A stretch of DNA of 64,000 bases from positions 58,455 through 122,454 of the forward strand of contig JAFRIV010000039.1 in assembly GCA_017432615.1 (NCBI GenBank), read 5' to 3'. The notes beneath the pieces were generated by a model. That model was not told the DNA's origin. It made no database searches and was given only the letters and a program-made list of their open reading frames with translations. Origin of the DNA: Oscillospiraceae bacterium. Its GTDB lineage: Bacteria; Bacillota; Clostridia; Oscillospirales; Oscillospiraceae. Positions 1-64,000 of this stretch are shown piece by piece. The position numbers and the translations under genes were made by a program. The first letter of the stretch is position 1. Every line of letters starts with the position of its first letter.

Positions 1-1028
1 CCTTCACCATGTTGTCAAACACATAGTAGGAGATCTTCGGATGATCCTCCGGTTTTGTGGTAACAGCCTGAACCGTATAGCGTTCATAATCGATCTTCGA
101 GAAGTATTCCTTCTCATCGTCGCGGGCATCGGCATAATCGACAAAGCCATTGGTTTCCCCGCGGTTTCCGTCTTTGCAGTAAAGAGGGGCGGTAACGATC
201 AGCTTATCAAACTCTTCCACTCTGCCGTTGACCGTGATGAAGACTTTGCCGTCTTTTCTTTCCACCTTGGTGATCTCGCTGTTGAGTTCGGCGGAATGTT
301 TCAGTTTGGCATCCAGGCACTCCCAGATATATTGCGTCCCGTTTTTCCACGTCCAAAGATTGACATTGACAAAATTCATTGTCGTCTGAAAATCCAGATA
401 CTTCAGGACATAAGCGGCAGGGATCTCGTCAAAATAGCCATAACCGAAAGACGTGTAGGGTCCGATCCAGATATCCTGCACAAGTTCAACCCCGTTTTTC
501 TTGCAGAAATCTTTAAAAGGCATGGCAAGATCTTTCAGATTCTCATTGGGAAACAGCACTCTTTCCCTGCCGGGGGTAACAGCATATCCGTCACATCTGC
601 CTTCCGCAACGCCTCTGTGACCGTTGACGTCATACCCTCTGTACTTCGTCTCGAGAATCTCTCCGAATTTCTTCACCTGGCTCTTCATTTTAAGCAAACG
701 AGGGATCTTTGCAATATTCTTTTTCGGTTCAAAGGGTTCAATCACGTCTCCCCGGCTGTTCTTATAGTTGCGGTTGAGTTTCGGGCCGTCATGTGTGATG
801 CCGCAGAATTCTTCCACATCATGCACCGCATAGTAGGAAGGAACACCCATAATAGCGCCCATTTCATAGCGTCTGCCGTTATACGTCGGGCTCCAGCATT
901 TCCCGCCCACACGATTGGAGCGCTCATAAATCACATAGTTTTCATAACCCTTTTTTTCCAGATACATACCCGCAGAAAGGCCGGCAGGACCGCCGCCGAT
1001 AATCGCAATACGAATATTCTTTTCCATC
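1..1028 (-). CDS. FAD-dependent polyunsaturated fatty acid double-bond isomerase-like protein (C-terminus cut by window edge)
   Basis: The frame stays open from the ATG at 1028 to the window edge (about 342 residues), with a GGAGGG ribosome site just upstream. Residues 5-40 form an FAD-binding Rossmann unit (G11-x-G13-x-x-G16, then an acidic YER end of strand 2 and RVGGKC). The stretches GRRYEMGAIMGVPSY, KYRGYDVNGH, FGYGYFD, PAAYVLKYLDF and LWTWKNGTQ agree, from memory, with the Cutibacterium acnes linoleate isomerase that makes 10,12-conjugated linoleic acid. That family moves a double bond in free unsaturated fatty acids using bound FAD without net redox. An insertion at about residues 150-175 relative to that protein is apparent. 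It is divergent from an acyl ligase/ACP/thioesterase operon, which fits a fatty-acid role. Substrate is inferred. It could instead be another flavin amine-oxidase-fold enzyme. Confidence 0.8.
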
Positions 1029-1175
1029 TTGGAACCCTCCTGAATTTTTTAAAAATAGATATGGTGCAATTATGCATACTGTGGTATATTATATACGATA
1101 AAGCGAAAAAATGCTATCCCTTTCTTGTGCATTTTTCTAAATTTCCGGATTAATTTTTGACGGGGGGGATGTTCC

Positions 1176-2546
1176 ATGCGTTTTTCATCCTTCGACCACA
1201 TGCTGTCCCATTATGCATCTGTGACTCCCGACGCCATAGCCCTGCAATTTGATAAGGGCGGGCGGCAACAATGTTCCTTTGCTGCCCTTTTTGAAGCAGT
1301 CAGGCAAAAAGCAGAAATTTTCAGTGCATCCGGAAAGCGCTGCATCGGTATTCTCGCTGACGGAAGTTTTGACTGTGTCGTTACTGTTTTCGCTGCTAAT
1401 TTGGCAGGGCTGCAGATTGTTATGCTGGATGCAGCCATGCCGTCAGCCACTTTGAAAGGCAGCATTCCCTATGCGGATATTGACTGTCTTTGGGGGGATG
1501 ACGAACTCTGTGAAGAACTGAGGCCGTTTCTGACGAAAGGGCCTGCGGGAGATTATGCCGACCAGATGCTCTTTTTCACTTCCGGCACGACGTCCTCCTC
1601 AAAAGCTGTCACTTTGACAGGCAAAAGCCTGATGAATGCTGCCTGGAACGGTTCCCAGAAACTTCCTCTCTCTCCCGATGACACGCTGTTATGTATGCTC
1701 CCCCTGGGTCACGTGTTTGGTTTTGTATGCGGGCTGCTTTGGGGGTTAAGCTGCGGAAGCTGTGTAGCCTTGGGAAGAGGAGCCCGGCATTATATGGATG
1801 ATTGTATTTATTACCGGCCGTCTGTGCTCTCTGTAGTGCCTTCTCTTCTGGGGTTTCTGATTGCACAGGACTGTCTTGGGAGCAGTGTCCGTCAGATTCT
1901 GATTGGTGCAGGTGACTGCCCGCTCTCCCTGATCAATGCCGTGCAGGCCAAGGGCATCCGTGTCAGCTTTGGCTACGGGCTGACGGAAACCAGTTCAGGC
2001 GTCGCCATCAGCACAAAGGGCGATCCCTATGCGATGGAGATCTGCCCGGATGACACGGTAACAATTGCGCCGGACGGTGAGATTCTTCTGGAAGCCCCTA
2101 CCTGCATCATGCGCGGATATTATAAAATGCAAAAAGATACGGAGGAAGTACTCTCCGGCGGCGTGCTGCACACCGGTGACATCGGTTATCTGGATGAAGA
2201 GGGCCTCTTGCATCTTACCGGCAGGAAAAAGGAGATCCTTGTTTTGCCGAATGGAACCAAGATTTACCTTCCGGAGATGGAGGGAAGGCTTTCTTCTCTT
2301 CTCGGCACACAGGAGCTTGCCGTGGCGCTGAAGGGCGGGAGGCCGATCCTTGTGATTTACGCCCCTGAAAACACAGAAGCTGAGATCCGCAAGGCGATCC
2401 GCCCTTTAACAGACGAACTGCCGCGCGGGCAGCAGATCACCGAGATTATTCTGCGTGCCACTCCTCTGCCCCGCACCGCTACCGGTAAGATCCAACGCTA
2501 CAAAATCCACATCCCGAATCAGAACGAAGGAGAAACAGCCCAATGA
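1176..2546 (+). CDS. AMP-binding acyl-activating enzyme (acyl-CoA / acyl-ACP ligase family)
   Basis: This 456-residue adenylate-forming enzyme would activate a carboxylic acid as acyl-AMP and pass it to a thiol. The phosphate-binding loop FFTSGTTSSSK lies at about residues 133-143, the YGLTETSSG motif at about 268, a TGDIGYLDEEG hinge-region motif follows, and the C-terminal catalytic lysine motif TATGKIQRYK is present. At 456 residues it is compact compared with the 500-560 of typical fatty acyl-CoA ligases. A G-rich ribosome site (1162-1168) precedes the ATG. The stop overlaps the next start (ATGA), and that next gene is an acyl carrier protein, so the natural thiol acceptor is probably that carrier rather than CoA. 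This is an inference from context. The acyl substrate is unknown. Confidence 0.88.
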   Translation: MRFSSFDHMLSHYASVTPDAIALQFDKGGRQQCSFAALFEAVRQKAEIFSASGKRCIGILADGSFDCVVTVFAANLAGLQIVMLDAAMPSATLKGSIPYADIDCLWGDDELCEELRPFLTKGPAGDYADQMLFFTSGTTSSSKAVTLTGKSLMNAAWNGSQKLPLSPDDTLLCMLPLGHVFGFVCGLLWGLSCGSCVALGRGARHYMDDCIYYRPSVLSVVPSLLGFLIAQDCLGSSVRQILIGAGDCPLSLINAVQAKGIRVSFGYGLTETSSGVAISTKGDPYAMEICPDDTVTIAPDGEILLEAPTCIMRGYYKMQKDTEEVLSGGVLHTGDIGYLDEEGLLHLTGRKKEILVLPNGTKIYLPEMEGRLSSLLGTQELAVALKGGRPILVIYAPENTEAEIRKAIRPLTDELPRGQQITEIILRATPLPRTATGKIQRYKIHIPNQNEGETAQ

Positions 2547-2800
2547 CAAGAGATGAAGTAAGCGCAAAAATCAAAAAAATCATTTTTGACAGTGTCCCGG
2601 ACCGCGTCCCGGAAGTGATTGAAGAGGATACAGTGATCAACAACGATAAGGCTATTGATTCAATGGGATTCATTCTGGTTATCTGCCGCTGCGAGGCGGA
2701 ACTCGGTGTAAAGATTCCGGAGAGAAAATGGCAGAAGCTCAGCACCTTCGGAGAAGTTGTGGATGAATTCATGCTTCAGTTGAAGAAGGCCGGAAAATGA
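2543..2800 (+). CDS. Acyl carrier protein
   Basis: An 85-residue acyl carrier protein. The phosphopantetheine attachment site is Ser40 in AIDSMGF (the usual motif is DSL; here Leu is replaced by Met). Charged helix 1 (TRDEVSAKIKKIIF) and helix 3 around the GVKIPERKW region fit the four-helix ACP fold. It overlaps the upstream ligase and the downstream thioesterase by ATGA, so the three are translationally coupled. This looks like a dedicated carrier for the ligase-made acyl group rather than the housekeeping AcpP, because no fatty-acid synthase genes are nearby and the attachment motif deviates from the housekeeping form. Confidence 0.88.
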   Translation: MTRDEVSAKIKKIIFDSVPDRVPEVIEEDTVINNDKAIDSMGFILVICRCEAELGVKIPERKWQKLSTFGEVVDEFMLQLKKAGK

Positions 2801-3507
2801 ACATTTTCGAACGTGAAATAGCTATCCGCGATTGTGACTGTGCATCCAACCGGCTGCTTCGGCCCTCCAGCCTCTTCTCCATGATCCAGGAGATTGCCAT
2901 TGATCACAGTGAGGAAATCGGAGCAGGGCGTTCCGTTACCTTCGACAGGGGTTTTCTCTGGGTGCTTGCCAGGCAAAAGGCAGAGATCGTGCGCCTGCCG
3001 GAATACGGCGAGCACGTCATATTTCAGACCTGGCCGGGCAGCACCATGCATTTTCTTTTTCCCCGCTACTACCGGATGCTGGATCACAACGGCGAGAGTC
3101 TTCTCTCTGCAAGTTCTCTCTGGACACTGATCGATGCGAAAAAACGATCCGTCATTTCTCCGCAAAAAGAGGGAATCGTTGTAACGGGAGAAACCACCGG
3201 CTATGAAATCGCTCTTCCGTCCGGAATTCGGAAATGCTTCGGAGAGGAAACCTGCACCTTGACGGTTCCTTACAGCTATACCGATATCAACGGGCATATG
3301 AACAATATTTTCTATCTGGACGTGGCAGAGAATATGATTCCGGAGATGGCGGGTAAATTGGCATTAAAGGAGATCAGTGTGGAGTATTCTCACGAGATCC
3401 TCTGCGGCGAAACGATGACGGTCTCTCTGCACCGCTCCGATCAGGTCTGCACATTTTCGGGTGACGGAGAAAAGCACTACTTCTCCCTGCTGCTTCGCTA
3501 TGAATAA
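2797..3507 (+). CDS. Acyl-ACP thioesterase (double hotdog fold)
   Basis: A 236-residue protein of the FatA/FatB-type acyl-ACP thioesterase family, which hydrolyses acyl-ACP to free fatty acid. The N-terminal hotdog starts with the RDCDCASNRLLR region. The second hotdog carries the catalytic D163-x-N165-x-H167-x-N-N motif in YTDINGHMNN, as expected of the family. It starts inside the ACP stop codon (ATGA), and the next gene begins within its last 8 bases. Together with the ligase and ACP it completes a load-carry-release cycle for an acyl chain. The opposite-strand fatty-acid isomerase may supply or use the released acid. Chain length specificity cannot be read from the sequence. Confidence 0.88.
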   Translation: MNIFEREIAIRDCDCASNRLLRPSSLFSMIQEIAIDHSEEIGAGRSVTFDRGFLWVLARQKAEIVRLPEYGEHVIFQTWPGSTMHFLFPRYYRMLDHNGESLLSASSLWTLIDAKKRSVISPQKEGIVVTGETTGYEIALPSGIRKCFGEETCTLTVPYSYTDINGHMNNIFYLDVAENMIPEMAGKLALKEISVEYSHEILCGETMTVSLHRSDQVCTFSGDGEKHYFSLLLRYE

Positions 3508-4324
3508 GCTGAACTGTTTTGGCCGGCCAGCGGCAGTGCTTCTTATTCTTATCCTGCTTTTGTCTCTTTCCTCTCCCGTTTATGCACTGCTCTCCGAAAC
3601 GGAGTATAAGCTGATCTCTGACATGGTCTATTCCTACCGCACCCTGCCGGACGCTTCTCAGAAGCAGATCCGGCAGGATCTCGCCTCACTGAAAAGCATC
3701 AACCCTTCCCTGGGTAAAACATGGGAAGAATTAATGGAGTACTGGATGTATGTTAACAATGATCTTGTGCTACATTATGATGTTTTACCCGATGGCCTCC
3801 CGGAGGATGATTCTCTCTGTATCACCGTGCTGGGATATCAGCTGCTGCCTAACGGTTCCATGGATGAAGAACTGATCGGCCGCTGTTCTGTAGCTCTGCG
3901 GTGTGCCGAACGTTATCCGAAGGCTTTTATCGCGGTAACCGGGGGCGGAACCGCAATGATGCATCCTGATCTCACCGAAGCAGGCCAGATGGCTGACTGG
4001 CTGATGGAGCACGGGATTTCGAAAGATCGGATCATTGTGGAAGATAACTCTCAAACAACAGCAGAAAATGCACTTTTTACCTATCGACTGCTTAAGGAAA
4101 TACCGCAGATCCGGGCAATAGCCATCGTCACCAGCGACTATCATGTCTCTCTCGGCTGTCTGCTGTTTCAGGAGCAGTTTCTTCTCTCCTCCTATGTGGA
4201 AGGAGAAAACAGGTTTTCCGTTTTTACCAATGCAGCTTTTCACCAGGAAAGCTTAATGTCCTTTACACCCCGCAACCAGGCTCTGGATGTCTGGATGCTG
4301 AGTGAAACAATTTTGAATTCATAA
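3500..4324 (+). CDS. YdcF/DUF218-family secreted or membrane-anchored protein
   Basis: The ATG at 3500 sits inside the end of the thioesterase gene, giving 274 residues. The N-terminus (NKLNCFGRP followed by a long hydrophobic run ending in PVYALL) is a signal peptide or anchor. The core matches the DUF218/YdcF fold: ITVLGYQLLPNG, a long helix with RCSVALRCAERYPKA, AVTGGGTA, GISKDRIIVEDNSQTTAENA and AIVTSDYHV. YdcF-type proteins include SanA-like envelope factors and the ElyC family; the N/D-x-SxxTxEN motif is typical. The enzymatic reaction is not established. Its coupling to the acyl genes suggests a role in envelope lipid metabolism, which is only an inference. A strong terminator follows. 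Confidence 0.82.
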   Translation: MNKLNCFGRPAAVLLILILLLSLSSPVYALLSETEYKLISDMVYSYRTLPDASQKQIRQDLASLKSINPSLGKTWEELMEYWMYVNNDLVLHYDVLPDGLPEDDSLCITVLGYQLLPNGSMDEELIGRCSVALRCAERYPKAFIAVTGGGTAMMHPDLTEAGQMADWLMEHGISKDRIIVEDNSQTTAENALFTYRLLKEIPQIRAIAIVTSDYHVSLGCLLFQEQFLLSSYVEGENRFSVFTNAAFHQESLMSFTPRNQALDVWMLSETILNS

Positions 4325-4330
4325 CGGCAA

Positions 4331-4377
4331 ACAGCAATACAGCCCGGGCTCATTTCCGGGCTGTATTGCTGTTTTTG
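4331..4377 (+). terminator. Intrinsic terminator of the acyl ligase operon
   Basis: A perfect 17-bp stem (4331-4347 with 4355-4371), a 7-nt loop and a following TTTTT tract. It closes the five-gene operon that begins at 1176. Confidence 0.93.
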
Positions 4378-4479
4378 ACGGCTGCGGATGTCTCATGGTT
4401 TTCTGCAGGGATCCTTCAGCCTTTGTATAACAGAGGAGGCAAACGCGGCGTCTTCCCTTTTCTTTGTCTTTGTTCTCTT

Positions 4480-5724
4480 TTACGCCAGATCCGGATAGAG
4501 CGGAAACCGTTCACAGAGTGCGAGTACTTCCTCCTTTGCGGCAGGGACCGCATCTTCCCCGTGCTCGATCAGTTCGGCAATCAGGCGTGCGATGGTCTTC
4601 ATCTCTTCCTCCTTCATGCCGCGCGTTGTAACTGCCGGCGTACCCAGGCGAACTCCGGAGGTAAGCCGGACGCCCTGCGTATCAAACGGAATGGTGTTTT
4701 TATTGGCTGTAATGTTGGCGGCATCCAGCAGATCCTGAACTTCCTTTCCGGTTCTGCCGCGGCTCATACAATCAGCCAGCATCAGGTGATTATCGGTACC
4801 CCCTGTCACAAGGCGGATCCCGTGTGACGTCAGGGAAGAAGCAAGCGTCTGTGCGTTGTCAATGATCTGCTGCTGATAGGCCCGGAAAGGAGGTTGAAGC
4901 GCTTCCCCGAAGGCGACCGCCTTTCCGGCAATCACATGCATCAGCGGGCCTCCCTGGGAACCGGGGAAAACAGCGGAATCGATTTTTTTCGCCAGCTCTT
5001 CCTTACAAAGGATCATGGCGCCGCGCGGACCGCGCAGCGTTTTATGGGTTGTAGTGGTAACCACATCCGCATACGGGACAGGAGAAGGATGAAGCCCTGC
5101 CGCAATCAGACCGGCAATATGTGCCATATCCACCATCAGGTATGCTCCGGCAGCATCGGCAATCTGCCGCATTTTTTCCCAGTCGATAAAACGCGGATAG
5201 GCACTTGCACCGGCAATGATGATAGCTGGTTTTTCCATTTCAGCGATACGCAGTGCCTGTTCATAATCGATGCGCTCTGTTTCCGGCGATACGCCGTAAA
5301 ACACCGAACGGAAGTATTTCCCGGAAATCGAGGCCTTTGATCCATGCGTCAGATGTCCGCCGTGGGAAAGATCGAGCCCCATGATGGTATCGCCCGGCTT
5401 TAACAGAGCCAGATATACCGCAACATTCGCCTGGGAACCTGAATGAGGCTGAACATTGACATGTTCCGCTCCGAAAAGTTTTTTTGCTCTCTCTCTTGCC
5501 AGTTCTTCTATCTCATCGACATACTGGCATCCGCCGTAATACCGGGCGGACGGGTAACCTTCGGCATATTTGTTGGTAAGATGGCTGCCGACTGCTTCCA
5601 GCACAGCTTCACTGACAAAGTTTTCCGATGCGATCAGTTCAATATGGTCCCGCTGCCGCGTCAGTTCGCGCATCATGGAGGCGTATACTTCCGGATCCCG
5701 GAGCTTTACATGTGTGTATTCCAT
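4480..5724 (-). CDS. glyA: Serine hydroxymethyltransferase
   Basis: This 414-residue PLP enzyme interconverts serine plus tetrahydrofolate with glycine plus methylene-tetrahydrofolate. The N-terminal [10 protein letters not shown] motif, [16 protein letters not shown], the PHSGSQAN cofactor region, [12 protein letters not shown], and the Schiff-base lysine K228 in [13 protein letters not shown] are all intact. Length is normal. It lies 12 bp downstream of a YD-repeat lipoprotein gene on the same strand and is probably read from that gene's promoter, which is unusual company. Divergent neighbours are thrC and thrH, which also handle threonine, homoserine and phosphoserine, so the region is rich in serine/glycine/threonine genes. 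Confidence 0.97.
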
Positions 5725-5736
5725 TTCCTTTTCCCC

Positions 5737-6840
5737 TTACACTGCATAATTGATTTTCGTACGGATCTTGCCGTCATCATAATATTCATATTCACAGGAA
5801 AAGCCGGTTTCGACCTTTCCCCCGTTGAGATAGATCGTTTGACGCACCGGATTGGAATGGCCGTCATAGGTGAATACTGTGACTGTTTTATCGATCAGTT
5901 CGTCCTCCCGATATCGCACTACCGTTATGATCGTATTCTTTCCGGCTTCATCATATTCATAGAAGGTGAACCGTTTTTCCCCATCCGCTGTTTCCTCCAG
6001 AGACAGCAGATTGCCTGCTTCATCATAGGAATAAAGCCTCTGTTCGGTCATATTTGCTTCTGACTGCTCCGCAGAAGCCCAGACCGTATTTTGCAGAAGA
6101 TTCCCTTCTTCATCATACTCGTTTTCCTCTATTTCCGTCACCGTGCCGAGACCGTCGGTAACTGTCTTCCGGACGGGAAGCCCGGATGCATTATAGGTAT
6201 AGGATGTTACCTCGAAGAGACGGTACGTCTTGTCGTCGCTGGAATGGGAATACCGATCCGTCAGAAGCCGGCCACCTTCGCCGTATTCGTATTCATTGAG
6301 GCTGTAGTCTCCCGGGAGTGAAACTTTTGTGGTTTTTGCAGTGCCGTCCTCATTGAAAGTGGTCAGTTCCTCTTTTTTCCCGCTGTAGGAATAGCCGTTT
6401 TCCGAGAGGATCATACTGACGACTTTTTCCGTCATGCGTATATTTTTTTTGTCATATGTCCAGTAATACACCGTCTGGGTACCGCCGTTGGCATCATACA
6501 GGATCCGCTGGGTACAGTTCTGCCCGGTATAGAAGTATGTTTCAATCGGGCGGTTTTCCCCCAGCCCTCCTCCGTTTCGCTTTATGGCAGAAGGCTGTCC
6601 GGAATCCGTATAGGTATACTCCACGCTGTAGAGCACTGTTTTGCCGGCTTCATCATAAAAATCTTCCCGCTGGATCCTGCCGGTGCGGTTATATACCTCT
6701 ACTGAGGCAATGCACCGGGCAGCCGTCTGCTCCGCCGGTGCCGTCGGAACTGCAGGAGAAACGTCCTGAGGAAGCTTCCCACAGGCGGAAAACGAAACCG
6801 CAAGCAGAAATATGAGAATAATCCATAAAAAGCGTTTCAT
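5737..6840 (-). CDS. YD-repeat lipoprotein
   Basis: The chosen start (ATG 6840) gives a short positive N-terminus, a hydrophobic stretch and a lipobox-like SFSAC, so this is probably a lipid-anchored surface protein of 367 residues. The mature part consists of about ten roughly 30-residue units of the form Y-x-Y-D-x-x-G-x (for example YSYDEAGNLL, YEYDEAGKNT, NEYDEEGNLL), the RHS/YD beta-strand repeat. No toxin-like C-terminal domain follows the repeats; the protein ends right after the last one (KINYAV). It is thus too short for an Rhs shell, and a binding or structural role is more likely. An upstream ATG at 6858 is possible but gives a longer pre-signal stretch. Confidence 0.8.
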   Translation of the reverse strand: MKRFLWIILIFLLAVSFSACGKLPQDVSPAVPTAPAEQTAARCIASVEVYNRTGRIQREDFYDEAGKTVLYSVEYTYTDSGQPSAIKRNGGGLGENRPIETYFYTGQNCTQRILYDANGGTQTVYYWTYDKKNIRMTEKVVSMILSENGYSYSGKKEELTTFNEDGTAKTTKVSLPGDYSLNEYEYGEGGRLLTDRYSHSSDDKTYRLFEVTSYTYNASGLPVRKTVTDGLGTVTEIEENEYDEEGNLLQNTVWASAEQSEANMTEQRLYSYDEAGNLLSLEETADGEKRFTFYEYDEAGKNTIITVVRYREDELIDKTVTVFTYDGHSNPVRQTIYLNGGKVETGFSCEYEYYDDGKIRTKINYAV

Positions 6841-6878
6841 TTTTACCCTGTTTTTCATCGAATCTTCAAATTGTGGGA

Positions 6879-6908
6879 TTGAAAATTTTATGGTAAGATA
6901 AATATACT
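6879..6908 (+). promoter_or_regulatory. Sigma-A-type promoter for thrC
   Basis: TTGAAA (6879-6884), an 18-bp spacer and TATACT (6903-6908), about 50 bp upstream of the thrC start. Confidence 0.65.
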
Positions 6909-6960
6909 ATAGCATAGTTGAGACAAAAACAAAAGTTTTTTGTTCCGGAGGATTAGAGAA

Positions 6961-8424
6961 ATGTTTCAAAGCACACGAAGCACCTGTACCGTGTCCGACA
7001 CTGCAGCGGTTCTGCAGGGCATAGCGCCCGACGGCGGTCTGTTTGTAGATGCCGGCATTGCCTCGAGGTCGTTTGACGTAAAAAGCTGTATGGGGCTTGG
7101 CTATACGGAGATAGCAAAAAAGGTCTTTGCCCATCTTCTGCCGGAGTTTTCCGAAAAGATCCCTTCGATTGTCAGCGTTTATCCGAAAAAATTTTCTGCT
7201 GCCGAAATCACCCCGCTTCGCGCTGTAGGGGATGCCTATGCTCTGGAGCTGTATCACGGGCCGACCTGTGCCTTCAAAGACGTCGCTCTTTCTGTTTTGC
7301 CTCTCTTGATTACGGCAGCAAAAGAGACGGAAGGCGTAAAAGAAAAGATTGCCATTCTGACGGCTACCTCGGGAGATACGGGAAAGGCGGCGCTGGAAGG
7401 TTTTCACGATGTACCCGGCACAGAGATTACCGTATTTTTCCCTGACGGGGGTGTTTCCCCTATGCAGAAGGCTCAGATGGTGACCCAGGAGGGCGGCAAT
7501 GTACGCGTATGTGCAGTACGCGGTAATTTTGACGACTGTCAGCGAGGGGTAAAAGAGGCTTTTGCCGCATTTCATGCCGATCCTCTGCGCTGTGCGGGCA
7601 GGATCCTGTCTTCCGCCAATTCCATCAATGTCGGGCGGCTGATCCCACAGGTAGTGTATTACTTCTCCGCTTATTCCCAGCTGCTTTCTGCCGGACGGAT
7701 CTCCTACGGAGAAAAGGCAGACTTTGTAGTGCCGACCGGCAACTTTGGAGATATTTTGGCAGGCTACCTGGCCATGCTGATGGGGCTTCCCGTCGGATCG
7801 CTCGTCTGTGCCTCCAACGCAAACAATGTGCTGACGGACTTTATCCGCACCGGAGTTTATGACAGGCGCCGCCCGTTTTTAAAGACCAGCTCCCCTTCCA
7901 TGGATATTCTGGTATCCTCCAATTTAGAGCGCCTTCTCTTCTATGCCGCAGAAGGAGACACGGAGCTTGTCGCCTCCCTGATGCATCAGCTGAATACCGA
8001 AGGCGCGTATACGCTCTCCGGGAAACCGATTCAGCATATTCAGGAACACTTTCTGGCAGGATGCTGCACGGAAGAAGAAACACGTGCAGCGATAGCAGAC
8101 CTCTGGAAAGAGCACGGATGGCTCAGCGACACACATACTGCCGTCGGGTTTGCCGTAGCGCAGAAGCTGAAAGGCAGTTTGGACAGCAGCAGACCCTGCG
8201 TTGTCCTTTCCACAGCTTCCCCATTCAAGTTTCCGTCCGCTGTCCTAAGCGCGCTCGGCGGAACACCGCAGGAAGATGAATTTGAAACAGCCGCAAACCT
8301 CTCTGCTCTCACAGGCATTCCGGTTCCGGCAAGCATTGCCGGTTTGAAGGAAAAGAAGGTACTGCACACGGATGTCATCCCTGTTGCAGAAGTAGTGGAC
8401 TATGCCCTGCGCAGTGTGGATTGA
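6961..8424 (+). CDS. thrC: Threonine synthase
   Basis: This 487-residue PLP enzyme converts O-phosphohomoserine to threonine and phosphate. The Schiff-base lysine is in HGPTCAFKDVA, and the cofactor loop is ATSGDTGKAALEGF. The NSINVGRLIPQ and VPTGNFGDILAGY motifs put it in the long, E. coli/yeast-like threonine synthase class. The ATG at 6961 has a GGAGG site 11 nt upstream, so an in-frame ATG at 6940 is disfavoured. thrH follows 38 bp downstream. No homoserine kinase (thrB) is present in the window, which makes the pairing with thrH noteworthy. Confidence 0.96.
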   Translation: MFQSTRSTCTVSDTAAVLQGIAPDGGLFVDAGIASRSFDVKSCMGLGYTEIAKKVFAHLLPEFSEKIPSIVSVYPKKFSAAEITPLRAVGDAYALELYHGPTCAFKDVALSVLPLLITAAKETEGVKEKIAILTATSGDTGKAALEGFHDVPGTEITVFFPDGGVSPMQKAQMVTQEGGNVRVCAVRGNFDDCQRGVKEAFAAFHADPLRCAGRILSSANSINVGRLIPQVVYYFSAYSQLLSAGRISYGEKADFVVPTGNFGDILAGYLAMLMGLPVGSLVCASNANNVLTDFIRTGVYDRRRPFLKTSSPSMDILVSSNLERLLFYAAEGDTELVASLMHQLNTEGAYTLSGKPIQHIQEHFLAGCCTEEETRAAIADLWKEHGWLSDTHTAVGFAVAQKLKGSLDSSRPCVVLSTASPFKFPSAVLSALGGTPQEDEFETAANLSALTGIPVPASIAGLKEKKVLHTDVIPVAEVVDYALRSVD

Positions 8425-8462
8425 AATCCGCACACAAAGAATAACTGAAAAGGAGAAACACG

Positions 8463-9062
8463 ATGAACATTGTCTGTCTGGATATGGAGAGTGTCCTCAC
8501 CCCGGAGATCTGGATTGCTTTTTCTGAGGAAAGCGGCATTCCGGAATTGCGCCGCACCACGAGAGATGAACCTGACTATGACAAGCTGATGCGCTGGCGT
8601 ATCGGTATTCTGAAAGAGCACCACCTGGGTCTGTATGAAGTTCAGCAGGTAATCAACAAGATCGACCCTTTACCCGGTGCAAAGGAGTTTTTAGATGCTC
8701 TGCGTGCAAAGGTACAGGTTGTGATCCTGAGTGATACATTTGAAGAATTTGCTGCCCCTCTTGTCAGGAAACTCGGTATGCCCACCATTCTCTGCAACAG
8801 CCTTGAAGTATCTCCGAGCGGTGAGATCCTGGCTCACAAAATGCGGATCGAGCATTCCAAGCTTTCTGCAGTGCGGGCATTTCAGAGCATCCACTATGAC
8901 ACGATTGCCGTGGGTGACAGCTATAACGATCTGGAAATGCTCAATGCAGGCAAGGCAGGGTTCCTTTTCAATTCCACGCCGAAAATGATTGCTTCCAACC
9001 CTCATCTGAAAGCTTTTTCGGATTATACCGAACTGTTAAAGGCAATCTTTGCCGTACTTTGA
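8463..9062 (+). CDS. thrH: ThrH-type HAD phosphatase / phosphoserine:homoserine phosphotransferase
   Basis: A 199-residue HAD-superfamily enzyme closely resembling Pseudomonas ThrH, which dephosphorylates phosphoserine and can pass the phosphate to homoserine. The first motif is D7-x-E9 (CLDMESVL) rather than DxD, a ThrH hallmark shared with the Pseudomonas protein. S90-D91-T92 is motif II and GDSYND with D152 and D156 is motif IV. The VPEIWIAF-like stretch (TPEIWIAF), TTRDEPDYD and VVILSDTFEEF match the family. A GGAG site precedes the ATG. Being directly downstream of thrC suggests that it makes O-phosphohomoserine for threonine synthase, replacing ThrB. That is inference from gene order. 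Confidence 0.92.
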   Translation: MNIVCLDMESVLTPEIWIAFSEESGIPELRRTTRDEPDYDKLMRWRIGILKEHHLGLYEVQQVINKIDPLPGAKEFLDALRAKVQVVILSDTFEEFAAPLVRKLGMPTILCNSLEVSPSGEILAHKMRIEHSKLSAVRAFQSIHYDTIAVGDSYNDLEMLNAGKAGFLFNSTPKMIASNPHLKAFSDYTELLKAIFAVL

Positions 9063-9089
9063 TCCTGCATGGAAAGGAAGGGTACAACT

Positions 9090-9809
9090 GTGAATACAAA
9101 TACTGTGAAAGAAGACTGCTACGGCATAATCGGAGCCATGGAAAATGAGGTGGCGATGATTCGTCAATCCATGCTTGTCACGCAGACCGAGCACATTGCA
9201 GGTCTGGAATTCTCTGTCGGCATGATCGGTGAAAAAAAAGTTGTCCTGGTACAGTCCGGGATCGGCAAAGTAAATGCCGGGATCTGCGCACAGATCCTGA
9301 TTCTTCAGTTCGGTGCGACAAAAATCATCAACACCGGCGTGGCAGGTGCTTTGAGCGAAGACCTTGACATTGGAGACATGGTACTCCCCTCCGAAGCTGT
9401 GCAGCACGATTTTGACGTAAGTGTCATCGGTTTTCAGAAAGGCGAAATCCCGTACAGCGGTCTTGTTGCTTTTCCTGCCGATACATCCCTGCAGGCCAGC
9501 GCCCGAGATGCCATCACAACATTGTACCCCGATTTCAGAATCTGTGAGGGCCGTATCTGTTCGGGGGATCAGTTCATCGCTACGGTGGAGCAGAAAAAAG
9601 CAATCGTTTCCGACTTTGGCGGCCTCTGCTGCGATATGGAAAGCGGTGCAATTGCCCAGGTCTGTCATCTCAACGGCATTCCCTGGGTGATCTTACGGGC
9701 AATCTCCGACAAGGTTGACGGCACCGGCGACAGCCAGTTTGAATCCTTTGCCGATCTGGCTGCACACTGTTCCTCTTCGGTCGTCGTACAGATGCTTTCA
9801 AAGGCATAA
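9090..9809 (+). CDS. mtnN: 5'-methylthioadenosine/S-adenosylhomocysteine nucleosidase
   Basis: Hydrolyses the N-glycosidic bond of methylthioadenosine and S-adenosylhomocysteine. The GAMENE motif (catalytic Glu), NTGVAGAL, SGDQFI, the DMESGAIAQ substrate-binding motif and RAISDKVDG with the catalytic Asp are all present. The GTG at 9090 is preferred because a GGAAGG site lies 7 nt upstream; the ATG at 9069 would place that site inside the gene. It lies 27 bp after thrH and probably shares its transcript, which ends at the hairpin after 9825. Confidence 0.93.
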   Translation: MNTNTVKEDCYGIIGAMENEVAMIRQSMLVTQTEHIAGLEFSVGMIGEKKVVLVQSGIGKVNAGICAQILILQFGATKIINTGVAGALSEDLDIGDMVLPSEAVQHDFDVSVIGFQKGEIPYSGLVAFPADTSLQASARDAITTLYPDFRICEGRICSGDQFIATVEQKKAIVSDFGGLCCDMESGAIAQVCHLNGIPWVILRAISDKVDGTGDSQFESFADLAAHCSSSVVVQMLSKA

Positions 9810-9824
9810 AAAACAGCACAGAAT

Positions 9825-9878
9825 AAAAGTGCTGCCTGCAAACGCCTTTCTGGCGTATAAAGGCAGCACTTTTGTTTT
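9825..9878. terminator. Bidirectional intrinsic terminator between mtnN and the ABC importer
   Basis: A 13-bp stem (9825-9837 with 9861-9873) flanked by T-rich tracts on both strands, with a small inner hairpin (9842-9846 / 9852-9856). It serves two convergent operons. Confidence 0.88.
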
Positions 9879-9916
9879 ATGCCAGGATACCTGACCGTAA
9901 AAACCGCGGAAAAAAA

Positions 9917-10711
9917 CTACGACAAAAGAACGGAATCCGTCTCTTCCTGTGTGCCGGAAACCTCGGCGAACTTGTCCAGTAGTTCCCGCTTGGTCAGGTG
10001 TTTTTTCTCTTCTCCTTCGATGTCAAGGATGATATGCCCGGCATTCATCATGATCAGACGGTTGCCATGCCGGATGGCATCCGTCATATTGTGCGTGATC
10101 ATAAGCGTGGTCAGATGATTTTCAGAAACGATCTGATCGGAGATCTCCAGCACCTTCGCTGCCGTGGCAGGATCCAGCGCAGCAGTGTGTTCATCCAGCA
10201 GAAGCAGTTTCGGTCTGCGGAGAGAAGCCATCAGCAGTGTGAGTGCCTGGCGCTGTCCGCCGGACAGCAGGCCAACTTTGACCTGCAGGCGGTCCTCCAG
10301 CCCAAGCCCCAGTACTTTCAGCCGGTCACGGAAGACTTCCCGATCCTCCTTTGTCACCATCCAGCAAAGTTTGCGTTTTTCACCGCGCAGCTTGGCGATG
10401 GCAAGGTTTTCCTCGATCCACATATCCGGGGCAGTACCCATCATAGGATCCTGAAACACGCGCCCGATCAGCTTGGCTCGTTTATATTCAGGCAGCCCGG
10501 TAATATCTTCTCCGCCAAGTTCAATGGAGCCGCCATCTACCGGCCACACCCCTGCCACCGCGTTGAGAAGTGTGCTTTTTCCTGCTCCATTTCCTCCAAC
10601 GACCGTTACAAAGTCTCCCTCTTTGAGATTAAGGCTCAGGTTGTCCAACGCTTTTTTTTCGTTGATCGTCCCGGGATTGAAGGTTTTGGAGATCCTGTTG
10701 ACTTTCAGCAT
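9917..10711 (-). CDS. ABC transporter ATP-binding protein (TrpXYZ-type importer)
   Basis: A 264-residue nucleotide-binding subunit. Walker A is GGNGAGKST, the signature is LLSGGQRQALTLL, Walker B is LLLLDEHTA, and the switch histidine is in LMITHNM. The EHTAALDP D-loop with His in place of the more usual Pro/Gly is typical for this importer family. It is the last gene of a three-gene operon (binding protein, permease, ATPase), one base after the permease stop. Related systems take up tryptophan or other small metabolites; the actual substrate is not readable here. Confidence 0.92.
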   Translation of the reverse strand: MLKVNRISKTFNPGTINEKKALDNLSLNLKEGDFVTVVGGNGAGKSTLLNAVAGVWPVDGGSIELGGEDITGLPEYKRAKLIGRVFQDPMMGTAPDMWIEENLAIAKLRGEKRKLCWMVTKEDREVFRDRLKVLGLGLEDRLQVKVGLLSGGQRQALTLLMASLRRPKLLLLDEHTAALDPATAAKVLEISDQIVSENHLTTLMITHNMTDAIRHGNRLIMMNAGHIILDIEGEEKKHLTKRELLDKFAEVSGTQEETDSVLLS

Positions 10712-10712
10712 G

Positions 10713-11681
10713 CTATTTCTCCTCCCTCTTCAGCGCCGCGGCCTGTTTCCCTGCCCTTGCGAAGGATGTACTTGCCTGATTTTTCAAATAGGGCACAGCG
10801 AGGAACACTGCCACAATAATGGCTGTGAAAAGCTTCAGGTCGTTCGGATCCATACGCAGCCAGAGAATCACCGTCATGGCGATGTAATAGAGCACGCCGC
10901 CGAAAACGACGAATCCCATCCGGACCCCGAAATTGGCTCCTTTCCGGAAGAAAAGATCGCAGAAGACCTCTCCGATGATGATGGAAGCCAGACCGATGAC
11001 AATAGCCCCGCGGCCGATGTTGACATCGGCAGTTCCCTGAAACTGCGTCATCAACCCGCCGGATAATGCAACAATCCCATTAGACAGTGCAAGGCCGAGC
11101 ACCTTCATATTGGCAATGTTGATGCCCTGGGCACTGGCCATGGCCGGGTTCGAGCCGGTGGCACGCACCGCGCTCCCCTGCTCCGTGCCGAAATACCGGT
11201 AAAGGGCAAGAATCACTACCAGAGCCAGCAGCAGGCCGACCCCAATCGCAGCTGGGATATAGCGGGATGAGACCAGGAAGCCTTTTCCGTTTTCAAAAAA
11301 CATGCCGTATTTTTTCAGGCTGGCTGTCTGATTTGCCTTCATCCCCATAATGTGCAGATTGACGGAATAGAGGGCAAACTGTGTCAAAATACCAGAAAGA
11401 ATGGCAGGAATACCAAGTTTTGTGTGCAAAAGCCCTGTACAAAGCCCAGCCAGAATCCCCGCCAGTATGGCGATCAGCAAAGCAACAGCAGCCGGAAACC
11501 CGGCAATAATAAGCATGACGGTAACTGCACCGCCGGTGGCAAACGTACCATCTACCGACAGGTCAGCGATATCCAGCACACGAAATGTGATATAAACACC
11601 AAGGGCCATTAAACCCCAGAGAATGCCCTGGGCACAGGCCGAGGGCATTCTGGAGAACAGATTCAGAATATTCAGATTCAT
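10713..11681 (-). CDS. ABC transporter permease (TrpXYZ / branched-chain-type)
   Basis: This 322-residue multi-spanning protein has about eight hydrophobic segments and the branched-chain amino-acid permease pattern (GTFATGGAVTVM, TGSNPAMASAQGIN, ALSNGIVALSGGLMTQFQG). The family usually uses one permease as a homodimer with a single ATPase, and this operon has one of each. It begins 11 bp after the stop of the binding protein. Substrate assignment follows only from the binding-protein family. Confidence 0.9.
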   Translation of the reverse strand: MNLNILNLFSRMPSACAQGILWGLMALGVYITFRVLDIADLSVDGTFATGGAVTVMLIIAGFPAAVALLIAILAGILAGLCTGLLHTKLGIPAILSGILTQFALYSVNLHIMGMKANQTASLKKYGMFFENGKGFLVSSRYIPAAIGVGLLLALVVILALYRYFGTEQGSAVRATGSNPAMASAQGINIANMKVLGLALSNGIVALSGGLMTQFQGTADVNIGRGAIVIGLASIIIGEVFCDLFFRKGANFGVRMGFVVFGGVLYYIAMTVILWLRMDPNDLKLFTAIIVAVFLAVPYLKNQASTSFARAGKQAAALKREEK

Positions 11682-11692
11682 TAATTGGTCGA

Positions 11693-12652
11693 TCAGCCTT
11701 CCATTGCAACGTAATCATCCGGGAAGTTGATTTCAAAAGCATCAACAAATGCCGGGTTATATTTTTTGACAGGATTCTGGAAGTATTCGATCGGCATCTC
11801 GGAAATATCCGCCTCGCCTTTCAGGATCTTTGCTGCCATTTTGCCGGTGGTCACACCGAGATCATAATAGTTGATGGAAAGCGTCGCAACACCGCAGCCT
11901 GCGCAAAGGCCTTCCTCTCCGGCTATAATGGGGATGCCGGCCGGTTCTGCCACGTTGCTGATGGCTTCAGTGCAGGAAGCAGCCGTGTTGTCCGTCGGGA
12001 TGTAGATGGCATCCACTTCATCGCACATGGCCTGGGTGACCTGAGCTACATCGTTGGAGTCGGCAAAGGTCTTGATAATAACCGTTAGTCCTTTGGCTTT
12101 CAGCTCTTCCTGAACCACTTTTGCCTGGTAAACGGAGTTTGCCTCAGAAGAGCAGTAGAGAATGCCGATCGTCTTTGCTTCGGGGAACAGTTCAGCGAAC
12201 ATAGCTGCCTGCTGATCCAGCGGTGCAAGGTCCGATGTGCCGGATACATTGCCGCCTACCGTCCCGTTAAAATCATCAATATCCAGAGCGACCCCGTACT
12301 CCGTAATGGAAGTACCGAGGATAGGGATGGTATCAGTCGCTGCTACAGCTGCCTGCAGAGCGGGCGTTGCGTTGGCAAGGATCAGATCTACCTTGGAAGC
12401 TGCAAAATTGTTGCAGATAGTGGCGCAGGTAGAGATATCACCGGAAGCATTCTGATTGTCAAATACAACTGCATCGCCGAGTTCCTCCGTCAGAGCATCG
12501 ATGAAACCCTGGGTGGCGGCATCCAGTGCCACATGCTGCACCAGCTGACAGATACCGACCGTATACGTCTCTTCCGCAGAAGCGGCAGGGGCGAACACAC
12601 AAAGTGCCATTACCATAGTAAGAGCAAGGATCAAAGAAAGCGTCTTTTTCAT
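11693..12652 (-). CDS. ABC transporter substrate-binding protein (TrpX-like family)
   Basis: The start at 12652 (AAGGAG upstream) gives a signal peptide of about 22 residues ending ASA-EE. The mature protein has two Rossmann-like lobes of the ABC_sub_bind family: TYTVGICQLVQHVALD, PILGTSITEYG, GILYCSSEANSVYQ, IYIPTDNTAASC, PIIAGEEGLCAGCGVATLS and YYDLGVTTGKMA. No lipobox cysteine is seen after the signal, which is unusual for a Gram-positive binding protein, so it may be tethered differently or released. It leads an operon with permease and ATPase and has its own promoter. Confidence 0.9.
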   Translation of the reverse strand: MKKTLSLILALTMVMALCVFAPAASAEETYTVGICQLVQHVALDAATQGFIDALTEELGDAVVFDNQNASGDISTCATICNNFAASKVDLILANATPALQAAVAATDTIPILGTSITEYGVALDIDDFNGTVGGNVSGTSDLAPLDQQAAMFAELFPEAKTIGILYCSSEANSVYQAKVVQEELKAKGLTVIIKTFADSNDVAQVTQAMCDEVDAIYIPTDNTAASCTEAISNVAEPAGIPIIAGEEGLCAGCGVATLSINYYDLGVTTGKMAAKILKGEADISEMPIEYFQNPVKKYNPAFVDAFEINFPDDYVAMEG

Positions 12653-12695
12653 TTCAGTCTCCTTTTCAGTTTCGGGGAATCCCCAGGATGAAGAA

Positions 12696-12723
12696 ATTAT
12701 ACCACCTTTACCGGAAATTACAA
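12696..12723 (-). promoter_or_regulatory. Promoter of the ABC importer operon
   Basis: On the minus strand, TTGTAA (12723-12718), a 16-bp spacer and TATAAT (12701-12696). A GGGGAATCCCC palindrome lies in the short leader at about 12674-12684. Confidence 0.7.
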
Positions 12724-12751
12724 TCCGCCAATGTTCACAAAGGTTCCCGTG

Positions 12752-12779
12752 CACTTTAGCTATTTTAATGGCTAAAGTG
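12752..12779. promoter_or_regulatory. Perfect 9-bp inverted repeat between divergent promoters (probable operator)
   Basis: CACTTTAGC (12752-12760) and GCTAAAGTG (12771-12779), separated by 10 nt. It sits about 30 bp upstream of the importer promoter and 22 bp upstream of the LCP gene promoter, with no T tract, so a protein-binding site is likelier than a terminator. Confidence 0.6.
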
Positions 12780-12801
12780 ACGAAAGGACAAAAAGCCTTT
12801 C

Positions 12802-12829
12802 TTGATTATTCTTCGGTTTCGTGTATAAT
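12802..12829 (+). promoter_or_regulatory. Promoter of the LCP gene
   Basis: TTGATT (12802-12807), a 16-bp spacer and a consensus TATAAT (12824-12829), followed by the coding start at 12868. Confidence 0.78.
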
Positions 12830-12867
12830 AGGGCAGTCACAGCAAATCAGGACAAGGAGCTTACAGC

Positions 12868-14022
12868 ATGCAGGGTCGCCCGGATCAGGATCATAAAAAG
12901 CAGGAGTTTCGCCACGTACGGAAGGATGAACAGAAAAAGCAGTTCTCTCTGCCGCTTCGGGTGATACTGCTCATCACAGCCGTCGTTCTGGTGCTGTTCA
13001 GCCTTTACAGGCTTTGGGAAAGGCCGCCGAAGAATACGCAGCCACCCCTGCCGGAAGCAACCCCTGTCCCCACGCAAATACCGCAGGTGGCGGAATCAGA
13101 AGTGACTCCTGCCCCGGAACCGACAATGACGCCTCTGCCCGAAGGCACCGCACCGGAAAACGCGCGGCAGAACGGCATCTATACCATCCTTCTGGCAGGA
13201 TTGGATGAAGCCAGCGAAAGCACGGATACACTTTTGCTCTGCCGGCTTGACACGATTGCGCACTCCATCAATTGTGTGAGTATCCCCAGGGATACCCTGA
13301 TCAATGTCGATTGGGATGTGCGAAGGATCAATACCGTTTATTCGGGCGGAAAACGCGGAGGCGGCAGCGGCAGTGAAAATCTGCTGCTGCAAATGCGGTT
13401 CCTTACCGGGATCGATGTGGATGCCTATGCCGTTGTCAGCCTGGATGCATTTATTGATGTGATCGATCTGCTGGGCGGGGTGTGGTTTTATGTACCGATC
13501 CAGATGGATTATGAACAATACTATGACGATCTTTTTATCCATCTGGAGCCGGGCTATCAGCATCTGGACGGATACCAGTGTATGGGGCTTTGCCGGTTCC
13601 GTTCGGATTATGCCAACGGGGATCTCGGGCGAATTGAAATGCAGCATACCTTTTTCAAAGCTGCTGCGGAACAGTTCCTGACGCTCGGCAACCTGCCGAA
13701 TGCGGCAAAAGTTTTCAGCCGGATTGCGGATGGGATGGATACCAATCTGACAGCAGCAAATATCGCCTGGTTTGTTCGCCAGGCGATGCAGTGCAGCAGT
13801 GAAAATATTCATTTTTATACGATGCCCGGATATGGGAAAATGATTCAGGGACGCAGCTATTATGTGATATCGCCGTATTACTGGCTGGAAATGCTCAATG
13901 CAAGACTGAATCCCTATGAAACACCCCTTGGCTACTGGAATCTGAATATTGTCTTTGAAGGGGAAAACGGAGAGTTTACCAGCACCACGGAAGTACAGGG
14001 TCCCTGGTATTACGACGAGTAG
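12868..14022 (+). CDS. LytR-CpsA-Psr (LCP) family cell-wall glycopolymer ligase
   Basis: A 384-residue type II membrane protein with one transmembrane helix at about residues 29-46. A Pro/Thr-rich linker rich in TPxP (about 52-95) follows, then an LCP domain. LCP motifs seen are ILLAGLDEASESTDTLLLCRLD, VSIPRDTLI (with the conserved Arg), RINTVYSGG, GVWFYVP and CRFRSDYANGDLGR. LCP enzymes move undecaprenyl-pyrophosphate-linked glycopolymers onto peptidoglycan. The gene has its own promoter. Its last 13 bases overlap, on opposite strands, the end of the Lgt-like gene at 14010. Confidence 0.92.
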   Translation: MQGRPDQDHKKQEFRHVRKDEQKKQFSLPLRVILLITAVVLVLFSLYRLWERPPKNTQPPLPEATPVPTQIPQVAESEVTPAPEPTMTPLPEGTAPENARQNGIYTILLAGLDEASESTDTLLLCRLDTIAHSINCVSIPRDTLINVDWDVRRINTVYSGGKRGGGSGSENLLLQMRFLTGIDVDAYAVVSLDAFIDVIDLLGGVWFYVPIQMDYEQYYDDLFIHLEPGYQHLDGYQCMGLCRFRSDYANGDLGRIEMQHTFFKAAAEQFLTLGNLPNAAKVFSRIADGMDTNLTAANIAWFVRQAMQCSSENIHFYTMPGYGKMIQGRSYYVISPYYWLEMLNARLNPYETPLGYWNLNIVFEGENGEFTSTTEVQGPWYYDE

Positions 14023-15035
14023 TTTTCCCGATCGCGGCAGGCCAGGTAGCCGAGGAATACGCCCGCAGCCATGGCGAGCGCCGACAGTGCCTGGGCAAGT
14101 GTGAGCAGCAGGGCATATTCCGTGTAACGCTGTACCAGCACTTCCGTCGTCATAGCACAGAGAAATCCGCCGCCGAAGAGCAGCCAGCGTACCGACAGGC
14201 GCTTTTTTCCCTTGCTTCCGGTGCATTTGCTGTAATACAGCATACAAAGAAGCATCATCACGGTGCAAAAGATCTGTGTGATGCTGACCTCCCGCATCTG
14301 GCGGTTAAGGAACCGCAGCAGGTGAAAAGAAAGCACGGTCCGGTCAGCGCGGGTGGAATCCAGAACCAGCTCGACGGCACAGAAAAGTACCAGCGTAAGC
14401 CGTGCCACATTGCCGTGCCGGGTGCACGGCTTTTTCATTTTATCGGCATGATGCAGGATGTAGAAAGTAAGGGAAGCGATCATCAGAGCAAACAGCAACA
14501 GGGCTGACACATAGAAGGTGGCAAAATGCCAGACCGCCTGTCCGTCAGCGGACAGCATTTTCACCGCAACGGGAAAATGCCGGAACGCCGGCGCGGAAAC
14601 CACATACATGCTGCGGCAGGTGTTGCCGAAAACAGCACTCAGGCGGACCATCCCCGCAAAAAAAGCAGTTCCGGGCGCCAGAGCATCCAACAGTTCTTCC
14701 GGTTCATCCGGCAGGGCTGTTTTTTTGATCAGCAGTGCCGCAGGCCAGAGCGTTATAACAGCACCCGGGAGCCAGAACCCGCCGTCGGAATAATCCAGAA
14801 GCCCGGCAAAGAAGCCCGAATACTCCACGCCGTGAAAAACTACATAAACGATGCGGCTTGCCAGCACCGATGGAATAACAGAAAAACAAAGCACAAGCCA
14901 TATGGCTTTTCCCCGTCCGCTGTGGGCGGTATAGAGAGAATAAGCCAGCAGAACACCCGCCAGGATCCCGAAAGCAACAGTCAGACCACTCCAGGTGATC
15001 CTGATACTGCCAAAAACAGCGGCGGTTGAAGACAT
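14010..15035 (-). CDS. Diverged Lgt-like integral membrane protein
   Basis: This 341-residue, roughly 8-10-helix membrane protein starts on the ATG that overlaps the upstream stop by one base. The order ASRIVYVVF, DYSDGGFWLPGAV, LLDALAPGTAFFAGMVRLSAVFGN resembles prolipoprotein diacylglyceryl transferase (Lgt), where the equivalents are ARLYYV, GG-x-HGG and LLDLLAPGLALGQAIGRIGNF. The catalytic HGG histidine and the GRIGNF asparagine region are not conserved, so it is unlikely to be the housekeeping Lgt. It is coupled to a phosphodiester glycosidase gene, hinting at a lipid-linked glycan substrate (inference). Confidence is moderate for the fold and low for the function. Confidence 0.6.
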   Translation of the reverse strand: MSSTAAVFGSIRITWSGLTVAFGILAGVLLAYSLYTAHSGRGKAIWLVLCFSVIPSVLASRIVYVVFHGVEYSGFFAGLLDYSDGGFWLPGAVITLWPAALLIKKTALPDEPEELLDALAPGTAFFAGMVRLSAVFGNTCRSMYVVSAPAFRHFPVAVKMLSADGQAVWHFATFYVSALLLFALMIASLTFYILHHADKMKKPCTRHGNVARLTLVLFCAVELVLDSTRADRTVLSFHLLRFLNRQMREVSITQIFCTVMMLLCMLYYSKCTGSKGKKRLSVRWLLFGGGFLCAMTTEVLVQRYTEYALLLTLAQALSALAMAAGVFLGYLACRDRENYSS

Positions 15036-16255
15036 CACTTGCCTGCCCCTCCTTTCAGGGCTGCGGATGACGAAGTAAAGCAAAGAATATCACTTACCGT
15101 GCGCTCAGATCCGAAATCAATATGGTTATATGCTTCCCCTGCAAAAACAAGCTCTCCCGTCTGCCCGCCGTCGAAGGCATAGGCATACTGCACGTTTTTG
15201 GTGGCAAAAATCGCAGCAAATTCATCAATGGTACATACAGGCGTGTTCTCTTCCGAATGACTGACCGTCATATAAAGATAATGGAGAGGGCCGCACTGCG
15301 CAAACCCTGCACGGGAATAGCGTTCATTGATTTCTCCGAGCGGATACCAGTCGTGAGACACCATTTTCCCGTTTTCCACCAGGACAGGACCAAAAGCAAT
15401 CGAAAACAGGATATTCTGCTGTTTAAGAAGACTCTCCAGCTGATCCCGGGAGCATTCCTCCCCCATACGCAGAAAACGGAAGTCCCCCGAGGAATTGATA
15501 AGCAGGGTATCAAGACAGTTATAGGAACGGTATTTTCCGGTATATGTCCATTCGTTAAAGCGATAAAGCCTGCCGTTGTAAACCGTTACGCCGAGATCCC
15601 GCGGCAGATAATAATCCGCATTCATAGCCACGACCGCATTACACTGTGCAGCAAGGTCTGTGGCAAAAGCCTTGATCGGTGATCCGTACTGGTCCTGCGA
15701 GAGCTTTCGGCGCATTTGGGATGCATCTGCGATCTTGATCTCACTGCAGGAGCAGACCCGCCCATCGATGATTTCCTTCCAGCAGATCACCAGAATGGTA
15801 TCATCCCGATAGATTCTGATGGGAACATTGCTCAGAAAGGCAGAATCAGCGGAAAAAACCATTTCCTCCTCTTCTCCCAGCAGGTTGGAGGAACGCGCCT
15901 TGTCAATTACGGACAGCACATCTGCAGGCATGTAGATATCCCGATAGCCGGAGGGGTCCGGAACGGAGGCACCGAGGAGAGCCGGGCGTGTCGACGACGC
16001 GTCTGCAGTATTTTCGAGGAAACGGCCGAGAATGGCATCTTCTGCGGAGCCCGACCAGGAAGTGACCTCTGTCGACAGATTAAACTGCCCTGTCTGCGCA
16101 GCGGCCTCGGCGAGAAAGGATGTGCCTGGATGAACATGAACGGCTACCCAGAAGATCAGCACAAGCCCCAGCAAAGCAAACAGCGAACTGCCGGCTGTCC
16201 ATGTCCCTTTCTTGAGGAAGTGTGTATTCTCTGTATGCTGTTTTGTCTGCTTCAT
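15035..16255 (-). CDS. Phosphodiester glycosidase (NAGPA-domain) membrane-anchored protein
   Basis: This 406-residue protein has an N-terminal anchor at about residues 23-45 and an extracytoplasmic C-terminal NAGPA domain. That family removes a sugar from a phosphodiester (mammalian uncovering enzyme, bacterial wall-related homologues). Family features are VVAMNADYYLPRDLGVTVYNG, SIAFGPVLVENG, and YAFDGGQTGELVF in place of the usual DGGGSST. The Ser/Thr run after DGG is altered, so activity may differ. It sits between a serine beta-lactamase-fold protein and an Lgt-like protein, all coupled, pointing to a shared envelope task. A second NAGPA protein is at 54066-55193. Confidence 0.82.
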   Translation of the reverse strand: MKQTKQHTENTHFLKKGTWTAGSSLFALLGLVLIFWVAVHVHPGTSFLAEAAAQTGQFNLSTEVTSWSGSAEDAILGRFLENTADASSTRPALLGASVPDPSGYRDIYMPADVLSVIDKARSSNLLGEEEEMVFSADSAFLSNVPIRIYRDDTILVICWKEIIDGRVCSCSEIKIADASQMRRKLSQDQYGSPIKAFATDLAAQCNAVVAMNADYYLPRDLGVTVYNGRLYRFNEWTYTGKYRSYNCLDTLLINSSGDFRFLRMGEECSRDQLESLLKQQNILFSIAFGPVLVENGKMVSHDWYPLGEINERYSRAGFAQCGPLHYLYMTVSHSEENTPVCTIDEFAAIFATKNVQYAYAFDGGQTGELVFAGEAYNHIDFGSERTVSDILCFTSSSAALKGGAGK

Positions 16256-16270
16256 TTACGCTTCTCCCCC

Positions 16271-18133
16271 CTATATACCGCCTGCAAGGGCAGACAGCAG
16301 TGCGCTGTCAGCCTCGATTTTCCACTCGCCGTCACGGTAAAGGAGAGGCACCACAAGTTCCGAAGATGTCAGATAGGTACTGTCTCCGTTCAGTGTTTCC
16401 CGGATTGCGCGAAGATAGATCTCATCTGCAACGGCGGGCAGCAATCCGCCGTCCTCTCCATAGATCTCGCTCCGGTCACGGGAGGCGACAATTTCTGTCA
16501 GGATCGGCCCGACCTCTACCGATGCCCGCTGGCGAACAGCGTTGAGATTCAGATGCAGCACTGCCGCACGCTGCGTTGCACGCAGACCGTTGATCTGCGC
16601 CTCGCCGAGCAGTGTATAGCCGTAACTGTTCTTCAGTGCTTCAAAAAGCAGCCGGCTGTCCTCTCCGGAAGGCTCATTTTCCAGTCCGAGGCTTGTATAG
16701 TTTGCAAGGCAGGCGTAGGCTGCAGGATAATCTTTCGATACTACAGAATCGAAGAACGTTGCCAGCGATGTTTTCGGGTCTCCGCTGGGTCTGGCAATCA
16801 GCGTGCCGAGATTCAGCCCGACAACACACAGTACAAGCCCCATTGCCCCCGTTACAATGGCAAGTACAGCCCAGAAACCATTGATGCTTCCTGCCGTGTT
16901 GTGCCGGAAAATAGCCACAAGAGCACCCAATGCCAATGCAAGAATGCCAAGAATCATCAAAGTTGAACCAACCGACATAGAAAGCCTTGTTCCTCCCTGT
17001 CTGTTATTTGCAGACGGCACCGGCGACAATAAGGACGGCCTGCCGAGTGACGCCAATCGCTCTGTGATCTGTTTTTCGCCCGTTTCCCGTGCCGCACTGT
17101 CGGACGCGCGCTGTTCAAGAGCATCCCTCTCCCTCTGAACATCCAGCACGTCCTCCCTCGCGGAGACCATATTGGTATAATCACACATTACGATACCCAG
17201 TTCCCCGATCAGATCATAAGCCTGGCCAACATTATCCGTAAAAACCACCAGGCAAAAGGGATCCGGGGTATAAATAATGCCGCAGGTATTGATATATGTA
17301 TGCGTTCCGGGAGAGTTCGGTGTGTTGTCCTGGGACACAAACCCGTATTTTTGCGCTACCGGATACCGGTGGTCATACTGGCGGAAATAACGGTACGGCT
17401 CGGCAATAAGCATGTGCTCCACTACCCCCGGAAACCGTACTGGATCTTCATATAAAAGGCGCAGCAGATGGATAAACTCACGCGGGTTATAGAAATTATC
17501 AATGCTGTAGTCATATCCCAGATCCTGTACCGGGTCGTTGCCGAGATAGGGGATCTGCAGTTCTTTGAATCCATGATAGCCGCCCAGTTTCTCCATCAGC
17601 ACAACGGAGCGATCATTGTCTGACTCTACGATGGTGCGGTACTGATACCAGTTGTAAGGCATTGCCCCGATCATGGTATCCAGCGCCATCTCCCCGGAGG
17701 ATATCCGGTCGGCAAAAATCATATTGAGAGGAATCTTAAACATACTGGCCGAAACCATATACCTGTCGGCATTGATATAGTATTCTTCCCCGGTGCGGCT
17801 GTTGTAATAACCGATGCCGACGTTGTCCTCTCCGGCGGAATACTTATCCATCACACGCCCCACCAGGCCGTACCAGTCCTCTCCCTCCCGCACTGTGATG
17901 AGCGGTTCGGGAGGGGCTTCCGTCCCGTAAGGGCTGCGGATACTGGATACAGGAAGATTCTCAGCAGCGGCAATTTCTTCCACCGTGTGCTGCTGTACCC
18001 ACTCATTGAAAATACGGGCGCGTTCAAGGGCTGCCGGCATACCGGGCTCCTGAATCTCTTCTGCCCCTGCCTGTACGCGAACCGCAAACAGCAGAAGGAG
18101 AAAGAATGCCGCTGTCATCCACTTTTTTTTCAT
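16271..18133 (-). CDS. Serine beta-lactamase-fold protein with two membrane helices and an NTF2-like tail
   Basis: The start at 18133 (GGCGGAGG upstream) gives 620 residues with a signal peptide ending near QAGA. Residues 85-320 form a class A beta-lactamase/penicillin-interacting fold: S130-M-F-K133 (SxxK), S171-D172-N173 (SDN) and K262-Y263-G264 (K-x-G). All three catalytic motifs are therefore present, with Tyr in place of Thr/Ser in KTG. Two transmembrane helices follow at about 387-408 and 420-444. The C-terminus (about 455-620) resembles an NTF2-like or DUF4878-type domain (FFDSVVSKDYPAAYACL, YRDGEWKIEAD). If the signal is cleaved, both soluble domains would be outside. A wall-linked hydrolase or transpeptidase-like role is inferred; resistance is not implied. 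Confidence 0.8.
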   Translation of the reverse strand: MKKKWMTAAFFLLLLFAVRVQAGAEEIQEPGMPAALERARIFNEWVQQHTVEEIAAAENLPVSSIRSPYGTEAPPEPLITVREGEDWYGLVGRVMDKYSAGEDNVGIGYYNSRTGEEYYINADRYMVSASMFKIPLNMIFADRISSGEMALDTMIGAMPYNWYQYRTIVESDNDRSVVLMEKLGGYHGFKELQIPYLGNDPVQDLGYDYSIDNFYNPREFIHLLRLLYEDPVRFPGVVEHMLIAEPYRYFRQYDHRYPVAQKYGFVSQDNTPNSPGTHTYINTCGIIYTPDPFCLVVFTDNVGQAYDLIGELGIVMCDYTNMVSAREDVLDVQRERDALEQRASDSAARETGEKQITERLASLGRPSLLSPVPSANNRQGGTRLSMSVGSTLMILGILALALGALVAIFRHNTAGSINGFWAVLAIVTGAMGLVLCVVGLNLGTLIARPSGDPKTSLATFFDSVVSKDYPAAYACLANYTSLGLENEPSGEDSRLLFEALKNSYGYTLLGEAQINGLRATQRAAVLHLNLNAVRQRASVEVGPILTEIVASRDRSEIYGEDGGLLPAVADEIYLRAIRETLNGDSTYLTSSELVVPLLYRDGEWKIEADSALLSALAGGI

Positions 18134-18167
18134 ACTGCCTCCGCCCTGAAAACTATCCGGTATCGGT

Positions 18168-19022
18168 TCACGTTCCGCTGATCTCTTCCAGCGAACCATC
18201 ATGGAGCAGATAGAACTTTGCCTTCTGCGTCTGCGCGGGGACGATCAGGATCTCCGTCAGAGGGGAATAAAAAGACAGCAATGCCTTCACCTCCGGCGGA
18301 ACCGGCCCCTCCGGGACTGCGCATACGACCGTTTTCGCCTCAAAGAAGTCCGCCAGCAGAGCACACAGCCCGAAAGCAACAGAAGCGGGATACCGATCTG
18401 CAAGCAGGCTGATAAAACGGTTCTGTACCTCACGTGCCCGGAACCATTCCTTCTTCTGGGTAAGACGGGCAATTTCATCATAAAGAAGAGCTACGGCGCT
18501 GTTGCAGGAAGGCTGATCCAGATCATAGGCTTTCGATGCATCAAAAGTATGTGCAAACTCCCTGCGGATCCGGTCGGCAGCAGTGACAGCCCGGTCCAGA
18601 TATTCTCCGTGCTGTGTTGCGCGGAACAACTCCAAAAAGCCAAGAGCGGCAAAGGGATCCTCTTCTCTCTTGTCTGCCAGATCGATAGCACGCTCCAAAA
18701 GGTCCGTATTTTCAAAAACCCTGGAGCATTTGGCGAGGGCAGGCAGAAGCATCGGGTCTTCTTCAGAAGCCCGGGTAAGAAGGAATTCTGCGGCCGCAGG
18801 GCAAAAGCCGCCTTTTGCCGCTTCAAAGTATTCGGCATATGCATAAGCCAACGCGGCACTTTCCGGCAGGGTACTCAATTCCTCCAGAGAATCGCCGATC
18901 GTGCGAAGCAGTGCTCTGTCTCCCTGCAGAGCAGCGTAGCGCGTCAGGAATATAAAACTGTGCGCTCCGGTAAATCCTTCACTCTGGATCAGACGGGAAG
19001 CGCGTTCCAGTAAATCCGCCAT
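18168..19022 (-). CDS. Protein resembling only the C-terminal part of YyaL/DUF255 proteins
   Basis: A 284-residue, mostly helical protein. The AGAGG ribosome site and ATG at 19022 define the start. The segment KAYDLDQPSCNSAVALLYDEIARLT and the final region with VCAVPEGPVPPE and ILIVPAQTQKAKFYLLHDG recall the alpha/alpha barrel and the C-terminal domain of the thioredoxin-containing YyaL/spermatogenesis-associated-20 family. The N-terminal thioredoxin domain is absent. No signal peptide is seen, so it is cytoplasmic. It heads the operon containing the beta-lactamase-fold and NAGPA genes (34 bp gap). Family assignment is tentative. The alternative is an uncharacterised helical-repeat protein. 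Confidence 0.5.
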   Translation of the reverse strand: MADLLERASRLIQSEGFTGAHSFIFLTRYAALQGDRALLRTIGDSLEELSTLPESAALAYAYAEYFEAAKGGFCPAAAEFLLTRASEEDPMLLPALAKCSRVFENTDLLERAIDLADKREEDPFAALGFLELFRATQHGEYLDRAVTAADRIRREFAHTFDASKAYDLDQPSCNSAVALLYDEIARLTQKKEWFRAREVQNRFISLLADRYPASVAFGLCALLADFFEAKTVVCAVPEGPVPPEVKALLSFYSPLTEILIVPAQTQKAKFYLLHDGSLEEISGT

Positions 19023-19105
19023 AAAAACCTCTTGATAAAGTTTTTGAATTATTATAGTATTCTTTGCAGAAAAAATCAATGCCGATGAAACGAGGAAGCC
19101 CCCTA

Positions 19106-19927
19106 ATGGAAGAGTATATGGAAAACTGCTGTTGTTTTGATGCCGCACAGTATACGGGCACGCCCGATTCCTCTCATATAGCTGATTCCGTCGATGTGCC
19201 GAAAGTCCTTGCAGGGCTGGATGCGCTGAACAACAGCGGAAGAGAAGCTGACGGAGAAGCCTATCTGGAGGAAGCACTTTCCGATGCGTGCTCCAGAGGA
19301 GACTGGCGTGCTGAGATCTCCTTTCTCAGCGAACTGCTCGGCCAGTATCGCAAAAGCGGAAACCGCGATGCAGCGCTCCGCTGTGTTGAAAAGGCTATGT
19401 CTCTGATCCGCATCCACTGTCTCGGTCAGACGATATCCGGTGCAACGGTCCTGCTCAATGCAGCCACTACGATGAAATGCTTCGGTCTTGCGAAAGAATC
19501 CCTGCCGGTATTCCGTCATGTATCACGGGTCTATGCAGAGCATCTGGATCCTCACGATTACCGCTTTGCCGGGCTTTACAACAACATGGCGCTTTCTTTC
19601 GGCGATGCCGGCGATCCTTCGTCCGCCGAGCGGTATTTCCGCCTGGCATTGCAGGTTTTGGAAAGCTGTCCCAACAGTGAAAACGACTGTGCCGTAACCT
19701 GGTGTAATCTGGCAGAGCTTTATGACAGCGTCGACCATGTGGATCCCCGGATCGAACCCTGCATGGAACATGCCTGGGCAGCATTGAACACGCCTTCCCT
19801 TCCCCGCGACGGATACCACGCCTTTACTGTTTCAAAATGTATACCTGCCTTTGACTATTTCGGCTACTTTCTGTATGCCGAAGAACTGCGCCGCCGTGCT
19901 AAGGAGATCTATGAAAAAAGGACTTGA
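19106..19927 (+). CDS. TPR-repeat protein coupled to a DUF4037 protein
   Basis: The start at 19106 is chosen for an AGGAAG site 9 nt upstream; in-frame ATGs at 19064 and 19085 have none. The 273-residue protein is made of tetratricopeptide-like helical pairs (ALRCVEKAMSLI, LYNNMALSFGDAGDPSSAERYFRLALQVL, WCNLAELYDSV). It has no signal peptide. The next gene begins 17 bp inside its end, so the two are coupled. TPR proteins next to DUF4037 nucleotidyltransferase-fold proteins form a recurrent pair, as far as I recall. The partner and role are unknown. Confidence 0.78.
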   Translation: MEEYMENCCCFDAAQYTGTPDSSHIADSVDVPKVLAGLDALNNSGREADGEAYLEEALSDACSRGDWRAEISFLSELLGQYRKSGNRDAALRCVEKAMSLIRIHCLGQTISGATVLLNAATTMKCFGLAKESLPVFRHVSRVYAEHLDPHDYRFAGLYNNMALSFGDAGDPSSAERYFRLALQVLESCPNSENDCAVTWCNLAELYDSVDHVDPRIEPCMEHAWAALNTPSLPRDGYHAFTVSKCIPAFDYFGYFLYAEELRRRAKEIYEKRT

Positions 19928-20828
19928 AGAAGCAAAAGCGCTCTATCTTCAGAAAGGCAGACCGATGCTGCATGCGCTCTTTCCGGACGAGGAAGGGCGT
20001 ATCGCCGTGGGTCTTGCGGGACACGGATCGGAATGCTTCGGATATGATGATGCGCTTTCCCGGGATCATGATTTTTTCCCGGGGTTCTGCCTCTGGGTGA
20101 CGGAAGAAGACGACGTGCGCATCGGTCCCCGCCTGCAGCACGCCTACCGTGAAGCCGTCGGCAGCAGGGAGAGGCTCAGAAGCGCCATGGGAGAGGAAAC
20201 GCTGGGTGTACACCGTATCTGCGATTTTTATTCCCGCTACACCGGTTGTCCCGGTACACCGGAAACGCCGGAACACTGGCTTGCGCTGCCGGAGAATGCA
20301 TTGGCGGAAGCTACCAACGGCGAAGTCTGGCGGGATGATCTGGGCGAATTCTCCAAAGTCCGGGAAACGCTGCTGTACGGGATGCCGGAGGATGTTTGGC
20401 GCAAGAAGATAGCCGCCCGGGCATTGGAAATGGCTCAGTCCGGGCAGTATAATTATGCCCGCTGCCTGCATCACGGGCAGCCTGGAGCAGCACAGCTTGC
20501 TCTTTTTTCCTTTGTCAAGGCAGCATGCAGTATGATTTTTCTTCTCAACCGTCGCCATGAGCCTTATTACAAATGGGTCTTCCGTGCGATGGAAGATCTC
20601 CCGAAGCTTTCCGAACTGAAGGAAGCGCTGGAATTTCTTCTGCTGGAACAGGCTGACGCTACCCTGAAGCAGGGCGTGGTAGAAGACCTGTGCGCCCGGA
20701 TCATCAACGAACTGCATCTGCAGGAGCTCTCCGACAGCACTTCCTCTTACCTGGAACCTCACGCTTTTTCCGTGCAGGAACATATCATCTCTCAGTCTCT
20801 TCGGGCAATGCATATTCTGGAAGGATAA
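19911..20828 (+). CDS. DUF4037 nucleotidyltransferase-fold protein
   Basis: This 305-residue protein starts at 19911 with AAGGAG just upstream. Its N-terminal motif GHGSECFGYDDALSRDHDF has the GS...D-x-D arrangement of the polymerase-beta-like nucleotidyltransferase fold, followed by a helical DUF4037 domain (ALEMAQSGQYNYARCL, AACSMIFLLNRRHEPYYKW). Antibiotic nucleotidyltransferases share this helical tail pattern, but no substrate can be assigned. Overlap with the upstream TPR gene implies joint function. Confidence 0.8.
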   Translation: MKKGLEEAKALYLQKGRPMLHALFPDEEGRIAVGLAGHGSECFGYDDALSRDHDFFPGFCLWVTEEDDVRIGPRLQHAYREAVGSRERLRSAMGEETLGVHRICDFYSRYTGCPGTPETPEHWLALPENALAEATNGEVWRDDLGEFSKVRETLLYGMPEDVWRKKIAARALEMAQSGQYNYARCLHHGQPGAAQLALFSFVKAACSMIFLLNRRHEPYYKWVFRAMEDLPKLSELKEALEFLLLEQADATLKQGVVEDLCARIINELHLQELSDSTSSYLEPHAFSVQEHIISQSLRAMHILEG

Positions 20829-20863
20829 TCGGAAAAGGTGCATATTCCTCCGAGAAAAAACTG

Positions 20864-20892
20864 TTGCCATTCCGTTTTTCATCTGCTATTAT
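20864..20892 (+). promoter_or_regulatory. Promoter of the aminotransferase gene
   Basis: TTGCCA (20864-20869), a 17-bp spacer and TATTAT (20887-20892), 70 bp before the coding start. Confidence 0.7.
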
Positions 20893-20961
20893 ATGATACT
20901 GTTTAAAGACTTCAATTATTCGATCAGCAACCAATTTATGAAAACGAAGGAGATAAAAGCC

Positions 20962-22146
20962 ATGGTTTCTTATGCAAAAATGATGGATAACGTCAAAGCC
21001 TCAGAGATCCGTGAGCTCCTTGCCCTTACGCAGCGGCCGGAAGTCACATCTTTTGCAGGCGGTCTTCCTGCTCCGGAGCTGTTCCCTGTACAGGAATTCA
21101 AAGCGGCCTGTGATGCAGTGCTTGACGAGCAGGGCAAAGTTGCTCTCCAGTACGGCACGACGGACGGATGGACTCCTCTCCGTAAGCAGATCGCCGAGCG
21201 TATGCTGGCGAAAAACAGTATCCACACCGATCCCCGGCACATCCTGCTGACCGCCGGTTCCCAGCAGGGGCTGGATTATGTAGGCCGTGTTTTCCTGGAT
21301 CCGGGTGATGTTGTCATCATGGAGAGCCCGTCTTATCTCGGTGCGATCAATGCTTTCAAACTCAGCCAGCCGAAGTTTGTGGAGGTCCCGACGGATGAAA
21401 ACGGCATGATCATGTCTGAACTGGAAAAGGTCCTTGCCACGACGAAAAATGTAAAGTTCATCTACGTGATCCCTGATTTTCAGAACCCCTCCGGGCGCAC
21501 CTGGCCGTTGGAGCGCCGCAAGGAATTTATGGAGATCATCACAAAGTATGAGATCCCCGTGATTGAAGACAATCCCTATGGTGAGCTGCGCTACAAGGGA
21601 GAATTCCTGCCTGCGCTGAAATCCATGGACCCGAAGGAACTGGTTATTTATCTCGGCACCTTCTCCAAAATCCTCGCACCCGGTACCCGCATTGCCTGGA
21701 TGTGTGCCAACGAAAACTATATTCAAAAGTTTAATCTTCTGGCTCAGGCCGCCGTTCTGCAGACGTCCACCTTCGGAGCTATGGCGGTGTCTAAATTTGT
21801 CGAGATGTTTGATCTTGATGCACATGTGGCAAAGATCCGCAGCGTGTATGGTCATCGCGCCGGAGTAATGGTTCAGGCCATGAAGGACTACTTCCCTGAA
21901 GAGGTGACCTTCACTGATCCGGACGGCGGTCTCTTCACCTGGGCAGAACTTCCCGATTATATCAATACCAAAGAAATGGCAACACAGTGCCTGGCTAAAA
22001 ACGTAGCCTATGTACCGGGTGCAGGCTTCTTCCCCAACGGCGGCAACGACCACTGCATGCGCCTGAACTACTCCTGCTCCGGGGACGAACAGATCGTCAA
22101 CGGCATTCATATCATTGGAGATATCATTAAAGCAAACCTGAAGTAA
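20962..22146 (+). CDS. PLP-dependent aminotransferase, fold type I (2-aminoadipate/aromatic aminotransferase-like)
   Basis: This 394-residue enzyme has AAGGAGA before the ATG at 20962; an upstream in-frame ATG at 20893 lacks a site. Motifs: SFAGGLPAPELFP at the N-terminus, LQYGTTDGWTPLR, TAGSQQGLDYVGRVFLDPGD (cofactor phosphate), PDFQNPSGRTW (Asn), EDNPYGELRY (Asp/Tyr), and the Schiff-base Lys in YLGTFSKILAPGTRIAW. This is the class of LysN, Kat-like and archaeal aspartate/2-aminoadipate aminotransferases. No DNA-binding domain is fused, so it is not a MocR regulator. The exact amino donor is not determined. Confidence 0.92.
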   Translation: MVSYAKMMDNVKASEIRELLALTQRPEVTSFAGGLPAPELFPVQEFKAACDAVLDEQGKVALQYGTTDGWTPLRKQIAERMLAKNSIHTDPRHILLTAGSQQGLDYVGRVFLDPGDVVIMESPSYLGAINAFKLSQPKFVEVPTDENGMIMSELEKVLATTKNVKFIYVIPDFQNPSGRTWPLERRKEFMEIITKYEIPVIEDNPYGELRYKGEFLPALKSMDPKELVIYLGTFSKILAPGTRIAWMCANENYIQKFNLLAQAAVLQTSTFGAMAVSKFVEMFDLDAHVAKIRSVYGHRAGVMVQAMKDYFPEEVTFTDPDGGLFTWAELPDYINTKEMATQCLAKNVAYVPGAGFFPNGGNDHCMRLNYSCSGDEQIVNGIHIIGDIIKANLK

Positions 22147-22156
22147 TCCGTTTTTC

Positions 22157-22201
22157 ACCAACAGGGACAGTCTCTTTACCGCACTGCCCCTGTTGTTTTT
22201 T
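22157..22201 (+). terminator. Intrinsic terminator of the aminotransferase gene
   Basis: A stem of about 12 bp with one bulge on each side (22159-22171 with 22183-22195), then six T's. Confidence 0.88.
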
Positions 22202-22242
22202 CTGATGCCGCAGGGAAATGACTGTTGGGAGGCATGCACAAA

Positions 22243-23160
22243 ATGAATCGAGTTTTCAGGCGTACCGCCGCACTATATGCTTTGGTGATCTGGATGGCAG
22301 CAGCAGCGTTCTGCTTTCCTGTGCACGCTTCTGCAGCCGGGCAGCCGGCGTTTTCTGCCTTTTCTTCTTTTGAAGAGCTGAAACAGCTTTGTCTTCAGGC
22401 TTTTTCGACCTCCGGGATGACGCTGATATCCGGTAAGTCGATCGAACTTGCAGAAAACCTGTTTATTCCCGCCGAAACCACCGTTATCGTTTCCCGGATA
22501 ACCGTTCCTGAAGGGGTCACGCTGACCGTGATGGAAGATGCGGAACTGCTCACTGCCGCCCTGACGGTGCAGGGAGAACTGCTGAACAGCGGTACTGTGA
22601 TCCAGCAGGAGATGTCTCTTGCCGCACAGGAAGCAGATGTTGAGATTGCCGCCTGGATCCCGGGACACATCACCAACCGCGGAACCATGATCCTCACGAA
22701 TGTTTACGGCAGGAGAAACATCTCTTCCCTTACCGGGCGGCTGGTCATGAACACCCTCCCCTCTCCGACACCGGATGATGAAAACGGTAAAAACCAGACT
22801 ATCTCCGCTCCGTCTGCTTCTGAAACTCCGGAGCCGGAACCCCGTCTCTCCGGCCGCAAGGAATTCTTTCAGAGAGAAGCCACCCGGCCAATCCGCCAGA
22901 CAGTTTTATTCTCCACTTCCATACTCCTTCTGATTCTCTTTGCTTCCGTTGTTCTCATAAAACGCGGAAAAACGGCCGAAACGAAAAAGGCTGCAGACGG
23001 TCAATCGGCCGGAGCCGCCGTCTACAGCCAGGATTCCTTTGGACGGGATCAGCAGAACCGGATCGCAGAACTGGACGACTGGCTGCGAAACGGATTGATT
23101 GATCGGAAAGAGTATCGCATCCTGAAGAAAAAATATGAGCAGCAGAGCAGACGGCCATAG
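22243..23160 (+). CDS. Secreted/membrane protein with C-terminal SHOCT domain
   Basis: The ATG at 22243 has GGGAGG 10 nt upstream, giving 305 residues. There is a signal peptide (hydrophobic run ending VHASAAG) and an extracellular region of short beta repeats (about residues 60-160, with ITVPEGVTLTVMEDAEL, LTVQGELLNSGTV and ITNRGTMILTN resembling a small beta-helix). A Pro/Glu-rich spacer and one transmembrane helix at about 225-245 (TVLFSTSILLLILFASVVL) follow. The cytoplasmic tail ends in a SHOCT motif (RIAELDDWLRNGLIDRKEYRILKKKYEQ in outline). Function is unknown; a sensor or anchor role is possible. Confidence 0.72.
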   Translation: MNRVFRRTAALYALVIWMAAAAFCFPVHASAAGQPAFSAFSSFEELKQLCLQAFSTSGMTLISGKSIELAENLFIPAETTVIVSRITVPEGVTLTVMEDAELLTAALTVQGELLNSGTVIQQEMSLAAQEADVEIAAWIPGHITNRGTMILTNVYGRRNISSLTGRLVMNTLPSPTPDDENGKNQTISAPSASETPEPEPRLSGRKEFFQREATRPIRQTVLFSTSILLLILFASVVLIKRGKTAETKKAADGQSAGAAVYSQDSFGRDQQNRIAELDDWLRNGLIDRKEYRILKKKYEQQSRRP

Positions 23161-23216
23161 CCGTCCGCCGGTTCTGACTTATGGTCGTCTTTGATACGTC
23201 CTCTATATGTACGTCC

Positions 23217-23258
23217 AGCCCGGAAACGGCCTGAAATGGCTTGTTTTCCGGGCTTTTC
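23217..23258 (+). terminator. Intrinsic terminator after the SHOCT-domain gene
   Basis: A 10-bp stem AGCCCGGAAA (23217-23226) with TTTCCGGGCT (23245-23254), then a short T run. The rest of the 266-bp gap to 23427 shows only a 9-bp tandem duplication at 23371-23388. Confidence 0.75.
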
Positions 23259-23426
23259 TGCTATCGTGGCTATTTGCATCAGACCGCTCCTTTCATAAAA
23301 TCGGTCGGTTGGCGGTATCCGTCCGCTTTGAAAACTGCCTGCCGGGACTGCCAGCCGTGGAATAATTAAATCGTTCAGGTCGTTCAGGAATAAATAAAAA
23401 CGGATGGAAACGTTAAAAGGTACAAG

Positions 23427-23831
23427 TCATTTTGCATACTGCCTATAGCACCATACTGCAATCTCTGCTATCAGATCTTTCGGCAGCGGTTTGGTATAGG
23501 GCAGCCGGATCGTTCCCTTACTCACATCATAATCCGACAGTTTATCAGCAAAAACCGTGGTTGCTTCTCCACCCGGATAAAGTCCCAGATGCTTTTTCGA
23601 CGCCGCGAAGTGAATGAGGTTCTGGCCCTTCCAGTATGTTGGCATACTCCACGAGATCTTCTCCTGTGCTTCCGGAATAGCGCTGCGGATGATCTGGCGG
23701 ACTTCATTCAGGGTCTTCCTGACGGTTTCATCCTGTTCTTCAATGTACTGATCTACTGTTTCGATTTTTCCGCAGTAATGACCCTGTCCTTCACGGCTGA
23801 AACTCCGGCCGCATTTCGGGCATTTCCACAT
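23427..23831 (-). CDS. DUF1801 (YdhG-like) protein with N-terminal zinc ribbon
   Basis: A 134-residue protein. The first 20 residues hold a CxxC...CG zinc-ribbon-like unit (WKCPKCGRSF, HYCGK). The rest is the DUF1801 fold (TVDQYIEEQDETVRKTLNEVR, EKISWSMPTYWKGQNLIHFAASKKHLGLYPG, GTIRLPYTKPLP). The family is structurally related to YdhG/frataxin-like proteins of unknown role. It is last in a three-gene set on the minus strand, 25 bp after the DUF5655 gene. Confidence 0.85.
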   Translation of the reverse strand: MWKCPKCGRSFSREGQGHYCGKIETVDQYIEEQDETVRKTLNEVRQIIRSAIPEAQEKISWSMPTYWKGQNLIHFAASKKHLGLYPGGEATTVFADKLSDYDVSKGTIRLPYTKPLPKDLIAEIAVWCYRQYAK

Positions 23832-23856
23832 ATCCGCTATCCTCCTCTGCTGTTAT

Positions 23857-24243
23857 TCACTTTGCATCTGCAAAGGTATAGGCAGTTTTTATCCATGAAA
23901 GCAGTTCTTCATCCAACTCCTCCGGCGTGCTGACAACAATATGATGCGTCCATCTTCCGGGATATGGCTCCGTCTTTACCGCGATTCGTTCCGAATCCAA
24001 AGGAGCAGGTAGCCCGAGGGTAATCACGATGTATCTCATCGGCAGCTCGACTTTTCTTTTCACTCGCGCAAAAGAGACGCAAGCAAAAATGTGACGGTTG
24101 GAAAAGGTGATCTGTGTCTTCTGCACCCTTTTGTTCACCACGGAGAAAGAATCAAAGAGAATCTCCTCAAAAGCCTGGTACAGCGGAAGTACATCCAAAT
24201 GCTGGTCAAAAAACATCAGAGTATCCGCATCAAGTTCCCACAT
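23857..24243 (-). CDS. DUF5655 domain protein
   Basis: A 128-residue protein matching the DUF5655 pattern (LYQAFEEILFDSF, VQKTQITFSNRHIFACVSFARVKRK, YIVITLGLPAPLDSERIAVKTEPYPGRWTHHIVV in parts). Such domains occur with DUF1801- and DUF1905-type proteins in bacteria. Its start lies 28 bp inside the end of the DUF1905 gene in another frame, so it is probably translated by coupling. No catalytic residues are known to me for the family. Confidence 0.8.
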   Translation of the reverse strand: MWELDADTLMFFDQHLDVLPLYQAFEEILFDSFSVVNKRVQKTQITFSNRHIFACVSFARVKRKVELPMRYIVITLGLPAPLDSERIAVKTEPYPGRWTHHIVVSTPEELDEELLSWIKTAYTFADAK

Positions 24244-24533
24244 CCTGCGTCTCCTTCAATCATCACATGGATCGTGTCTCCATCATGTTTGTTCAGTTTG
24301 TCCCGGATCGTCTTCAGTACGCCGATGATATAGCAGACAGAACCGTCCGGATTCTTTACTCCCATGTTGACGATGCTTCCGTCATATGGGATGCCGTCAA
24401 ACAGTGCGTGAACCTTCACACGCCCCTTCCCGAATTCTTCCCGGATATTCCATGGAAAGGCTACATAAGCACCGCCGTTATCATCCATCTCATGGAGAAC
24501 CGCGTCATACTCATATTGTTTCATTCCGATCAC
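24216..24533 (-). CDS. DUF1905 domain protein
   Basis: A 105-residue beta-rich protein with the DUF1905 signature (YEYDAVLHEMDDNGGAYVAFPWNIREEFGKGRVKVHALFDG in segments, GDTIHVMIEGD near the end). The GTG at 24533 has an AAGGTG site 7 nt upstream; the ATG at 24524 is an alternative. DUF1905 domains often precede a bacteriocin-protection YdeI-like domain, which is missing here, and the DUF5655 gene takes that place. The last 28 bp are shared with the next gene. Confidence 0.82.
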   Translation of the reverse strand: MIGMKQYEYDAVLHEMDDNGGAYVAFPWNIREEFGKGRVKVHALFDGIPYDGSIVNMGVKNPDGSVCYIIGVLKTIRDKLNKHDGDTIHVMIEGDAGCGNLMRIL

Positions 24534-24732
24534 CGCAGCACCTTATTTTGCATTCGTGTTGCATCTCGACTTACTCCTTTATTTTGCCATTCAATCTCTG
24601 AAGTACATCTTCATGTGTTCCTTGGGCAACTCAACCTTAGCCTATCGTTTTCCTGATCGCTACCCTTTTTTCTCCTGTCACACATCATTGTAAAACATAC
24701 ACTGCCGGTTCCATGAAGTTTTAAAGATTTTC

Positions 24733-24761
24733 TTGCCAAGCAAAAAAGAATGGTGTATAAT
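24733..24761 (+). promoter_or_regulatory. Promoter of tRNA-Pro
   Basis: TTGCCA (24733-24738), a 17-bp spacer and consensus TATAAT (24756-24761), 12 bp before the tRNA 5' end. Confidence 0.85.
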
Positions 24762-24773
24762 GCCATTTGTTGA

Positions 24774-24846
24774 CCGGGTGTGGCGCAGTTGGTAGCGTGC
24801 CTGATTTGGGATCAGGAGGCCGCTGGTTCAAGTCCAGTCACTCGGA
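24774..24846 (+). tRNA. tRNA-Pro (anticodon TGG)
   Basis: A cloverleaf can be drawn. Acceptor stem CCGGGTG/CACTCGG (one G-T), D arm with GCGCAGTTGGTAGCGT, anticodon stem CCTGA/TCAGG with loop TTTGGGA (anticodon TGG), T arm with TTCAAGT loop, discriminator A at 24846. CCA is not encoded. It has its own promoter and a terminator immediately downstream, so it is a single-tRNA transcript. Confidence 0.95.
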
Positions 24847-24855
24847 TAATTTTTT

Positions 24856-24890
24856 AGAGCTGAAAACGTTTGTTTTCAGCTCTTTTTCTT
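24856..24890 (+). terminator. Intrinsic terminator of tRNA-Pro
   Basis: A 12-bp perfect stem (24856-24867 with 24872-24883), a 4-nt loop and TTTTTCTTT. On the other strand it could also end the convergent DHHW gene transcript. Confidence 0.92.
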
Positions 24891-24907
24891 TATTTCCGGT
24901 ACTCTCT

Positions 24908-27187
24908 CTATGCCAAAGCCGACAGGAAAATATCCCGCATCTGTTCTGCAACCGGGGAGATAAAGAGAGCCACATATCTGCCCTTTGCCACGGCTATGCC
25001 CTGCCTGACAACAGCGCTTTCCTCCGGCAGATAATTTGCATAGGAGTCCGCTTTCACAGTGATCCGCTCCTGCGCTCTTTCCCTCATGGCGTTTGCGGCG
25101 TTCTCGTCCTCCAGCTCCATCAGCCAGATCTCCTCTGCTTTCAGATTGTTGGCGCAGAGATAGAATCGCCCGTCACGGTATTCTTCCGGCCGCAGACCCA
25201 GATAGCCGGTAATGGTCCTTCCGTTGAGTTCCAGCATCTCGGGGCAGGAAAGTTGGCTGCAGATCGTTGCATAGATCTCATCCAGCACCGTCTTTTCCCG
25301 TACTGTTTCCGTCTCCTCCGGCATTGCCGCTGCTTCCTCCGGAGCTGTCTTCGATTCCACCGGGAGATTCGTTGTCCCGTCGTATTCTACATAATATTCC
25401 TCCGGGAAACGATAGTAGTTTTCCGGATTCAGGAGCTGCTCGTACCAGTAGGGAGCACTGGCAATCTTAAGGTGCGTGGCGTTGTTCATGTGCTCATATG
25501 CCAGTTGACCGTCCTCACCCTTAAAATACCGGTCCAGCTCGATGTAGCAGTAATCATAAGTCTCCGCATTATCCTTCAGCCAGGTGTTGAACTCATCTAC
25601 AATGTTCTGGTTAAAGGTCGTCATGTTGACCCGGATGGGCATGACAGACTGTACATAGATTGGGAGATCAGGATCCGCCTCGCGGACCATCCCCAGAAAC
25701 AACCCCATGATTTCCTCACAGCGTTCCAATTTAAAGGTCGCCAGGTCATTACAGCCGAGGCACGTAATAAGCATCCGCGGCTGCAGATCATTCAGCACTT
25801 CCGGCAGCGTGGCATAGTTCCCCTTATAGATCAGATGGCCACGCCGCAAATAGTATGTCTCGTTGTAGGTCAGTTGGGCATTGGAGGAAAACGTGGTATT
25901 GACCATTTTGCCGTTTTTTATACAGTAGTTGCTCAGAATGCCCAGCACAGAGTCTCCCAGATAATAAGCCCCGTCGAAAAATTCATCCGTCAGCTTCATC
26001 GGTGGTGCATAATAATTGGGCGGCCGGTGCGCTTCCTCCACCTTCTTCCGCAAGGGTTCCGGATCTACGGAAAGGAAAGCCAGGTTTTTGTCATGGAGGA
26101 AGTTGTCTACGCTGTACTCGATCAGGATCTCGTTGATGTTCTCCTTCAGCAGCAGCTCTGTCAGCGGCAGCCGGTAATAGCGCAGATCCACAAGGATCAC
26201 CCTGTCATACAGGTCCGCCAGGAAGCAGCCGAGGGAATTGGAAAAAGAGTCACGAATCACGAGCAGATTACGCTCCTCCTCTGTCTTGTGAGACAGATTC
26301 TCGATGCGGACCAGGGAGTGGTTGCCGTCCAGATAGACCTGATATTTGTCCTGCTCCTGCAGCCGATTCAGGTAGAAAACGCCGTCATTCACCTGTCCCG
26401 TCTCATTGGCAGATTGCAAAACGTTCCCGGAATACCACAGTTCCAGACTGTCCGGCTCTGTCAGCCACAGACCGGAAGCCGAATAGGCAGAGCCGTAAAA
26501 AGGAGCGTAACTTCTCCGGGTATACGCCTCGCGGGGTAGCCCCGGCAGACCCAGCGACTCCCGGTAGGCGCAGGCTGCCTGAAAGGCTCCCTCGCTCGTC
26601 CAGTGGTGGTCCGTGCGATAATAAAGGCGGCCGGGATCGGCATCGTCGCGGAAGATTGACAACAGGTCCACATGTCCCGTTTCAGCGCGTTCGTAGGCAT
26701 AGGAGATGATCTCCCCGTCGGGATATTCCGTCTCCCCAAGCAGAACCGCTCCGGAGGACGGCACCAGCATCAGGGTTACCGGGATCTCTGCCCCCGTCTG
26801 CATGATGTCACGCGTAAAGCTGTTGATGAAAGCCAGATTTGCATCCAGAATTTCCGGATCTTGCTCCACCGGTTTGGAGAGCAGACGCCCGTCCCTGGTG
26901 GGAAAATAATCCTTGGTTTCCTGCCTGCCCGCATACAGATCATAATAGGCGTTGACGCCGACGAAGAACTCTCTCCCGGGAAAATGATCCGCCACGAAAA
27001 CACCCAGCTTTTCCATGAATTCCCCGTCGGCCAGGCTCCGGGCGCTCAGCGTCGGCTTCTCCGCCAGGTATCGCTTTTCCCGCTCCGAAAAGGTCTCCTT
27101 TGGCTTCAGGAAAAACAGGACCGGAACCAGGAAGATCACCAGGCAGAAAAGGATCGTGATAATAGTGTTCAGCAGTTTTTTTCTCAC
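24908..27187 (-). CDS. DHHW–SGNH hydrolase–DUF4358 three-domain envelope protein
   Basis: This 759-residue protein starts with GTG at 27187 and has an N-terminal membrane anchor (about residues 8-28). Residues 35-375 form a DHHW/AlgX-N-like domain with D193-H194-H195-W196 in RTDHHWTSEGA. Residues 400-590 form an SGNH/GDSL hydrolase with block I G411-D412-S413, block III G478-C-N480-D481 and a late THL histidine (H572). Residues 655-757 match DUF4358 (GLRPEEY, AEEIWLMELEDENAANAMRER, YLPEESAVV, KGRYVALFIS). DHHW proteins partner with MBOAT acyltransferases to O-acetylate exported glycans, and the MBOAT gene lies 12 bp upstream. The fusion suggests acyl transfer plus esterase activity in one polypeptide (inference). 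Confidence 0.85.
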   Translation of the reverse strand: MRKKLLNTIITILFCLVIFLVPVLFFLKPKETFSEREKRYLAEKPTLSARSLADGEFMEKLGVFVADHFPGREFFVGVNAYYDLYAGRQETKDYFPTRDGRLLSKPVEQDPEILDANLAFINSFTRDIMQTGAEIPVTLMLVPSSGAVLLGETEYPDGEIISYAYERAETGHVDLLSIFRDDADPGRLYYRTDHHWTSEGAFQAACAYRESLGLPGLPREAYTRRSYAPFYGSAYSASGLWLTEPDSLELWYSGNVLQSANETGQVNDGVFYLNRLQEQDKYQVYLDGNHSLVRIENLSHKTEEERNLLVIRDSFSNSLGCFLADLYDRVILVDLRYYRLPLTELLLKENINEILIEYSVDNFLHDKNLAFLSVDPEPLRKKVEEAHRPPNYYAPPMKLTDEFFDGAYYLGDSVLGILSNYCIKNGKMVNTTFSSNAQLTYNETYYLRRGHLIYKGNYATLPEVLNDLQPRMLITCLGCNDLATFKLERCEEIMGLFLGMVREADPDLPIYVQSVMPIRVNMTTFNQNIVDEFNTWLKDNAETYDYCYIELDRYFKGEDGQLAYEHMNNATHLKIASAPYWYEQLLNPENYYRFPEEYYVEYDGTTNLPVESKTAPEEAAAMPEETETVREKTVLDEIYATICSQLSCPEMLELNGRTITGYLGLRPEEYRDGRFYLCANNLKAEEIWLMELEDENAANAMRERAQERITVKADSYANYLPEESAVVRQGIAVAKGRYVALFISPVAEQMRDIFLSALA

Positions 27188-27199
27188 AGTTCCCGCTTC

Positions 27200-28585
27200 C
27201 TAAAATCTGAAATAAATAAAAGGATTATAGCTCTGGCTGACCAGTGCCGATGTGCTCAGAAGAAAGAGGACCGCCAGCAGCAGGAGTTCCGGAAGATACA
27301 TGCCTTTCTCTCTCAGCATGACGAGAGCCTTTTTCGGCATCCGTCCGGCTGCCGCGCAGGCGATAAGGAAGGTGGGCAGATATGCCGCAGCAAAGCGCAG
27401 CGTCTCGGCGGGATCCGCCCGGAAGACAAACAGCCTGCCGATAAACATCTTCCACAGTCCCACATCCGTATAATAGAAGATCCCCCAGCCGAATGCCACA
27501 ATCAGCAGCGTCAGAAACCGCTGCAGCCAGACCGGCAGTCTGGCTGTAAGCTTGCCGAGGAACAGCTTCTCCAGGATCAGCAGCACCGCGTAGTACAATC
27601 CCCAGAGGATGAAATTCACGGACGCTCCGTGCCACAGGCCGGTCAGCATCCAAACGATCAGAAGATTCAGGTATTGACGTGCCCGGCCTTTTCGGTTGCC
27701 GCCCAGGGGGATGTACACATATTCCCGAAACCACGAAGAAAGAGAGATATGCCAGCGTTTCCAGAATTCCGTTATGCTCCGGGAAACGTAGGGATGGGCG
27801 AAGTTCTCCTTGAAGCGGAAACCCAGCATCCGCCCCAGCCCGATAGCCATGTCGCTGTAGCCGGAAAAATCGAAATAGATCTGCAGCGTATAGGCAGCCA
27901 TTCCCACCCAGGCCGAGACGGTCCCGGTCTCCGTCTGAAGCATCCGGTCCGCCAGGATCCCCATCTGGTTGGCGAGCAGAACTTTTTTTGCCAGGCCGTA
28001 GATAAAACGGACAACACCCTGGGCAAACTGTGCCCTCGTCTCTGTCCTCTCCCTGAGCTGATCTGCAATATCCCGATAGCGAACGATCGGCCCTGCAATC
28101 AGCTGCGGAAACAGCGCCACATATGTGCCGAAAGTCAGGGGATTGCGCTGCGGCTTGACCTGATTTCGATACACGTCGATCACATAGCTCATGCTTTGAA
28201 AAATATAGAAGGAAATGCCGATGGGCAGAACGATCTCAGGCACCGGGATGTGCTTCCCCGTCAGGCTGTTCAGGCTCTCGGTGAAGAAGCCGGCATACTT
28301 GAAATAGCCGAGGATCGCCAGATCCGCAGCAATAGCCAGGGTCAGCGCAAGCTTCCGCCCGGCCGGTCGGCTCTCTTGAGGGAAGTATGAGACCATCAGC
28401 CCTGCCATATAGTTGATTGCAATGACTTCCAGCATCAAAAAAATGTAAACAGGCTCGCCCCAGGCATAAAACATGAGGCTGAACAGCAGCAGTTCCGTAT
28501 TGCGCCAGCTCTTGGGACTCAGCTTTGTCACAAGGATGACAGCCGGCAGAAAGAAAAATAGAAAAATCAAATCCGAAAATACCAT
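27200..28585 (-). CDS. MBOAT (AlgI-like) membrane-bound O-acyltransferase
   Basis: A 461-residue, roughly 10-12-helix acyltransferase. The family catalytic histidine is in [17 protein letters not shown], and the [22 protein letters not shown] and [31 protein letters not shown]-type region is present (here [13 protein letters not shown]). It brings acyl groups across the membrane for O-acylation of extracellular polysaccharides. It is first in a two-gene operon with the DHHW-SGNH-DUF4358 protein and has a consensus promoter. The glycan target is unknown; wall or capsule polymer is likely. Confidence 0.94.
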   Translation of the reverse strand: [461 protein letters not shown]

Positions 28586-28656
28586 AGCTTCCTCCGGAAA
28601 GATCTGGGAAAAGCCGAAAAACAGCAGGAATCTCCCACCATTTCTGTGTTTTCATC

Positions 28657-28685
28657 AGTATACCCGCACTGTCAGAGGCTGTCAA
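28657..28685 (-). promoter_or_regulatory. Promoter of the MBOAT operon
   Basis: On the minus strand, TTGACA (28685-28680), a 17-bp spacer and TATACT (28662-28657). The start codon is about 70 bp further on. Confidence 0.8.
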
Positions 28686-28723
28686 CCGAAAAAATTAGCA
28701 CCGTTCCAGGCAGGAAAACAGGG

Positions 28724-28762
28724 AAGAAAAAGTACCGGCATTTCCATTTCCGGTACTTTTTC
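28724..28762 (-). terminator. Intrinsic terminator of the GLUG-ZinT gene
   Basis: A 13-bp stem (28750-28762 with 28726-28738) and, on the minus strand, a T-rich end (CTTTTTCTT). Confidence 0.88.
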
Positions 28763-28815
28763 GTGTATTTATTTATACGGTGGGGCACATTCGTTTTTCT
28801 TTTTTTGCTCTATGC

Positions 28816-30474
28816 TCAGGCTGCATCTTTCATGTTCATTTCGGCAAGATTCTCTGCACAGAACAGATCGATCACATCCTCAACCATCTGTTCATCGCGG
28901 TCTGCAGGGATGCCTGCCGCCAGCCAGTATGCATAAGGTCCGTCATTATAGAGCATCATTGCCTCAGGATCACTGCCATAGCGGAACTCGATATGGAAGG
29001 TCGTCGCCGGCGTATCCGGCAACAGGAACAGGTATTCGAACTCCCCGGCATCTTCATCTTCTGTTTTGTAGAGATAGCCGTTCATCATTCCTGCGATAGA
29101 AGCCGGTTCCACATACTGATATACATGGCTGAAGAAGATTTCCCCGTTTTCATCGATCCCGGATACAGTATTCCCGTCAAACACAAATTGTGAAACGCCG
29201 TTGATGAACAGGCAGTCAAACTGTGCTCCATCGGAACCGTCTCCGAAGGCATCGATTGCCTCCTGCCCGTAGATTGTCCCGTTGCAGGCAGCTTTCAATG
29301 CTTCTGCCACGGCCGGTGCCATTTCCTCCCCGACCACTGCGGCACAGTCTTCAAGCCAGATCTGATCGTAAGCCTCTGCTGTGATGACCGGGAAGAGTTC
29401 ATCATAGGTCCCCGTGAGATCTGTCAAAAGCTGCGCTGCCGCTTGAGCATTTTTGTCAGCTTCCGGTTCCACGCTGCTTCGGATCACATAAACCGTCGGC
29501 TGATCAAAAGGCGCGCCATAGGCAGCTGCAACATCCTCATTATAAAAGCCGCCGCCAACGAGATCATCATCCCCCGCCGCAGTAACAATGGTGACGTTTT
29601 CTGCCGTGCAGTCAGTAAACACAGTTACCGGCGTATCAAATTCCGGAATCTCGTAGCCCCCTGCATAGCCGGTGATGCTGCCGATCCAGAAGCAATCGCT
29701 GCCGACAGTCAACGTAATATTCGCTGCTTTGCAATTGGTGAATTCCTCTGCCCCGAATCCGCATCCGGAAATACCACCGATTCCGTAGCAGGAATTACCT
29801 GCCGTAACACTTCCCGTCGCCGTGCAGTCAGCCAGAGAGGTCTTTTCCAGCCCTCCTCCGACAATACCCGCATTTGCGGTGCCGTTCGGGATCAAAACAT
29901 CTGCTTCCGCATTGCAGCCGACGATCCGACTCTCCATCCCGGCCCCGACAATCCCGCCATACATGCCTTCCGCGCTGAGTTCACCGGCATAGGCCGTTAC
30001 ACTTCCGTTGATCAGGTTCACATCATAAACCGTGGAGCAGTAGGAATATCCTACTACATCTGCTACCATCACAGTACCTTCAACAGATGCATTCTCCAGG
30101 GTGAAGTTCCCGATCTTCGTTTCTGCGATACAGCTGAACAGCCCTACTGCGATCCCGTCCTTCCCCTGAACGGAGAGATTCCGGATGGTATGGCCGTTGC
30201 CGTCGAACGTTCCGGTGAAGGCTGTTTCTTTTGCCGGGATCTCCTGTTCCTCTGCACTTTCTCCGGAAGGTGCATAAGCCCCGATCGGCGTCCAAGCGAG
30301 CCCCTGCAGATCGATATCGGCATCCAGAATATAATCTCCGGCCAGATCATTGGCCACTGCCGCCAGTTCTTCAGCCGTTGTGATCCGGATCACTTCCGCA
30401 TTCTCAGCACCGGCAATTACACCCATGCTCAGCATCATAGCTACGACGCAAACAACTGTGATCAGTTTTTTCAT
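28816..30474 (-). CDS. Secreted GLUG beta-helix protein fused to a ZinT-like metal-binding domain
   Basis: A 552-residue secreted protein with a signal peptide ending near AGAENA. Residues 30-330 hold GLUG-type beta-helix repeats (TFDGNGHTIRNLSVQGKD, GGIVGAGM, NAGIVGGGLEK, YGIGGISGCG, IGSITGYAGG). The C-terminal 200 residues resemble ZinT/YodA, a lipocalin-like periplasmic zinc/cadmium-binding domain: TYDELFPV, FLFLLPD-type strand (EYLFLLPD) and TFHIEFRYGSDPEAM, comparable to HFHIFFGG-SQEAL in ZinT. The domain order is unusual; ZinT normally stands alone or is fused to a zinc-binding ABC lipoprotein. No lipobox or LPxTG is seen. A metal-box-like operator covers its transcription start region. 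Confidence 0.82.
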   Translation of the reverse strand: MKKLITVVCVVAMMLSMGVIAGAENAEVIRITTAEELAAVANDLAGDYILDADIDLQGLAWTPIGAYAPSGESAEEQEIPAKETAFTGTFDGNGHTIRNLSVQGKDGIAVGLFSCIAETKIGNFTLENASVEGTVMVADVVGYSYCSTVYDVNLINGSVTAYAGELSAEGMYGGIVGAGMESRIVGCNAEADVLIPNGTANAGIVGGGLEKTSLADCTATGSVTAGNSCYGIGGISGCGFGAEEFTNCKAANITLTVGSDCFWIGSITGYAGGYEIPEFDTPVTVFTDCTAENVTIVTAAGDDDLVGGGFYNEDVAAAYGAPFDQPTVYVIRSSVEPEADKNAQAAAQLLTDLTGTYDELFPVITAEAYDQIWLEDCAAVVGEEMAPAVAEALKAACNGTIYGQEAIDAFGDGSDGAQFDCLFINGVSQFVFDGNTVSGIDENGEIFFSHVYQYVEPASIAGMMNGYLYKTEDEDAGEFEYLFLLPDTPATTFHIEFRYGSDPEAMMLYNDGPYAYWLAAGIPADRDEQMVEDVIDLFCAENLAEMNMKDAA

Positions 30475-30501
30475 AAGCGTTCCCCTTTTTTAAAACAGAA
30501 T

Positions 30502-30521
30502 TAGTTAGTTATATCTAACTA
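30502..30521. promoter_or_regulatory. Inverted-repeat operator, probably for a metal-responsive repressor
   Basis: TAGTTAG (30502-30508) and CTAACTA (30515-30521) with a 6-nt centre. It lies just downstream of the -10 box of the ZinT-fusion promoter, so a bound protein would block initiation. The pattern recalls DtxR/IdeR-type boxes (TTAGGTTAGGCTAACCTAA class). The regulator identity is inferred. Confidence 0.6.
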
Positions 30522-30527
30522 TCAACG

Positions 30528-30556
30528 ATTCTATATCATGTGCCCGGAATTGTCAA
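30528..30556 (-). promoter_or_regulatory. Promoter of the GLUG-ZinT gene
   Basis: On the minus strand, TTGACA (30556-30551), a 17-bp spacer and TAGAAT (30533-30528). Confidence 0.78.
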
Positions 30557-30626
30557 GAAGAAGGGCCAATAAAGTCAATATCAGGATCGAGCTTGCCTTA
30601 TACAAACGAAAACAGCCATAAAAATG

Positions 30627-30655
30627 TTGTGAAGCGAAGAAAACTATGATAAAAT
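30627..30655 (+). promoter_or_regulatory. Promoter of the YiaK-like reductase gene
   Basis: TTGTGA (30627-30632), a 17-bp spacer and TAAAAT (30650-30655). Confidence 0.6.
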
Positions 30656-30690
30656 CCATCTATCATCAAACCGGTTGGGAGTAAATGACA

Positions 30691-31695
30691 ATGGCCAATA
30701 TTGCTTATGCCGATATGCTCTGTACGTTTCAGCGCATTTTGGAAAGCCGTGGGTTCTCCAAGGAAAGCGCGGCGGATGCCGCCGCTGTATTTGCCGACAA
30801 CAGTCTGGACGGTGTTTACAGCCACGGCTATATCCGTTTTCCGCGGATGGTAGAGTATCTGGACAAGGGTGTGATCGATCCGAAAACAGAAGCAACGTGT
30901 GTTGCCTCTTTCGGCGCAATGGAGCGTTGGGACGGGCATCGTGGCTTCGGCCCGCTCAATGCCCGGCAGGCAATGGACAGAGCCTGTATCCTTGCGCATC
31001 AGTACGGCATCGGCCTGGTGGCGCTTGGCAACAACAATCACTGGCTACGCGGCGGAAGCTACGGCTGGCAGGCAGCTGACAACGGCTGTATAGGGATCTG
31101 CTGGTCCAACACAATGCCCAACATGCCTGCCTGGGGCGGCAAAGACCGCAGGATTGGAAACAACCCGATCATTTTTGCCGTTCCGCAGTCCAATGGGGAG
31201 CATGTGGTGGTAGACTGTGCCCTTTCTCAGTTTTCTTACGGGAAACTGGAGGAAGCAAAGCTTGCCGGAAAAACCATGCCTCTCCCATGCGGGTATAATG
31301 ACAACGACGAACTGACAACCGATCCCGCTCCTGTCATGAACAATCTTCGTCTTGCACCTATGGGATATTGGAAAGGCAGCGGGATCTCGATTCTTCTGGA
31401 TCTCATCTCCACCATTCTTACAAATGCAAATTCTGTGGAAAAAATCGGCTCCTTTGGCGAAGAAGTCGGTTTATCCCAGATCATGATTGCCATTGATCCG
31501 GGGAAATTCAATGATTCCGGCACGACAGACGGGATCGTCCGTGCACTGATAGAAAACATCCGGTCTTCCGAACCTCTTAAAGGCGGTGCGCCCGTACGTT
31601 ATCCCGGAGAACGGGATGTCAGGGTCCGCAAAGAAAATATGGCAAACGGAATTCCCGTCATCGATGAGGTCTGGGAAAAAATACAAAGCCTGTAA
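30691..31695 (+). CDS. 2,3-diketo-L-gulonate reductase / YiaK-type malate-lactate dehydrogenase family protein
   Basis: This NAD(P)H-dependent Ldh_2-family reductase is strongly similar to E. coli YiaK (2,3-diketo-L-gulonate reductase). Shared stretches include YSHGYIRFPRM (substrate-binding His), GHRGFGPLNA, GIGLVALGNNNHWLRGGSYGWQAA, GICWSNT, AWGGKDRRIGNNPI, QFSYGKLE, APMGYWKGSGISILLD and LPGER-like PGERD. Length (334-336 residues) is that of the family. The ATG at 30691 has GGGAG 9 nt upstream; the ATG at 30685 is an alternative with only 3 nt spacing. An aldo-keto reductase follows 53 bp downstream. A role in ascorbate or uronate-derived sugar acid use is inferred; no kinase or transporter of that pathway is in the window. 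Confidence 0.92.
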   Translation: MANIAYADMLCTFQRILESRGFSKESAADAAAVFADNSLDGVYSHGYIRFPRMVEYLDKGVIDPKTEATCVASFGAMERWDGHRGFGPLNARQAMDRACILAHQYGIGLVALGNNNHWLRGGSYGWQAADNGCIGICWSNTMPNMPAWGGKDRRIGNNPIIFAVPQSNGEHVVVDCALSQFSYGKLEEAKLAGKTMPLPCGYNDNDELTTDPAPVMNNLRLAPMGYWKGSGISILLDLISTILTNANSVEKIGSFGEEVGLSQIMIAIDPGKFNDSGTTDGIVRALIENIRSSEPLKGGAPVRYPGERDVRVRKENMANGIPVIDEVWEKIQSL

Positions 31696-31748
31696 ATATC
31701 AGGATGCTTTTGACGGAACCTCCCGACAAAGAAAGGAGAAACAACAGG

Positions 31749-32870
31749 ATGAAAAAGAAACTTGGCTTCGGTCTGATGCGCCTTCCTCTTATGGATCCCG
31801 AGGATGCAGGCAGCATTAATGTTCCTCTTCTGGAGGAAATGGTGGATACGTTTCTGGAACGCGGGTTTACCTATTTTGACACCGCCTGGATGTATTGTGA
31901 CGGAAAGAGCGAGGAAGCGGTAAAAAAAGTGCTGGTCTCCCGTCATCCGAGAGACAGCTTTACTCTTACGACCAAACTTCCGGCTTATATGCTCAAAAAA
32001 GAGGAAGACAGGGAATGGCTCTTTTCCCGTCAGCTGGAGCGCACCGGCGCAGGGTTTTTTGATTATTACTGGCTGCATGATGTGAATGCCGAGACTCTGC
32101 AGACTTTTGAAAAGCTGCACTGCTTCGACTTTATTCTGGAGAAGAAAAAAGCAGGGTTGGTAAAACACGTCGGTTTTTCTTATCATGACGGTCCGGAACT
32201 TCTCGACGAGATCCTGACGCAGCACCCGGAAATGGAATATGTTCAGCTTCAGCTGAACTATCTGGATTGGGACAGTCTCGGTGTGCAGAGCCGCGCCTGT
32301 TATGATGTGGCCGCAAAGCACGGCAAGCCGGTCATTGTGATGGAGCCTGTGAAGGGCGGAACGCTGGCCAAAGTGCCAAAAGAGGTAAAGTCCCTGTTTG
32401 CTGCAGCTGATCCCGAAATGTCTGTTCCCTCCTGGGCAATCCGCTTTGCGGCAAGCCATGAAAATGTAATAATGGTCCTCAGCGGCATGAGTGATATGGC
32501 GCAGCTTCTCGACAACACCGGCTACATGGAAAATTTCACCCCGCTGACAGAAGAGGAAAACAGGATGATGTATCAGGCAGCTGGGATCCTGCGCAGTTCC
32601 ATCGCCATTCCCTGCACAGGCTGTTCTTACTGCACAGTGAACTGCCCGATGAATATTGCCATTCCCCGCTATTTTTCCCTCTATAATAACGCCATGCTGG
32701 AAGACCCCGAAAAAACCTGGTCGCCGCAGCAGGGGTATTATGAACGGCTGACGCTTCGCTTCAGCAAAGCGAGTGCCTGTCTGAAATGCGGACAGTGTGA
32801 AGCCATGTGCCCGCAGCATCTGCCGATCCGGCAGCATCTGGAAAAGGTCGCCCGGTTATTTGAAAACTGA
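31749..32870 (+). CDS. Aldo/keto reductase with C-terminal 4Fe-4S ferredoxin-like domain
   Basis: This 373-residue protein starts at 31749, preceded by AGGAG. The N-terminal aldo-keto reductase barrel has FGLMRLP, the catalytic Asp/Tyr region TYFDTAWMYCDGKSE, the Lys in TTKLPAYM and the His in YYWLHDV. The C-terminal 90 residues carry CTGCSYCTVNCPMN and CLKCGQCEAMCPQHLP, two CxxCxxC(x)nC clusters able to hold Fe-S centres. This fused type is common in anaerobes and couples NAD(P)H or ferredoxin to reduction of unknown carbonyls. It is downstream of the YiaK-like gene, probably on the same transcript. Confidence 0.92.
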   Translation: MKKKLGFGLMRLPLMDPEDAGSINVPLLEEMVDTFLERGFTYFDTAWMYCDGKSEEAVKKVLVSRHPRDSFTLTTKLPAYMLKKEEDREWLFSRQLERTGAGFFDYYWLHDVNAETLQTFEKLHCFDFILEKKKAGLVKHVGFSYHDGPELLDEILTQHPEMEYVQLQLNYLDWDSLGVQSRACYDVAAKHGKPVIVMEPVKGGTLAKVPKEVKSLFAAADPEMSVPSWAIRFAASHENVIMVLSGMSDMAQLLDNTGYMENFTPLTEEENRMMYQAAGILRSSIAIPCTGCSYCTVNCPMNIAIPRYFSLYNNAMLEDPEKTWSPQQGYYERLTLRFSKASACLKCGQCEAMCPQHLPIRQHLEKVARLFEN

Positions 32871-32943
32871 TCGGACACACTTCCCTTCTGTATTATTGCT
32901 TCTATAACCGCCAATTCTGTTCAGAATTGGCTCTGAATCTATC

Positions 32944-32986
32944 AGAGGCTGCAGCATGATCAGGGTCTGCTGCAGCCTCTGTTTTC
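32944..32986 (+). terminator. Intrinsic terminator of the reductase pair
   Basis: A 13-bp perfect stem (32944-32956 with 32968-32980) then GTTTTC. A separate perfect 9-bp palindrome without T's lies just upstream at 32911-32930. Confidence 0.85.
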
Positions 32987-34337
32987 ATTGTTTTTCATTT
33001 TCACGGGTTTCCTTCATTGCCTGGATCAGCAATGGTTCATAAGCATTGCCGAGCCTGCGCAGAAGGTGCAGGGCATCCATCTCTGTCCGGTAAGGCTCAC
33101 GGGCGAAGATTTCTTCCATCTGATAAGACGGGTTCTGGTTCCGCAGCATCCACATCATGACATTCTCCGCATGCCGGACTGTTGCCTCGGCAGAATACAG
33201 ATACAGTGCGCTGATGCCGGGGGCATCTGACTGCGGACGGATCACACTGCGAAGTGTTCCCTCATTGAGGATACCCTGCAAGGCCGCCTGCATTCCGGCG
33301 ATCATACCTTCCGCAGCAATGAGTTTGTAATATACGATTTCCTCTGTCTCATAGATCTCGCCCTCCAGATAACTGCGGTAGGGTGAGCGTTTCATCCGGT
33401 CATAGATCACCTGTTCCTGCTCGGTAATCTTTCCCTGATGGAAGATACAGAGTTTATTTTTATGAATGGTATAAATGAAATAGCTACAGCCGATGGCATC
33501 CAGCCGTCGTCGAAGAGCGATGGAAACATCTGTCGGGATCGGCTCCATGTAGAGAAATTCATTCGTCTGCGTATCATAGATTGCCGCCCCGTCCATGGTT
33601 ATGATCGGTGCATTCAGCTTGGCAGCACTCAGCTGCAGGGTAAAAAAAGCAGGGGCATGCTCGGATATCAATACGATCTTTGCTCCGTCCTGGATCAGAG
33701 AATTCAGGTGGAAGATCACTGCCGGCGGAAGGCTGGCAAAACGGTCGGGAACAAGATCTCCCGTGCGCAGGAAGAAGACTTTGTCACGCTTCTTGCGGCG
33801 CGGAAGATGAAAACCGTTTACGCTGACGGCAACCGCTGTACCGATAAAGATATCCACCATGCGAATTCCCGCATTGTAAAGAGGATCTTCAATATCCGGA
33901 TAGACCATGATCACGCAGGAATAAATAATCGCCGCAAGACCGGCGGTATCCGGCATACGAAGGGCAACTGCAGTATAGATCACCGCTACAATACCGAGCG
34001 TCATTACCCCGTACATCACCAGGCGGTTTCGGCTCAGAATGGGATAATCCAGAAAGAGCAGCAGGATAAATAAGGCCCAGACAACCCCTATCAAGCTGCC
34101 GAGAAACCGCGTCAGGCCGCTGTACCGGCTGTCACGGATATGCGGCTGGATGCATATGATAGCCGTGATAATGGCTTCTGTGGACATCTGGTCACCTTCC
34201 TGTCCGCGAAGCACGCTGTTGATAATCAGGCAGATAAAAACGGCAATCGCAGTTTTTATGATTCGCTGCCCGATCCGCGGAAGGCGATAACGTTCCTTCG
34301 GAATAGAAAGATTCTGATCCATAGAATATCCTGCCAT
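32985..34337 (-). CDS. FUSC/aromatic acid exporter-type membrane protein with a degenerate HAD domain
   Basis: A 450-residue protein. Residues 24-175 have about five transmembrane helices in the pattern of the aromatic acid exporter (ArAE/FUSC) family: the TEAIITAIICIQPHIRDSRYSGLTRFLGSLIGVVWAL region and VNGFHLPRRKKR. Residues 186-370 look like a Cof-type HAD fold: VFFL-R-TGDLV where DxDGTL is expected, KIVLISEHAPAFF at motif II, and APIITMDGAAIYDTQTNEFLYMEPIP, typical of Cof proteins. Both catalytic Asp positions (L190, T192) are lost, so this is a pseudo-enzyme. The remainder is helical. The start could be ATG 34322, which has a better ribosome site. It lies 2 bp after the GH36 gene. Confidence 0.75.
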   Translation of the reverse strand: MAGYSMDQNLSIPKERYRLPRIGQRIIKTAIAVFICLIINSVLRGQEGDQMSTEAIITAIICIQPHIRDSRYSGLTRFLGSLIGVVWALFILLLFLDYPILSRNRLVMYGVMTLGIVAVIYTAVALRMPDTAGLAAIIYSCVIMVYPDIEDPLYNAGIRMVDIFIGTAVAVSVNGFHLPRRKKRDKVFFLRTGDLVPDRFASLPPAVIFHLNSLIQDGAKIVLISEHAPAFFTLQLSAAKLNAPIITMDGAAIYDTQTNEFLYMEPIPTDVSIALRRRLDAIGCSYFIYTIHKNKLCIFHQGKITEQEQVIYDRMKRSPYRSYLEGEIYETEEIVYYKLIAAEGMIAGMQAALQGILNEGTLRSVIRPQSDAPGISALYLYSAEATVRHAENVMMWMLRNQNPSYQMEEIFAREPYRTEMDALHLLRRLGNAYEPLLIQAMKETRENEKQ

Positions 34338-34339
34338 GT

Positions 34340-36661
34340 TCAGATCCGTTTCGCCGGCGAAGCCTTACGGATCAGATATACATTCGAGAGAAAGTCCCCC
34401 TGAATACGCTGTATCTCGGAATAGCCGGTGCCTGAAAACCGCTGTGCCAGCGGAAGTCCTGCTTCAAGCACAGCCCCTGAGCAGCAGTATTGCTCCGTAG
34501 CATCATCCATCCTGTAATGTCTGTCTGCTGTCCGTACAACCGCTCCGTTGGGATTCAGTTCGATCAGGGTAACATGCTTGATCAGGCTGCCGAACTGACT
34601 GACGCGCAGAGCCTGTCGGCGGCTTTCCACCGAATAGAAGCTTCCTTTCTCCGGCATTCGGGCAAAAAGCCATTCATAGCCTGGGTCTGCATGGATCAGA
34701 CGATGGAAAAGGGCGACGATCGTCTCTTCCTCCGTTGTCACCTGCCAGCAGGTTGCCCCGTCTTCGGCGCGGTTGCGCCGAAAAACACCGAACTGAAAAG
34801 TATCACGATGGGCACGATACCAGGAAATCGTTTCCTTCAGTTCCGCCTCCTCTACCGGCAGGAGATGGGCAAGATCAAATTCCAGGCCGAAAGCACCGAA
34901 AAAAGCCACGTTGGCGCGGGTGGAAAGCGGTGTATGGCGGAGCGTCTGCGCATTGGGGATCTCCGAAATATGTGCCCCAAAGGTAGACTGCGGATACAGA
35001 TAGCTCAGCCCCGTCTGAATATCAATGCGTTCGATCGCATCACTGTCGTCAGAAGCCCAGATCTGGGGAGCAAAGCAGAGCATGCCCAGATCAAACCGAT
35101 TACCTCCTGAAGCGCAGCCCTCCAAAAGGATCTGCGGCCGCGGATCAAAAATACGGTGAAGTATCTCATACAGCCCGAGCATATAGGCATACGCCTGACT
35201 CCCCAGAGCAGGCGAGTGCCGGTTCATATCCCATTTCACATATTGAATATCTGCCCTGTCCAATATAGCGGAAATGTTTTCAACGATATAATCCCGCACA
35301 TCCTGCCGCGTGAGATCCAGGAGGAGTTCGTGGCGGCCGTAAAGATCCCGGCAGCCGGAGGTATGCAGTGCCCAGTCAGGATGCTGGCGGTAAAGATCGG
35401 AATCCGGATTGACTGCCTCCGGTTCAAACCAGAGGCCGAAATCGAGGCCGATGGCATGGATCTTTTTTGACAGACCTTCCAGGCCGTTCGGCAGCTTGGT
35501 ACGGTTTACCGCGTAATCTCCGAGGCCGGCAAAATCATTGTCGCGAGCCCCAAACCATCCGTCATCCAGCACAAAGAGCTCACAGCCGAGTTTCTTGGCT
35601 TTTTTTGCAAGGGAAAGAAGCTTGGCTTCGTTAAAGTCAAACATGCATCCTTCCCAATCATTATAGAGAATAGGCCGTATGCGATCCCGCCAGGCAGAAG
35701 GGATGATGTGCCGATGAACGAAAGTATGCATCCGAGCACTCAGGCCGTTAAATCCGTCCGGTGCCCAGCAAAGCACTGCCTGCGGCGTCTCGAAAGACTG
35801 CCCGTCTTCCAGAGGAAAGGCGAAATGATCCGGAGAGATTCCCTGCATCACTCTGGTCAGTCCCTGGTCACTGCGCTGTGCGGATCCATAGTGATTGCCT
35901 GACCAGATCAGGTTAAAACCAAATACCTCCCCTGCATCCTCCGTTGCACCCGGCCGTGAAAGGAGGAACCCGGGGTTGCTCCGGCTGGAGGAGAAACCGG
36001 TAGTGCTTTCATTGACGCATCTCGCACGGGTAACCGGCATTGTGTGGGCATGCATCTCGGAAATCCAGTTCCCGTTAAAAGTCGTCATGTCAAAATTGCC
36101 CTTCAGATCGGAAAGGGTGCTCATCAGCTTCAATATGGTGACAGTCTTTCCGCTGCCGTTGTGAAGTATTGCCGAGCGCACAAGAGCCGTCTCATAAAGC
36201 GTGAAACGGAGCGTCAAAACCGTCTGATTCGTCAGCAGAGAGGAGGCGGAAGCAAAATGCAGAGAAAGCATTTCTCCCTCTCCCTTTGCCTTTGGCATCC
36301 CATAGGGTGTTCCGTTTTCAGCCTCTGTGATCTCACCGGAAGTGTACACGAAATCCGGTGCGATGGAAGATCCTTCCATTTGAAGGGAAAGAGGAGTTTC
36401 TCGATAGTCTCCCGTACCGGAGCCGCTCCACGCAAGCGAAAGCGAATCCAGAGAGGAGGCAGGTTCTTCCTCACGATAGAGAACACTGCATCCCCACCCC
36501 TGCCCGATCGGAGGGACGAGAGCATCCGCATCTTCCGGCAGGATTGGTGAACCGAAATGGAGAAGTTCTGCCTGCCCGTTATGGATACGCAGCAAACAGG
36601 AGAGCGATTCATTCACCAGGAGAAAGAATTGTCCGTTTTTTGTTTCAAATTGTCTAATCAT
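34340..36661 (-). CDS. Alpha-galactosidase (glycoside hydrolase family 36)
   Basis: This 773-residue cytoplasmic enzyme would remove terminal alpha-galactose from raffinose-type or melibiose sugars. The nucleophile is D478 in YVKWDMNRH, and the acid/base is in WASDDSDAIER (usual form SDNTDA). YNDWEGC, FVLDDGWFGARD, GLWFEPEAVNPDSDLYRQHPDW, GRHELLLDLTR and LLEGCASGGNRFD are all GH36 hallmarks. Length is normal and there is no signal peptide. It is divergent from a GH13 glucosidase across 85 bp with a palindromic operator, so the two may be induced together. The membrane protein gene follows directly. Confidence 0.95.
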   Translation of the reverse strand: MIRQFETKNGQFFLLVNESLSCLLRIHNGQAELLHFGSPILPEDADALVPPIGQGWGCSVLYREEEPASSLDSLSLAWSGSGTGDYRETPLSLQMEGSSIAPDFVYTSGEITEAENGTPYGMPKAKGEGEMLSLHFASASSLLTNQTVLTLRFTLYETALVRSAILHNGSGKTVTILKLMSTLSDLKGNFDMTTFNGNWISEMHAHTMPVTRARCVNESTTGFSSSRSNPGFLLSRPGATEDAGEVFGFNLIWSGNHYGSAQRSDQGLTRVMQGISPDHFAFPLEDGQSFETPQAVLCWAPDGFNGLSARMHTFVHRHIIPSAWRDRIRPILYNDWEGCMFDFNEAKLLSLAKKAKKLGCELFVLDDGWFGARDNDFAGLGDYAVNRTKLPNGLEGLSKKIHAIGLDFGLWFEPEAVNPDSDLYRQHPDWALHTSGCRDLYGRHELLLDLTRQDVRDYIVENISAILDRADIQYVKWDMNRHSPALGSQAYAYMLGLYEILHRIFDPRPQILLEGCASGGNRFDLGMLCFAPQIWASDDSDAIERIDIQTGLSYLYPQSTFGAHISEIPNAQTLRHTPLSTRANVAFFGAFGLEFDLAHLLPVEEAELKETISWYRAHRDTFQFGVFRRNRAEDGATCWQVTTEEETIVALFHRLIHADPGYEWLFARMPEKGSFYSVESRRQALRVSQFGSLIKHVTLIELNPNGAVVRTADRHYRMDDATEQYCCSGAVLEAGLPLAQRFSGTGYSEIQRIQGDFLSNVYLIRKASPAKRI

Positions 36662-36699
36662 AAAATCAACCCCGGAAAGTATTTTTGAGTTTTTATTTT

Positions 36700-36713
36700 A
36701 TCACATTTGTGAT
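36700..36713. promoter_or_regulatory. Palindromic operator between divergent GH36 and GH13 genes
   Basis: ATCACA (36700-36705), TT and TGTGAT (36708-36713): a perfect 6-bp inverted repeat overlapping a possible -10 TATGAT (36713-36718) for the GH13 gene. Probably a sugar-responsive regulator site; no regulator gene is adjacent. Confidence 0.5.
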
Positions 36714-36746
36714 ATGATGAAAAGACCAAAAAGAAGGAGGTGCGGC

Positions 36747-38393
36747 ATGAAACGCACAAGATGGTACAAAGATGCTGTGTTTTATCAGATCTGGCCGCGC
36801 AGCTTTAAAGACGGGAACGGAGACGGTATGGGAGATCTCTACGGTGTCTGCGAAAAGCTGGATTATATCAAGAGCCTGGGTGTCGACGGGATCTGGTTTT
36901 CTCCCCTCTATCCCTCTCCCGGTGCTGACTGCGGCTATGATATTTCAAATTATATGGATATCGCGCCTGAATTTGGCGGTATGCCTGCTTTTCAGAAGAT
37001 GCTGGAAGGAGCCCATGCGAGAGGCCTGAAGGTAATCATGGATCTTGTTGTCAATCACACGAGTGACGAGCATGAGTGGTTTCAGAAATCACGCCGGCGT
37101 ATCGATCCCTATACCGACTATTATATCTGGCGCCCGGCCAGACCGGACGGGAAGCTTCCCAACAACTGGGACAGCATGTTTGAAGGGAAAGCCTGGCAGT
37201 GGGATGAAGTCCGCCAGGAGTATTATCTCCACCTTTTCGCTATCAAACAGCCTGATCTGAATATGGACAACCCTTTGGTACGTCAGGAAGTGATTCGGAT
37301 CCTGCGTTTCTGGCTGGAAATGGGGGTAGATGGTTTCCGGGAAGATGTGATCACCTTTATTTCCAAACAGGACGGTCTGCCTGATGCGATGATCCCTGCA
37401 ATGCGCGGGATCTTCCGGTACAATTTCGGACCGCATCTGCATGAATATCTGCAGCAGTTCCGTCGGGAGGCATTGGATGATTACGACTGCGTTACCATTG
37501 CCGAGTGCGCACTGATCACCCCGGAAAAAGCGCTGGAATTTGTGGAAGAAAAAGATGACAGTGAACTGGACATGGTGATTCAGTTTGACTGCATGAGTGC
37601 TGACTGCCTGTTTACGGACTATGTTCCGATGCCCTTCAGTCTGCATCGGCTGAAAAACGCTTTCTCCTCCTGGCAGAAAAAGCTGGAGGGAAGAGCCTGG
37701 AATATGCTGTATCTGGAAAACCACGACCATCCTCGTGTTCTGTCCCGCTATGGGAGTGAGAGGTTCCGTTTGGCCAGCGGAAAGATGCTCTGTGCCATGT
37801 ACCTTTTCCAGAAGGGCACGCCCTTTATCTATCAGGGGCAGGAGATCGGTATGACAAACTGGCTGCCGGACAGCGTGGAGCTGTATGAAGATGTACAGAC
37901 GATCCATCACCGGGAACATTTGCCTGAGGATCAGCGTCTTCGCCTCTATCACCGTGCTTCACGCGACAGCGCCCGAACACCGGTTCAGTGGAGTGCGGAA
38001 AAAAATGCAGGTTTTACAACGGGTACTCCCTGGTTTTTCATCAATCCGAATTATCTGGAGATCAACGTTGCAGCAGAAGAAGCGAATCCGGATTCCATCC
38101 TGCATTTCTATCGGAAGGCAATTTCGCTGCGAAAACAGTTAAAAGCTGTAAGAGACGGTGTATACCGGGATTATGATCTGCTCTCCGGCAGGTTTTACGT
38201 CTATGCCATGGAAGAAAAACTGCAGCGAGTACTGGTGATCTGTTCCTTTTCTTCCCGTGTGCAGCATTTTAAGGCGCCAAAGGGATATGACCTGTCAAAA
38301 GGCAGACTGGTATTGAAAAACTACGGTGACCGCCTGGACGGCAACGGCTTTCATGCCATGCCGTATGAAGTGCGGGTTTATGTGTTCGAATAA
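36747..38393 (+). CDS. Alpha-glucosidase / oligo-1,6-glucosidase-like enzyme (GH13)
   Basis: This 548-residue cytoplasmic enzyme has AAGGAGG before the ATG at 36747. Conserved GH13 regions: VIMDLVVNHTS (region I), GVDGFREDVI (region II with the nucleophile Asp), TIAECALITP (region III with the acid/base Glu, usually preceded by Gly rather than Ala-Glu-Cys context), and YLENHDHPR (region IV, usual NHDQPR). The N-terminus WYKDAVFYQIWPRSFKDGNGDGMGDL and the DSARTPVQW motif fit the oligo-1,6-glucosidase/sucrose-isomerase subgroup. It hydrolyses terminal alpha-glucosides released from dextrins or isomaltose. Divergent from the GH36 gene. Confidence 0.94.
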   Translation: MKRTRWYKDAVFYQIWPRSFKDGNGDGMGDLYGVCEKLDYIKSLGVDGIWFSPLYPSPGADCGYDISNYMDIAPEFGGMPAFQKMLEGAHARGLKVIMDLVVNHTSDEHEWFQKSRRRIDPYTDYYIWRPARPDGKLPNNWDSMFEGKAWQWDEVRQEYYLHLFAIKQPDLNMDNPLVRQEVIRILRFWLEMGVDGFREDVITFISKQDGLPDAMIPAMRGIFRYNFGPHLHEYLQQFRREALDDYDCVTIAECALITPEKALEFVEEKDDSELDMVIQFDCMSADCLFTDYVPMPFSLHRLKNAFSSWQKKLEGRAWNMLYLENHDHPRVLSRYGSERFRLASGKMLCAMYLFQKGTPFIYQGQEIGMTNWLPDSVELYEDVQTIHHREHLPEDQRLRLYHRASRDSARTPVQWSAEKNAGFTTGTPWFFINPNYLEINVAAEEANPDSILHFYRKAISLRKQLKAVRDGVYRDYDLLSGRFYVYAMEEKLQRVLVICSFSSRVQHFKAPKGYDLSKGRLVLKNYGDRLDGNGFHAMPYEVRVYVFE

Positions 38394-38423
38394 GCCGATG
38401 AAGGGAACAACAGGGGAAAAAGC

Positions 38424-38452
38424 TTGCTTTTTTCTGAAGACAGCGGTACAAT
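38424..38452 (+). promoter_or_regulatory. Promoter of the small 97-residue gene
   Basis: TTGCTT (38424-38429), a 17-bp spacer and TACAAT (38447-38452), giving the small gene its own transcript. Confidence 0.62.
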
Positions 38453-38497
38453 TTCTCCGGGTTAAAAAAGAATTACCATGGAAAGGAGGCCTTGAAT

Positions 38498-38791
38498 GTG
38501 GCTGACATTCATCAGTTCAAAGAACAACTCAGCAATACCGTTGCAAAAGCCGGTGAGAGCCTGAAAGGGCTGGACGCAGGCGTTGCTTATACAAAAGTGG
38601 AGGATCTGATCCATAAAATGGATCTGGATGGGAAGAAGCAGCAGATAACAGACTTCCTCGACAGTCCGAAAATGGATGAGATCAAAGCCTCTGGGAGAAC
38701 CGTGAGAGATTTCCTCGGCTTTATTCCAAGCTATGCACAAAGTATTCCCGGCATGATAAAAGACGGTTTAGACAAACTGAAAAAGAAGTAG
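38498..38791 (+). CDS. Small helical protein of unknown function
   Basis: The GTG at 38498 lies 8 nt after AAAGGAGG; a TTG at 38492 is too close to the site. It encodes 97 charged, amphipathic residues (MADIHQFKEQLSNT to DGLDKLKKK), mostly helical, with no Cys, signal peptide or membrane segment. The middle repeats short Lys/Asp/Met-rich helices (YTKVEDLIHKMDLDGKKQQITDFL). I do not recognise a family. With its own promoter and a strong terminator it is an independently expressed unit. Confidence 0.75.
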   Translation: MADIHQFKEQLSNTVAKAGESLKGLDAGVAYTKVEDLIHKMDLDGKKQQITDFLDSPKMDEIKASGRTVRDFLGFIPSYAQSIPGMIKDGLDKLKKK

Positions 38792-38796
38792 TATAG

Positions 38797-38834
38797 AAGA
38801 ATCTGCAGAGCGCATCCGCTCTGCAGATTCTTTT
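38797..38834 (+). terminator. Intrinsic terminator of the small gene
   Basis: A 16-bp perfect stem (38797-38812 with 38817-38832), a 4-nt loop and TTTT. Confidence 0.93.
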
Positions 38835-38844
38835 AGCCATACCG

Positions 38845-39525
38845 TCAGGAAGTCGGTGCTTCTCGCAGATAAATGGTAATCGTCACTTTCGTTCCGTAGC
38901 AGGACGCCGTGAGCTGAACATTTCTGAGTTCCGCGCTGACGCAGGTAAGCGTAACAGTATCGTCGTCATTCACCGTAAACTGCAGGGAAGTTCCCTCTGT
39001 ATCGGAACAGGACCATTCCACTTCAGGATTGAGAATGTCCATCGGGTAAACCACTGCATTTACACTGATAGATTCCCCGACTCGCATCGTCGGCCACGCA
39101 TTTTCAGGTGTCAGATCCTTTGTGTTCATATACAGGATCTTGATCGATTCCACTTTTGGCAGCGGCGTAGGCGAAGGAGTCGGCGGGGCCTCTACACTAG
39201 GCGCCTGGCTGGTCTGATTGATGGGAGAGACCGGGGTCGCGGTGGGATTGATGATGCTGCTGCTTCCGCCGTCAAGGGTGGATGTGACCATGACGATTAC
39301 GGAGAGGATCACCGCAAAAACAAGTACAAGCCCGAAAGCCAGCTGCCATCTGACGTTTGCTTCTGCTCTGCTGTTTGCAGCAGTACCTCGCACAGTGCCG
39401 GGCGTCGTCCCCGGCGAACGGGAGCTTTGTGAAACCACGCGAGTTCCGCAATTCGGGCAGCGACTTCGCAGGGAGGAGAACGTCGTCCCGCATCTGCGGC
39501 ATTTCACCTGGGGAATTACAGGCAT
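38845..39525 (-). CDS. Zinc-ribbon membrane protein with extracellular Ig-like domain
   Basis: The start at 39525 is preceded by GGAGG and gives 226 residues. The N-terminus is a double CxxC zinc ribbon (CRRCGTTFSSLRSRCPNCG), which stays in the cytoplasm. A transmembrane helix at about 65-85 follows, then a Pro/Thr/Ser linker (TATPVSPINQTSQAPS type). The C-terminal domain of about 90 residues is BIG2-like (MRVGESISVNAVVYPMDILNPEVEWSCSD). This zinc-ribbon/linker/Ig layout is common in Clostridia envelope proteins with no defined role. It has a consensus promoter of its own. Confidence 0.78.
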   Translation of the reverse strand: MPVIPQVKCRRCGTTFSSLRSRCPNCGTRVVSQSSRSPGTTPGTVRGTAANSRAEANVRWQLAFGLVLVFAVILSVIVMVTSTLDGGSSSIINPTATPVSPINQTSQAPSVEAPPTPSPTPLPKVESIKILYMNTKDLTPENAWPTMRVGESISVNAVVYPMDILNPEVEWSCSDTEGTSLQFTVNDDDTVTLTCVSAELRNVQLTASCYGTKVTITIYLREAPTS

Positions 39526-39596
39526 TTCTTTTACCTCCGTTGCCTTTTCCGTTTCCGCAGGAAAAAGCATTTTACTGGTGATTTTGATGCGTTAAG

Positions 39597-39625
39597 ATAA
39601 TACTACTTTTTCCCTGTTTTGTCAA
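39597..39625 (-). promoter_or_regulatory. Promoter of the zinc-ribbon protein gene
   Basis: On the minus strand, TTGACA (39625-39620), a 17-bp spacer and TATTAT (39602-39597). Confidence 0.82.
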
Positions 39626-39636
39626 ATGTTGTGGGG

Positions 39637-39698
39637 ATTGGTACCCTTTTTCCCGCCTGTTATTCTGCACTTATCCCCCACTTTTTGCAAATTGGTAC
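39637..39698. repeat. Two copies of ATTGGTAC in the 310-bp divergent intergenic region
   Basis: ATTGGTAC occurs at 39637-39644 and 39691-39698, 54 bp apart, between the two divergent promoters of this 310-bp gap (39526-39835). Possible regulator sites. Nothing else was found in the gap. Confidence 0.4.
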
Positions 39699-39719
39699 GA
39701 ATTTTCAATGAAGAAACGC

Positions 39720-39749
39720 TTGACATGCGACACTCTGCCGAATTAAAAT
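39720..39749 (+). promoter_or_regulatory. Promoter of the AAA-CYTH gene
   Basis: TTGACA (39720-39725), an 18-bp spacer and TAAAAT (39744-39749). Confidence 0.75.
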
Positions 39750-39835
39750 ATTACCTGTTCCGGCTAGTATGCAACCGGCAAAAAACCATTGCCGGATAGA
39801 TATCTATTACCTGAAGGCGAAAGGAAAACGGCTCC

Positions 39836-40942
39836 ATGGAGAAGAAAATTACACGGATAGTGCTGACGGGCGGACCGGCCGCAGGGAAAACCAGCCTGAT
39901 TTCCCGTATATTGAAAGAATTCAAATCAGAAGATGGGTGGAAAGTCATCACGATCCCGGAAACCGCTACCGAGTTGATTTCCGGTTTTGGGCTTGGCCCG
40001 TTTCCCGGCTGCATGAGCATGGAAGAATTTCAATATTTCGTTATCAACGATCAGCTTCACAAAGAACAGCTTGCCCTGAAAGGGGCAGAAGCTGTCCCTG
40101 AGGAGAAAGTGCTGATCATTTACGATCGTGCTATCTTTGACGATCTTGCCTATATTTCTCAGGAGCAGTTTGAGAAGACCCTGGCTTTCTTTGGAAAGAC
40201 GCAGGAGGAAATGCTTTCCCATTATGATGCTGTTCTCCATCTGGTGACCTGTGCAAAAGGTGCTGAATTTGCATATAACTTTGACAATGCCGCACGATAT
40301 GAGGATATTGCCACTGCCCGTGAAAAGGATGATCTGACCCTGAAGGCATGGAGCAGCCATCCAAGGCTTTTTGTGATAGACAACTCCATCGATTTTGAAG
40401 ACAAGCTCAATCGCGCTGTTGCCAGGATCTACGAGATCGTAGGTGAAAGCGTTCCGGAAGTCAAAAAACGCAAGTATTTGATTGAAATGCCCTCTCTTGC
40501 TGTGATAACAGAACAATATGGGGCCACCGGGCTGGAAATGATGCAGACCTACCTTGTCAGCACAAAGCCGAATGTGGAGCGCCGGATCCGCCAGCAGAAG
40601 AGCGGTTCGGACTATCTCTATTTTTATACGGAAAAGCGGATTGCGGATGACGGCACACGCTGGGTCACAGAACAGCCTGTTTCTGAAAAAGAATATATCC
40701 GTTACCTGATGGAGTGCGATGCCTCTCTCCACCCCGTTCTCAAGACGAAATATCGTTTTACCCACGCCGGGCATCGGATGGAGATCGATGTATACCCGTT
40801 TTCCGAGCAAAAAGCCATTCTTTTCGCTTATGGGGCCGGAGAGAAGGACAACTGGATTCCGGAAGAAATCACTGTTCTGAAAGAAGTGACGGGAGAAAAA
40901 GAATATAAAAATCGCTGCCTTGCAGGAAAGCAGCAATTATAG
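39836..40942 (+). CDS. AAA-type P-loop kinase-like protein fused to a CYTH domain
   Basis: A 368-residue protein. Residues 1-190 are an AAA_28-type P-loop NTPase with Walker A GGPAAGKTS (G12-T19) and an IIYDRAIFDDLAY block resembling thymidylate- or nicotinamide-riboside-kinase folds. Residues 205-360 look like a CYTH triphosphate-tunnel domain with alternating charged strands (KYLIEMPSL, QTYLVSTKPNVERRIRQQKS, YTEKRI, LKTKYRFTHAGHRMEIDVYPF). CYTH enzymes act on triphosphates (thiamine triphosphate, RNA ends, ATP to cAMP). The combination suggests a nucleotide or nucleic-acid end-processing enzyme; the substrate is unknown. Confidence 0.78.
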   Translation: MEKKITRIVLTGGPAAGKTSLISRILKEFKSEDGWKVITIPETATELISGFGLGPFPGCMSMEEFQYFVINDQLHKEQLALKGAEAVPEEKVLIIYDRAIFDDLAYISQEQFEKTLAFFGKTQEEMLSHYDAVLHLVTCAKGAEFAYNFDNAARYEDIATAREKDDLTLKAWSSHPRLFVIDNSIDFEDKLNRAVARIYEIVGESVPEVKKRKYLIEMPSLAVITEQYGATGLEMMQTYLVSTKPNVERRIRQQKSGSDYLYFYTEKRIADDGTRWVTEQPVSEKEYIRYLMECDASLHPVLKTKYRFTHAGHRMEIDVYPFSEQKAILFAYGAGEKDNWIPEEITVLKEVTGEKEYKNRCLAGKQQL

Positions 40943-40986
40943 AGCAGAAAAAACGCTGCGGATATCTCCGCAGCGTTTTTTCTGCT
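40943..40986. terminator. Bidirectional terminator between the AAA-CYTH and DUF975 genes
   Basis: A 19-bp stem (40943-40961 with 40968-40986) whose outer part is A-rich/T-rich on either strand, so it can end both convergent transcripts. Confidence 0.9.
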
Positions 40987-40989
40987 GAT

Positions 40990-41718
40990 TTACAGTTCAG
41001 GGTTGAAGGTAAAATGACTCGCCGCATCCCGGTTTAATAGCGTGTCATAATAGAGTGCATAGATGATGCCGGTGTAAGGTGCCGTCCAGATTGCGGCAAA
41101 CGGTACGAAAATATCCAGCAGGATCCAGCCGATCAGGGAGAGATCCAGTACAAACAGCTCTTTTTTTCTCCCCTGCATCATGGCTTTACTCTCCTGCAGG
41201 CACTGCCAGACCGATTTTTCCGGGTGATCCAGAAGAATATAGATTGCCTGACGGTACCGATAGGAAGCAATAATGCCCGGTACGATCAAAAGAAGGCTCC
41301 ACAAGAAGATGAATACTGCTTCCAAAACATTGAGAAGGATTACTTTCCCCGCGAGCCCGAAGCCGTCCAGCAGATTGCCGTAGGCTGCTCCCGTATCACG
41401 GATCGTATTGATCAGGAAAAGCGTAAAACCTGCCGATATGATCATCATCAGGATCTGCAGCGCCGTATCAATGAGCGCCGCCAGGCCGGATGGCTGATAC
41501 CGCCGTGCGATGGCAAAGAACATTTCTGCGTTGCCGGAATAATAGGCTTCCATCATCTGCTCCATGCTGCGCTGAGTCAGCCCGCCGCTCATCAGCCGGG
41601 CGGAAAGGGTGCTGATGACCAGTGAGAGCAGGGCAAAAATCAATCCGGCTGTCAGCGGGCTTGGTTTTGCGGTAATACAGAGCTCACGGGCTCTGGCTTT
41701 AATTGAAGAGCGATCCAT
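40990..41718 (-). CDS. DUF975 family membrane protein
   Basis: A 242-residue integral membrane protein with about five or six helices and the DUF975 pattern (SSIKARARELC at the N-terminus, RYRQAIYILLDHPEKSVWQCLQESKAMMQGRKKELFVLDLSLIGWILL in outline, PYTGIIYALYYDTLL). Function is unknown. It follows the SEDS gene by 17 bp, which links it to wall growth by position only. Confidence 0.88.
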   Translation of the reverse strand: MDRSSIKARARELCITAKPSPLTAGLIFALLSLVISTLSARLMSGGLTQRSMEQMMEAYYSGNAEMFFAIARRYQPSGLAALIDTALQILMMIISAGFTLFLINTIRDTGAAYGNLLDGFGLAGKVILLNVLEAVFIFLWSLLLIVPGIIASYRYRQAIYILLDHPEKSVWQCLQESKAMMQGRKKELFVLDLSLIGWILLDIFVPFAAIWTAPYTGIIYALYYDTLLNRDAASHFTFNPEL

Positions 41719-41735
41719 ATTCTTTCCTTTCCTCT

Positions 41736-42914
41736 TTATGCAAGAACTGAATGCTGTGGCTTTAACTTGTATTTAACACCTGAAACGATGCCGGCAGCCG
41801 CATACATTGTAACCATAGACGAACCGCCGTAACTGAAAAACGGAAGCGTGATCCCGATCACCGGCGTGATACCGATACACATCCCGATATTGATAAACAT
41901 CTGAGAAGCCATTGCGCCCGCAATTCCCATGCAGATCAGCATATCATAGGTACGGCCGCAATTCAGTCCGACCCGCGCCACATGCACGATGATGATCACC
42001 AGCAGGATAATAACGACAATGCAGCCTATCATCCCCAGCGTTTCTCCGGTCGTGGAAAAAATAAAGTCCGTGTGTTTGCCGGTAAAGACCGTGCGGGTAT
42101 GCTCCGCATCCACCCCGGTCATCCGTCCGGAGGCAAGCGTCAGTTTGCTCTGCGTCGTCTGCCAGGAGATCCCCCATCCGTCTGGGTCAATGCTGGGATC
42201 ATAAGGAGAGAGCAGACGGTTTTTCTGGTAGTCTTTCAAAAAATATGTCCAGAGCACAGGGATCATCGCCGCTACCGCTGCCCCTCCGAGCGCAAACCAG
42301 TACAGCTTCACCCCCAGGCAGAAGAACATGACCAGAAACACAAACAGAAGAATAGATGCAGATCCCAGATCAGAGGAAACAACAACGATCATACCGAAAA
42401 CGAGGGCAAAGTGTCCCGCCATCTGGACAACGGAAAACAGCCCGTTGATATCACGGTATTCTTTCAGATAAGTCATCTGTTTGGCACAGACTATGATATA
42501 GAGGATCTTGATCACTTCCGATGGCTGCACACCGATGCCGGCAAAACGGATCCAGGATTTGTTTCCTGTGCCGTCGTCTGCACCGAAGATCACAAGGGCA
42601 ATGATCAGCCCCACGTTGATCAGGCATAGGATCCGCCACTGCTCCCCGAGAATATCCGCGTCAATGACCGTCATTGCAACAAAAGCCGCTATCCCGAGGA
42701 ACATGGAGAAAACCTGAACCAGAATATATTTGGTCGGATTGGAAAGGAAAACACTTCCTGCCATGGCATAGACCGCCCGCCGCACCATGAAGATCCCGTA
42801 GACGGAACTGATCGTGCATAACACAAGAAGAAAAATGTCCGCCCGTTCGAAAAACTGTTTGATATAAGGCTTGAAATTTCTGATTTCCAGGCACCACCCT
42901 TCAATAGGAAGCAA
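41736..42914 (-). CDS. SEDS-family peptidoglycan glycosyltransferase (RodA/FtsW/SpoVE)
   Basis: A polytopic protein of about 392 residues with ten hydrophobic segments. Family features: NKSWIRFAGIGVQPSEVIKI, the large extracellular loop with KLTLASGRMTG, the catalytic-loop HTDFIFSTTGE region, and the C-terminal PFFSYGGSSMV motif. SEDS proteins polymerise lipid II with a class B penicillin-binding protein, which is not adjacent here. The start is uncertain: TTG at 42914 is the furthest codon with a weak site, and a CTG about 24 bp in follows a better AGGGTGG site. RodA versus FtsW cannot be separated by eye. Confidence 0.9.
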   Translation of the reverse strand: MLPIEGWCLEIRNFKPYIKQFFERADIFLLVLCTISSVYGIFMVRRAVYAMAGSVFLSNPTKYILVQVFSMFLGIAAFVAMTVIDADILGEQWRILCLINVGLIIALVIFGADDGTGNKSWIRFAGIGVQPSEVIKILYIIVCAKQMTYLKEYRDINGLFSVVQMAGHFALVFGMIVVVSSDLGSASILLFVFLVMFFCLGVKLYWFALGGAAVAAMIPVLWTYFLKDYQKNRLLSPYDPSIDPDGWGISWQTTQSKLTLASGRMTGVDAEHTRTVFTGKHTDFIFSTTGETLGMIGCIVVIILLVIIIVHVARVGLNCGRTYDMLICMGIAGAMASQMFINIGMCIGITPVIGITLPFFSYGGSSMVTMYAAAGIVSGVKYKLKPQHSVLA

Positions 42915-42954
42915 TTCGAACTCCGCAGTTTTTTATTTTACCACAAGATAATCC

Positions 42955-42984
42955 TTTACGCAATGCAGGGATTCGTGGTATAAT
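42955..42984 (+). promoter_or_regulatory. Promoter of the tsaE operon
   Basis: TTTACG (42955-42960), an 18-bp spacer and consensus TATAAT (42979-42984). Confidence 0.6.
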
Positions 42985-43016
42985 GTGAACGATTTGAAAA
43001 AAGAAGGAACACAGTT

Positions 43017-43427
43017 TTGAAAGAATACCTCAGCCACAGCGAAAAAGAAACGGAAGAGATCGGTGCAGAGTTTGCCAGGACGCTTTCTCCTGGCAGTGTA
43101 ATTGCCATGTATGGCGGTCTCGGCGCCGGAAAAACATGCTTTGTGCGCGGGCTGGCCCGCGGTCTCGGTTTGGATGCGCACGTATCCAGCCCGACTTTCA
43201 CCATCGTCAATGAATATCCCGGCGAGCATGAACTGATTCATTTTGATCTCTATCGTCTCTCCTCTCCGGATGAATTGTTTGATATCGGTTGGGAAGACTA
43301 TCTCAACCGCGGCGCAATTTGTGCTGTAGAGTGGAGCGAGAATGTTCAGGATGCGTTCTTTGGTGATGAGATCACCGTGAAGATTGAAAAGATCAGTGAC
43401 ACGGAAAGGAGGATCACCGTATGCTGA
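43017..43427 (+). CDS. tsaE: tRNA threonylcarbamoyladenosine biosynthesis ATPase TsaE
   Basis: A 136-residue P-loop ATPase of the t6A tRNA modification complex (works with TsaB and TsaD). Walker A is GGLGAGKTCF; SSPTFTIVNEY, the HFDLYRLSSPDELFDIGWEDY stretch and VEWSEN are diagnostic. The start is a TTG at 43017 with AAGGA 8 nt upstream; no better codon is available. The end overlaps tsaB by 7 bp. TsaD is not in the window. Confidence 0.95.
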   Translation: MKEYLSHSEKETEEIGAEFARTLSPGSVIAMYGGLGAGKTCFVRGLARGLGLDAHVSSPTFTIVNEYPGEHELIHFDLYRLSSPDELFDIGWEDYLNRGAICAVEWSENVQDAFFGDEITVKIEKISDTERRITVC

Positions 43428-44134
43428 CTCTTGCATTGGAATCCTCCGCGAAAGCTGCCTCTGCCGCGCTTGTAGAGGATGATGTCCTTTTAGCGCAATA
43501 TTCACAGTGCTGTGCACTGACGCACAGCCGTACTCTTCTTCCTATGGTGGAAGATATGCTGAAAAACACCGATCGCTCTCTCTCCGATGTGGATCTTTTT
43601 GCTGTTGCGCACGGGCCGGGTTCTTTTACGGGCATCCGGATCGGAATTGCAACAGTGAAAGGACTTTCCTGGGCTTTGGAGAAGCCGTGTGTCGGCGTTT
43701 CCACTCTGGAAGCGATGGCGTGGCACGGCGTTGCCTGCGGCACATTGCTTTGTCCGGTCATGGATGCGCGCCGCAGCCAGGTATATAACGCTCTGTTTCA
43801 GGTCATCTCCGGAAAGCCTGTCCGTCTCACCGAAGACCGCGCACTCTCTCTGGAAGATCTTGCTGCAGAAGTAAAAGAGTATGACAGTGAATTCTTCCTG
43901 ATCGGCGACGGGGCAAAAGTAACCTCTGATTATTTCTCGGCAGCGGGCATCTCCTGTCGCATGGCACCGCAGAATCTGGTCATGCAGAGTGCCTGGGGAG
44001 TGGCAAAAGCTGCCGACGGAAAGGAACCCGGAACCGCCGATGCCTTGCTGCCGGTTTATCTGCGGCTGTCCCAGGCAGAGCGTGAACGGCAGGAACGGCT
44101 GGCCGCGAAGGCAGCGGCAGATCTTCATTCGTAA
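43421..44134 (+). CDS. tsaB: tRNA threonylcarbamoyladenosine biosynthesis protein TsaB
   Basis: A 237-residue ASKHA-fold protein that supports TsaD in t6A synthesis. LALESSAKAASAAL, THSRTLLPMVEDML, AHGPGSFTGIRIGIATVKGL, STLEAMA and PVMDARRSQVYNALF are family signatures. It overlaps tsaE, and upp follows after 30 bp, so the tRNA-modification pair is read with pyrimidine salvage. Confidence 0.95.
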   Translation: MLTLALESSAKAASAALVEDDVLLAQYSQCCALTHSRTLLPMVEDMLKNTDRSLSDVDLFAVAHGPGSFTGIRIGIATVKGLSWALEKPCVGVSTLEAMAWHGVACGTLLCPVMDARRSQVYNALFQVISGKPVRLTEDRALSLEDLAAEVKEYDSEFFLIGDGAKVTSDYFSAAGISCRMAPQNLVMQSAWGVAKAADGKEPGTADALLPVYLRLSQAERERQERLAAKAAADLHS

Positions 44135-44164
44135 AACCAAATTTAATATAGGAGTGTCAAAACC

Positions 44165-44794
44165 ATGAGCAAACTGTTTGTATTCGACCATCCGCTGATT
44201 CAGCACAAGCTTTCTATCCTTCGGGATAAAAACACAAGTGTGAAGGAATTCCGCGAGTTGATCTCCGAGATTGCCATGCTGATGTGCTATGAAACGACCC
44301 GTGACCTTCCTCTCGAGGATGTTGAGGTAGAAACCCCGGTGGCGGTTGCGCACTGCAGGCGGATCGCCGGAAAAAAACTGGCCATCGTTCCAATTCTTCG
44401 TGCAGGACTCGGTATGGTGGACGGAATGGTAAGTATGATCCCGAATGTCAAAGTCGGGCATGTGGGATTATTCCGTGATCCTGACACACTGGAACCTGTG
44501 AAATACTATTTCAAGATGCCCCCCGATATCACGGAGCGGGATGTAATCGTCGTCGATCCCATGCTGGCTACCGGCGGCTCTGCTTCTGCGGCTATCACCT
44601 TCCTGAAGGAAGCGGGCGTTCAGCATGTGAAGCTTATGTGCGTGATCGGTGCCCCCGAAGGCATTGAGAGAATGCAGAAAGACCATCCGGATGTCGACAT
44701 TTTTGTTGCCGCCAAGGATGAAAAGCTGAATGAGCATGGGTATATTGTCCCCGGTCTCGGGGATGCGGGCGATCGTATTTTCGGCACAAAATGA
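44165..44794 (+). CDS. upp: Uracil phosphoribosyltransferase
   Basis: A 209-residue type I PRTase converting uracil plus PRPP to UMP. The PRPP-binding motif is [15 protein letters not shown], with [17 protein letters not shown] at the N-terminus, [13 protein letters not shown], and the [12 protein letters not shown]-terminus typical of Upp. AGGAG precedes the ATG. The last 4 bp overlap the DUF1015 gene. Confidence 0.97.
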
Positions 44795-45915
44795 TTTTTT
44801 GCAGAGCTGATATCCTGCTTCCCGCTCCCGGTATCGAGCTTGAAAAATGGAGTGTGATTGCCTGTGACCAGCACTCCTCCGAGCCGGAGTACTGGGACGC
44901 TCTGGATGAGCAGATAGGCGACTCCCCCAGCGCTTTACGTCTGATGCTGCCGGAGGCATATCTTGACCGGGATGCCGAAACGGAAGCCGTCAAGATCCAT
45001 TCTGTTATGCAGAACTACCTTGATCGCGGCATATTTCAGGAAATTCCCGACAGCTTCATTTATGTGGAGCGCACACTTCCTTCCGGTGTGATGCGGCGCG
45101 GTCTCATCGGTATGGCAGATCTCAGCCGATACGACTACAGCCGTGACTCTGTCTCTCCCATACGCGCTACGGAAGGCACCGTGGAAGAACGCCTGCCCGC
45201 CCGCGTCAGGATCCGCAGCGGCGCCGTGCTGGAGATGCCCCATGTAATGCTGTTTGTGGACGATCCCCTGAATCATTTGTTTGATTCTGTGCGGCCAGGC
45301 AGAAAGCTTTATGACTTTTCTCTCTGTGCACAGGGCGGGCATCTTGCAGGTTTTTCCGTCACTGGGGCTGATGCCGACCGTGTTGATGAAGCTTTCCGTC
45401 AGCTGGAGCAGGAAGCTGAGGCAAAATATGCCCCCTACGCACCGGTTGTTCTTGCCGTCGGTGACGGAAATCACAGCCTTGCCACAGCAAAACGCTGCGG
45501 TGACCGCTATGCCCTGGCTGAAATCGTCAACATCCGTGACGAATCCATTACCTTTGAACCGATTCACCGTGTCCTGTTCGATACGGATGTCTCCGCATTT
45601 GTTGAGGAATTCGGCTCACAGATCGCGCGCATTCCCGAGGAAGAGGATTATGCCGCAATGATTCGCCGAATCGATGCTTTCTGTTCCTCCTATCTTTCCA
45701 GGTATGGCGGAAGTGTGGATTATATTCATAACGATGATTCCGCTATCGAAATGGGTTCCCGAAACGGATGTGCCGCGCTGCTTCTCCCTGCTTTGAAAAA
45801 GGAACGGCTTTTTGAATGTATCGTAAAAAACGGGCCCTTCCCGAAGAAAAGCTTCTCCATCGGGCACGCTTCCGACAAACGATATTATATGGAATGCAGA
45901 AAACTCGCCGATTAA
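44791..45915 (+). CDS. DUF1015 family protein
   Basis: This 374-residue cytoplasmic protein starts in the upp stop (ATGA). DUF1015 features: [81 protein letters not shown], and FEPIHRVLF. The GDGNHS segment is the family hallmark. The biochemical role is not established to my knowledge. Its stop codon lies in the loop of the operon terminator. Confidence 0.9.
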
Positions 45916-45925
45916 GGCGAGTTTT
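45900..45925. terminator. Bidirectional terminator overlapping the DUF1015 stop codon
   Basis: A 10-bp stem AAAACTCGCC (45900-45909) with GGCGAGTTTT (45916-45925). The T-runs on each strand suit both the DUF1015 operon and the convergent comF gene. The DUF1015 TAA stop is at 45913-45915, in the loop. Confidence 0.88.
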
Positions 45926-45930
45926 CTGTT

Positions 45931-46587
45931 TCATTCCGACAGCAGATCCGTTCTGGCTACTGTTACGGCTTTAACCGATGCAGCGCCGGAGCGTGAAAGC
46001 ACGGAGGCACATTCCGTCAGTGTAGCTCCTGTCGTGACGATGTCATCGATCAGGAGGATTTTTTTGCCGTTGACATCAGCCCTTCTTTTGAGCCGATAGG
46101 CACCGTGAATATTGCTCCGGCGCTCTTCTCTGCTTTTTCTGCCGGATTGCGGTGCGGCATTGCGCATCTTTATCAGCAGCTTCTCACAGGGGATTCCTTT
46201 CTCTTTCGCCAGTTCCCGGGCAATTAGCATCGCCTGGTCATACCCGCGCTTCCTGAGCCTTGCCCTGCTCAGCGGCACCCATGTTACCACATCACAGGCT
46301 GTTTCATCCGGAGAAAGATGCTGTACAAGGAGCTTTGCATAGTGCCGGCCATAAAAAGCAAGTCCGTGAAACTTATAACGCAAAAGCGACGACCGTATAT
46401 CTCCTTCATACCGAAACAGGGAGGAACAGACCTCGATCCCCTGCAGATGCTGCTCCCGCTCAGCCTCCGGCAGGATAGGAAGGCTGCTTTGGCAGCCGCT
46501 GCAAAAAACACGCTCTCCCTTCTCCAGAAGCCGGTGACAGAGAATACATCGCGGCGGAAACAGCAGATCAAGCAATTGTGAAAACAT
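45931..46587 (-). CDS. comF: ComF family phosphoribosyltransferase-fold protein
   Basis: A 218-residue protein. An N-terminal zinc-binding pair (CILCHRLL...FCSGC) is followed by a PRTase-fold domain with VTWVPLSRARLRKRGYDQA, NAAPQSGRKSREERRSNIHGAY and the PRPP-type ILLIDDIVTTGATL. ComF is needed for DNA uptake in competent bacteria but is also widespread in non-competent ones. recD2 lies 85 bp upstream on the same strand. Confidence 0.93.
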   Translation of the reverse strand: MFSQLLDLLFPPRCILCHRLLEKGERVFCSGCQSSLPILPEAEREQHLQGIEVCSSLFRYEGDIRSSLLRYKFHGLAFYGRHYAKLLVQHLSPDETACDVVTWVPLSRARLRKRGYDQAMLIARELAKEKGIPCEKLLIKMRNAAPQSGRKSREERRSNIHGAYRLKRRADVNGKKILLIDDIVTTGATLTECASVLSRSGAASVKAVTVARTDLLSE

Positions 46588-46671
46588 TTTAAAAAAGTCC
46601 TGTTTTGTGGAGTTGTAAAAATCAATTTTCCGGATTTGGACCGTTTTTCGATTTTTTCAATTTTTAGACTT

Positions 46672-48918
46672 TCAAGCTAAAGGGCCGAATTGTTCCAGCC
46701 TCTTTTTCAGGAAAGTATAGCGGGTCGATTTTCTGTCGTTGGCGATCATTGTCCGGGCAACGGCATCGTCTCCCACCAGGATCAGCAGATCCTTTGCTCT
46801 GGTAATCCCCGTATACAGAATACTGCGTGACAAAAGAAGCTTTGACGCTCCGCTCAGAGCAAAAATCACCGCTTTAAATTCACAGCCTTGGCTCTTATGT
46901 ACGGTAACCGCCCAGGCGTGCTCCAGTTCGTTCAGATTGGAGAAATGATACGCAGCAATCTTCCCGTCAAAATCGATTTCGATCAGCTCCGAAGTGGCAT
47001 CGATCCTGCGGATGATCCCGATATCCCCGTTATAGATTCCGCTGCCGCCTGCAGTACCTTCCTCATTTCTCCACAGCAGATCATAATCGTTTCGGATCTG
47101 CATTACACGGTCCCCTTCGCGAAAGGTCACTTCTCCGTACTGCTTTTCCGCTTTTCCTTTTTCCGGAGGGTTCAGAGCCTTCTGCAGCACACGATTCAGC
47201 GAAACCGTGCCCAATTCCCCGCGTCTCGTCGGAGAAAGGACCTGGATTTCTTCCGGTCTGAGATGCATCCGCTGGGGAAGGCGCGTCGTGCACAGTTCTG
47301 TTATGGTTTCCACGGAGGTGGCGGCTTCCAGCCGTTTCATTCGGAAGAAACCTCCCTGATTCAGAGAAAAATCCGGTATCTGCCCATCGTTGATCAAATG
47401 CGCATTACTCACGATCCGGCTTCCCTCTTCCTGGCGGAAAATCTCTGTCAGCCTTGCCATCGGGAAGATCCCGCTGTTGATCATGCTGCGAAAAACGTTC
47501 CCCGGGCCTACCGGCGGCAGCTGATCCGCATCCCCGACGAGGATCAGCCTTGCTTCTCCGGGCAGCGCCCGCAGCAGTGCCTCCAGAAGCAATATATCCA
47601 CCATGGAAGTTTCATCCAGGATAACGGCATCACAAGTCAGAGGATCCTCTTCATTTTTTGCAAAAACGACCCGCTCTCCGTCCTCTGCAAATTGCGAACC
47701 CAGCAGACGATGCGTTGTAGAAGCACTTCTCCCGGTGATCTCTTCCAGGCGCTTTGCAGCACGCCCGGTGGGCGCTGTAAGAAACGTTTTCAAATGCTGC
47801 ATTTCGAACAGGTCAAGAATTGCGCGCACGATCGTGCTCTTCCCCGTCCCCGGTCCGCCCGTTATAATGAAGACACGGTTCTGTATCGCCGCCAGGATCG
47901 CTTCTTTCTGTTTTGCAGCATATCGGAGACCATTTTTCTCCTCAACGCAGCGGATCAGTTTCTCAGCATCCTGGGCGATCGGGTAAGAATCCCTGCACAT
48001 TTCCCCGAGACGCCGGGCCAGATAGTTTTCTGCCTGATACAGTTCCGGAAGGTAGCAGGCAGACAAACCGTTGATTTCTTCCCGAATGATCTGTCTGGTT
48101 TCAGCCAGGTCTTCGATCCTTTGAGAGACGCTTTCCTGCTCCACCTCGATCAGCGAGCAAGTTGCCTGGATCAGGGCCTTTTCCGGCAGAAAGCAATGCC
48201 CGTTATTCAGATTGTGAATCAGTTCAAACAAAACCGCTGCCCGAATACGGGCAGGACTGTCCGCTGCAAAACCCAGTTCCAGCGCCATATTGTCTGCTTC
48301 CCCGAAAAAGCCGCCGATATGGCTCGCTGTAATCAGGTACGGGTCGGCGCGAAGCTTTTCCACAGCCTGCTCTCCGTAGGATTGGAACAGGCGCACCGCC
48401 AGCACCGGCCGGCAGCCAAAAGCACAGACGAAATCAAGCAGTGAACGCATGGACGTCTGTTTTCGATAATACTCTGAAAACTCCGCCGCCTTCTTCATGC
48501 CGATGCCGTGAATGGCGCCGATCTTTTCCGGTGAATGCTCCAGGATCTGAAGGGACTGGTCTCCGAATGCGGAGACGATTAAAGTCGCGGTAGCTTCCCG
48601 GATGCCTTTTACCGCTCCCCCTGCCAGATAATCATAAATGGCCTGCGGCGATGTGGGAAGCAGCCTTTGGGCAAAATCCGCTTTGAACTGGCGCCCGTAG
48701 ACAGGATGCGTGACCCATTCTCCGGTTGCAAGGATCGTTTCTCCGGGAGCAAGATAGGGAAAGCAGCCCGTCACCGTCTGTACTTCGTCGTTTTCATCAC
48801 GCAGCTTCAGCACGGTATAACCGTTTTCCTCATTGCTGAAAAGCACCGCTTGAACGACCCCGTTCACTTCCTGAAGAAATGCATCCTGCTGTGTAAGATC
48901 ATTTATCGGTTCAGGCAT
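46672..48918 (-). CDS. recD2: RecD2-type SF1B DNA helicase
   Basis: A 748-residue ATP-dependent 5'-3' helicase without RecBC partners. The N-terminal OB-like part (VNGVVQAVLFSNEENGYTVLKL) and tandem helix-hairpin motifs (GAVKGIREATA, IHGIGMKKAAEF) lead to the motor: Walker A ITGGPGTGKSTIV, AVILDETSMVDILLLEALLRAL (motif II), VGDADQLPPVGPG (motif III), and the C-terminal VTVHKSQGCEF and TGITRAKDLLILVG. The start is 3 bp from the uvrA stop, so both repair genes are co-transcribed, an uncommon arrangement. Confidence 0.95.
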   Translation of the reverse strand: MPEPINDLTQQDAFLQEVNGVVQAVLFSNEENGYTVLKLRDENDEVQTVTGCFPYLAPGETILATGEWVTHPVYGRQFKADFAQRLLPTSPQAIYDYLAGGAVKGIREATATLIVSAFGDQSLQILEHSPEKIGAIHGIGMKKAAEFSEYYRKQTSMRSLLDFVCAFGCRPVLAVRLFQSYGEQAVEKLRADPYLITASHIGGFFGEADNMALELGFAADSPARIRAAVLFELIHNLNNGHCFLPEKALIQATCSLIEVEQESVSQRIEDLAETRQIIREEINGLSACYLPELYQAENYLARRLGEMCRDSYPIAQDAEKLIRCVEEKNGLRYAAKQKEAILAAIQNRVFIITGGPGTGKSTIVRAILDLFEMQHLKTFLTAPTGRAAKRLEEITGRSASTTHRLLGSQFAEDGERVVFAKNEEDPLTCDAVILDETSMVDILLLEALLRALPGEARLILVGDADQLPPVGPGNVFRSMINSGIFPMARLTEIFRQEEGSRIVSNAHLINDGQIPDFSLNQGGFFRMKRLEAATSVETITELCTTRLPQRMHLRPEEIQVLSPTRRGELGTVSLNRVLQKALNPPEKGKAEKQYGEVTFREGDRVMQIRNDYDLLWRNEEGTAGGSGIYNGDIGIIRRIDATSELIEIDFDGKIAAYHFSNLNELEHAWAVTVHKSQGCEFKAVIFALSGASKLLLSRSILYTGITRAKDLLILVGDDAVARTMIANDRKSTRYTFLKKRLEQFGPLA

Positions 48919-48921
48919 TCG

Positions 48922-51753
48922 TTATACACCTTCCAGAATCGGTTTTAGATATTGCCCTGTATAGCTTTCGGCGCAAAGTGCGCATTCTTCCGGTGTCCCC
49001 GAAAAAACGACTTCTCCGCCGCCGTCTCCTCCCTCCGGTCCGAGGTCAATGATCCAGTCCGCCGTTTTGATCACATCAAGATTATGCTCAATAACAACAA
49101 CCGTATTGCCGGCTTCCACAAGCCTGTTCAGGATATCGAGAAGGCGGTGTACATCGGCTGCATGCAGACCTGTAGTAGGTTCGTCAAGAACATACAGTGT
49201 TCTGCCTGTACTCCGTTTGGAAAGCTCCGTGGCAAGCTTGACGCGCTGTGCTTCTCCCCCGGACAGCTCCGTGCTGGACTGCCCCAGTTTGATATAGCCC
49301 AGTCCGACATCATAAAGCGTCTGGATCTTTGCCAGAATCCTGCTCTGGTTGGAGAAGAAGGAGCAGGCTTCCTCCACTGTCATTTCCAGGACATCCGCAA
49401 TATTTTTGCCCTTGTACTTCACTTCCAGCGTTTCCCGGTTATACCGCCTGCCTCCGCACACCTCACAGGGAACATAGACGTCCGGCAGAAAATGCATTTC
49501 GATTTTCAGCAGCCCGTCTCCCTGGCAGGTTTCACAACGACCGCCTTTGACATTAAAAGAAAAGCGGCCGCTCTGATATCCGCGCAGTCTTGCATCCTGC
49601 GTGGAAGCGAAGAGATCCCGAATATCATTGAATACACCGGTATAGGTTGCCGGGTTGGAACGGGGCGTCCGTCCGATAGGGCTCTGGTCCAGGCAGATCA
49701 CCTTGTCGATCGCATCCAGTCCGTCAATCCCGTCACAGATCCCCGGTCTGGTTCTGGCACGGTTTTTCAGTGCCGCCAGCGTCTTATATAAGATTTCATT
49801 GACAAGGGATGATTTCCCGCTCCCCGATACGCCTGTAACGCAGATCATCTCGCCGAGCGGAAACGCTACGTCAATATTCTTCAGATTATTCTCTCTTGCC
49901 CCGCGGATTACGATCTGTGAACCGTTGCCTTTACGCCTGGACAACGGAACCGGAATGGTCCTTCTCCCGCTCAGATACTGCCCGGTTATGGATCCTTCAC
50001 AGGCGCACAGCTGCTCATAACTGCCGGAAAACACCACATTTCCGCCATTGCTGCCTGCCCCCGGCCCGATATCCACTATATAATCGGCATTTTTCATGGT
50101 CTCTTCATCATGTTCCACCACGATAAGGGAGTTGCCAAGATCCCGCAGCCGGAAAAGTGTGTTTAAGAGCTTGGCATTATCTCTCTGATGAAGCCCTATG
50201 CTCGGTTCATCCAGCACATAAAGCACACCCATTAATCCGGATCCGATCTGTGTTGCAAGACGGATCCTCTGGCTTTCCCCGCCTGATAAGGTGGCTGCCT
50301 GACGGGAAAGCGTCAGATATCCGAGCCCGACGCTGATTAAGAAATTCAGCCTTGCGGTGATCTCCTTGATGATCTGTCCGGCAATCATCTTTTCTGTCTC
50401 GGTAAGAGAGAGAGAAGAAATGAACTCCGATGCCCTGACAACGGAAAAGTCGGTGAACTTAGCGATACTCAGGCCGCCGACGGTCACTGCAAGCGCTTCT
50501 TTTTTTAATCGCTGTCCATGGCATTCCGGGCAGGGGATCTCTGCCATGCATTCTTCTATTTCGGCGCGCATCCCCGGGCTGGTGGTCTCATGATAACGGC
50601 GTTCCAGATTCGGAATGATTCCTTCAAAATCCCGGCTGAGGGTACCGTAACCGTTGCTTTTTTCATAATAAAGCTCCAGTTTTTCTCCTTTTGTACCGTA
50701 CAGCAAGGCATCTTTTGCTTCTTTTGACAGCGTTTTGATCGGATCAGACAGGGAAAAGGAATACCGTTTTGCAAGAGCATCGTAATACATGCGGGAGATG
50801 GAGTCCCCCTTTGCGTTCCCCCATCCGGAAGCCTTAATGCCTCCATCGAGAATGCTGAGTTCCTCGTTGGGGAAGATGAGCTCCGGGTCAATGAGCATCT
50901 GCATCCCGAGGCCGGTGCATTTGGGGCATGCCCCTCGCGGATTGTTGAAAGAGAAAAGGCGCGGAGAGAGCTCTTCCAGAGAAATGCCGCAATCCTCACA
51001 GGCATAATTCTGTGAAAAAGAAAGCAGTTCTCCATCCGGTACGATCTCAACAAACATCACGCCTTTGGCCAGAGCCAGTGCGGTCTCGGCAGAATCGGTC
51101 AGACGGCGAACGACCTCCGGTTTTATCACCAGCCTGTCGATCACAATTTCAATATTGTGTTTATTGTTCTTGGCAAGGGAGATCGTCTCGGAAAGGTCAT
51201 AGAGGTTTCCGTCAATACGCGCACGTACATAACCGGAGCGTCTCGCGTCCTCCAGCACTTTCACATGCTCACCCTTTTTTCCCCGGATGACCGGCGCCAG
51301 GATCTGAATCCTTGTGCCCTCCGGCAGTGACATCAGGCGGTCAACGATCTGATCGATGCTCTGCTGATGGATCTCCCTCCCGCATTTCGGACAGTGAGGG
51401 ATCCCGATGCGTGCCCACAGAAGACGAAGATAGTCATAGATCTCGGTTACCGTTCCCACCGTAGACCGGGGGTTTTTGGATGTTGTTTTCTGATCGATGG
51501 AAATAGCGGGAGAAAGCCCGTCGATATAATCCACATCCGGTTTATCCATCTGCCCGAGAAACATTCTCGCATAGGAGCTCAGGCTTTCCACATAACGGCG
51601 CTGCCCTTCCGCATAAATGGTGTCAAATGCGAGGCTGCTCTTCCCCGAGCCCGAAAGGCCCGTGAAAACCACCAGCTTATTTCTCGGGATCTCCACATCG
51701 ATATTTTTCAGGTTATTTTCTCTCGCACCTTTGATGAAAATACTGTTTTGCAT
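48922..51753 (-). CDS. uvrA: UvrABC excinuclease subunit A
   Basis: A 943-residue damage-recognition ATPase. Two ABC modules: Walker A1 [15 protein letters not shown] (about residue 31) and A2 [14 protein letters not shown]; signature LSGGESQRI and [15 protein letters not shown]; Walker [14 protein letters not shown] and [13 protein letters not shown]. Zinc modules [14 protein letters not shown]...CPKCTG and CETCQGDGL...CEVCGGRRY are present. Length is normal. uvrB and uvrC are not in the window. It lies between the GT2-GtrA gene and recD2 on one strand, with 3-6 bp gaps, so the set behaves as an operon. Confidence 0.98.
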
Positions 51754-51759
51754 GAAACC

Positions 51760-52857
51760 TCATTTCCTGAAAACAAATTTTTTCTGAAGAACATAGGCGG
51801 CAATAAAAAGCACGATATCTACAACAAGCCTTACAGCCACTGCCAGAGCCGGAGTGGATGCCTCCAGTGCGGCAATCAGGGTAGAAGCCGCCAGTGTAGA
51901 GAGAAGCGTGCGAGGAATACAGATGGCATAATAGCCCAGAAGTTCTTTCCCGTAATCTCCCTTTTTCTGAAAAACCCAGAATTTATTCATGTGGAAATTC
52001 AAAACGGAGGAGAGGAAGGTGGCCAGCAGATGAAACAATGCTTCCTTCGCATTTCCGAAAGCGGTAAAAAGCCCGGCATAGATCAGATAATCCAGTCCGA
52101 AAGCAGCTACAGAGCTTATGACATAACGGGCTCCGGATCCGGAAAACAGAAAGCGGATCATAACCTTTGCAAGTTTCCAGGAATCTTTCACTGCATTGTA
52201 ATGGGATGAATAGTCTTCCGGATCATAGACTGTTTCAATAGGCTGTTCGATAAACCCGATCCCGTTGCGTTTCATCTGAAGGAGCATATTGGTTTCATAC
52301 TCAAAACGCTCCCCGGCAATGGCACAGAACTCCTCCAGGTATCGGGAAGGGATCGCGCGAAGCCCTGTCTGCGTATCACTCAGATGAATGCCGAAAAAGA
52401 TCCGAAAGGCAGTCGACGTGAATTTATTCCCGGCGACACTTCTCGGCGGGACCTGCGGCAGATCAAAATCACGGCATCCGAGGACCACTTTGTCCTCATT
52501 TTCCAGCATGACATTGCCGCACTGTATGATATCCGGGAGAAGATGCTGCCCGTCTCCGTCGATCGTAATAACGCCCTTCAGCGCAGGAAGCTGTTCCCGG
52601 ACATAGGAAAAGGCAGTCTTCAAAGCCCTGCCTTTCCCTTTGTTCCCTTCGTGGTGAAGGACAGTGCACTGCGGGTATGCTTCCGCCTGATCGAACCAGT
52701 GCCGGTGCGCTTCATCACTGCCGTCATCCACTATAACAATATGTTCAAATCCACCCTCTGCAAGACCGGATACCACACCGCTGAACTTCGCATCCGGGTC
52801 GAGAGATGGGAGAACGACTGCCAGATCGCTCCGGCAGTCACCCCTGTTGTTCTTCAT
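51760..52857 (-). CDS. Glycosyltransferase family 2 fused to a GtrA-type membrane domain
   Basis: About 365 residues. Residues 10-220 are a dolichol-phosphate-mannose-synthase-like GT2 ([55 protein letters not shown]). Residues 240-365 have four helices of the GtrA flippase family ([57 protein letters not shown]). Such fusions charge undecaprenyl phosphate with a sugar and flip it. The ATG at 52857 is preferred over a TTG at 52866, whose ribosome site is too close. Upstream genes encode an anchored protein and a phosphodiester glycosidase, suggesting a sugar-phosphate polymer route. Confidence 0.9.
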
Positions 52858-52877
52858 ATCTTTCAAAGTCTCCCTGT

Positions 52878-54053
52878 TTATTCCACAGAGATAGCCAGAA
52901 TACCTGCCTCATCGCGGCAAACAATGATCCGCTTGGTACTCGTCTCCTGAACGGTCTTGAATTCCGCATAGTTTGTGGTGTCATACGTGACGTTGATGAC
53001 ATAGAATCCGCCGCCGAGGGAATAAACACTGTCTATATTGAGGTTCTCCACATTCACAGCGTAGAAATTCATATAGTCTGCGCCGCCTTCAATGAAGAGA
53101 TCCATCCGCTTATGAAGTTCGCTGTTTTCTTTGACGTACTGTTTCAGCACGCCGTAGTTACCCCAGACACTCTTTGTGCCGGTAAAGCGTGCATAGGGTT
53201 CAACAAATGCCTGGGCAAAAGCCGTCATTTCCGCTATTTCCTCTGCAGAACAGGGTTCCATAAACTGCGAGTCATCTTTTTCCGGATCGATCGTAACCGG
53301 ATTCCCGTACTGATCATAAACCTCCGGCGTCAGCGTTCCGAAAATATTGCCTACTTCGTATTTTACCTTTGTCGGAAGATTCGGATACTCATCATAATAA
53401 ATGGACAAAACATCATATTTGATGTTGCGTTCCGTGACGTATTCCTGTCCTACCGGATGCCCGTTGAGCATCACGCGATAAGTCTCCGGAACCGTTACGG
53501 AAAGAGAAGAGGTAAAAGTAAAGCCGGAGATATCAAAAGCATCCCCTGTAACGCGCCACGGGCAGAGCTCCCGCTCATCCCGTATGAACCAGAAGGTATC
53601 CGACTTGCTGAGGATCTTCACAAGCCCAAGATGGATCCTGTTCATTTGAGAAAGATCCCTCTCAAGCTGGAACTGGCCTACCGGGTTTCCGTTGCAGTAA
53701 ATATTGTAAAGGATCCTGTCTTCACTGGTACTCGGCGCCTGAGAATACTGCAGCTTCTCCCCCAGCATCTGGTTAATGATATCCGCACACTCTTCGTCCG
53801 TCTGGAAAGGATGCTGCATCCCTGCAATGGCTAATTCCACCTGCTGCTTCCACTTTGTTTCCCGCAGTTCCGCCATATAGGCTTCCACTACCGGCTCCGG
53901 CTGAGATCTCTCATATGCAACAAGATAGCTGCGCCAATCCGAAAGCGCGATAAACGAAATACAGACCAGAACAAAAGCGAATGCCAGCAGAAAGATCGTG
54001 TAGACCGCCTTGCCGACGCGCTCTCTTGTCTTTTTTGAAACTCTTCTTGCCAT
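52878..54053 (-). CDS. Membrane-anchored extracellular protein of unknown function
   Basis: A 391-residue protein with a very basic N-terminus (MARRVSKKTRERVGK), one transmembrane helix at about 17-37, then an extracellular part. The first half has a helical region (VVEAYMAELRETKWKQQVELA) and beta strands (LYNIYCNGNPVGQFQLERD, TYRVMLNGHPVGQEYV). The two NGxPVGQ segments at about 135 and 225 suggest a duplicated unit. The C-terminal third resembles an NTF2-like fold (AEEIAEMTAFAQAFVEPYARFTG). It lies between the NAGPA and GT2-GtrA genes (12-20 bp gaps), so it probably serves the same envelope pathway. No family recognised. Confidence 0.78.
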   Translation of the reverse strand: MARRVSKKTRERVGKAVYTIFLLAFAFVLVCISFIALSDWRSYLVAYERSQPEPVVEAYMAELRETKWKQQVELAIAGMQHPFQTDEECADIINQMLGEKLQYSQAPSTSEDRILYNIYCNGNPVGQFQLERDLSQMNRIHLGLVKILSKSDTFWFIRDERELCPWRVTGDAFDISGFTFTSSLSVTVPETYRVMLNGHPVGQEYVTERNIKYDVLSIYYDEYPNLPTKVKYEVGNIFGTLTPEVYDQYGNPVTIDPEKDDSQFMEPCSAEEIAEMTAFAQAFVEPYARFTGTKSVWGNYGVLKQYVKENSELHKRMDLFIEGGADYMNFYAVNVENLNIDSVYSLGGGFYVINVTYDTTNYAEFKTVQETSTKRIIVCRDEAGILAISVE

Positions 54054-54065
54054 ATTGATTCCTCC

Positions 54066-55193
54066 TTATTTAAAGAGCCAGGCCGTCGGGAGATAGCGCG
54101 TGCCACCTGCCTGATTGGAGGGATGATTGATCAGTTTTCCGTTATAATACATGGAAGTGGAAGACCCGCCGTCCATATTCATGGCATTGATGCAGCCGTA
54201 ACTCAGAAGGATGTCCGCACAGTCGCCGTACGTCACACCGAAGCTGTATGCCTGACGCCCGTCCACCACCAGCATGATGATGGCGCCATCGCCGCGCTGG
54301 CCGATACAGGTGCGCGGATTGACGCCGCTGTCCAGGGTCTCGGCATCCATCTTCTGCCCGTTGGCAATCAATACCGGGCCGAAACTGCAGGCATTCTGAA
54401 TATCAAAATCATTTACGCACTGATCGATATTAAAATCACCGACATACATGATCCCCTTGGAATCCAGACCGCAGACGAAGCTGTACGGAGAAGATTCATA
54501 CACGACCCCTTCAGAGATCGTAATACCCGTAGGAGGCCAGCCTGTCCCCGCTCCGTTGGTATCGACAAAAATGCCCGCATTGATCCCGCCGAGAGCCCCG
54601 TACTTTGCCACGATGTCATCCAGCACCTTGCCGCCGCCCCAATGGTCTTCCGGTCCGTTGGCACAGCCCATAAATACGCGTGTAGGATCCAGAATAACGA
54701 ACATATAGCCGGTTGAACCCTTATAATTGATCGTTTCAAAGATGATCCCGTCCCCGTCATCATCCACGAGACCGTAGGCATCCATTCCGTTTACATCCGT
54801 CTTCTCGTCAGTGATCGCCACGAGGGAACTGTTAAACGTGGGCATCATGATCGTTTCCGACTGTGATCCCATTCGTACGCCAATCTCGTCCAGTTCCTTC
54901 TGGGAGAGAAACAGATTATTCACAAAATTAAACCGTCTCGTCTCGGCAAACGTTTTCAGCCAGAAGCTCTGAAACGCCGGCGAAGGCCCTTTGACGCAAA
55001 GATAATCAAAAATCAGTCCGGTAAACCCGACCACAAGAACAAATACAATGATGAATCCGGCCAGCCGGTCAAAAAAACGGTTGATGCTTCTCCAGCGTTC
55101 TCTCCGTTTCGCTTTTTCCCGCTTACCATCTTCAGCAGATGTATCCGGCATCTCATCAAATATTGATTTTCTCTTCTCCGAATCCTTTTTCAC
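54066..55193 (-). CDS. Phosphodiester glycosidase (NAGPA-domain) membrane-anchored protein
   Basis: The GTG at 55193 with AGAGGG upstream gives 375 residues; a longer TTG start (55214) is less likely. A charged cytoplasmic N-terminus of about 40 residues precedes one transmembrane helix (about 47-68) and an extracellular NAGPA domain: GALGGINAGIFVD, PPTGITISEGVVY, SFGPVLIANGQKM, NPRTCIGQRGDGAIIMLVVDGRQ, and the intact active-site motif INAMNMDGGSSTSMYYNG. Unlike the paralogue at 15035, the DGGSST motif is canonical. It would act on a sugar phosphodiester in the wall or on an exopolysaccharide. It is first in the operon leading to GT2-GtrA, uvrA and recD2. Confidence 0.9.
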   Translation of the reverse strand: MKKDSEKRKSIFDEMPDTSAEDGKREKAKRRERWRSINRFFDRLAGFIIVFVLVVGFTGLIFDYLCVKGPSPAFQSFWLKTFAETRRFNFVNNLFLSQKELDEIGVRMGSQSETIMMPTFNSSLVAITDEKTDVNGMDAYGLVDDDGDGIIFETINYKGSTGYMFVILDPTRVFMGCANGPEDHWGGGKVLDDIVAKYGALGGINAGIFVDTNGAGTGWPPTGITISEGVVYESSPYSFVCGLDSKGIMYVGDFNIDQCVNDFDIQNACSFGPVLIANGQKMDAETLDSGVNPRTCIGQRGDGAIIMLVVDGRQAYSFGVTYGDCADILLSYGCINAMNMDGGSSTSMYYNGKLINHPSNQAGGTRYLPTAWLFK

Positions 55194-55228
55194 GGCACAT
55201 CCCTCTAAAAACAATATAGTAACATCTT

Positions 55229-55234
55229 ATTATA
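55229..55234 (-). promoter_or_regulatory. -10 element upstream of the NAGPA-GT2-uvrA-recD2 operon
   Basis: A consensus TATAAT on the minus strand about 36 bp before the start. Any -35 element falls in the T-run of the tuf terminator and is not recognisable. Confidence 0.45.
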
Positions 55235-55243
55235 GCACAGAAG

Positions 55244-55278
55244 AGAAAAAAAGACCACCCCTTTATGGGGTGATCTTT
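55244..55278 (-). terminator. Intrinsic terminator of the str operon (after tuf)
   Basis: A 12-bp stem (55267-55278 with 55250-55261, one G-T pair) and a following T-run on the minus strand, just past the tuf stop at 55294. Confidence 0.9.
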
Positions 55279-55293
55279 GAAAGTTTTTAAAGA

Positions 55294-56496
<1,203 letters not shown>

Positions 56497-56536
56497 TTTA
56501 AAAATCCTCCGTTAAGAATTTAATTTTTAATAAATA

Positions 56537-58630
<2,094 letters not shown>

Positions 58631-58648
58631 TGAAAACTCCTGAACCGA

Positions 58649-59119
58649 TTACCACCGGAAATGTGCAAAAGCCTTGTTGGCTTCAGCATTCTTGTGCATG
58701 TCTTCGCGTTTCTTAACCGCGGAGCCGGTGTTGTTGCACGCATCCATGATCTCGCCTGCAAGGCGCTCTTTCATGGTCTTTTCGCCGCGCTTTCTGGAAT
58801 AATCCACAAGCCAGCGCAATGCCAGCGTCTGGCGACGGGCAGGCCGAACTTCAATAGGGACCTGATAGGTCGCACCACCGACACGGCGGGCCTTTACTTC
58901 CAGGCTCGGCATAATGTTGTTCATCGCTTCACTGAAAGCATCAAGGGGCTCCTTTCCGGTCTTTTCCTTGATGATGTCGAAAGCGTCATAAACAACTTTC
59001 TGAGCAACACCCTTCTTGCCGTCGAGCATGACACCGTTGATTAGTTTCGTAACCAAAACGCTGTTATACATTGGATCCGGCAAGATTTCTCTTTTCGGAA
59101 CGTTTCCTCTTCTGGGCAC
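58649..59119 (-). CDS. rpsG: Ribosomal protein S7
   Basis: 156 residues from the GTG at 59119, which follows AAGGAGGG at the right distance; an ATG 18 bp upstream would overlap the ribosome site and give six extra residues. [16 protein letters not shown] and the [16 protein letters not shown]-type core ([23 protein letters not shown]) are classic S7. It binds 16S rRNA and is commonly the autoregulator of this operon. Confidence 0.98.
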
Positions 59120-59242
59120 GTTGCTTCCCTCCTTCATTAAAAAATGGGATCATAGGTACTCAAACGTTATTTACGTCTGTTTGCGCCCTGAGGTCTATGA
59201 TCGAAACCTTAGGGCAAAATTGATCTTTGCCTGTGGTTGAAA

Positions 59243-59668
59243 TTACTTCTTTTTGGCAGCTTTCGGCCTCTTGGCGCCATACTTGGAGCGCCCCTGCATA
59301 CGGCCGTTCACGCCCTGCGCATCAAGCGTGCCGCGGATGATGTGATAACGCACACCAGGGAGATCCTTTACACGGCCGCCACGAATCATAACGACGGAGT
59401 GCTCCTGCAGGTTATGACCGATGCCGGGAATGTAAGCAGTGACTTCATAACCATTGGTCAGGCGAACACGGGCGATTTTACGCAGAGCGGAGTTCGGCTT
59501 CTTAGGCGTGGACGTACGCACAGCTGTGCAGACGCCGCGCTTCTGAGGGGAACTGAGATTCGTCTCCTTATTCTTCAGGGTGTTAAGACCCTTCTGCATG
59601 GCAGGAGATGTGCTCTTGTAGGTAACCTTTTCTCTGCCTTTTCTCACCAGCTGGTTAAATGTCGGCAT
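59243..59668 (-). CDS. rpsL: Ribosomal protein S12
   Basis: 141 residues with [41 protein letters not shown] and [21 protein letters not shown]. Lysine at the classic streptomycin-resistance position (KKPNSA) is retained, i.e. the susceptible residue. It is first in the str operon. A leader with a terminator-like hairpin lies upstream. Confidence 0.99.
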
Positions 59669-59745
59669 TTTTTTCCTCCTTTCCTGTCAAAATAGTGCAG
59701 CTTTTCTTTCATTTTTCCCCATTATAAAACAAAAAAGGGGAAAAT

Positions 59746-59785
59746 GAAGAAAAAGCCCGTGAAGGACCATCTGTCCCACACGAGC
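59746..59785 (-). promoter_or_regulatory. Terminator-like hairpin in the str operon leader
   Basis: A 13-bp stem (59773-59785 with 59755-59767, one mismatch and two G-T pairs), a 5-nt loop and a TTTTTCTTC tract on the minus strand. It lies at the very start of the expected transcript (start near 59783) and about 80 bp before rpsL. It may act as an attenuator or a stabilising 5' hairpin. Confidence 0.75.
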
Positions 59786-59789
59786 GAAT

Positions 59790-59818
59790 ATTTTAGCATA
59801 TTGTACAAATTTAGTCAA
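59790..59818 (-). promoter_or_regulatory. Promoter of the str operon
   Basis: On the minus strand, TTGACT (59818-59813), a 17-bp spacer and TAAAAT (59795-59790). A second TATAAT lies closer to rpsL (around 59720) but has no good -35. Confidence 0.8.
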
Positions 59819-59872
59819 GAATTTTTGTGCAAAACGTAGAAAAATCATTTTCCCTGCATTTTTTTCGAAAGA

Positions 59873-61945
59873 TCACATTTTTTCTGTATTTTCATTCGTT
59901 TTTATTCCGGATAATTCAAATTCATGCGACTGCATCGCAGTGCGGTTGACTTCGTCCGGAGTACGGAAAGTCGGCACCGTCTGCTGAAGGGCATGATAGA
60001 CGCAGCGATCATTCAGCGTATCGCAGGCATCATGCAGTGTGCGAAGCTTACTGTTGATTTCCTCATCCGGCAAAGGCTTATCCTGTTCCACATAGATCAG
60101 ATCGTTCTGGGTTTTCCGCAGCTTCTCAAAATCGATCAGAAGCTCTTCATAGAGCTTTTCTCCGGGGCGCAGCCCGATCTCGACGATGTCAATATCCCGA
60201 TAAGGTTCCAGCCCGGAAAGGCGGATCATGTTCTCCGCCATGGACAGAATACTCATGGGTTTCCCCATATCCAGGGCAAACAGTTCGCCGTTTTCCGAGA
60301 GAGCACAGCAGGTCAGCACAAGCTGGGTCGCCTCCGGAATGGTCATGAAATACCGGATGATCCGCTTGTCCGTCACCGTGAGCGGCCCACCCGCTGCGAT
60401 CTGTTTCTTGAAAAGCGGCACCACGGAACCGTTGGAGGCCAGCACATTCCCGAAACGGGTAGCACAGAATTTTGTATCCGTCTGCCTTGCGGCTGCAGAC
60501 ATCACCATCATTTCGCACATGCGCTTGGTCGCCCCCATTACATTTGTGGGGTTGACCGCCTTGTCCGTGGACACCATCAGGAACTTTTGCACTTTATACT
60601 GTATTGCCAGTTCTATGACATTCTTCGTTCCGAAGACATTGTTTTCCACCGCTTCCGTCACGTTGTGTTCCATCAGCGGCACATGCTTGTGGGCAGCGGC
60701 GTGCAGGACGATCTCCGGATGATACGCGGCAAAGACGGCTTCCAGCTTGCGCCTGTCCGTGATCGAGCAGATCTCTACCTCAAAGGGGAGCATGCCCCGC
60801 CCATAGGTCATGATGAGTTCCTGCTGGAGATCGTAGGCGCTGTTTTCATACACATCCAGCACGATCAGTTTGCGCGGTGACATCCGGGCGATCTGCCGGC
60901 AAAGCTCACTGCCGATCGAGCCGCCGCCGCCTGTCACGAGGATCGTCTTTCCCGCATAAAAGGCCCGCACGTCATCATTCATAAATTCTCTGGCATCGCG
61001 GAAAAGCAGCTCTTCGATCCTGAATTCCCGTAAAGTCCGCTTGCCGAACTCACTGCTTTGAGAAAGAGGATAATCGTAGATCAGGATCCTGCAGCCGTAT
61101 TTCCGGTAACGCTCATACAGTTCCTGTTTCTGCTCGGCGTGCATACGCGGCAGAGCAAAAACGATCTCTTCCACCTGAAGGGCACGAAGCTCATCCAGGA
61201 CTTTATCGTTCTCCGCAAGTACCGGGATCCCATAGATCTCACGTCCGGCTTTGCGTACGTCACTGTCGATAAAACAGGCGGGAACATAGGCGGAATTCTG
61301 ATTCGTCATCAGCTCCTTGGCAAGCATGGCGCCGATCCGGCCAGCCCCCACAATGGCAAGGCGCATCCTCTCCCGATATACTCTGGTTGGAGCCGGAACA
61401 TGGCCGGCACTCTCCGGTTTCCCCTCGGGAAGGATCTTTTTCCCGTCCTGTTTTACTTCCGGGTCCTCCAGATACAGGCCGGTAAAAAAGCGCACCAGCG
61501 TGCGGAAACCGGGAAGCGTCCATAATTTGCGGTTTCCGTATTCAAACACATACTGGTAAAGCAGGCGCGACGCGACAGCTTCCAGCAGATCAAAAGCAAC
61601 CATGCTGACCGCACGGATGAAGGTCACACGGATATCCGAGGGCGGAAGGAGCAGCTGAATCAGATAGTATACGACACCCGCGCACAGATCCGCCACGATC
61701 AGCCGGATATACATGCGGCTGCCGCCGTAGCGGAGGATCTGGCGGTAAATGCCTGCAATACCCCGTGCCGTAAAAACACATACGGCGCACAGCACGAACT
61801 GTATCAGGATATAGATCAGGCGCGGACGGGAATCCTGGCTGGGGCTCAGATAAAGAAAAATAAAAACGGAGAACACCAGCATCGGGATATCGTAAAGGAA
61901 TGCCGTCAGCCGTCCGGTATGCTCTTTTGGCTGTTTTTTCTTCAT
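59873..61945 (-). CDS. Membrane-bound nucleotide-sugar 4,6-dehydratase (CapD/WbpM/FlaA1 family)
   Basis: 690 residues from the ATG at 61945, two bases after the kinase stop. Four transmembrane helices lie in residues 13-135. A CoA-binding/Rossmann-like domain (RLAIVGAGRIGAMLAKEL) spans about 195-330. The catalytic SDR domain begins with VTGGGGSIGSELCRQI at about 337. It carries LHAAAHKHVPLMEHN, a T460-D-K region (STDKAVNPTNVM), M470 in place of the SDR tyrosine and K474; the Ser/Thr-Met-Lys set is the known signature of the long WbpM-type enzymes. It converts UDP-GlcNAc to the 4-keto-6-deoxy sugar, the first step to QuiNAc/bacillosamine-type sugars. Confidence 0.93.
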   Translation of the reverse strand: MKKKQPKEHTGRLTAFLYDIPMLVFSVFIFLYLSPSQDSRPRLIYILIQFVLCAVCVFTARGIAGIYRQILRYGGSRMYIRLIVADLCAGVVYYLIQLLLPPSDIRVTFIRAVSMVAFDLLEAVASRLLYQYVFEYGNRKLWTLPGFRTLVRFFTGLYLEDPEVKQDGKKILPEGKPESAGHVPAPTRVYRERMRLAIVGAGRIGAMLAKELMTNQNSAYVPACFIDSDVRKAGREIYGIPVLAENDKVLDELRALQVEEIVFALPRMHAEQKQELYERYRKYGCRILIYDYPLSQSSEFGKRTLREFRIEELLFRDAREFMNDDVRAFYAGKTILVTGGGGSIGSELCRQIARMSPRKLIVLDVYENSAYDLQQELIMTYGRGMLPFEVEICSITDRRKLEAVFAAYHPEIVLHAAAHKHVPLMEHNVTEAVENNVFGTKNVIELAIQYKVQKFLMVSTDKAVNPTNVMGATKRMCEMMVMSAAARQTDTKFCATRFGNVLASNGSVVPLFKKQIAAGGPLTVTDKRIIRYFMTIPEATQLVLTCCALSENGELFALDMGKPMSILSMAENMIRLSGLEPYRDIDIVEIGLRPGEKLYEELLIDFEKLRKTQNDLIYVEQDKPLPDEEINSKLRTLHDACDTLNDRCVYHALQQTVPTFRTPDEVNRTAMQSHEFELSGIKTNENTEKM

Positions 61946-61947
61946 AG

Positions 61948-63072
61948 TCAGCGATACTTCTTTACACAGCTTTTTACGATGGCGTCCATCGCATCCAACT
62001 TGGTCTGCATATCTTTGGCCAGCGCCACCTGGCATCTGGTACGGATCAGGTTGTGCTTTGCCCGCTTTACTTTAAAATATTTATCGCCGATGAGATAATC
62101 GTCCAGAAAACGGGTGGCAAGCTCACAGGTTATCGCAAAGCAGCTCAGTGCCAGCGTATCCACTTCCTCCTCGGTGAGCATCTTCGCCGTCTCGCTTAAA
62201 AACCCGTCCGCAAAGGCGAAAAAGATATTCAGATCGACCCCTGTTTTTGTGGTGTCTTCCGCATCTTCCTCCGTAAAATTGGCGGCAAAACGGATCCCGT
62301 CGCCAAAATCGTGGCCTACCAGGCCGGGCATGACCGTATCGAGGTCGATTACGACGAGAGGCTCATGGGTCTTTTCATCAAACAGGACGTTGTTGATCTT
62401 GGTATCATTGTGGGTAACACGCAGCGGAAGCTTTCCCTCGTTGTAAAGATCCGTCAGGCGGCATGCCTGCTGCTGAACCGAAAACAGATAATCCAGTTCC
62501 GCTCTTACCTCGGCAACTCTTCCGCAGGGATCGGCGTTGGCATCGGCAATCAGCTTTTCATACCGTTTCCGTGTGTCATGGAAGTCCGGAATGGTATAAA
62601 ACAGCTGGGAGACATCGAAATCGCTGAGCACCATCTGAAAATCGCCGAAAGCCTTCCCGGCCCTGCGCACGATCAGCGGATCGTCACATTTATTGACGGT
62701 CTCTGCCGCAATATACTTGTAAATACGCCAGAAACTGTCTCCCTCTTCCAGATAGGTCTTCCGCTCCCCCGTCACATCCGTGTGATGGAAGTGCATACAG
62801 GTTTTATCCGGCCGCTTGGTACGAATAAATTCTGTGACCCGGTCGATATTGCTCATCAGTTCATCGGGGTTATGAAACGCATAGGAATTAATCTTCTGCA
62901 CAAGATACGGTTTGATAACCGCCATGCCTGTTCCGTCATCACTGATATAATTCACTTTATAAGTACGGTTGACATTGCCGTTTAAGATCTCTTCATAAGA
63001 AAAGAATGGCCCGGGAAGATGAAATGCCTTCCCCACCTGCTGCAGCTTTCTCGCTGTGGCCTGATCCATCAT
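61948..63072 (-). CDS. nahK: Sugar 1-kinase, APH fold (N-acetylhexosamine 1-kinase-like)
   Basis: A 374-residue aminoglycoside-phosphotransferase-fold kinase. The catalytic loop is RVTHNDTKINNVLFD, with the metal Asp in VIDLDTVMPGLVGHDFGDGIR, a pattern shared with bifidobacterial N-acetylhexosamine 1-kinase. It would make GlcNAc-1-P or GalNAc-1-P, precursor of the UDP sugar used by the downstream dehydratase (gap 2 bp), so kinase and dehydratase form a plausible two-gene pathway. The initial MMDQ leaves the exact start within two codons. A consensus promoter overlapped by a palindrome precedes it. Substrate is inferred from similarity. Confidence 0.85.
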   Translation of the reverse strand: MMDQATARKLQQVGKAFHLPGPFFSYEEILNGNVNRTYKVNYISDDGTGMAVIKPYLVQKINSYAFHNPDELMSNIDRVTEFIRTKRPDKTCMHFHHTDVTGERKTYLEEGDSFWRIYKYIAAETVNKCDDPLIVRRAGKAFGDFQMVLSDFDVSQLFYTIPDFHDTRKRYEKLIADANADPCGRVAEVRAELDYLFSVQQQACRLTDLYNEGKLPLRVTHNDTKINNVLFDEKTHEPLVVIDLDTVMPGLVGHDFGDGIRFAANFTEEDAEDTTKTGVDLNIFFAFADGFLSETAKMLTEEEVDTLALSCFAITCELATRFLDDYLIGDKYFKVKRAKHNLIRTRCQVALAKDMQTKLDAMDAIVKSCVKKYR

Positions 63073-63122
63073 AAAGAAACTCCTGCTGTTTTCCTGTATT
63101 TCCGTTTCTACGGGTATTCGGT

Positions 63123-63151
63123 ATCATACAACGTTGCCTGACAATTGTCAA
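63123..63151 (-). promoter_or_regulatory. Promoter of the sugar kinase-dehydratase operon
   Basis: On the minus strand, TTGACA (63151-63146), a 17-bp spacer and TATGAT (63128-63123). Confidence 0.82.
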
Positions 63152-63157
63152 GCAACG
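63132..63157. promoter_or_regulatory. 26-bp near-perfect palindrome overlapping the kinase promoter
   Basis: CGTTGC-x-TGACAATTGTCA-x-GCAACG covers the -35 box and most of the spacer, with one mismatched pair. Probable repressor operator controlling sugar use. Confidence 0.65.
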
Positions 63158-63186
63158 CCGGTTCACACCCCGCCAAAACAGCGTTC

Positions 63187-63218
63187 CGGGAGGCGGCCAA
63201 AAACCGTCTCCCGTTTTT
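63187..63218 (+). terminator. Plus-strand intrinsic terminator with no plus-strand gene in front
   Basis: A 10-bp stem (63187-63196 with 63204-63213, one G-T) then TTTTT. All adjacent genes run on the minus strand, so it would stop antisense or unannotated plus-strand RNA. Confidence 0.65.
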
Positions 63219-63266
63219 CTATCTTTTGACAGTTTACATTATACAGGATTTTAGCCTGAATGCAAT

Positions 63267-63326
63267 CTATAACATTCCTATAGTTTCACTATAATCAGAC
63301 TATAAATGAACTATAACCCAACTATA
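63267..63326. repeat. Six 11-bp-spaced CTATA repeats (iteron-like array)
   Basis: CTATA starts at 63267, 63278, 63289, 63300, 63311 and 63322, with an exact 11-bp step each time. On the minus strand each reads (T/C)TATAG-N5 or TTATAG-like. The array begins inside the last codons of the DUF1492 gene and runs past its stop. One helical turn per unit would put all copies on one DNA face. Confidence 0.88.
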
Positions 63327-63730
63327 AATTTTTCAAGATTGGCCAATGCCTCCCTGTGGATCTGGTAAACCCGTTGTTCCGTAACTTCTTTTTTTAAGGA
63401 AATGGCATCCCAGGATAACTCTTCGATATACCGCATGCGAAGCACTTCCTGCTGGTCCCGGTCTTTCAATTTGCTGATCGTCATTATGATATTGATTTTC
63501 ATCTGCGCCAGATGCTTCACTTTTTCCTCCAGTTCCTTTTCTGCTTCCGTGATACTCAGCATCACGTTTTCAAAGGAATCCTTGTTTTTGGAAGGGTTGC
63601 ATCCTGCCGTAACGCTGAGATGCGTGGTACACTGTTCCACGACAGACCGCATGGCCGCGATATTGTCCTGATCCGCCAGGATCTCCTGTTTCAGTTTTCC
63701 CGGTCTTTCCAGATACTCTTTACCCGTCAT
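63311..63730 (-). CDS. DUF1492/sigma-like phage-type regulator
   Basis: A 139-residue protein typical of prophage and mobile element control genes. Residues 1-85 are a coiled helical region (EYLERPGKLKQEILADQDNIAAMR, EAEKELEEKVKHLAQMK). Residues 90-138 contain a sigma-70 region-4-like helix-turn-helix (DRDQQEVLRMRYIEELSWDAISLKKEVTEQRVYQIHREAL in parts). AAGAGAG precedes the ATG. It is preceded by two tiny overlapping ORFs, and its 3' end carries the 11-bp repeat array, which may be its own binding target. Confidence 0.8.
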   Translation of the reverse strand: MTGKEYLERPGKLKQEILADQDNIAAMRSVVEQCTTHLSVTAGCNPSKNKDSFENVMLSITEAEKELEEKVKHLAQMKINIIMTISKLKDRDQQEVLRMRYIEELSWDAISLKKEVTEQRVYQIHREALANLEKFIVGL

Positions 63731-63794
63731 TCTCTCTTCCCTTTTCCGGATCCTTCCGCCTGGCCGGCACGCTTTTGGTCTCTTTCGGCGTCAT
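63720..63794 (-). CDS. Tiny ORF coupled between phage-type genes
   Basis: 24 codons (MTPKETKSVPARRKDPEKGREN-) starting in the ATGA of the previous ORF and ending inside the DUF1492 gene start. Highly basic. The double overlap is typical of compact phage operons, but coding is unproven. Confidence 0.4.
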   Translation of the reverse strand: MTPKETKSVPARRKDPEKGRENDG

Positions 63795-63883
63795 TCCTCA
63801 TCCTCCAGCAGCATCTTCCCCCGGCTGGATCCCGGCGTGATCTTTGTCAGTTGCTGCAGGCCCAGCGAATTCCACGCCTCCAT
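63791..63883 (-). pseudogene. C-terminal remnant of a phage replication-type protein
   Basis: A 30-codon stretch (EAWNSLGLQQLTKITPGSS, then RGKMLLEDEE and stop) resembling the C-terminal WN-x-L...KIT...R-x-K-M-L motif of phage replisome organiser proteins. The upstream part of such a gene is missing: just before it lie the tandem hairpins and then a sugar-kinase fragment. It is therefore a broken gene fused to foreign sequence. Confidence 0.45.
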
Positions 63884-64000
63884 CACGCGTCGGACGTCCT
63901 TCGTCCGACATACAGTACCTTCAGGTACTGTACCCCCTCGGCGGCGAGCAGCCCCTCCGCGCCGAGGCTGACGAAAACGCGCTTCACGCCCGCCGCGAGC
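63883..64000 (-). pseudogene. Fragment of a PfkB-family sugar kinase running into the palindromic repeat
   Basis: The minus-strand frame entering from the window edge reads LAAGVKRVFVSLGAEGLLAAEG. This is the VSLG-x-x-G strand-loop near the C-terminal third of 1-phosphofructokinase/tagatose-6-phosphate kinase-type PfkB proteins, which is normally followed by the catalytic GAGD region. Here the frame passes straight into the tandem hairpins and ends 16 codons later without GAGD. The segment is markedly more GC-rich than the rest of the window. Confidence 0.55.
63889..63932. repeat. Two adjacent perfect hairpins (intergenic palindromic repeat)
   Basis: GTCGGACG/CGTCCGAC (63889-63896 with 63902-63909, loop 5) is followed at once by TACAGTACC/GGTACTGTA (63911-63919 with 63924-63932, loop 4). 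Only one base separates them. Such paired palindromes are typical of dispersed REP/MITE-like elements. Confidence 0.85.

Follow-up and report, generated by a model that had tools for sequence, protein, structure and literature searches.

A phased TATAG array at the end of a DUF1492 gene appears to work like the operator of an Ltr-type phage late promoter

The Ltr superfamily was reportedly defined by Quiles-Puchalt in 2013. As described in a study of S. aureus phage phi13 (PMC13123087), the gene for Ltr (family IV, LtrC homologues) lies directly upstream of promoter P23, and late-promoter activity needs both Ltr and a set of repeats at the gene's 3′ end; binding was inferred. The same text describes Alt of Lactococcus phage TP901-1 as a late activator that binds four imperfect direct repeats from −76 to −32 (PMC13123087). 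In phage T4, according to a further source (PMC6755090), the MotA/AsiA system uses a phage protein site centered near −30 that takes the place of the −35 box, next to a good −10 box.

Here we describe a repeat array in a bacterial draft genome (2.4 Mb, 87% complete) that shares features with these systems. Its setting resembles that of phi13 Ltr and P23, where a regulator gene likewise stands upstream of the promoter and endonuclease and terminase genes lie downstream (PMC13123087). The repeats themselves differ, with three 18-bp units and a partial one in the published phi13 text (PMC13123087) as opposed to six 5-bp cores spaced at 11 bp here. The contrast with phi13 extends to the regulator, which belongs to the DUF1492 family, to the 10-bp spacing of most array-bearing relatives, and to the late genes, which are missing from our locus. 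Alt can be likened to the array by description only, as a late activator binding direct repeats, and MotA by analogy only; the source describes a single box, whereas our locus combines an array with a sigma-region-4-like helix-turn-helix (HTH).

The array (63267..63326, minus strand) was found in a 64,000-nt stretch of DNA, hereafter the window. On the plus strand, CTATA cores begin at 63267, 63278, 63289, 63300, 63311 and 63322, a step of exactly 11 bp; read on the minus strand, the array is TATAG-N6. Scanning all 5-mers at periods of 8-14, we found three runs of at least four units in the window: one comprises six, and the other two, of four each, are the same array in another register. No phased 5-mer run of at least four units appeared in 60 simulated first-order Markov windows. 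The positions and simulations bear out the claim of an earlier note on this DNA that six TATAG-type repeats stand in exact 11-bp phase. The overlap that it described with the end of the DUF1492 gene and its 3′ flank was likewise confirmed, as two units of the six fall within the gene, whose TAG stop codon belongs to one unit.

The 6-bp cores on the minus strand read TTATAG five times and CTATAG once. Pairwise identity is 94% among the six cores and 24% among the five 5-bp fills, a pattern that makes tandem duplication unlikely in appearance and argues for selection on the cores. An in-phase, promoter-proximal seventh unit, TTCAG (63256..63260, minus strand), is degenerate, with two mismatches, and was assigned from its register. 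A four-unit pattern allowing up to two mismatches matched no place in the source genome (87% complete) other than this array. The exact array pattern occurred in 1 of the 199 genomes searched, the window's own, and was absent from the other 198.

The gene that ends in the array (63311..63730, minus strand) encodes a 139-aa DUF1492/ArpU-type regulator with a C-terminal sigma-70 region-4-like HTH, as assigned from Pfam and PHROG. Its Pfam matches are DUF1492 (1.7e-8; 35 bits, above the curated cut-off of 21.5) and Sigma70_r4 (4.9e-7); DUF1492 is still labelled a protein of unknown function in Pfam. The protein also matches phrog_36, a phage transcriptional regulator family (3e-20), and weakly resembles the Q-like family phrog_79 (E 0.024). 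With a pI of 6.0, 21 K+R and 23 D+E, it is not basic and thus lacks a trait of Ltr. Five relatives were found in Ruminococcaceae/Oscillospiraceae assemblies, two of them from roe deer omasum and goat duodenum by assembly title, and no relative turned up in IMG/VR when either the window protein or alignment A2 served as the query.

To place the array in context, we gathered 294 DUF1492 loci, two of which were lost for want of a usable hit or stop (L236, L387). Enough flank was present at 283 loci, and 149 were kept after dropping flanks more than 75% identical. In the region of the stop codon, 10-bp matches were strongly over-represented at these 149 non-redundant loci compared to 6852 control stretches (z 16.2). 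Matches at 20 bp were in clear excess too (z 11.8) and those at 11 bp only slightly (z 3.1); the excesses at 8 bp (z 7.5) and 5 bp (z 6.0) were smaller than that at 10 bp. Among the seven periods from 8 to 14, 10 bp was best in 104/149 loci. Arrays at empirical p≤0.01 (300 shuffles for loci, 100 for control stretches) were present at 47/149 loci vs 9/298 control stretches, counts that are not independent because the loci come from related phages. These 47 comprise 44 at 10 bp, two at 11 bp (the window included) and one at 9 bp; the other 102 gene ends carried no array at this threshold. We also drew 12 phage records, six chosen from 60 listed out of 80 matching records and six from another 14. 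At p≤0.05, the best period was 10 in five of them (L429, L430, L431, L432, L437), while it was 11 in two (Faecalibacterium phage Aster and Lactiplantibacillus phage H1-Guo) and 8 in one (phiRM10). No periodic array at p≤0.05 was found in the remaining four, namely TPDSL_ph1, FP_Lugh and two uncultured phages.

The recurrence of arrays at DUF1492 gene ends supports the earlier suggestion of phased binding sites, with the qualification that neither the TATAG core nor the 11-bp step proved to be general. The search proposed in that note, for TATAG-N6 at 11-bp spacing, gave no DUF1492 neighbors in 79 IMG/VR loci and matched no other genome of the 199. Since the cores at other DUF1492 loci are different and mostly spaced at 10 bp, such a search finds no DUF1492 neighbors, and taken at face value it would have led us to discard the array idea wrongly. 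We rejected the literal TATAG-N6 pattern as a unit of homology: a DUF1492 gene was detected in 0/79 of the IMG/VR stretches (tblastn, E 1e-4), and on inspection many of these stretches proved to be simple tandem repeats.

On the minus strand, the DUF1492 gene ends within the array, which is followed by the seventh unit and then by a TATAAT box (63238..63243, minus strand). This −10 hexamer, identified by comparison with loci L404 and L414, has a TG that abuts it without the usual one-base gap, and the promoter scan found no TTGACA-like −35 partner for it. It forms part of a promoter/start segment, TATAATGTAAACTGTCAAAA (63224..63243, minus strand), that is common to other loci of the genus. A plain promoter scan found two pairs where shuffles give 0.8, and placed a 9-of-12 pair inside the array (63328-63299). 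Across the survey, a model of the extended −10 box (TRTGnTATnAT) that had been fitted to these 149 loci themselves scored above 5 at 123/149 loci vs 16/149 shuffled. Upstream of this box, 6-bp units stand at fixed distances, starting at about −52, −42 and −32, with the numbering relative to the start site derived from the −10 box. Unit scores of at least 12 of 18 were obtained at 81/122 loci vs 1/122 in the same windows 60 bp upstream. In the window, both the TGn and the unit closest to the promoter are degenerate; the model misplaced the window's own −10 inside the array, and we assigned it from L404 and L414 instead.

The promoter segment TATAMTGTAAACTGTCARAA, with up to one mismatch, occurs at five sites in 3/102 genomes of the genus. 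Of six promoter-segment sites tested, three have significant 11-bp arrays (the window, L404 and L414), and three have the segment with no 11-bp array (L402 and L418 at up to one mismatch, L421 at two). The cores differ between these 11-bp loci (TATAG in the window, CCCCTT in L404, TCAGG in L414), and the unit distance from the TATA box, with the register fixed to within one base, is −28, −27 and −28, respectively. Because the 11-bp promoter motif was derived from the window and L404, L414 is the sole independent case among four further sites. At up to two mismatches, the segment was found at 26 places in 16/199 genomes, compared with 11 places for a reversed control pattern, and most of the 26 read as unrelated. 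Two matches were found in IMG/VR, none with DUF1492. Among the phages, Aster (core GTCAGT) and H1-Guo carry 11-bp arrays. The 11-bp spacing is a minority lattice and is not confined to the window. Separately, we observed that L423 (G087:C7:28500-40500) contains two tandem DUF1492-like HTH pieces with the same promoter segment after each; the two sites are 530 bp apart, and an 11-bp array accompanies the second only.

The earlier note had proposed the adjacent HTH protein as the candidate ligand, and covariation between core and protein supports this proposal. Cores vary by locus (TGAGAG, TGTCAC, TGATAC, TGTCC, TGAGC, TGCAAC, GTTCC, CCGGAC and others), and their identity tracks the recognition helix. 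When the 139 columns of the protein are ranked by the information that they hold on the core, E118 and Q119 come first (residues numbered as in the window protein). Y122, I124, R126 and T117 rank in the top ten as well, together with four columns beyond the helix (I82, S52, L105 and N131). With the rest of the protein held constant, operator similarity correlates with the helix (partial rho 0.32, 0/500 permutations), while its correlation with the rest given the helix is 0.05. Nearest-neighbor prediction of the operator reached 0.74 from the helix and 0.62 from the rest, compared to 0.49 for all pairs. As the core follows the recognition helix, the DUF1492 protein is the likely ligand of the array. 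We note that this evidence is strong but not independent, having come from 99 related loci that were chosen for recognizable units and from which the window was left out.

Downstream of the promoter, some relatives have an HNH endonuclease and the small terminase (TerS), and others have HNH. TerS and TerL follow the promoter in one phage without a significant array, and the 11-bp relative L422 has a virion structural protein downstream. The downstream ORFs of L331 and L337 belong to a family of unknown function and to endolysins, not to packaging genes, and those of Javan630 are hypothetical proteins and a SAM synthetase. In the named phages, the regulator lies between replication-type and packaging genes. 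In the window, no phage late, packaging or structural gene follows the array, in which it departs from Ltr; in their place is a gene for an APH/choline-kinase-like phosphotransferase (61948..63072, minus strand; Pfam APH 1.1e-11). This gene is preceded by an ordinary promoter-like pair, TTGACA-17-TATGAT (63123..63151, minus strand), returned by the promoter scan. An 84% identical relative occurs in genome G001, next to genes that we take to be ysxC, lon and clpX; synteny with G001 does not explain the junction.

The contig ends at 64000, 270 bp upstream of the DUF1492 start, and cuts off the upstream gene cluster. The upstream ORF fragment (63791..64000, minus strand), truncated by this end, is possibly a phage gene. 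Across 41 aa it shares 71% identity with an ORF at L090, another locus of the genus that carries DUF1492; an in-frame palindromic stretch makes up part of this match. The fragment has no Pfam or PHROG family above cut-off. The palindromic stretch itself (CGTCGGACGTCCTTCGTCCGAC plus flank, 63887-63932) encodes TVCRTKDVRR, which occurs again in L090. A 46-bp piece of it is 91% identical at G000:C14:62087-62132 in the same genome, and a stricter 31-base search found no second copy; the stretch resembles a small element that has inserted into a coding region. Because late genes are absent from the contig, the regulator and array are probably what is left of a prophage; an assembly join is the other possibility. 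Given this absence and a regulator that is not basic, we describe the array as working in the manner of an Ltr-type operator at a phage late promoter and not as a proven member of that group.

Between the −10 box and the phosphotransferase gene lies a leader hairpin, CGGGAG..CTCCCG (63187..63213), and the folding z-score of the sense leader is −4.1. Only the plus strand has the T tract that gives the hairpin its terminator-like character. A good intrinsic-terminator match at 63187-63213 also points to the plus strand. Sense terminator-like hairpins were found in 82/117 DUF1492 leaders vs 16/117 antisense and 5/117 control stretches, directly after the late promoter in L124 and L129, for example, and with a loop motif like GGAGnAATC in 37/117. 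Of the other 11-bp leaders, that of L404 folds well and that of L414 does not (z −0.35). Rfam gave no match up to E 1 at eight relatives' loci. The leader hairpin could act as a terminator, form part of a packaging site, or do both.

Our preferred reading, which we consider probable, is that the array serves as operator for a phage-type late promoter that DUF1492 would activate via the host RNA polymerase. In this model, DUF1492 protein made from the gene ending inside the array would bind one TATAG unit per helical turn, on one DNA face, through its sigma-region-4-like HTH, and the bound copies would line up toward a −10 box that has no −35 box. The promoter-nearest copies would occupy about −40 and −30, the seat of sigma region 4 or T4 MotA, and would recruit or hold host RNA polymerase so that the (late) genes downstream are transcribed. 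What we infer here is that the protein binds, that each unit takes one copy, that transcription is activated, and where the units stand relative to the start site.

We weighed other roles for the same elements. DUF1492 loaded at the array and −10 box might act as a Q-like antiterminator, carrying polymerase past the leader hairpin before the late genes, and the excess of sense hairpins and the phrog_79 resemblance point this way. We judge this to be quite unlikely, since the window's sense hairpin is without a T tract, only one of the two other 11-bp leaders folds well, the hairpin could belong to the packaging region instead, and the published Ltr data are described as activation (PMC13123087). 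The main job of the operator might instead be autorepression or timing, with DUF1492 blocking or tuning the promoter, and protein bound where the array overlaps the gene end could hinder transcription through it. Here the placement of the units upstream of the −10 box and not over it, the lack of a −35-like partner for TATAAT in our scan, and the activation reported for phi13 Ltr (PMC13123087) make such a role very unlikely in our view.

The earlier note had spoken of a control or replication element. The −10 box and the relatives' downstream genes favor control, and we found no evidence for replication. Replication or partition iterons bound by another protein are alike in general form as short phased direct repeats; we give them almost no credence, as the core follows the DUF1492 recognition helix, the units keep a fixed distance to the −10 box, and the regulator in named phages sits between the replication-type and the packaging genes. 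Beyond the late-promoter operator that we favor, DUF1492 proteins as a family might be modular sigma-region-4-like activators, arranged along a single face of the DNA on a 10- or 11-bp lattice, with a simple helix-core code readable from sequence. Once loaded at the promoter, they may in addition take polymerase past a conserved terminator in the leader, as a Q-like antitermination in Gram-positive phages; we hold this broader formulation to be unlikely.

The arrangement and the dependence on repeats are established for phi13 Ltr (PMC13123087). In the papers open to our literature search, we found no DUF1492 units phased at 10 or 11 bp, no helix-core covariation and no 11-bp form. New here are the 11-bp spacing variant and the helix-operator code, part of which may already be in print. 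With these results, DUF1492 gains a likely job and a promoter architecture recognizable in the sequence by itself. The helix-to-operator code is open to test by operator exchange, and the presence of 10-bp and 11-bp lattices in one family raises the question of how strict protein-protein geometry on DNA must be.
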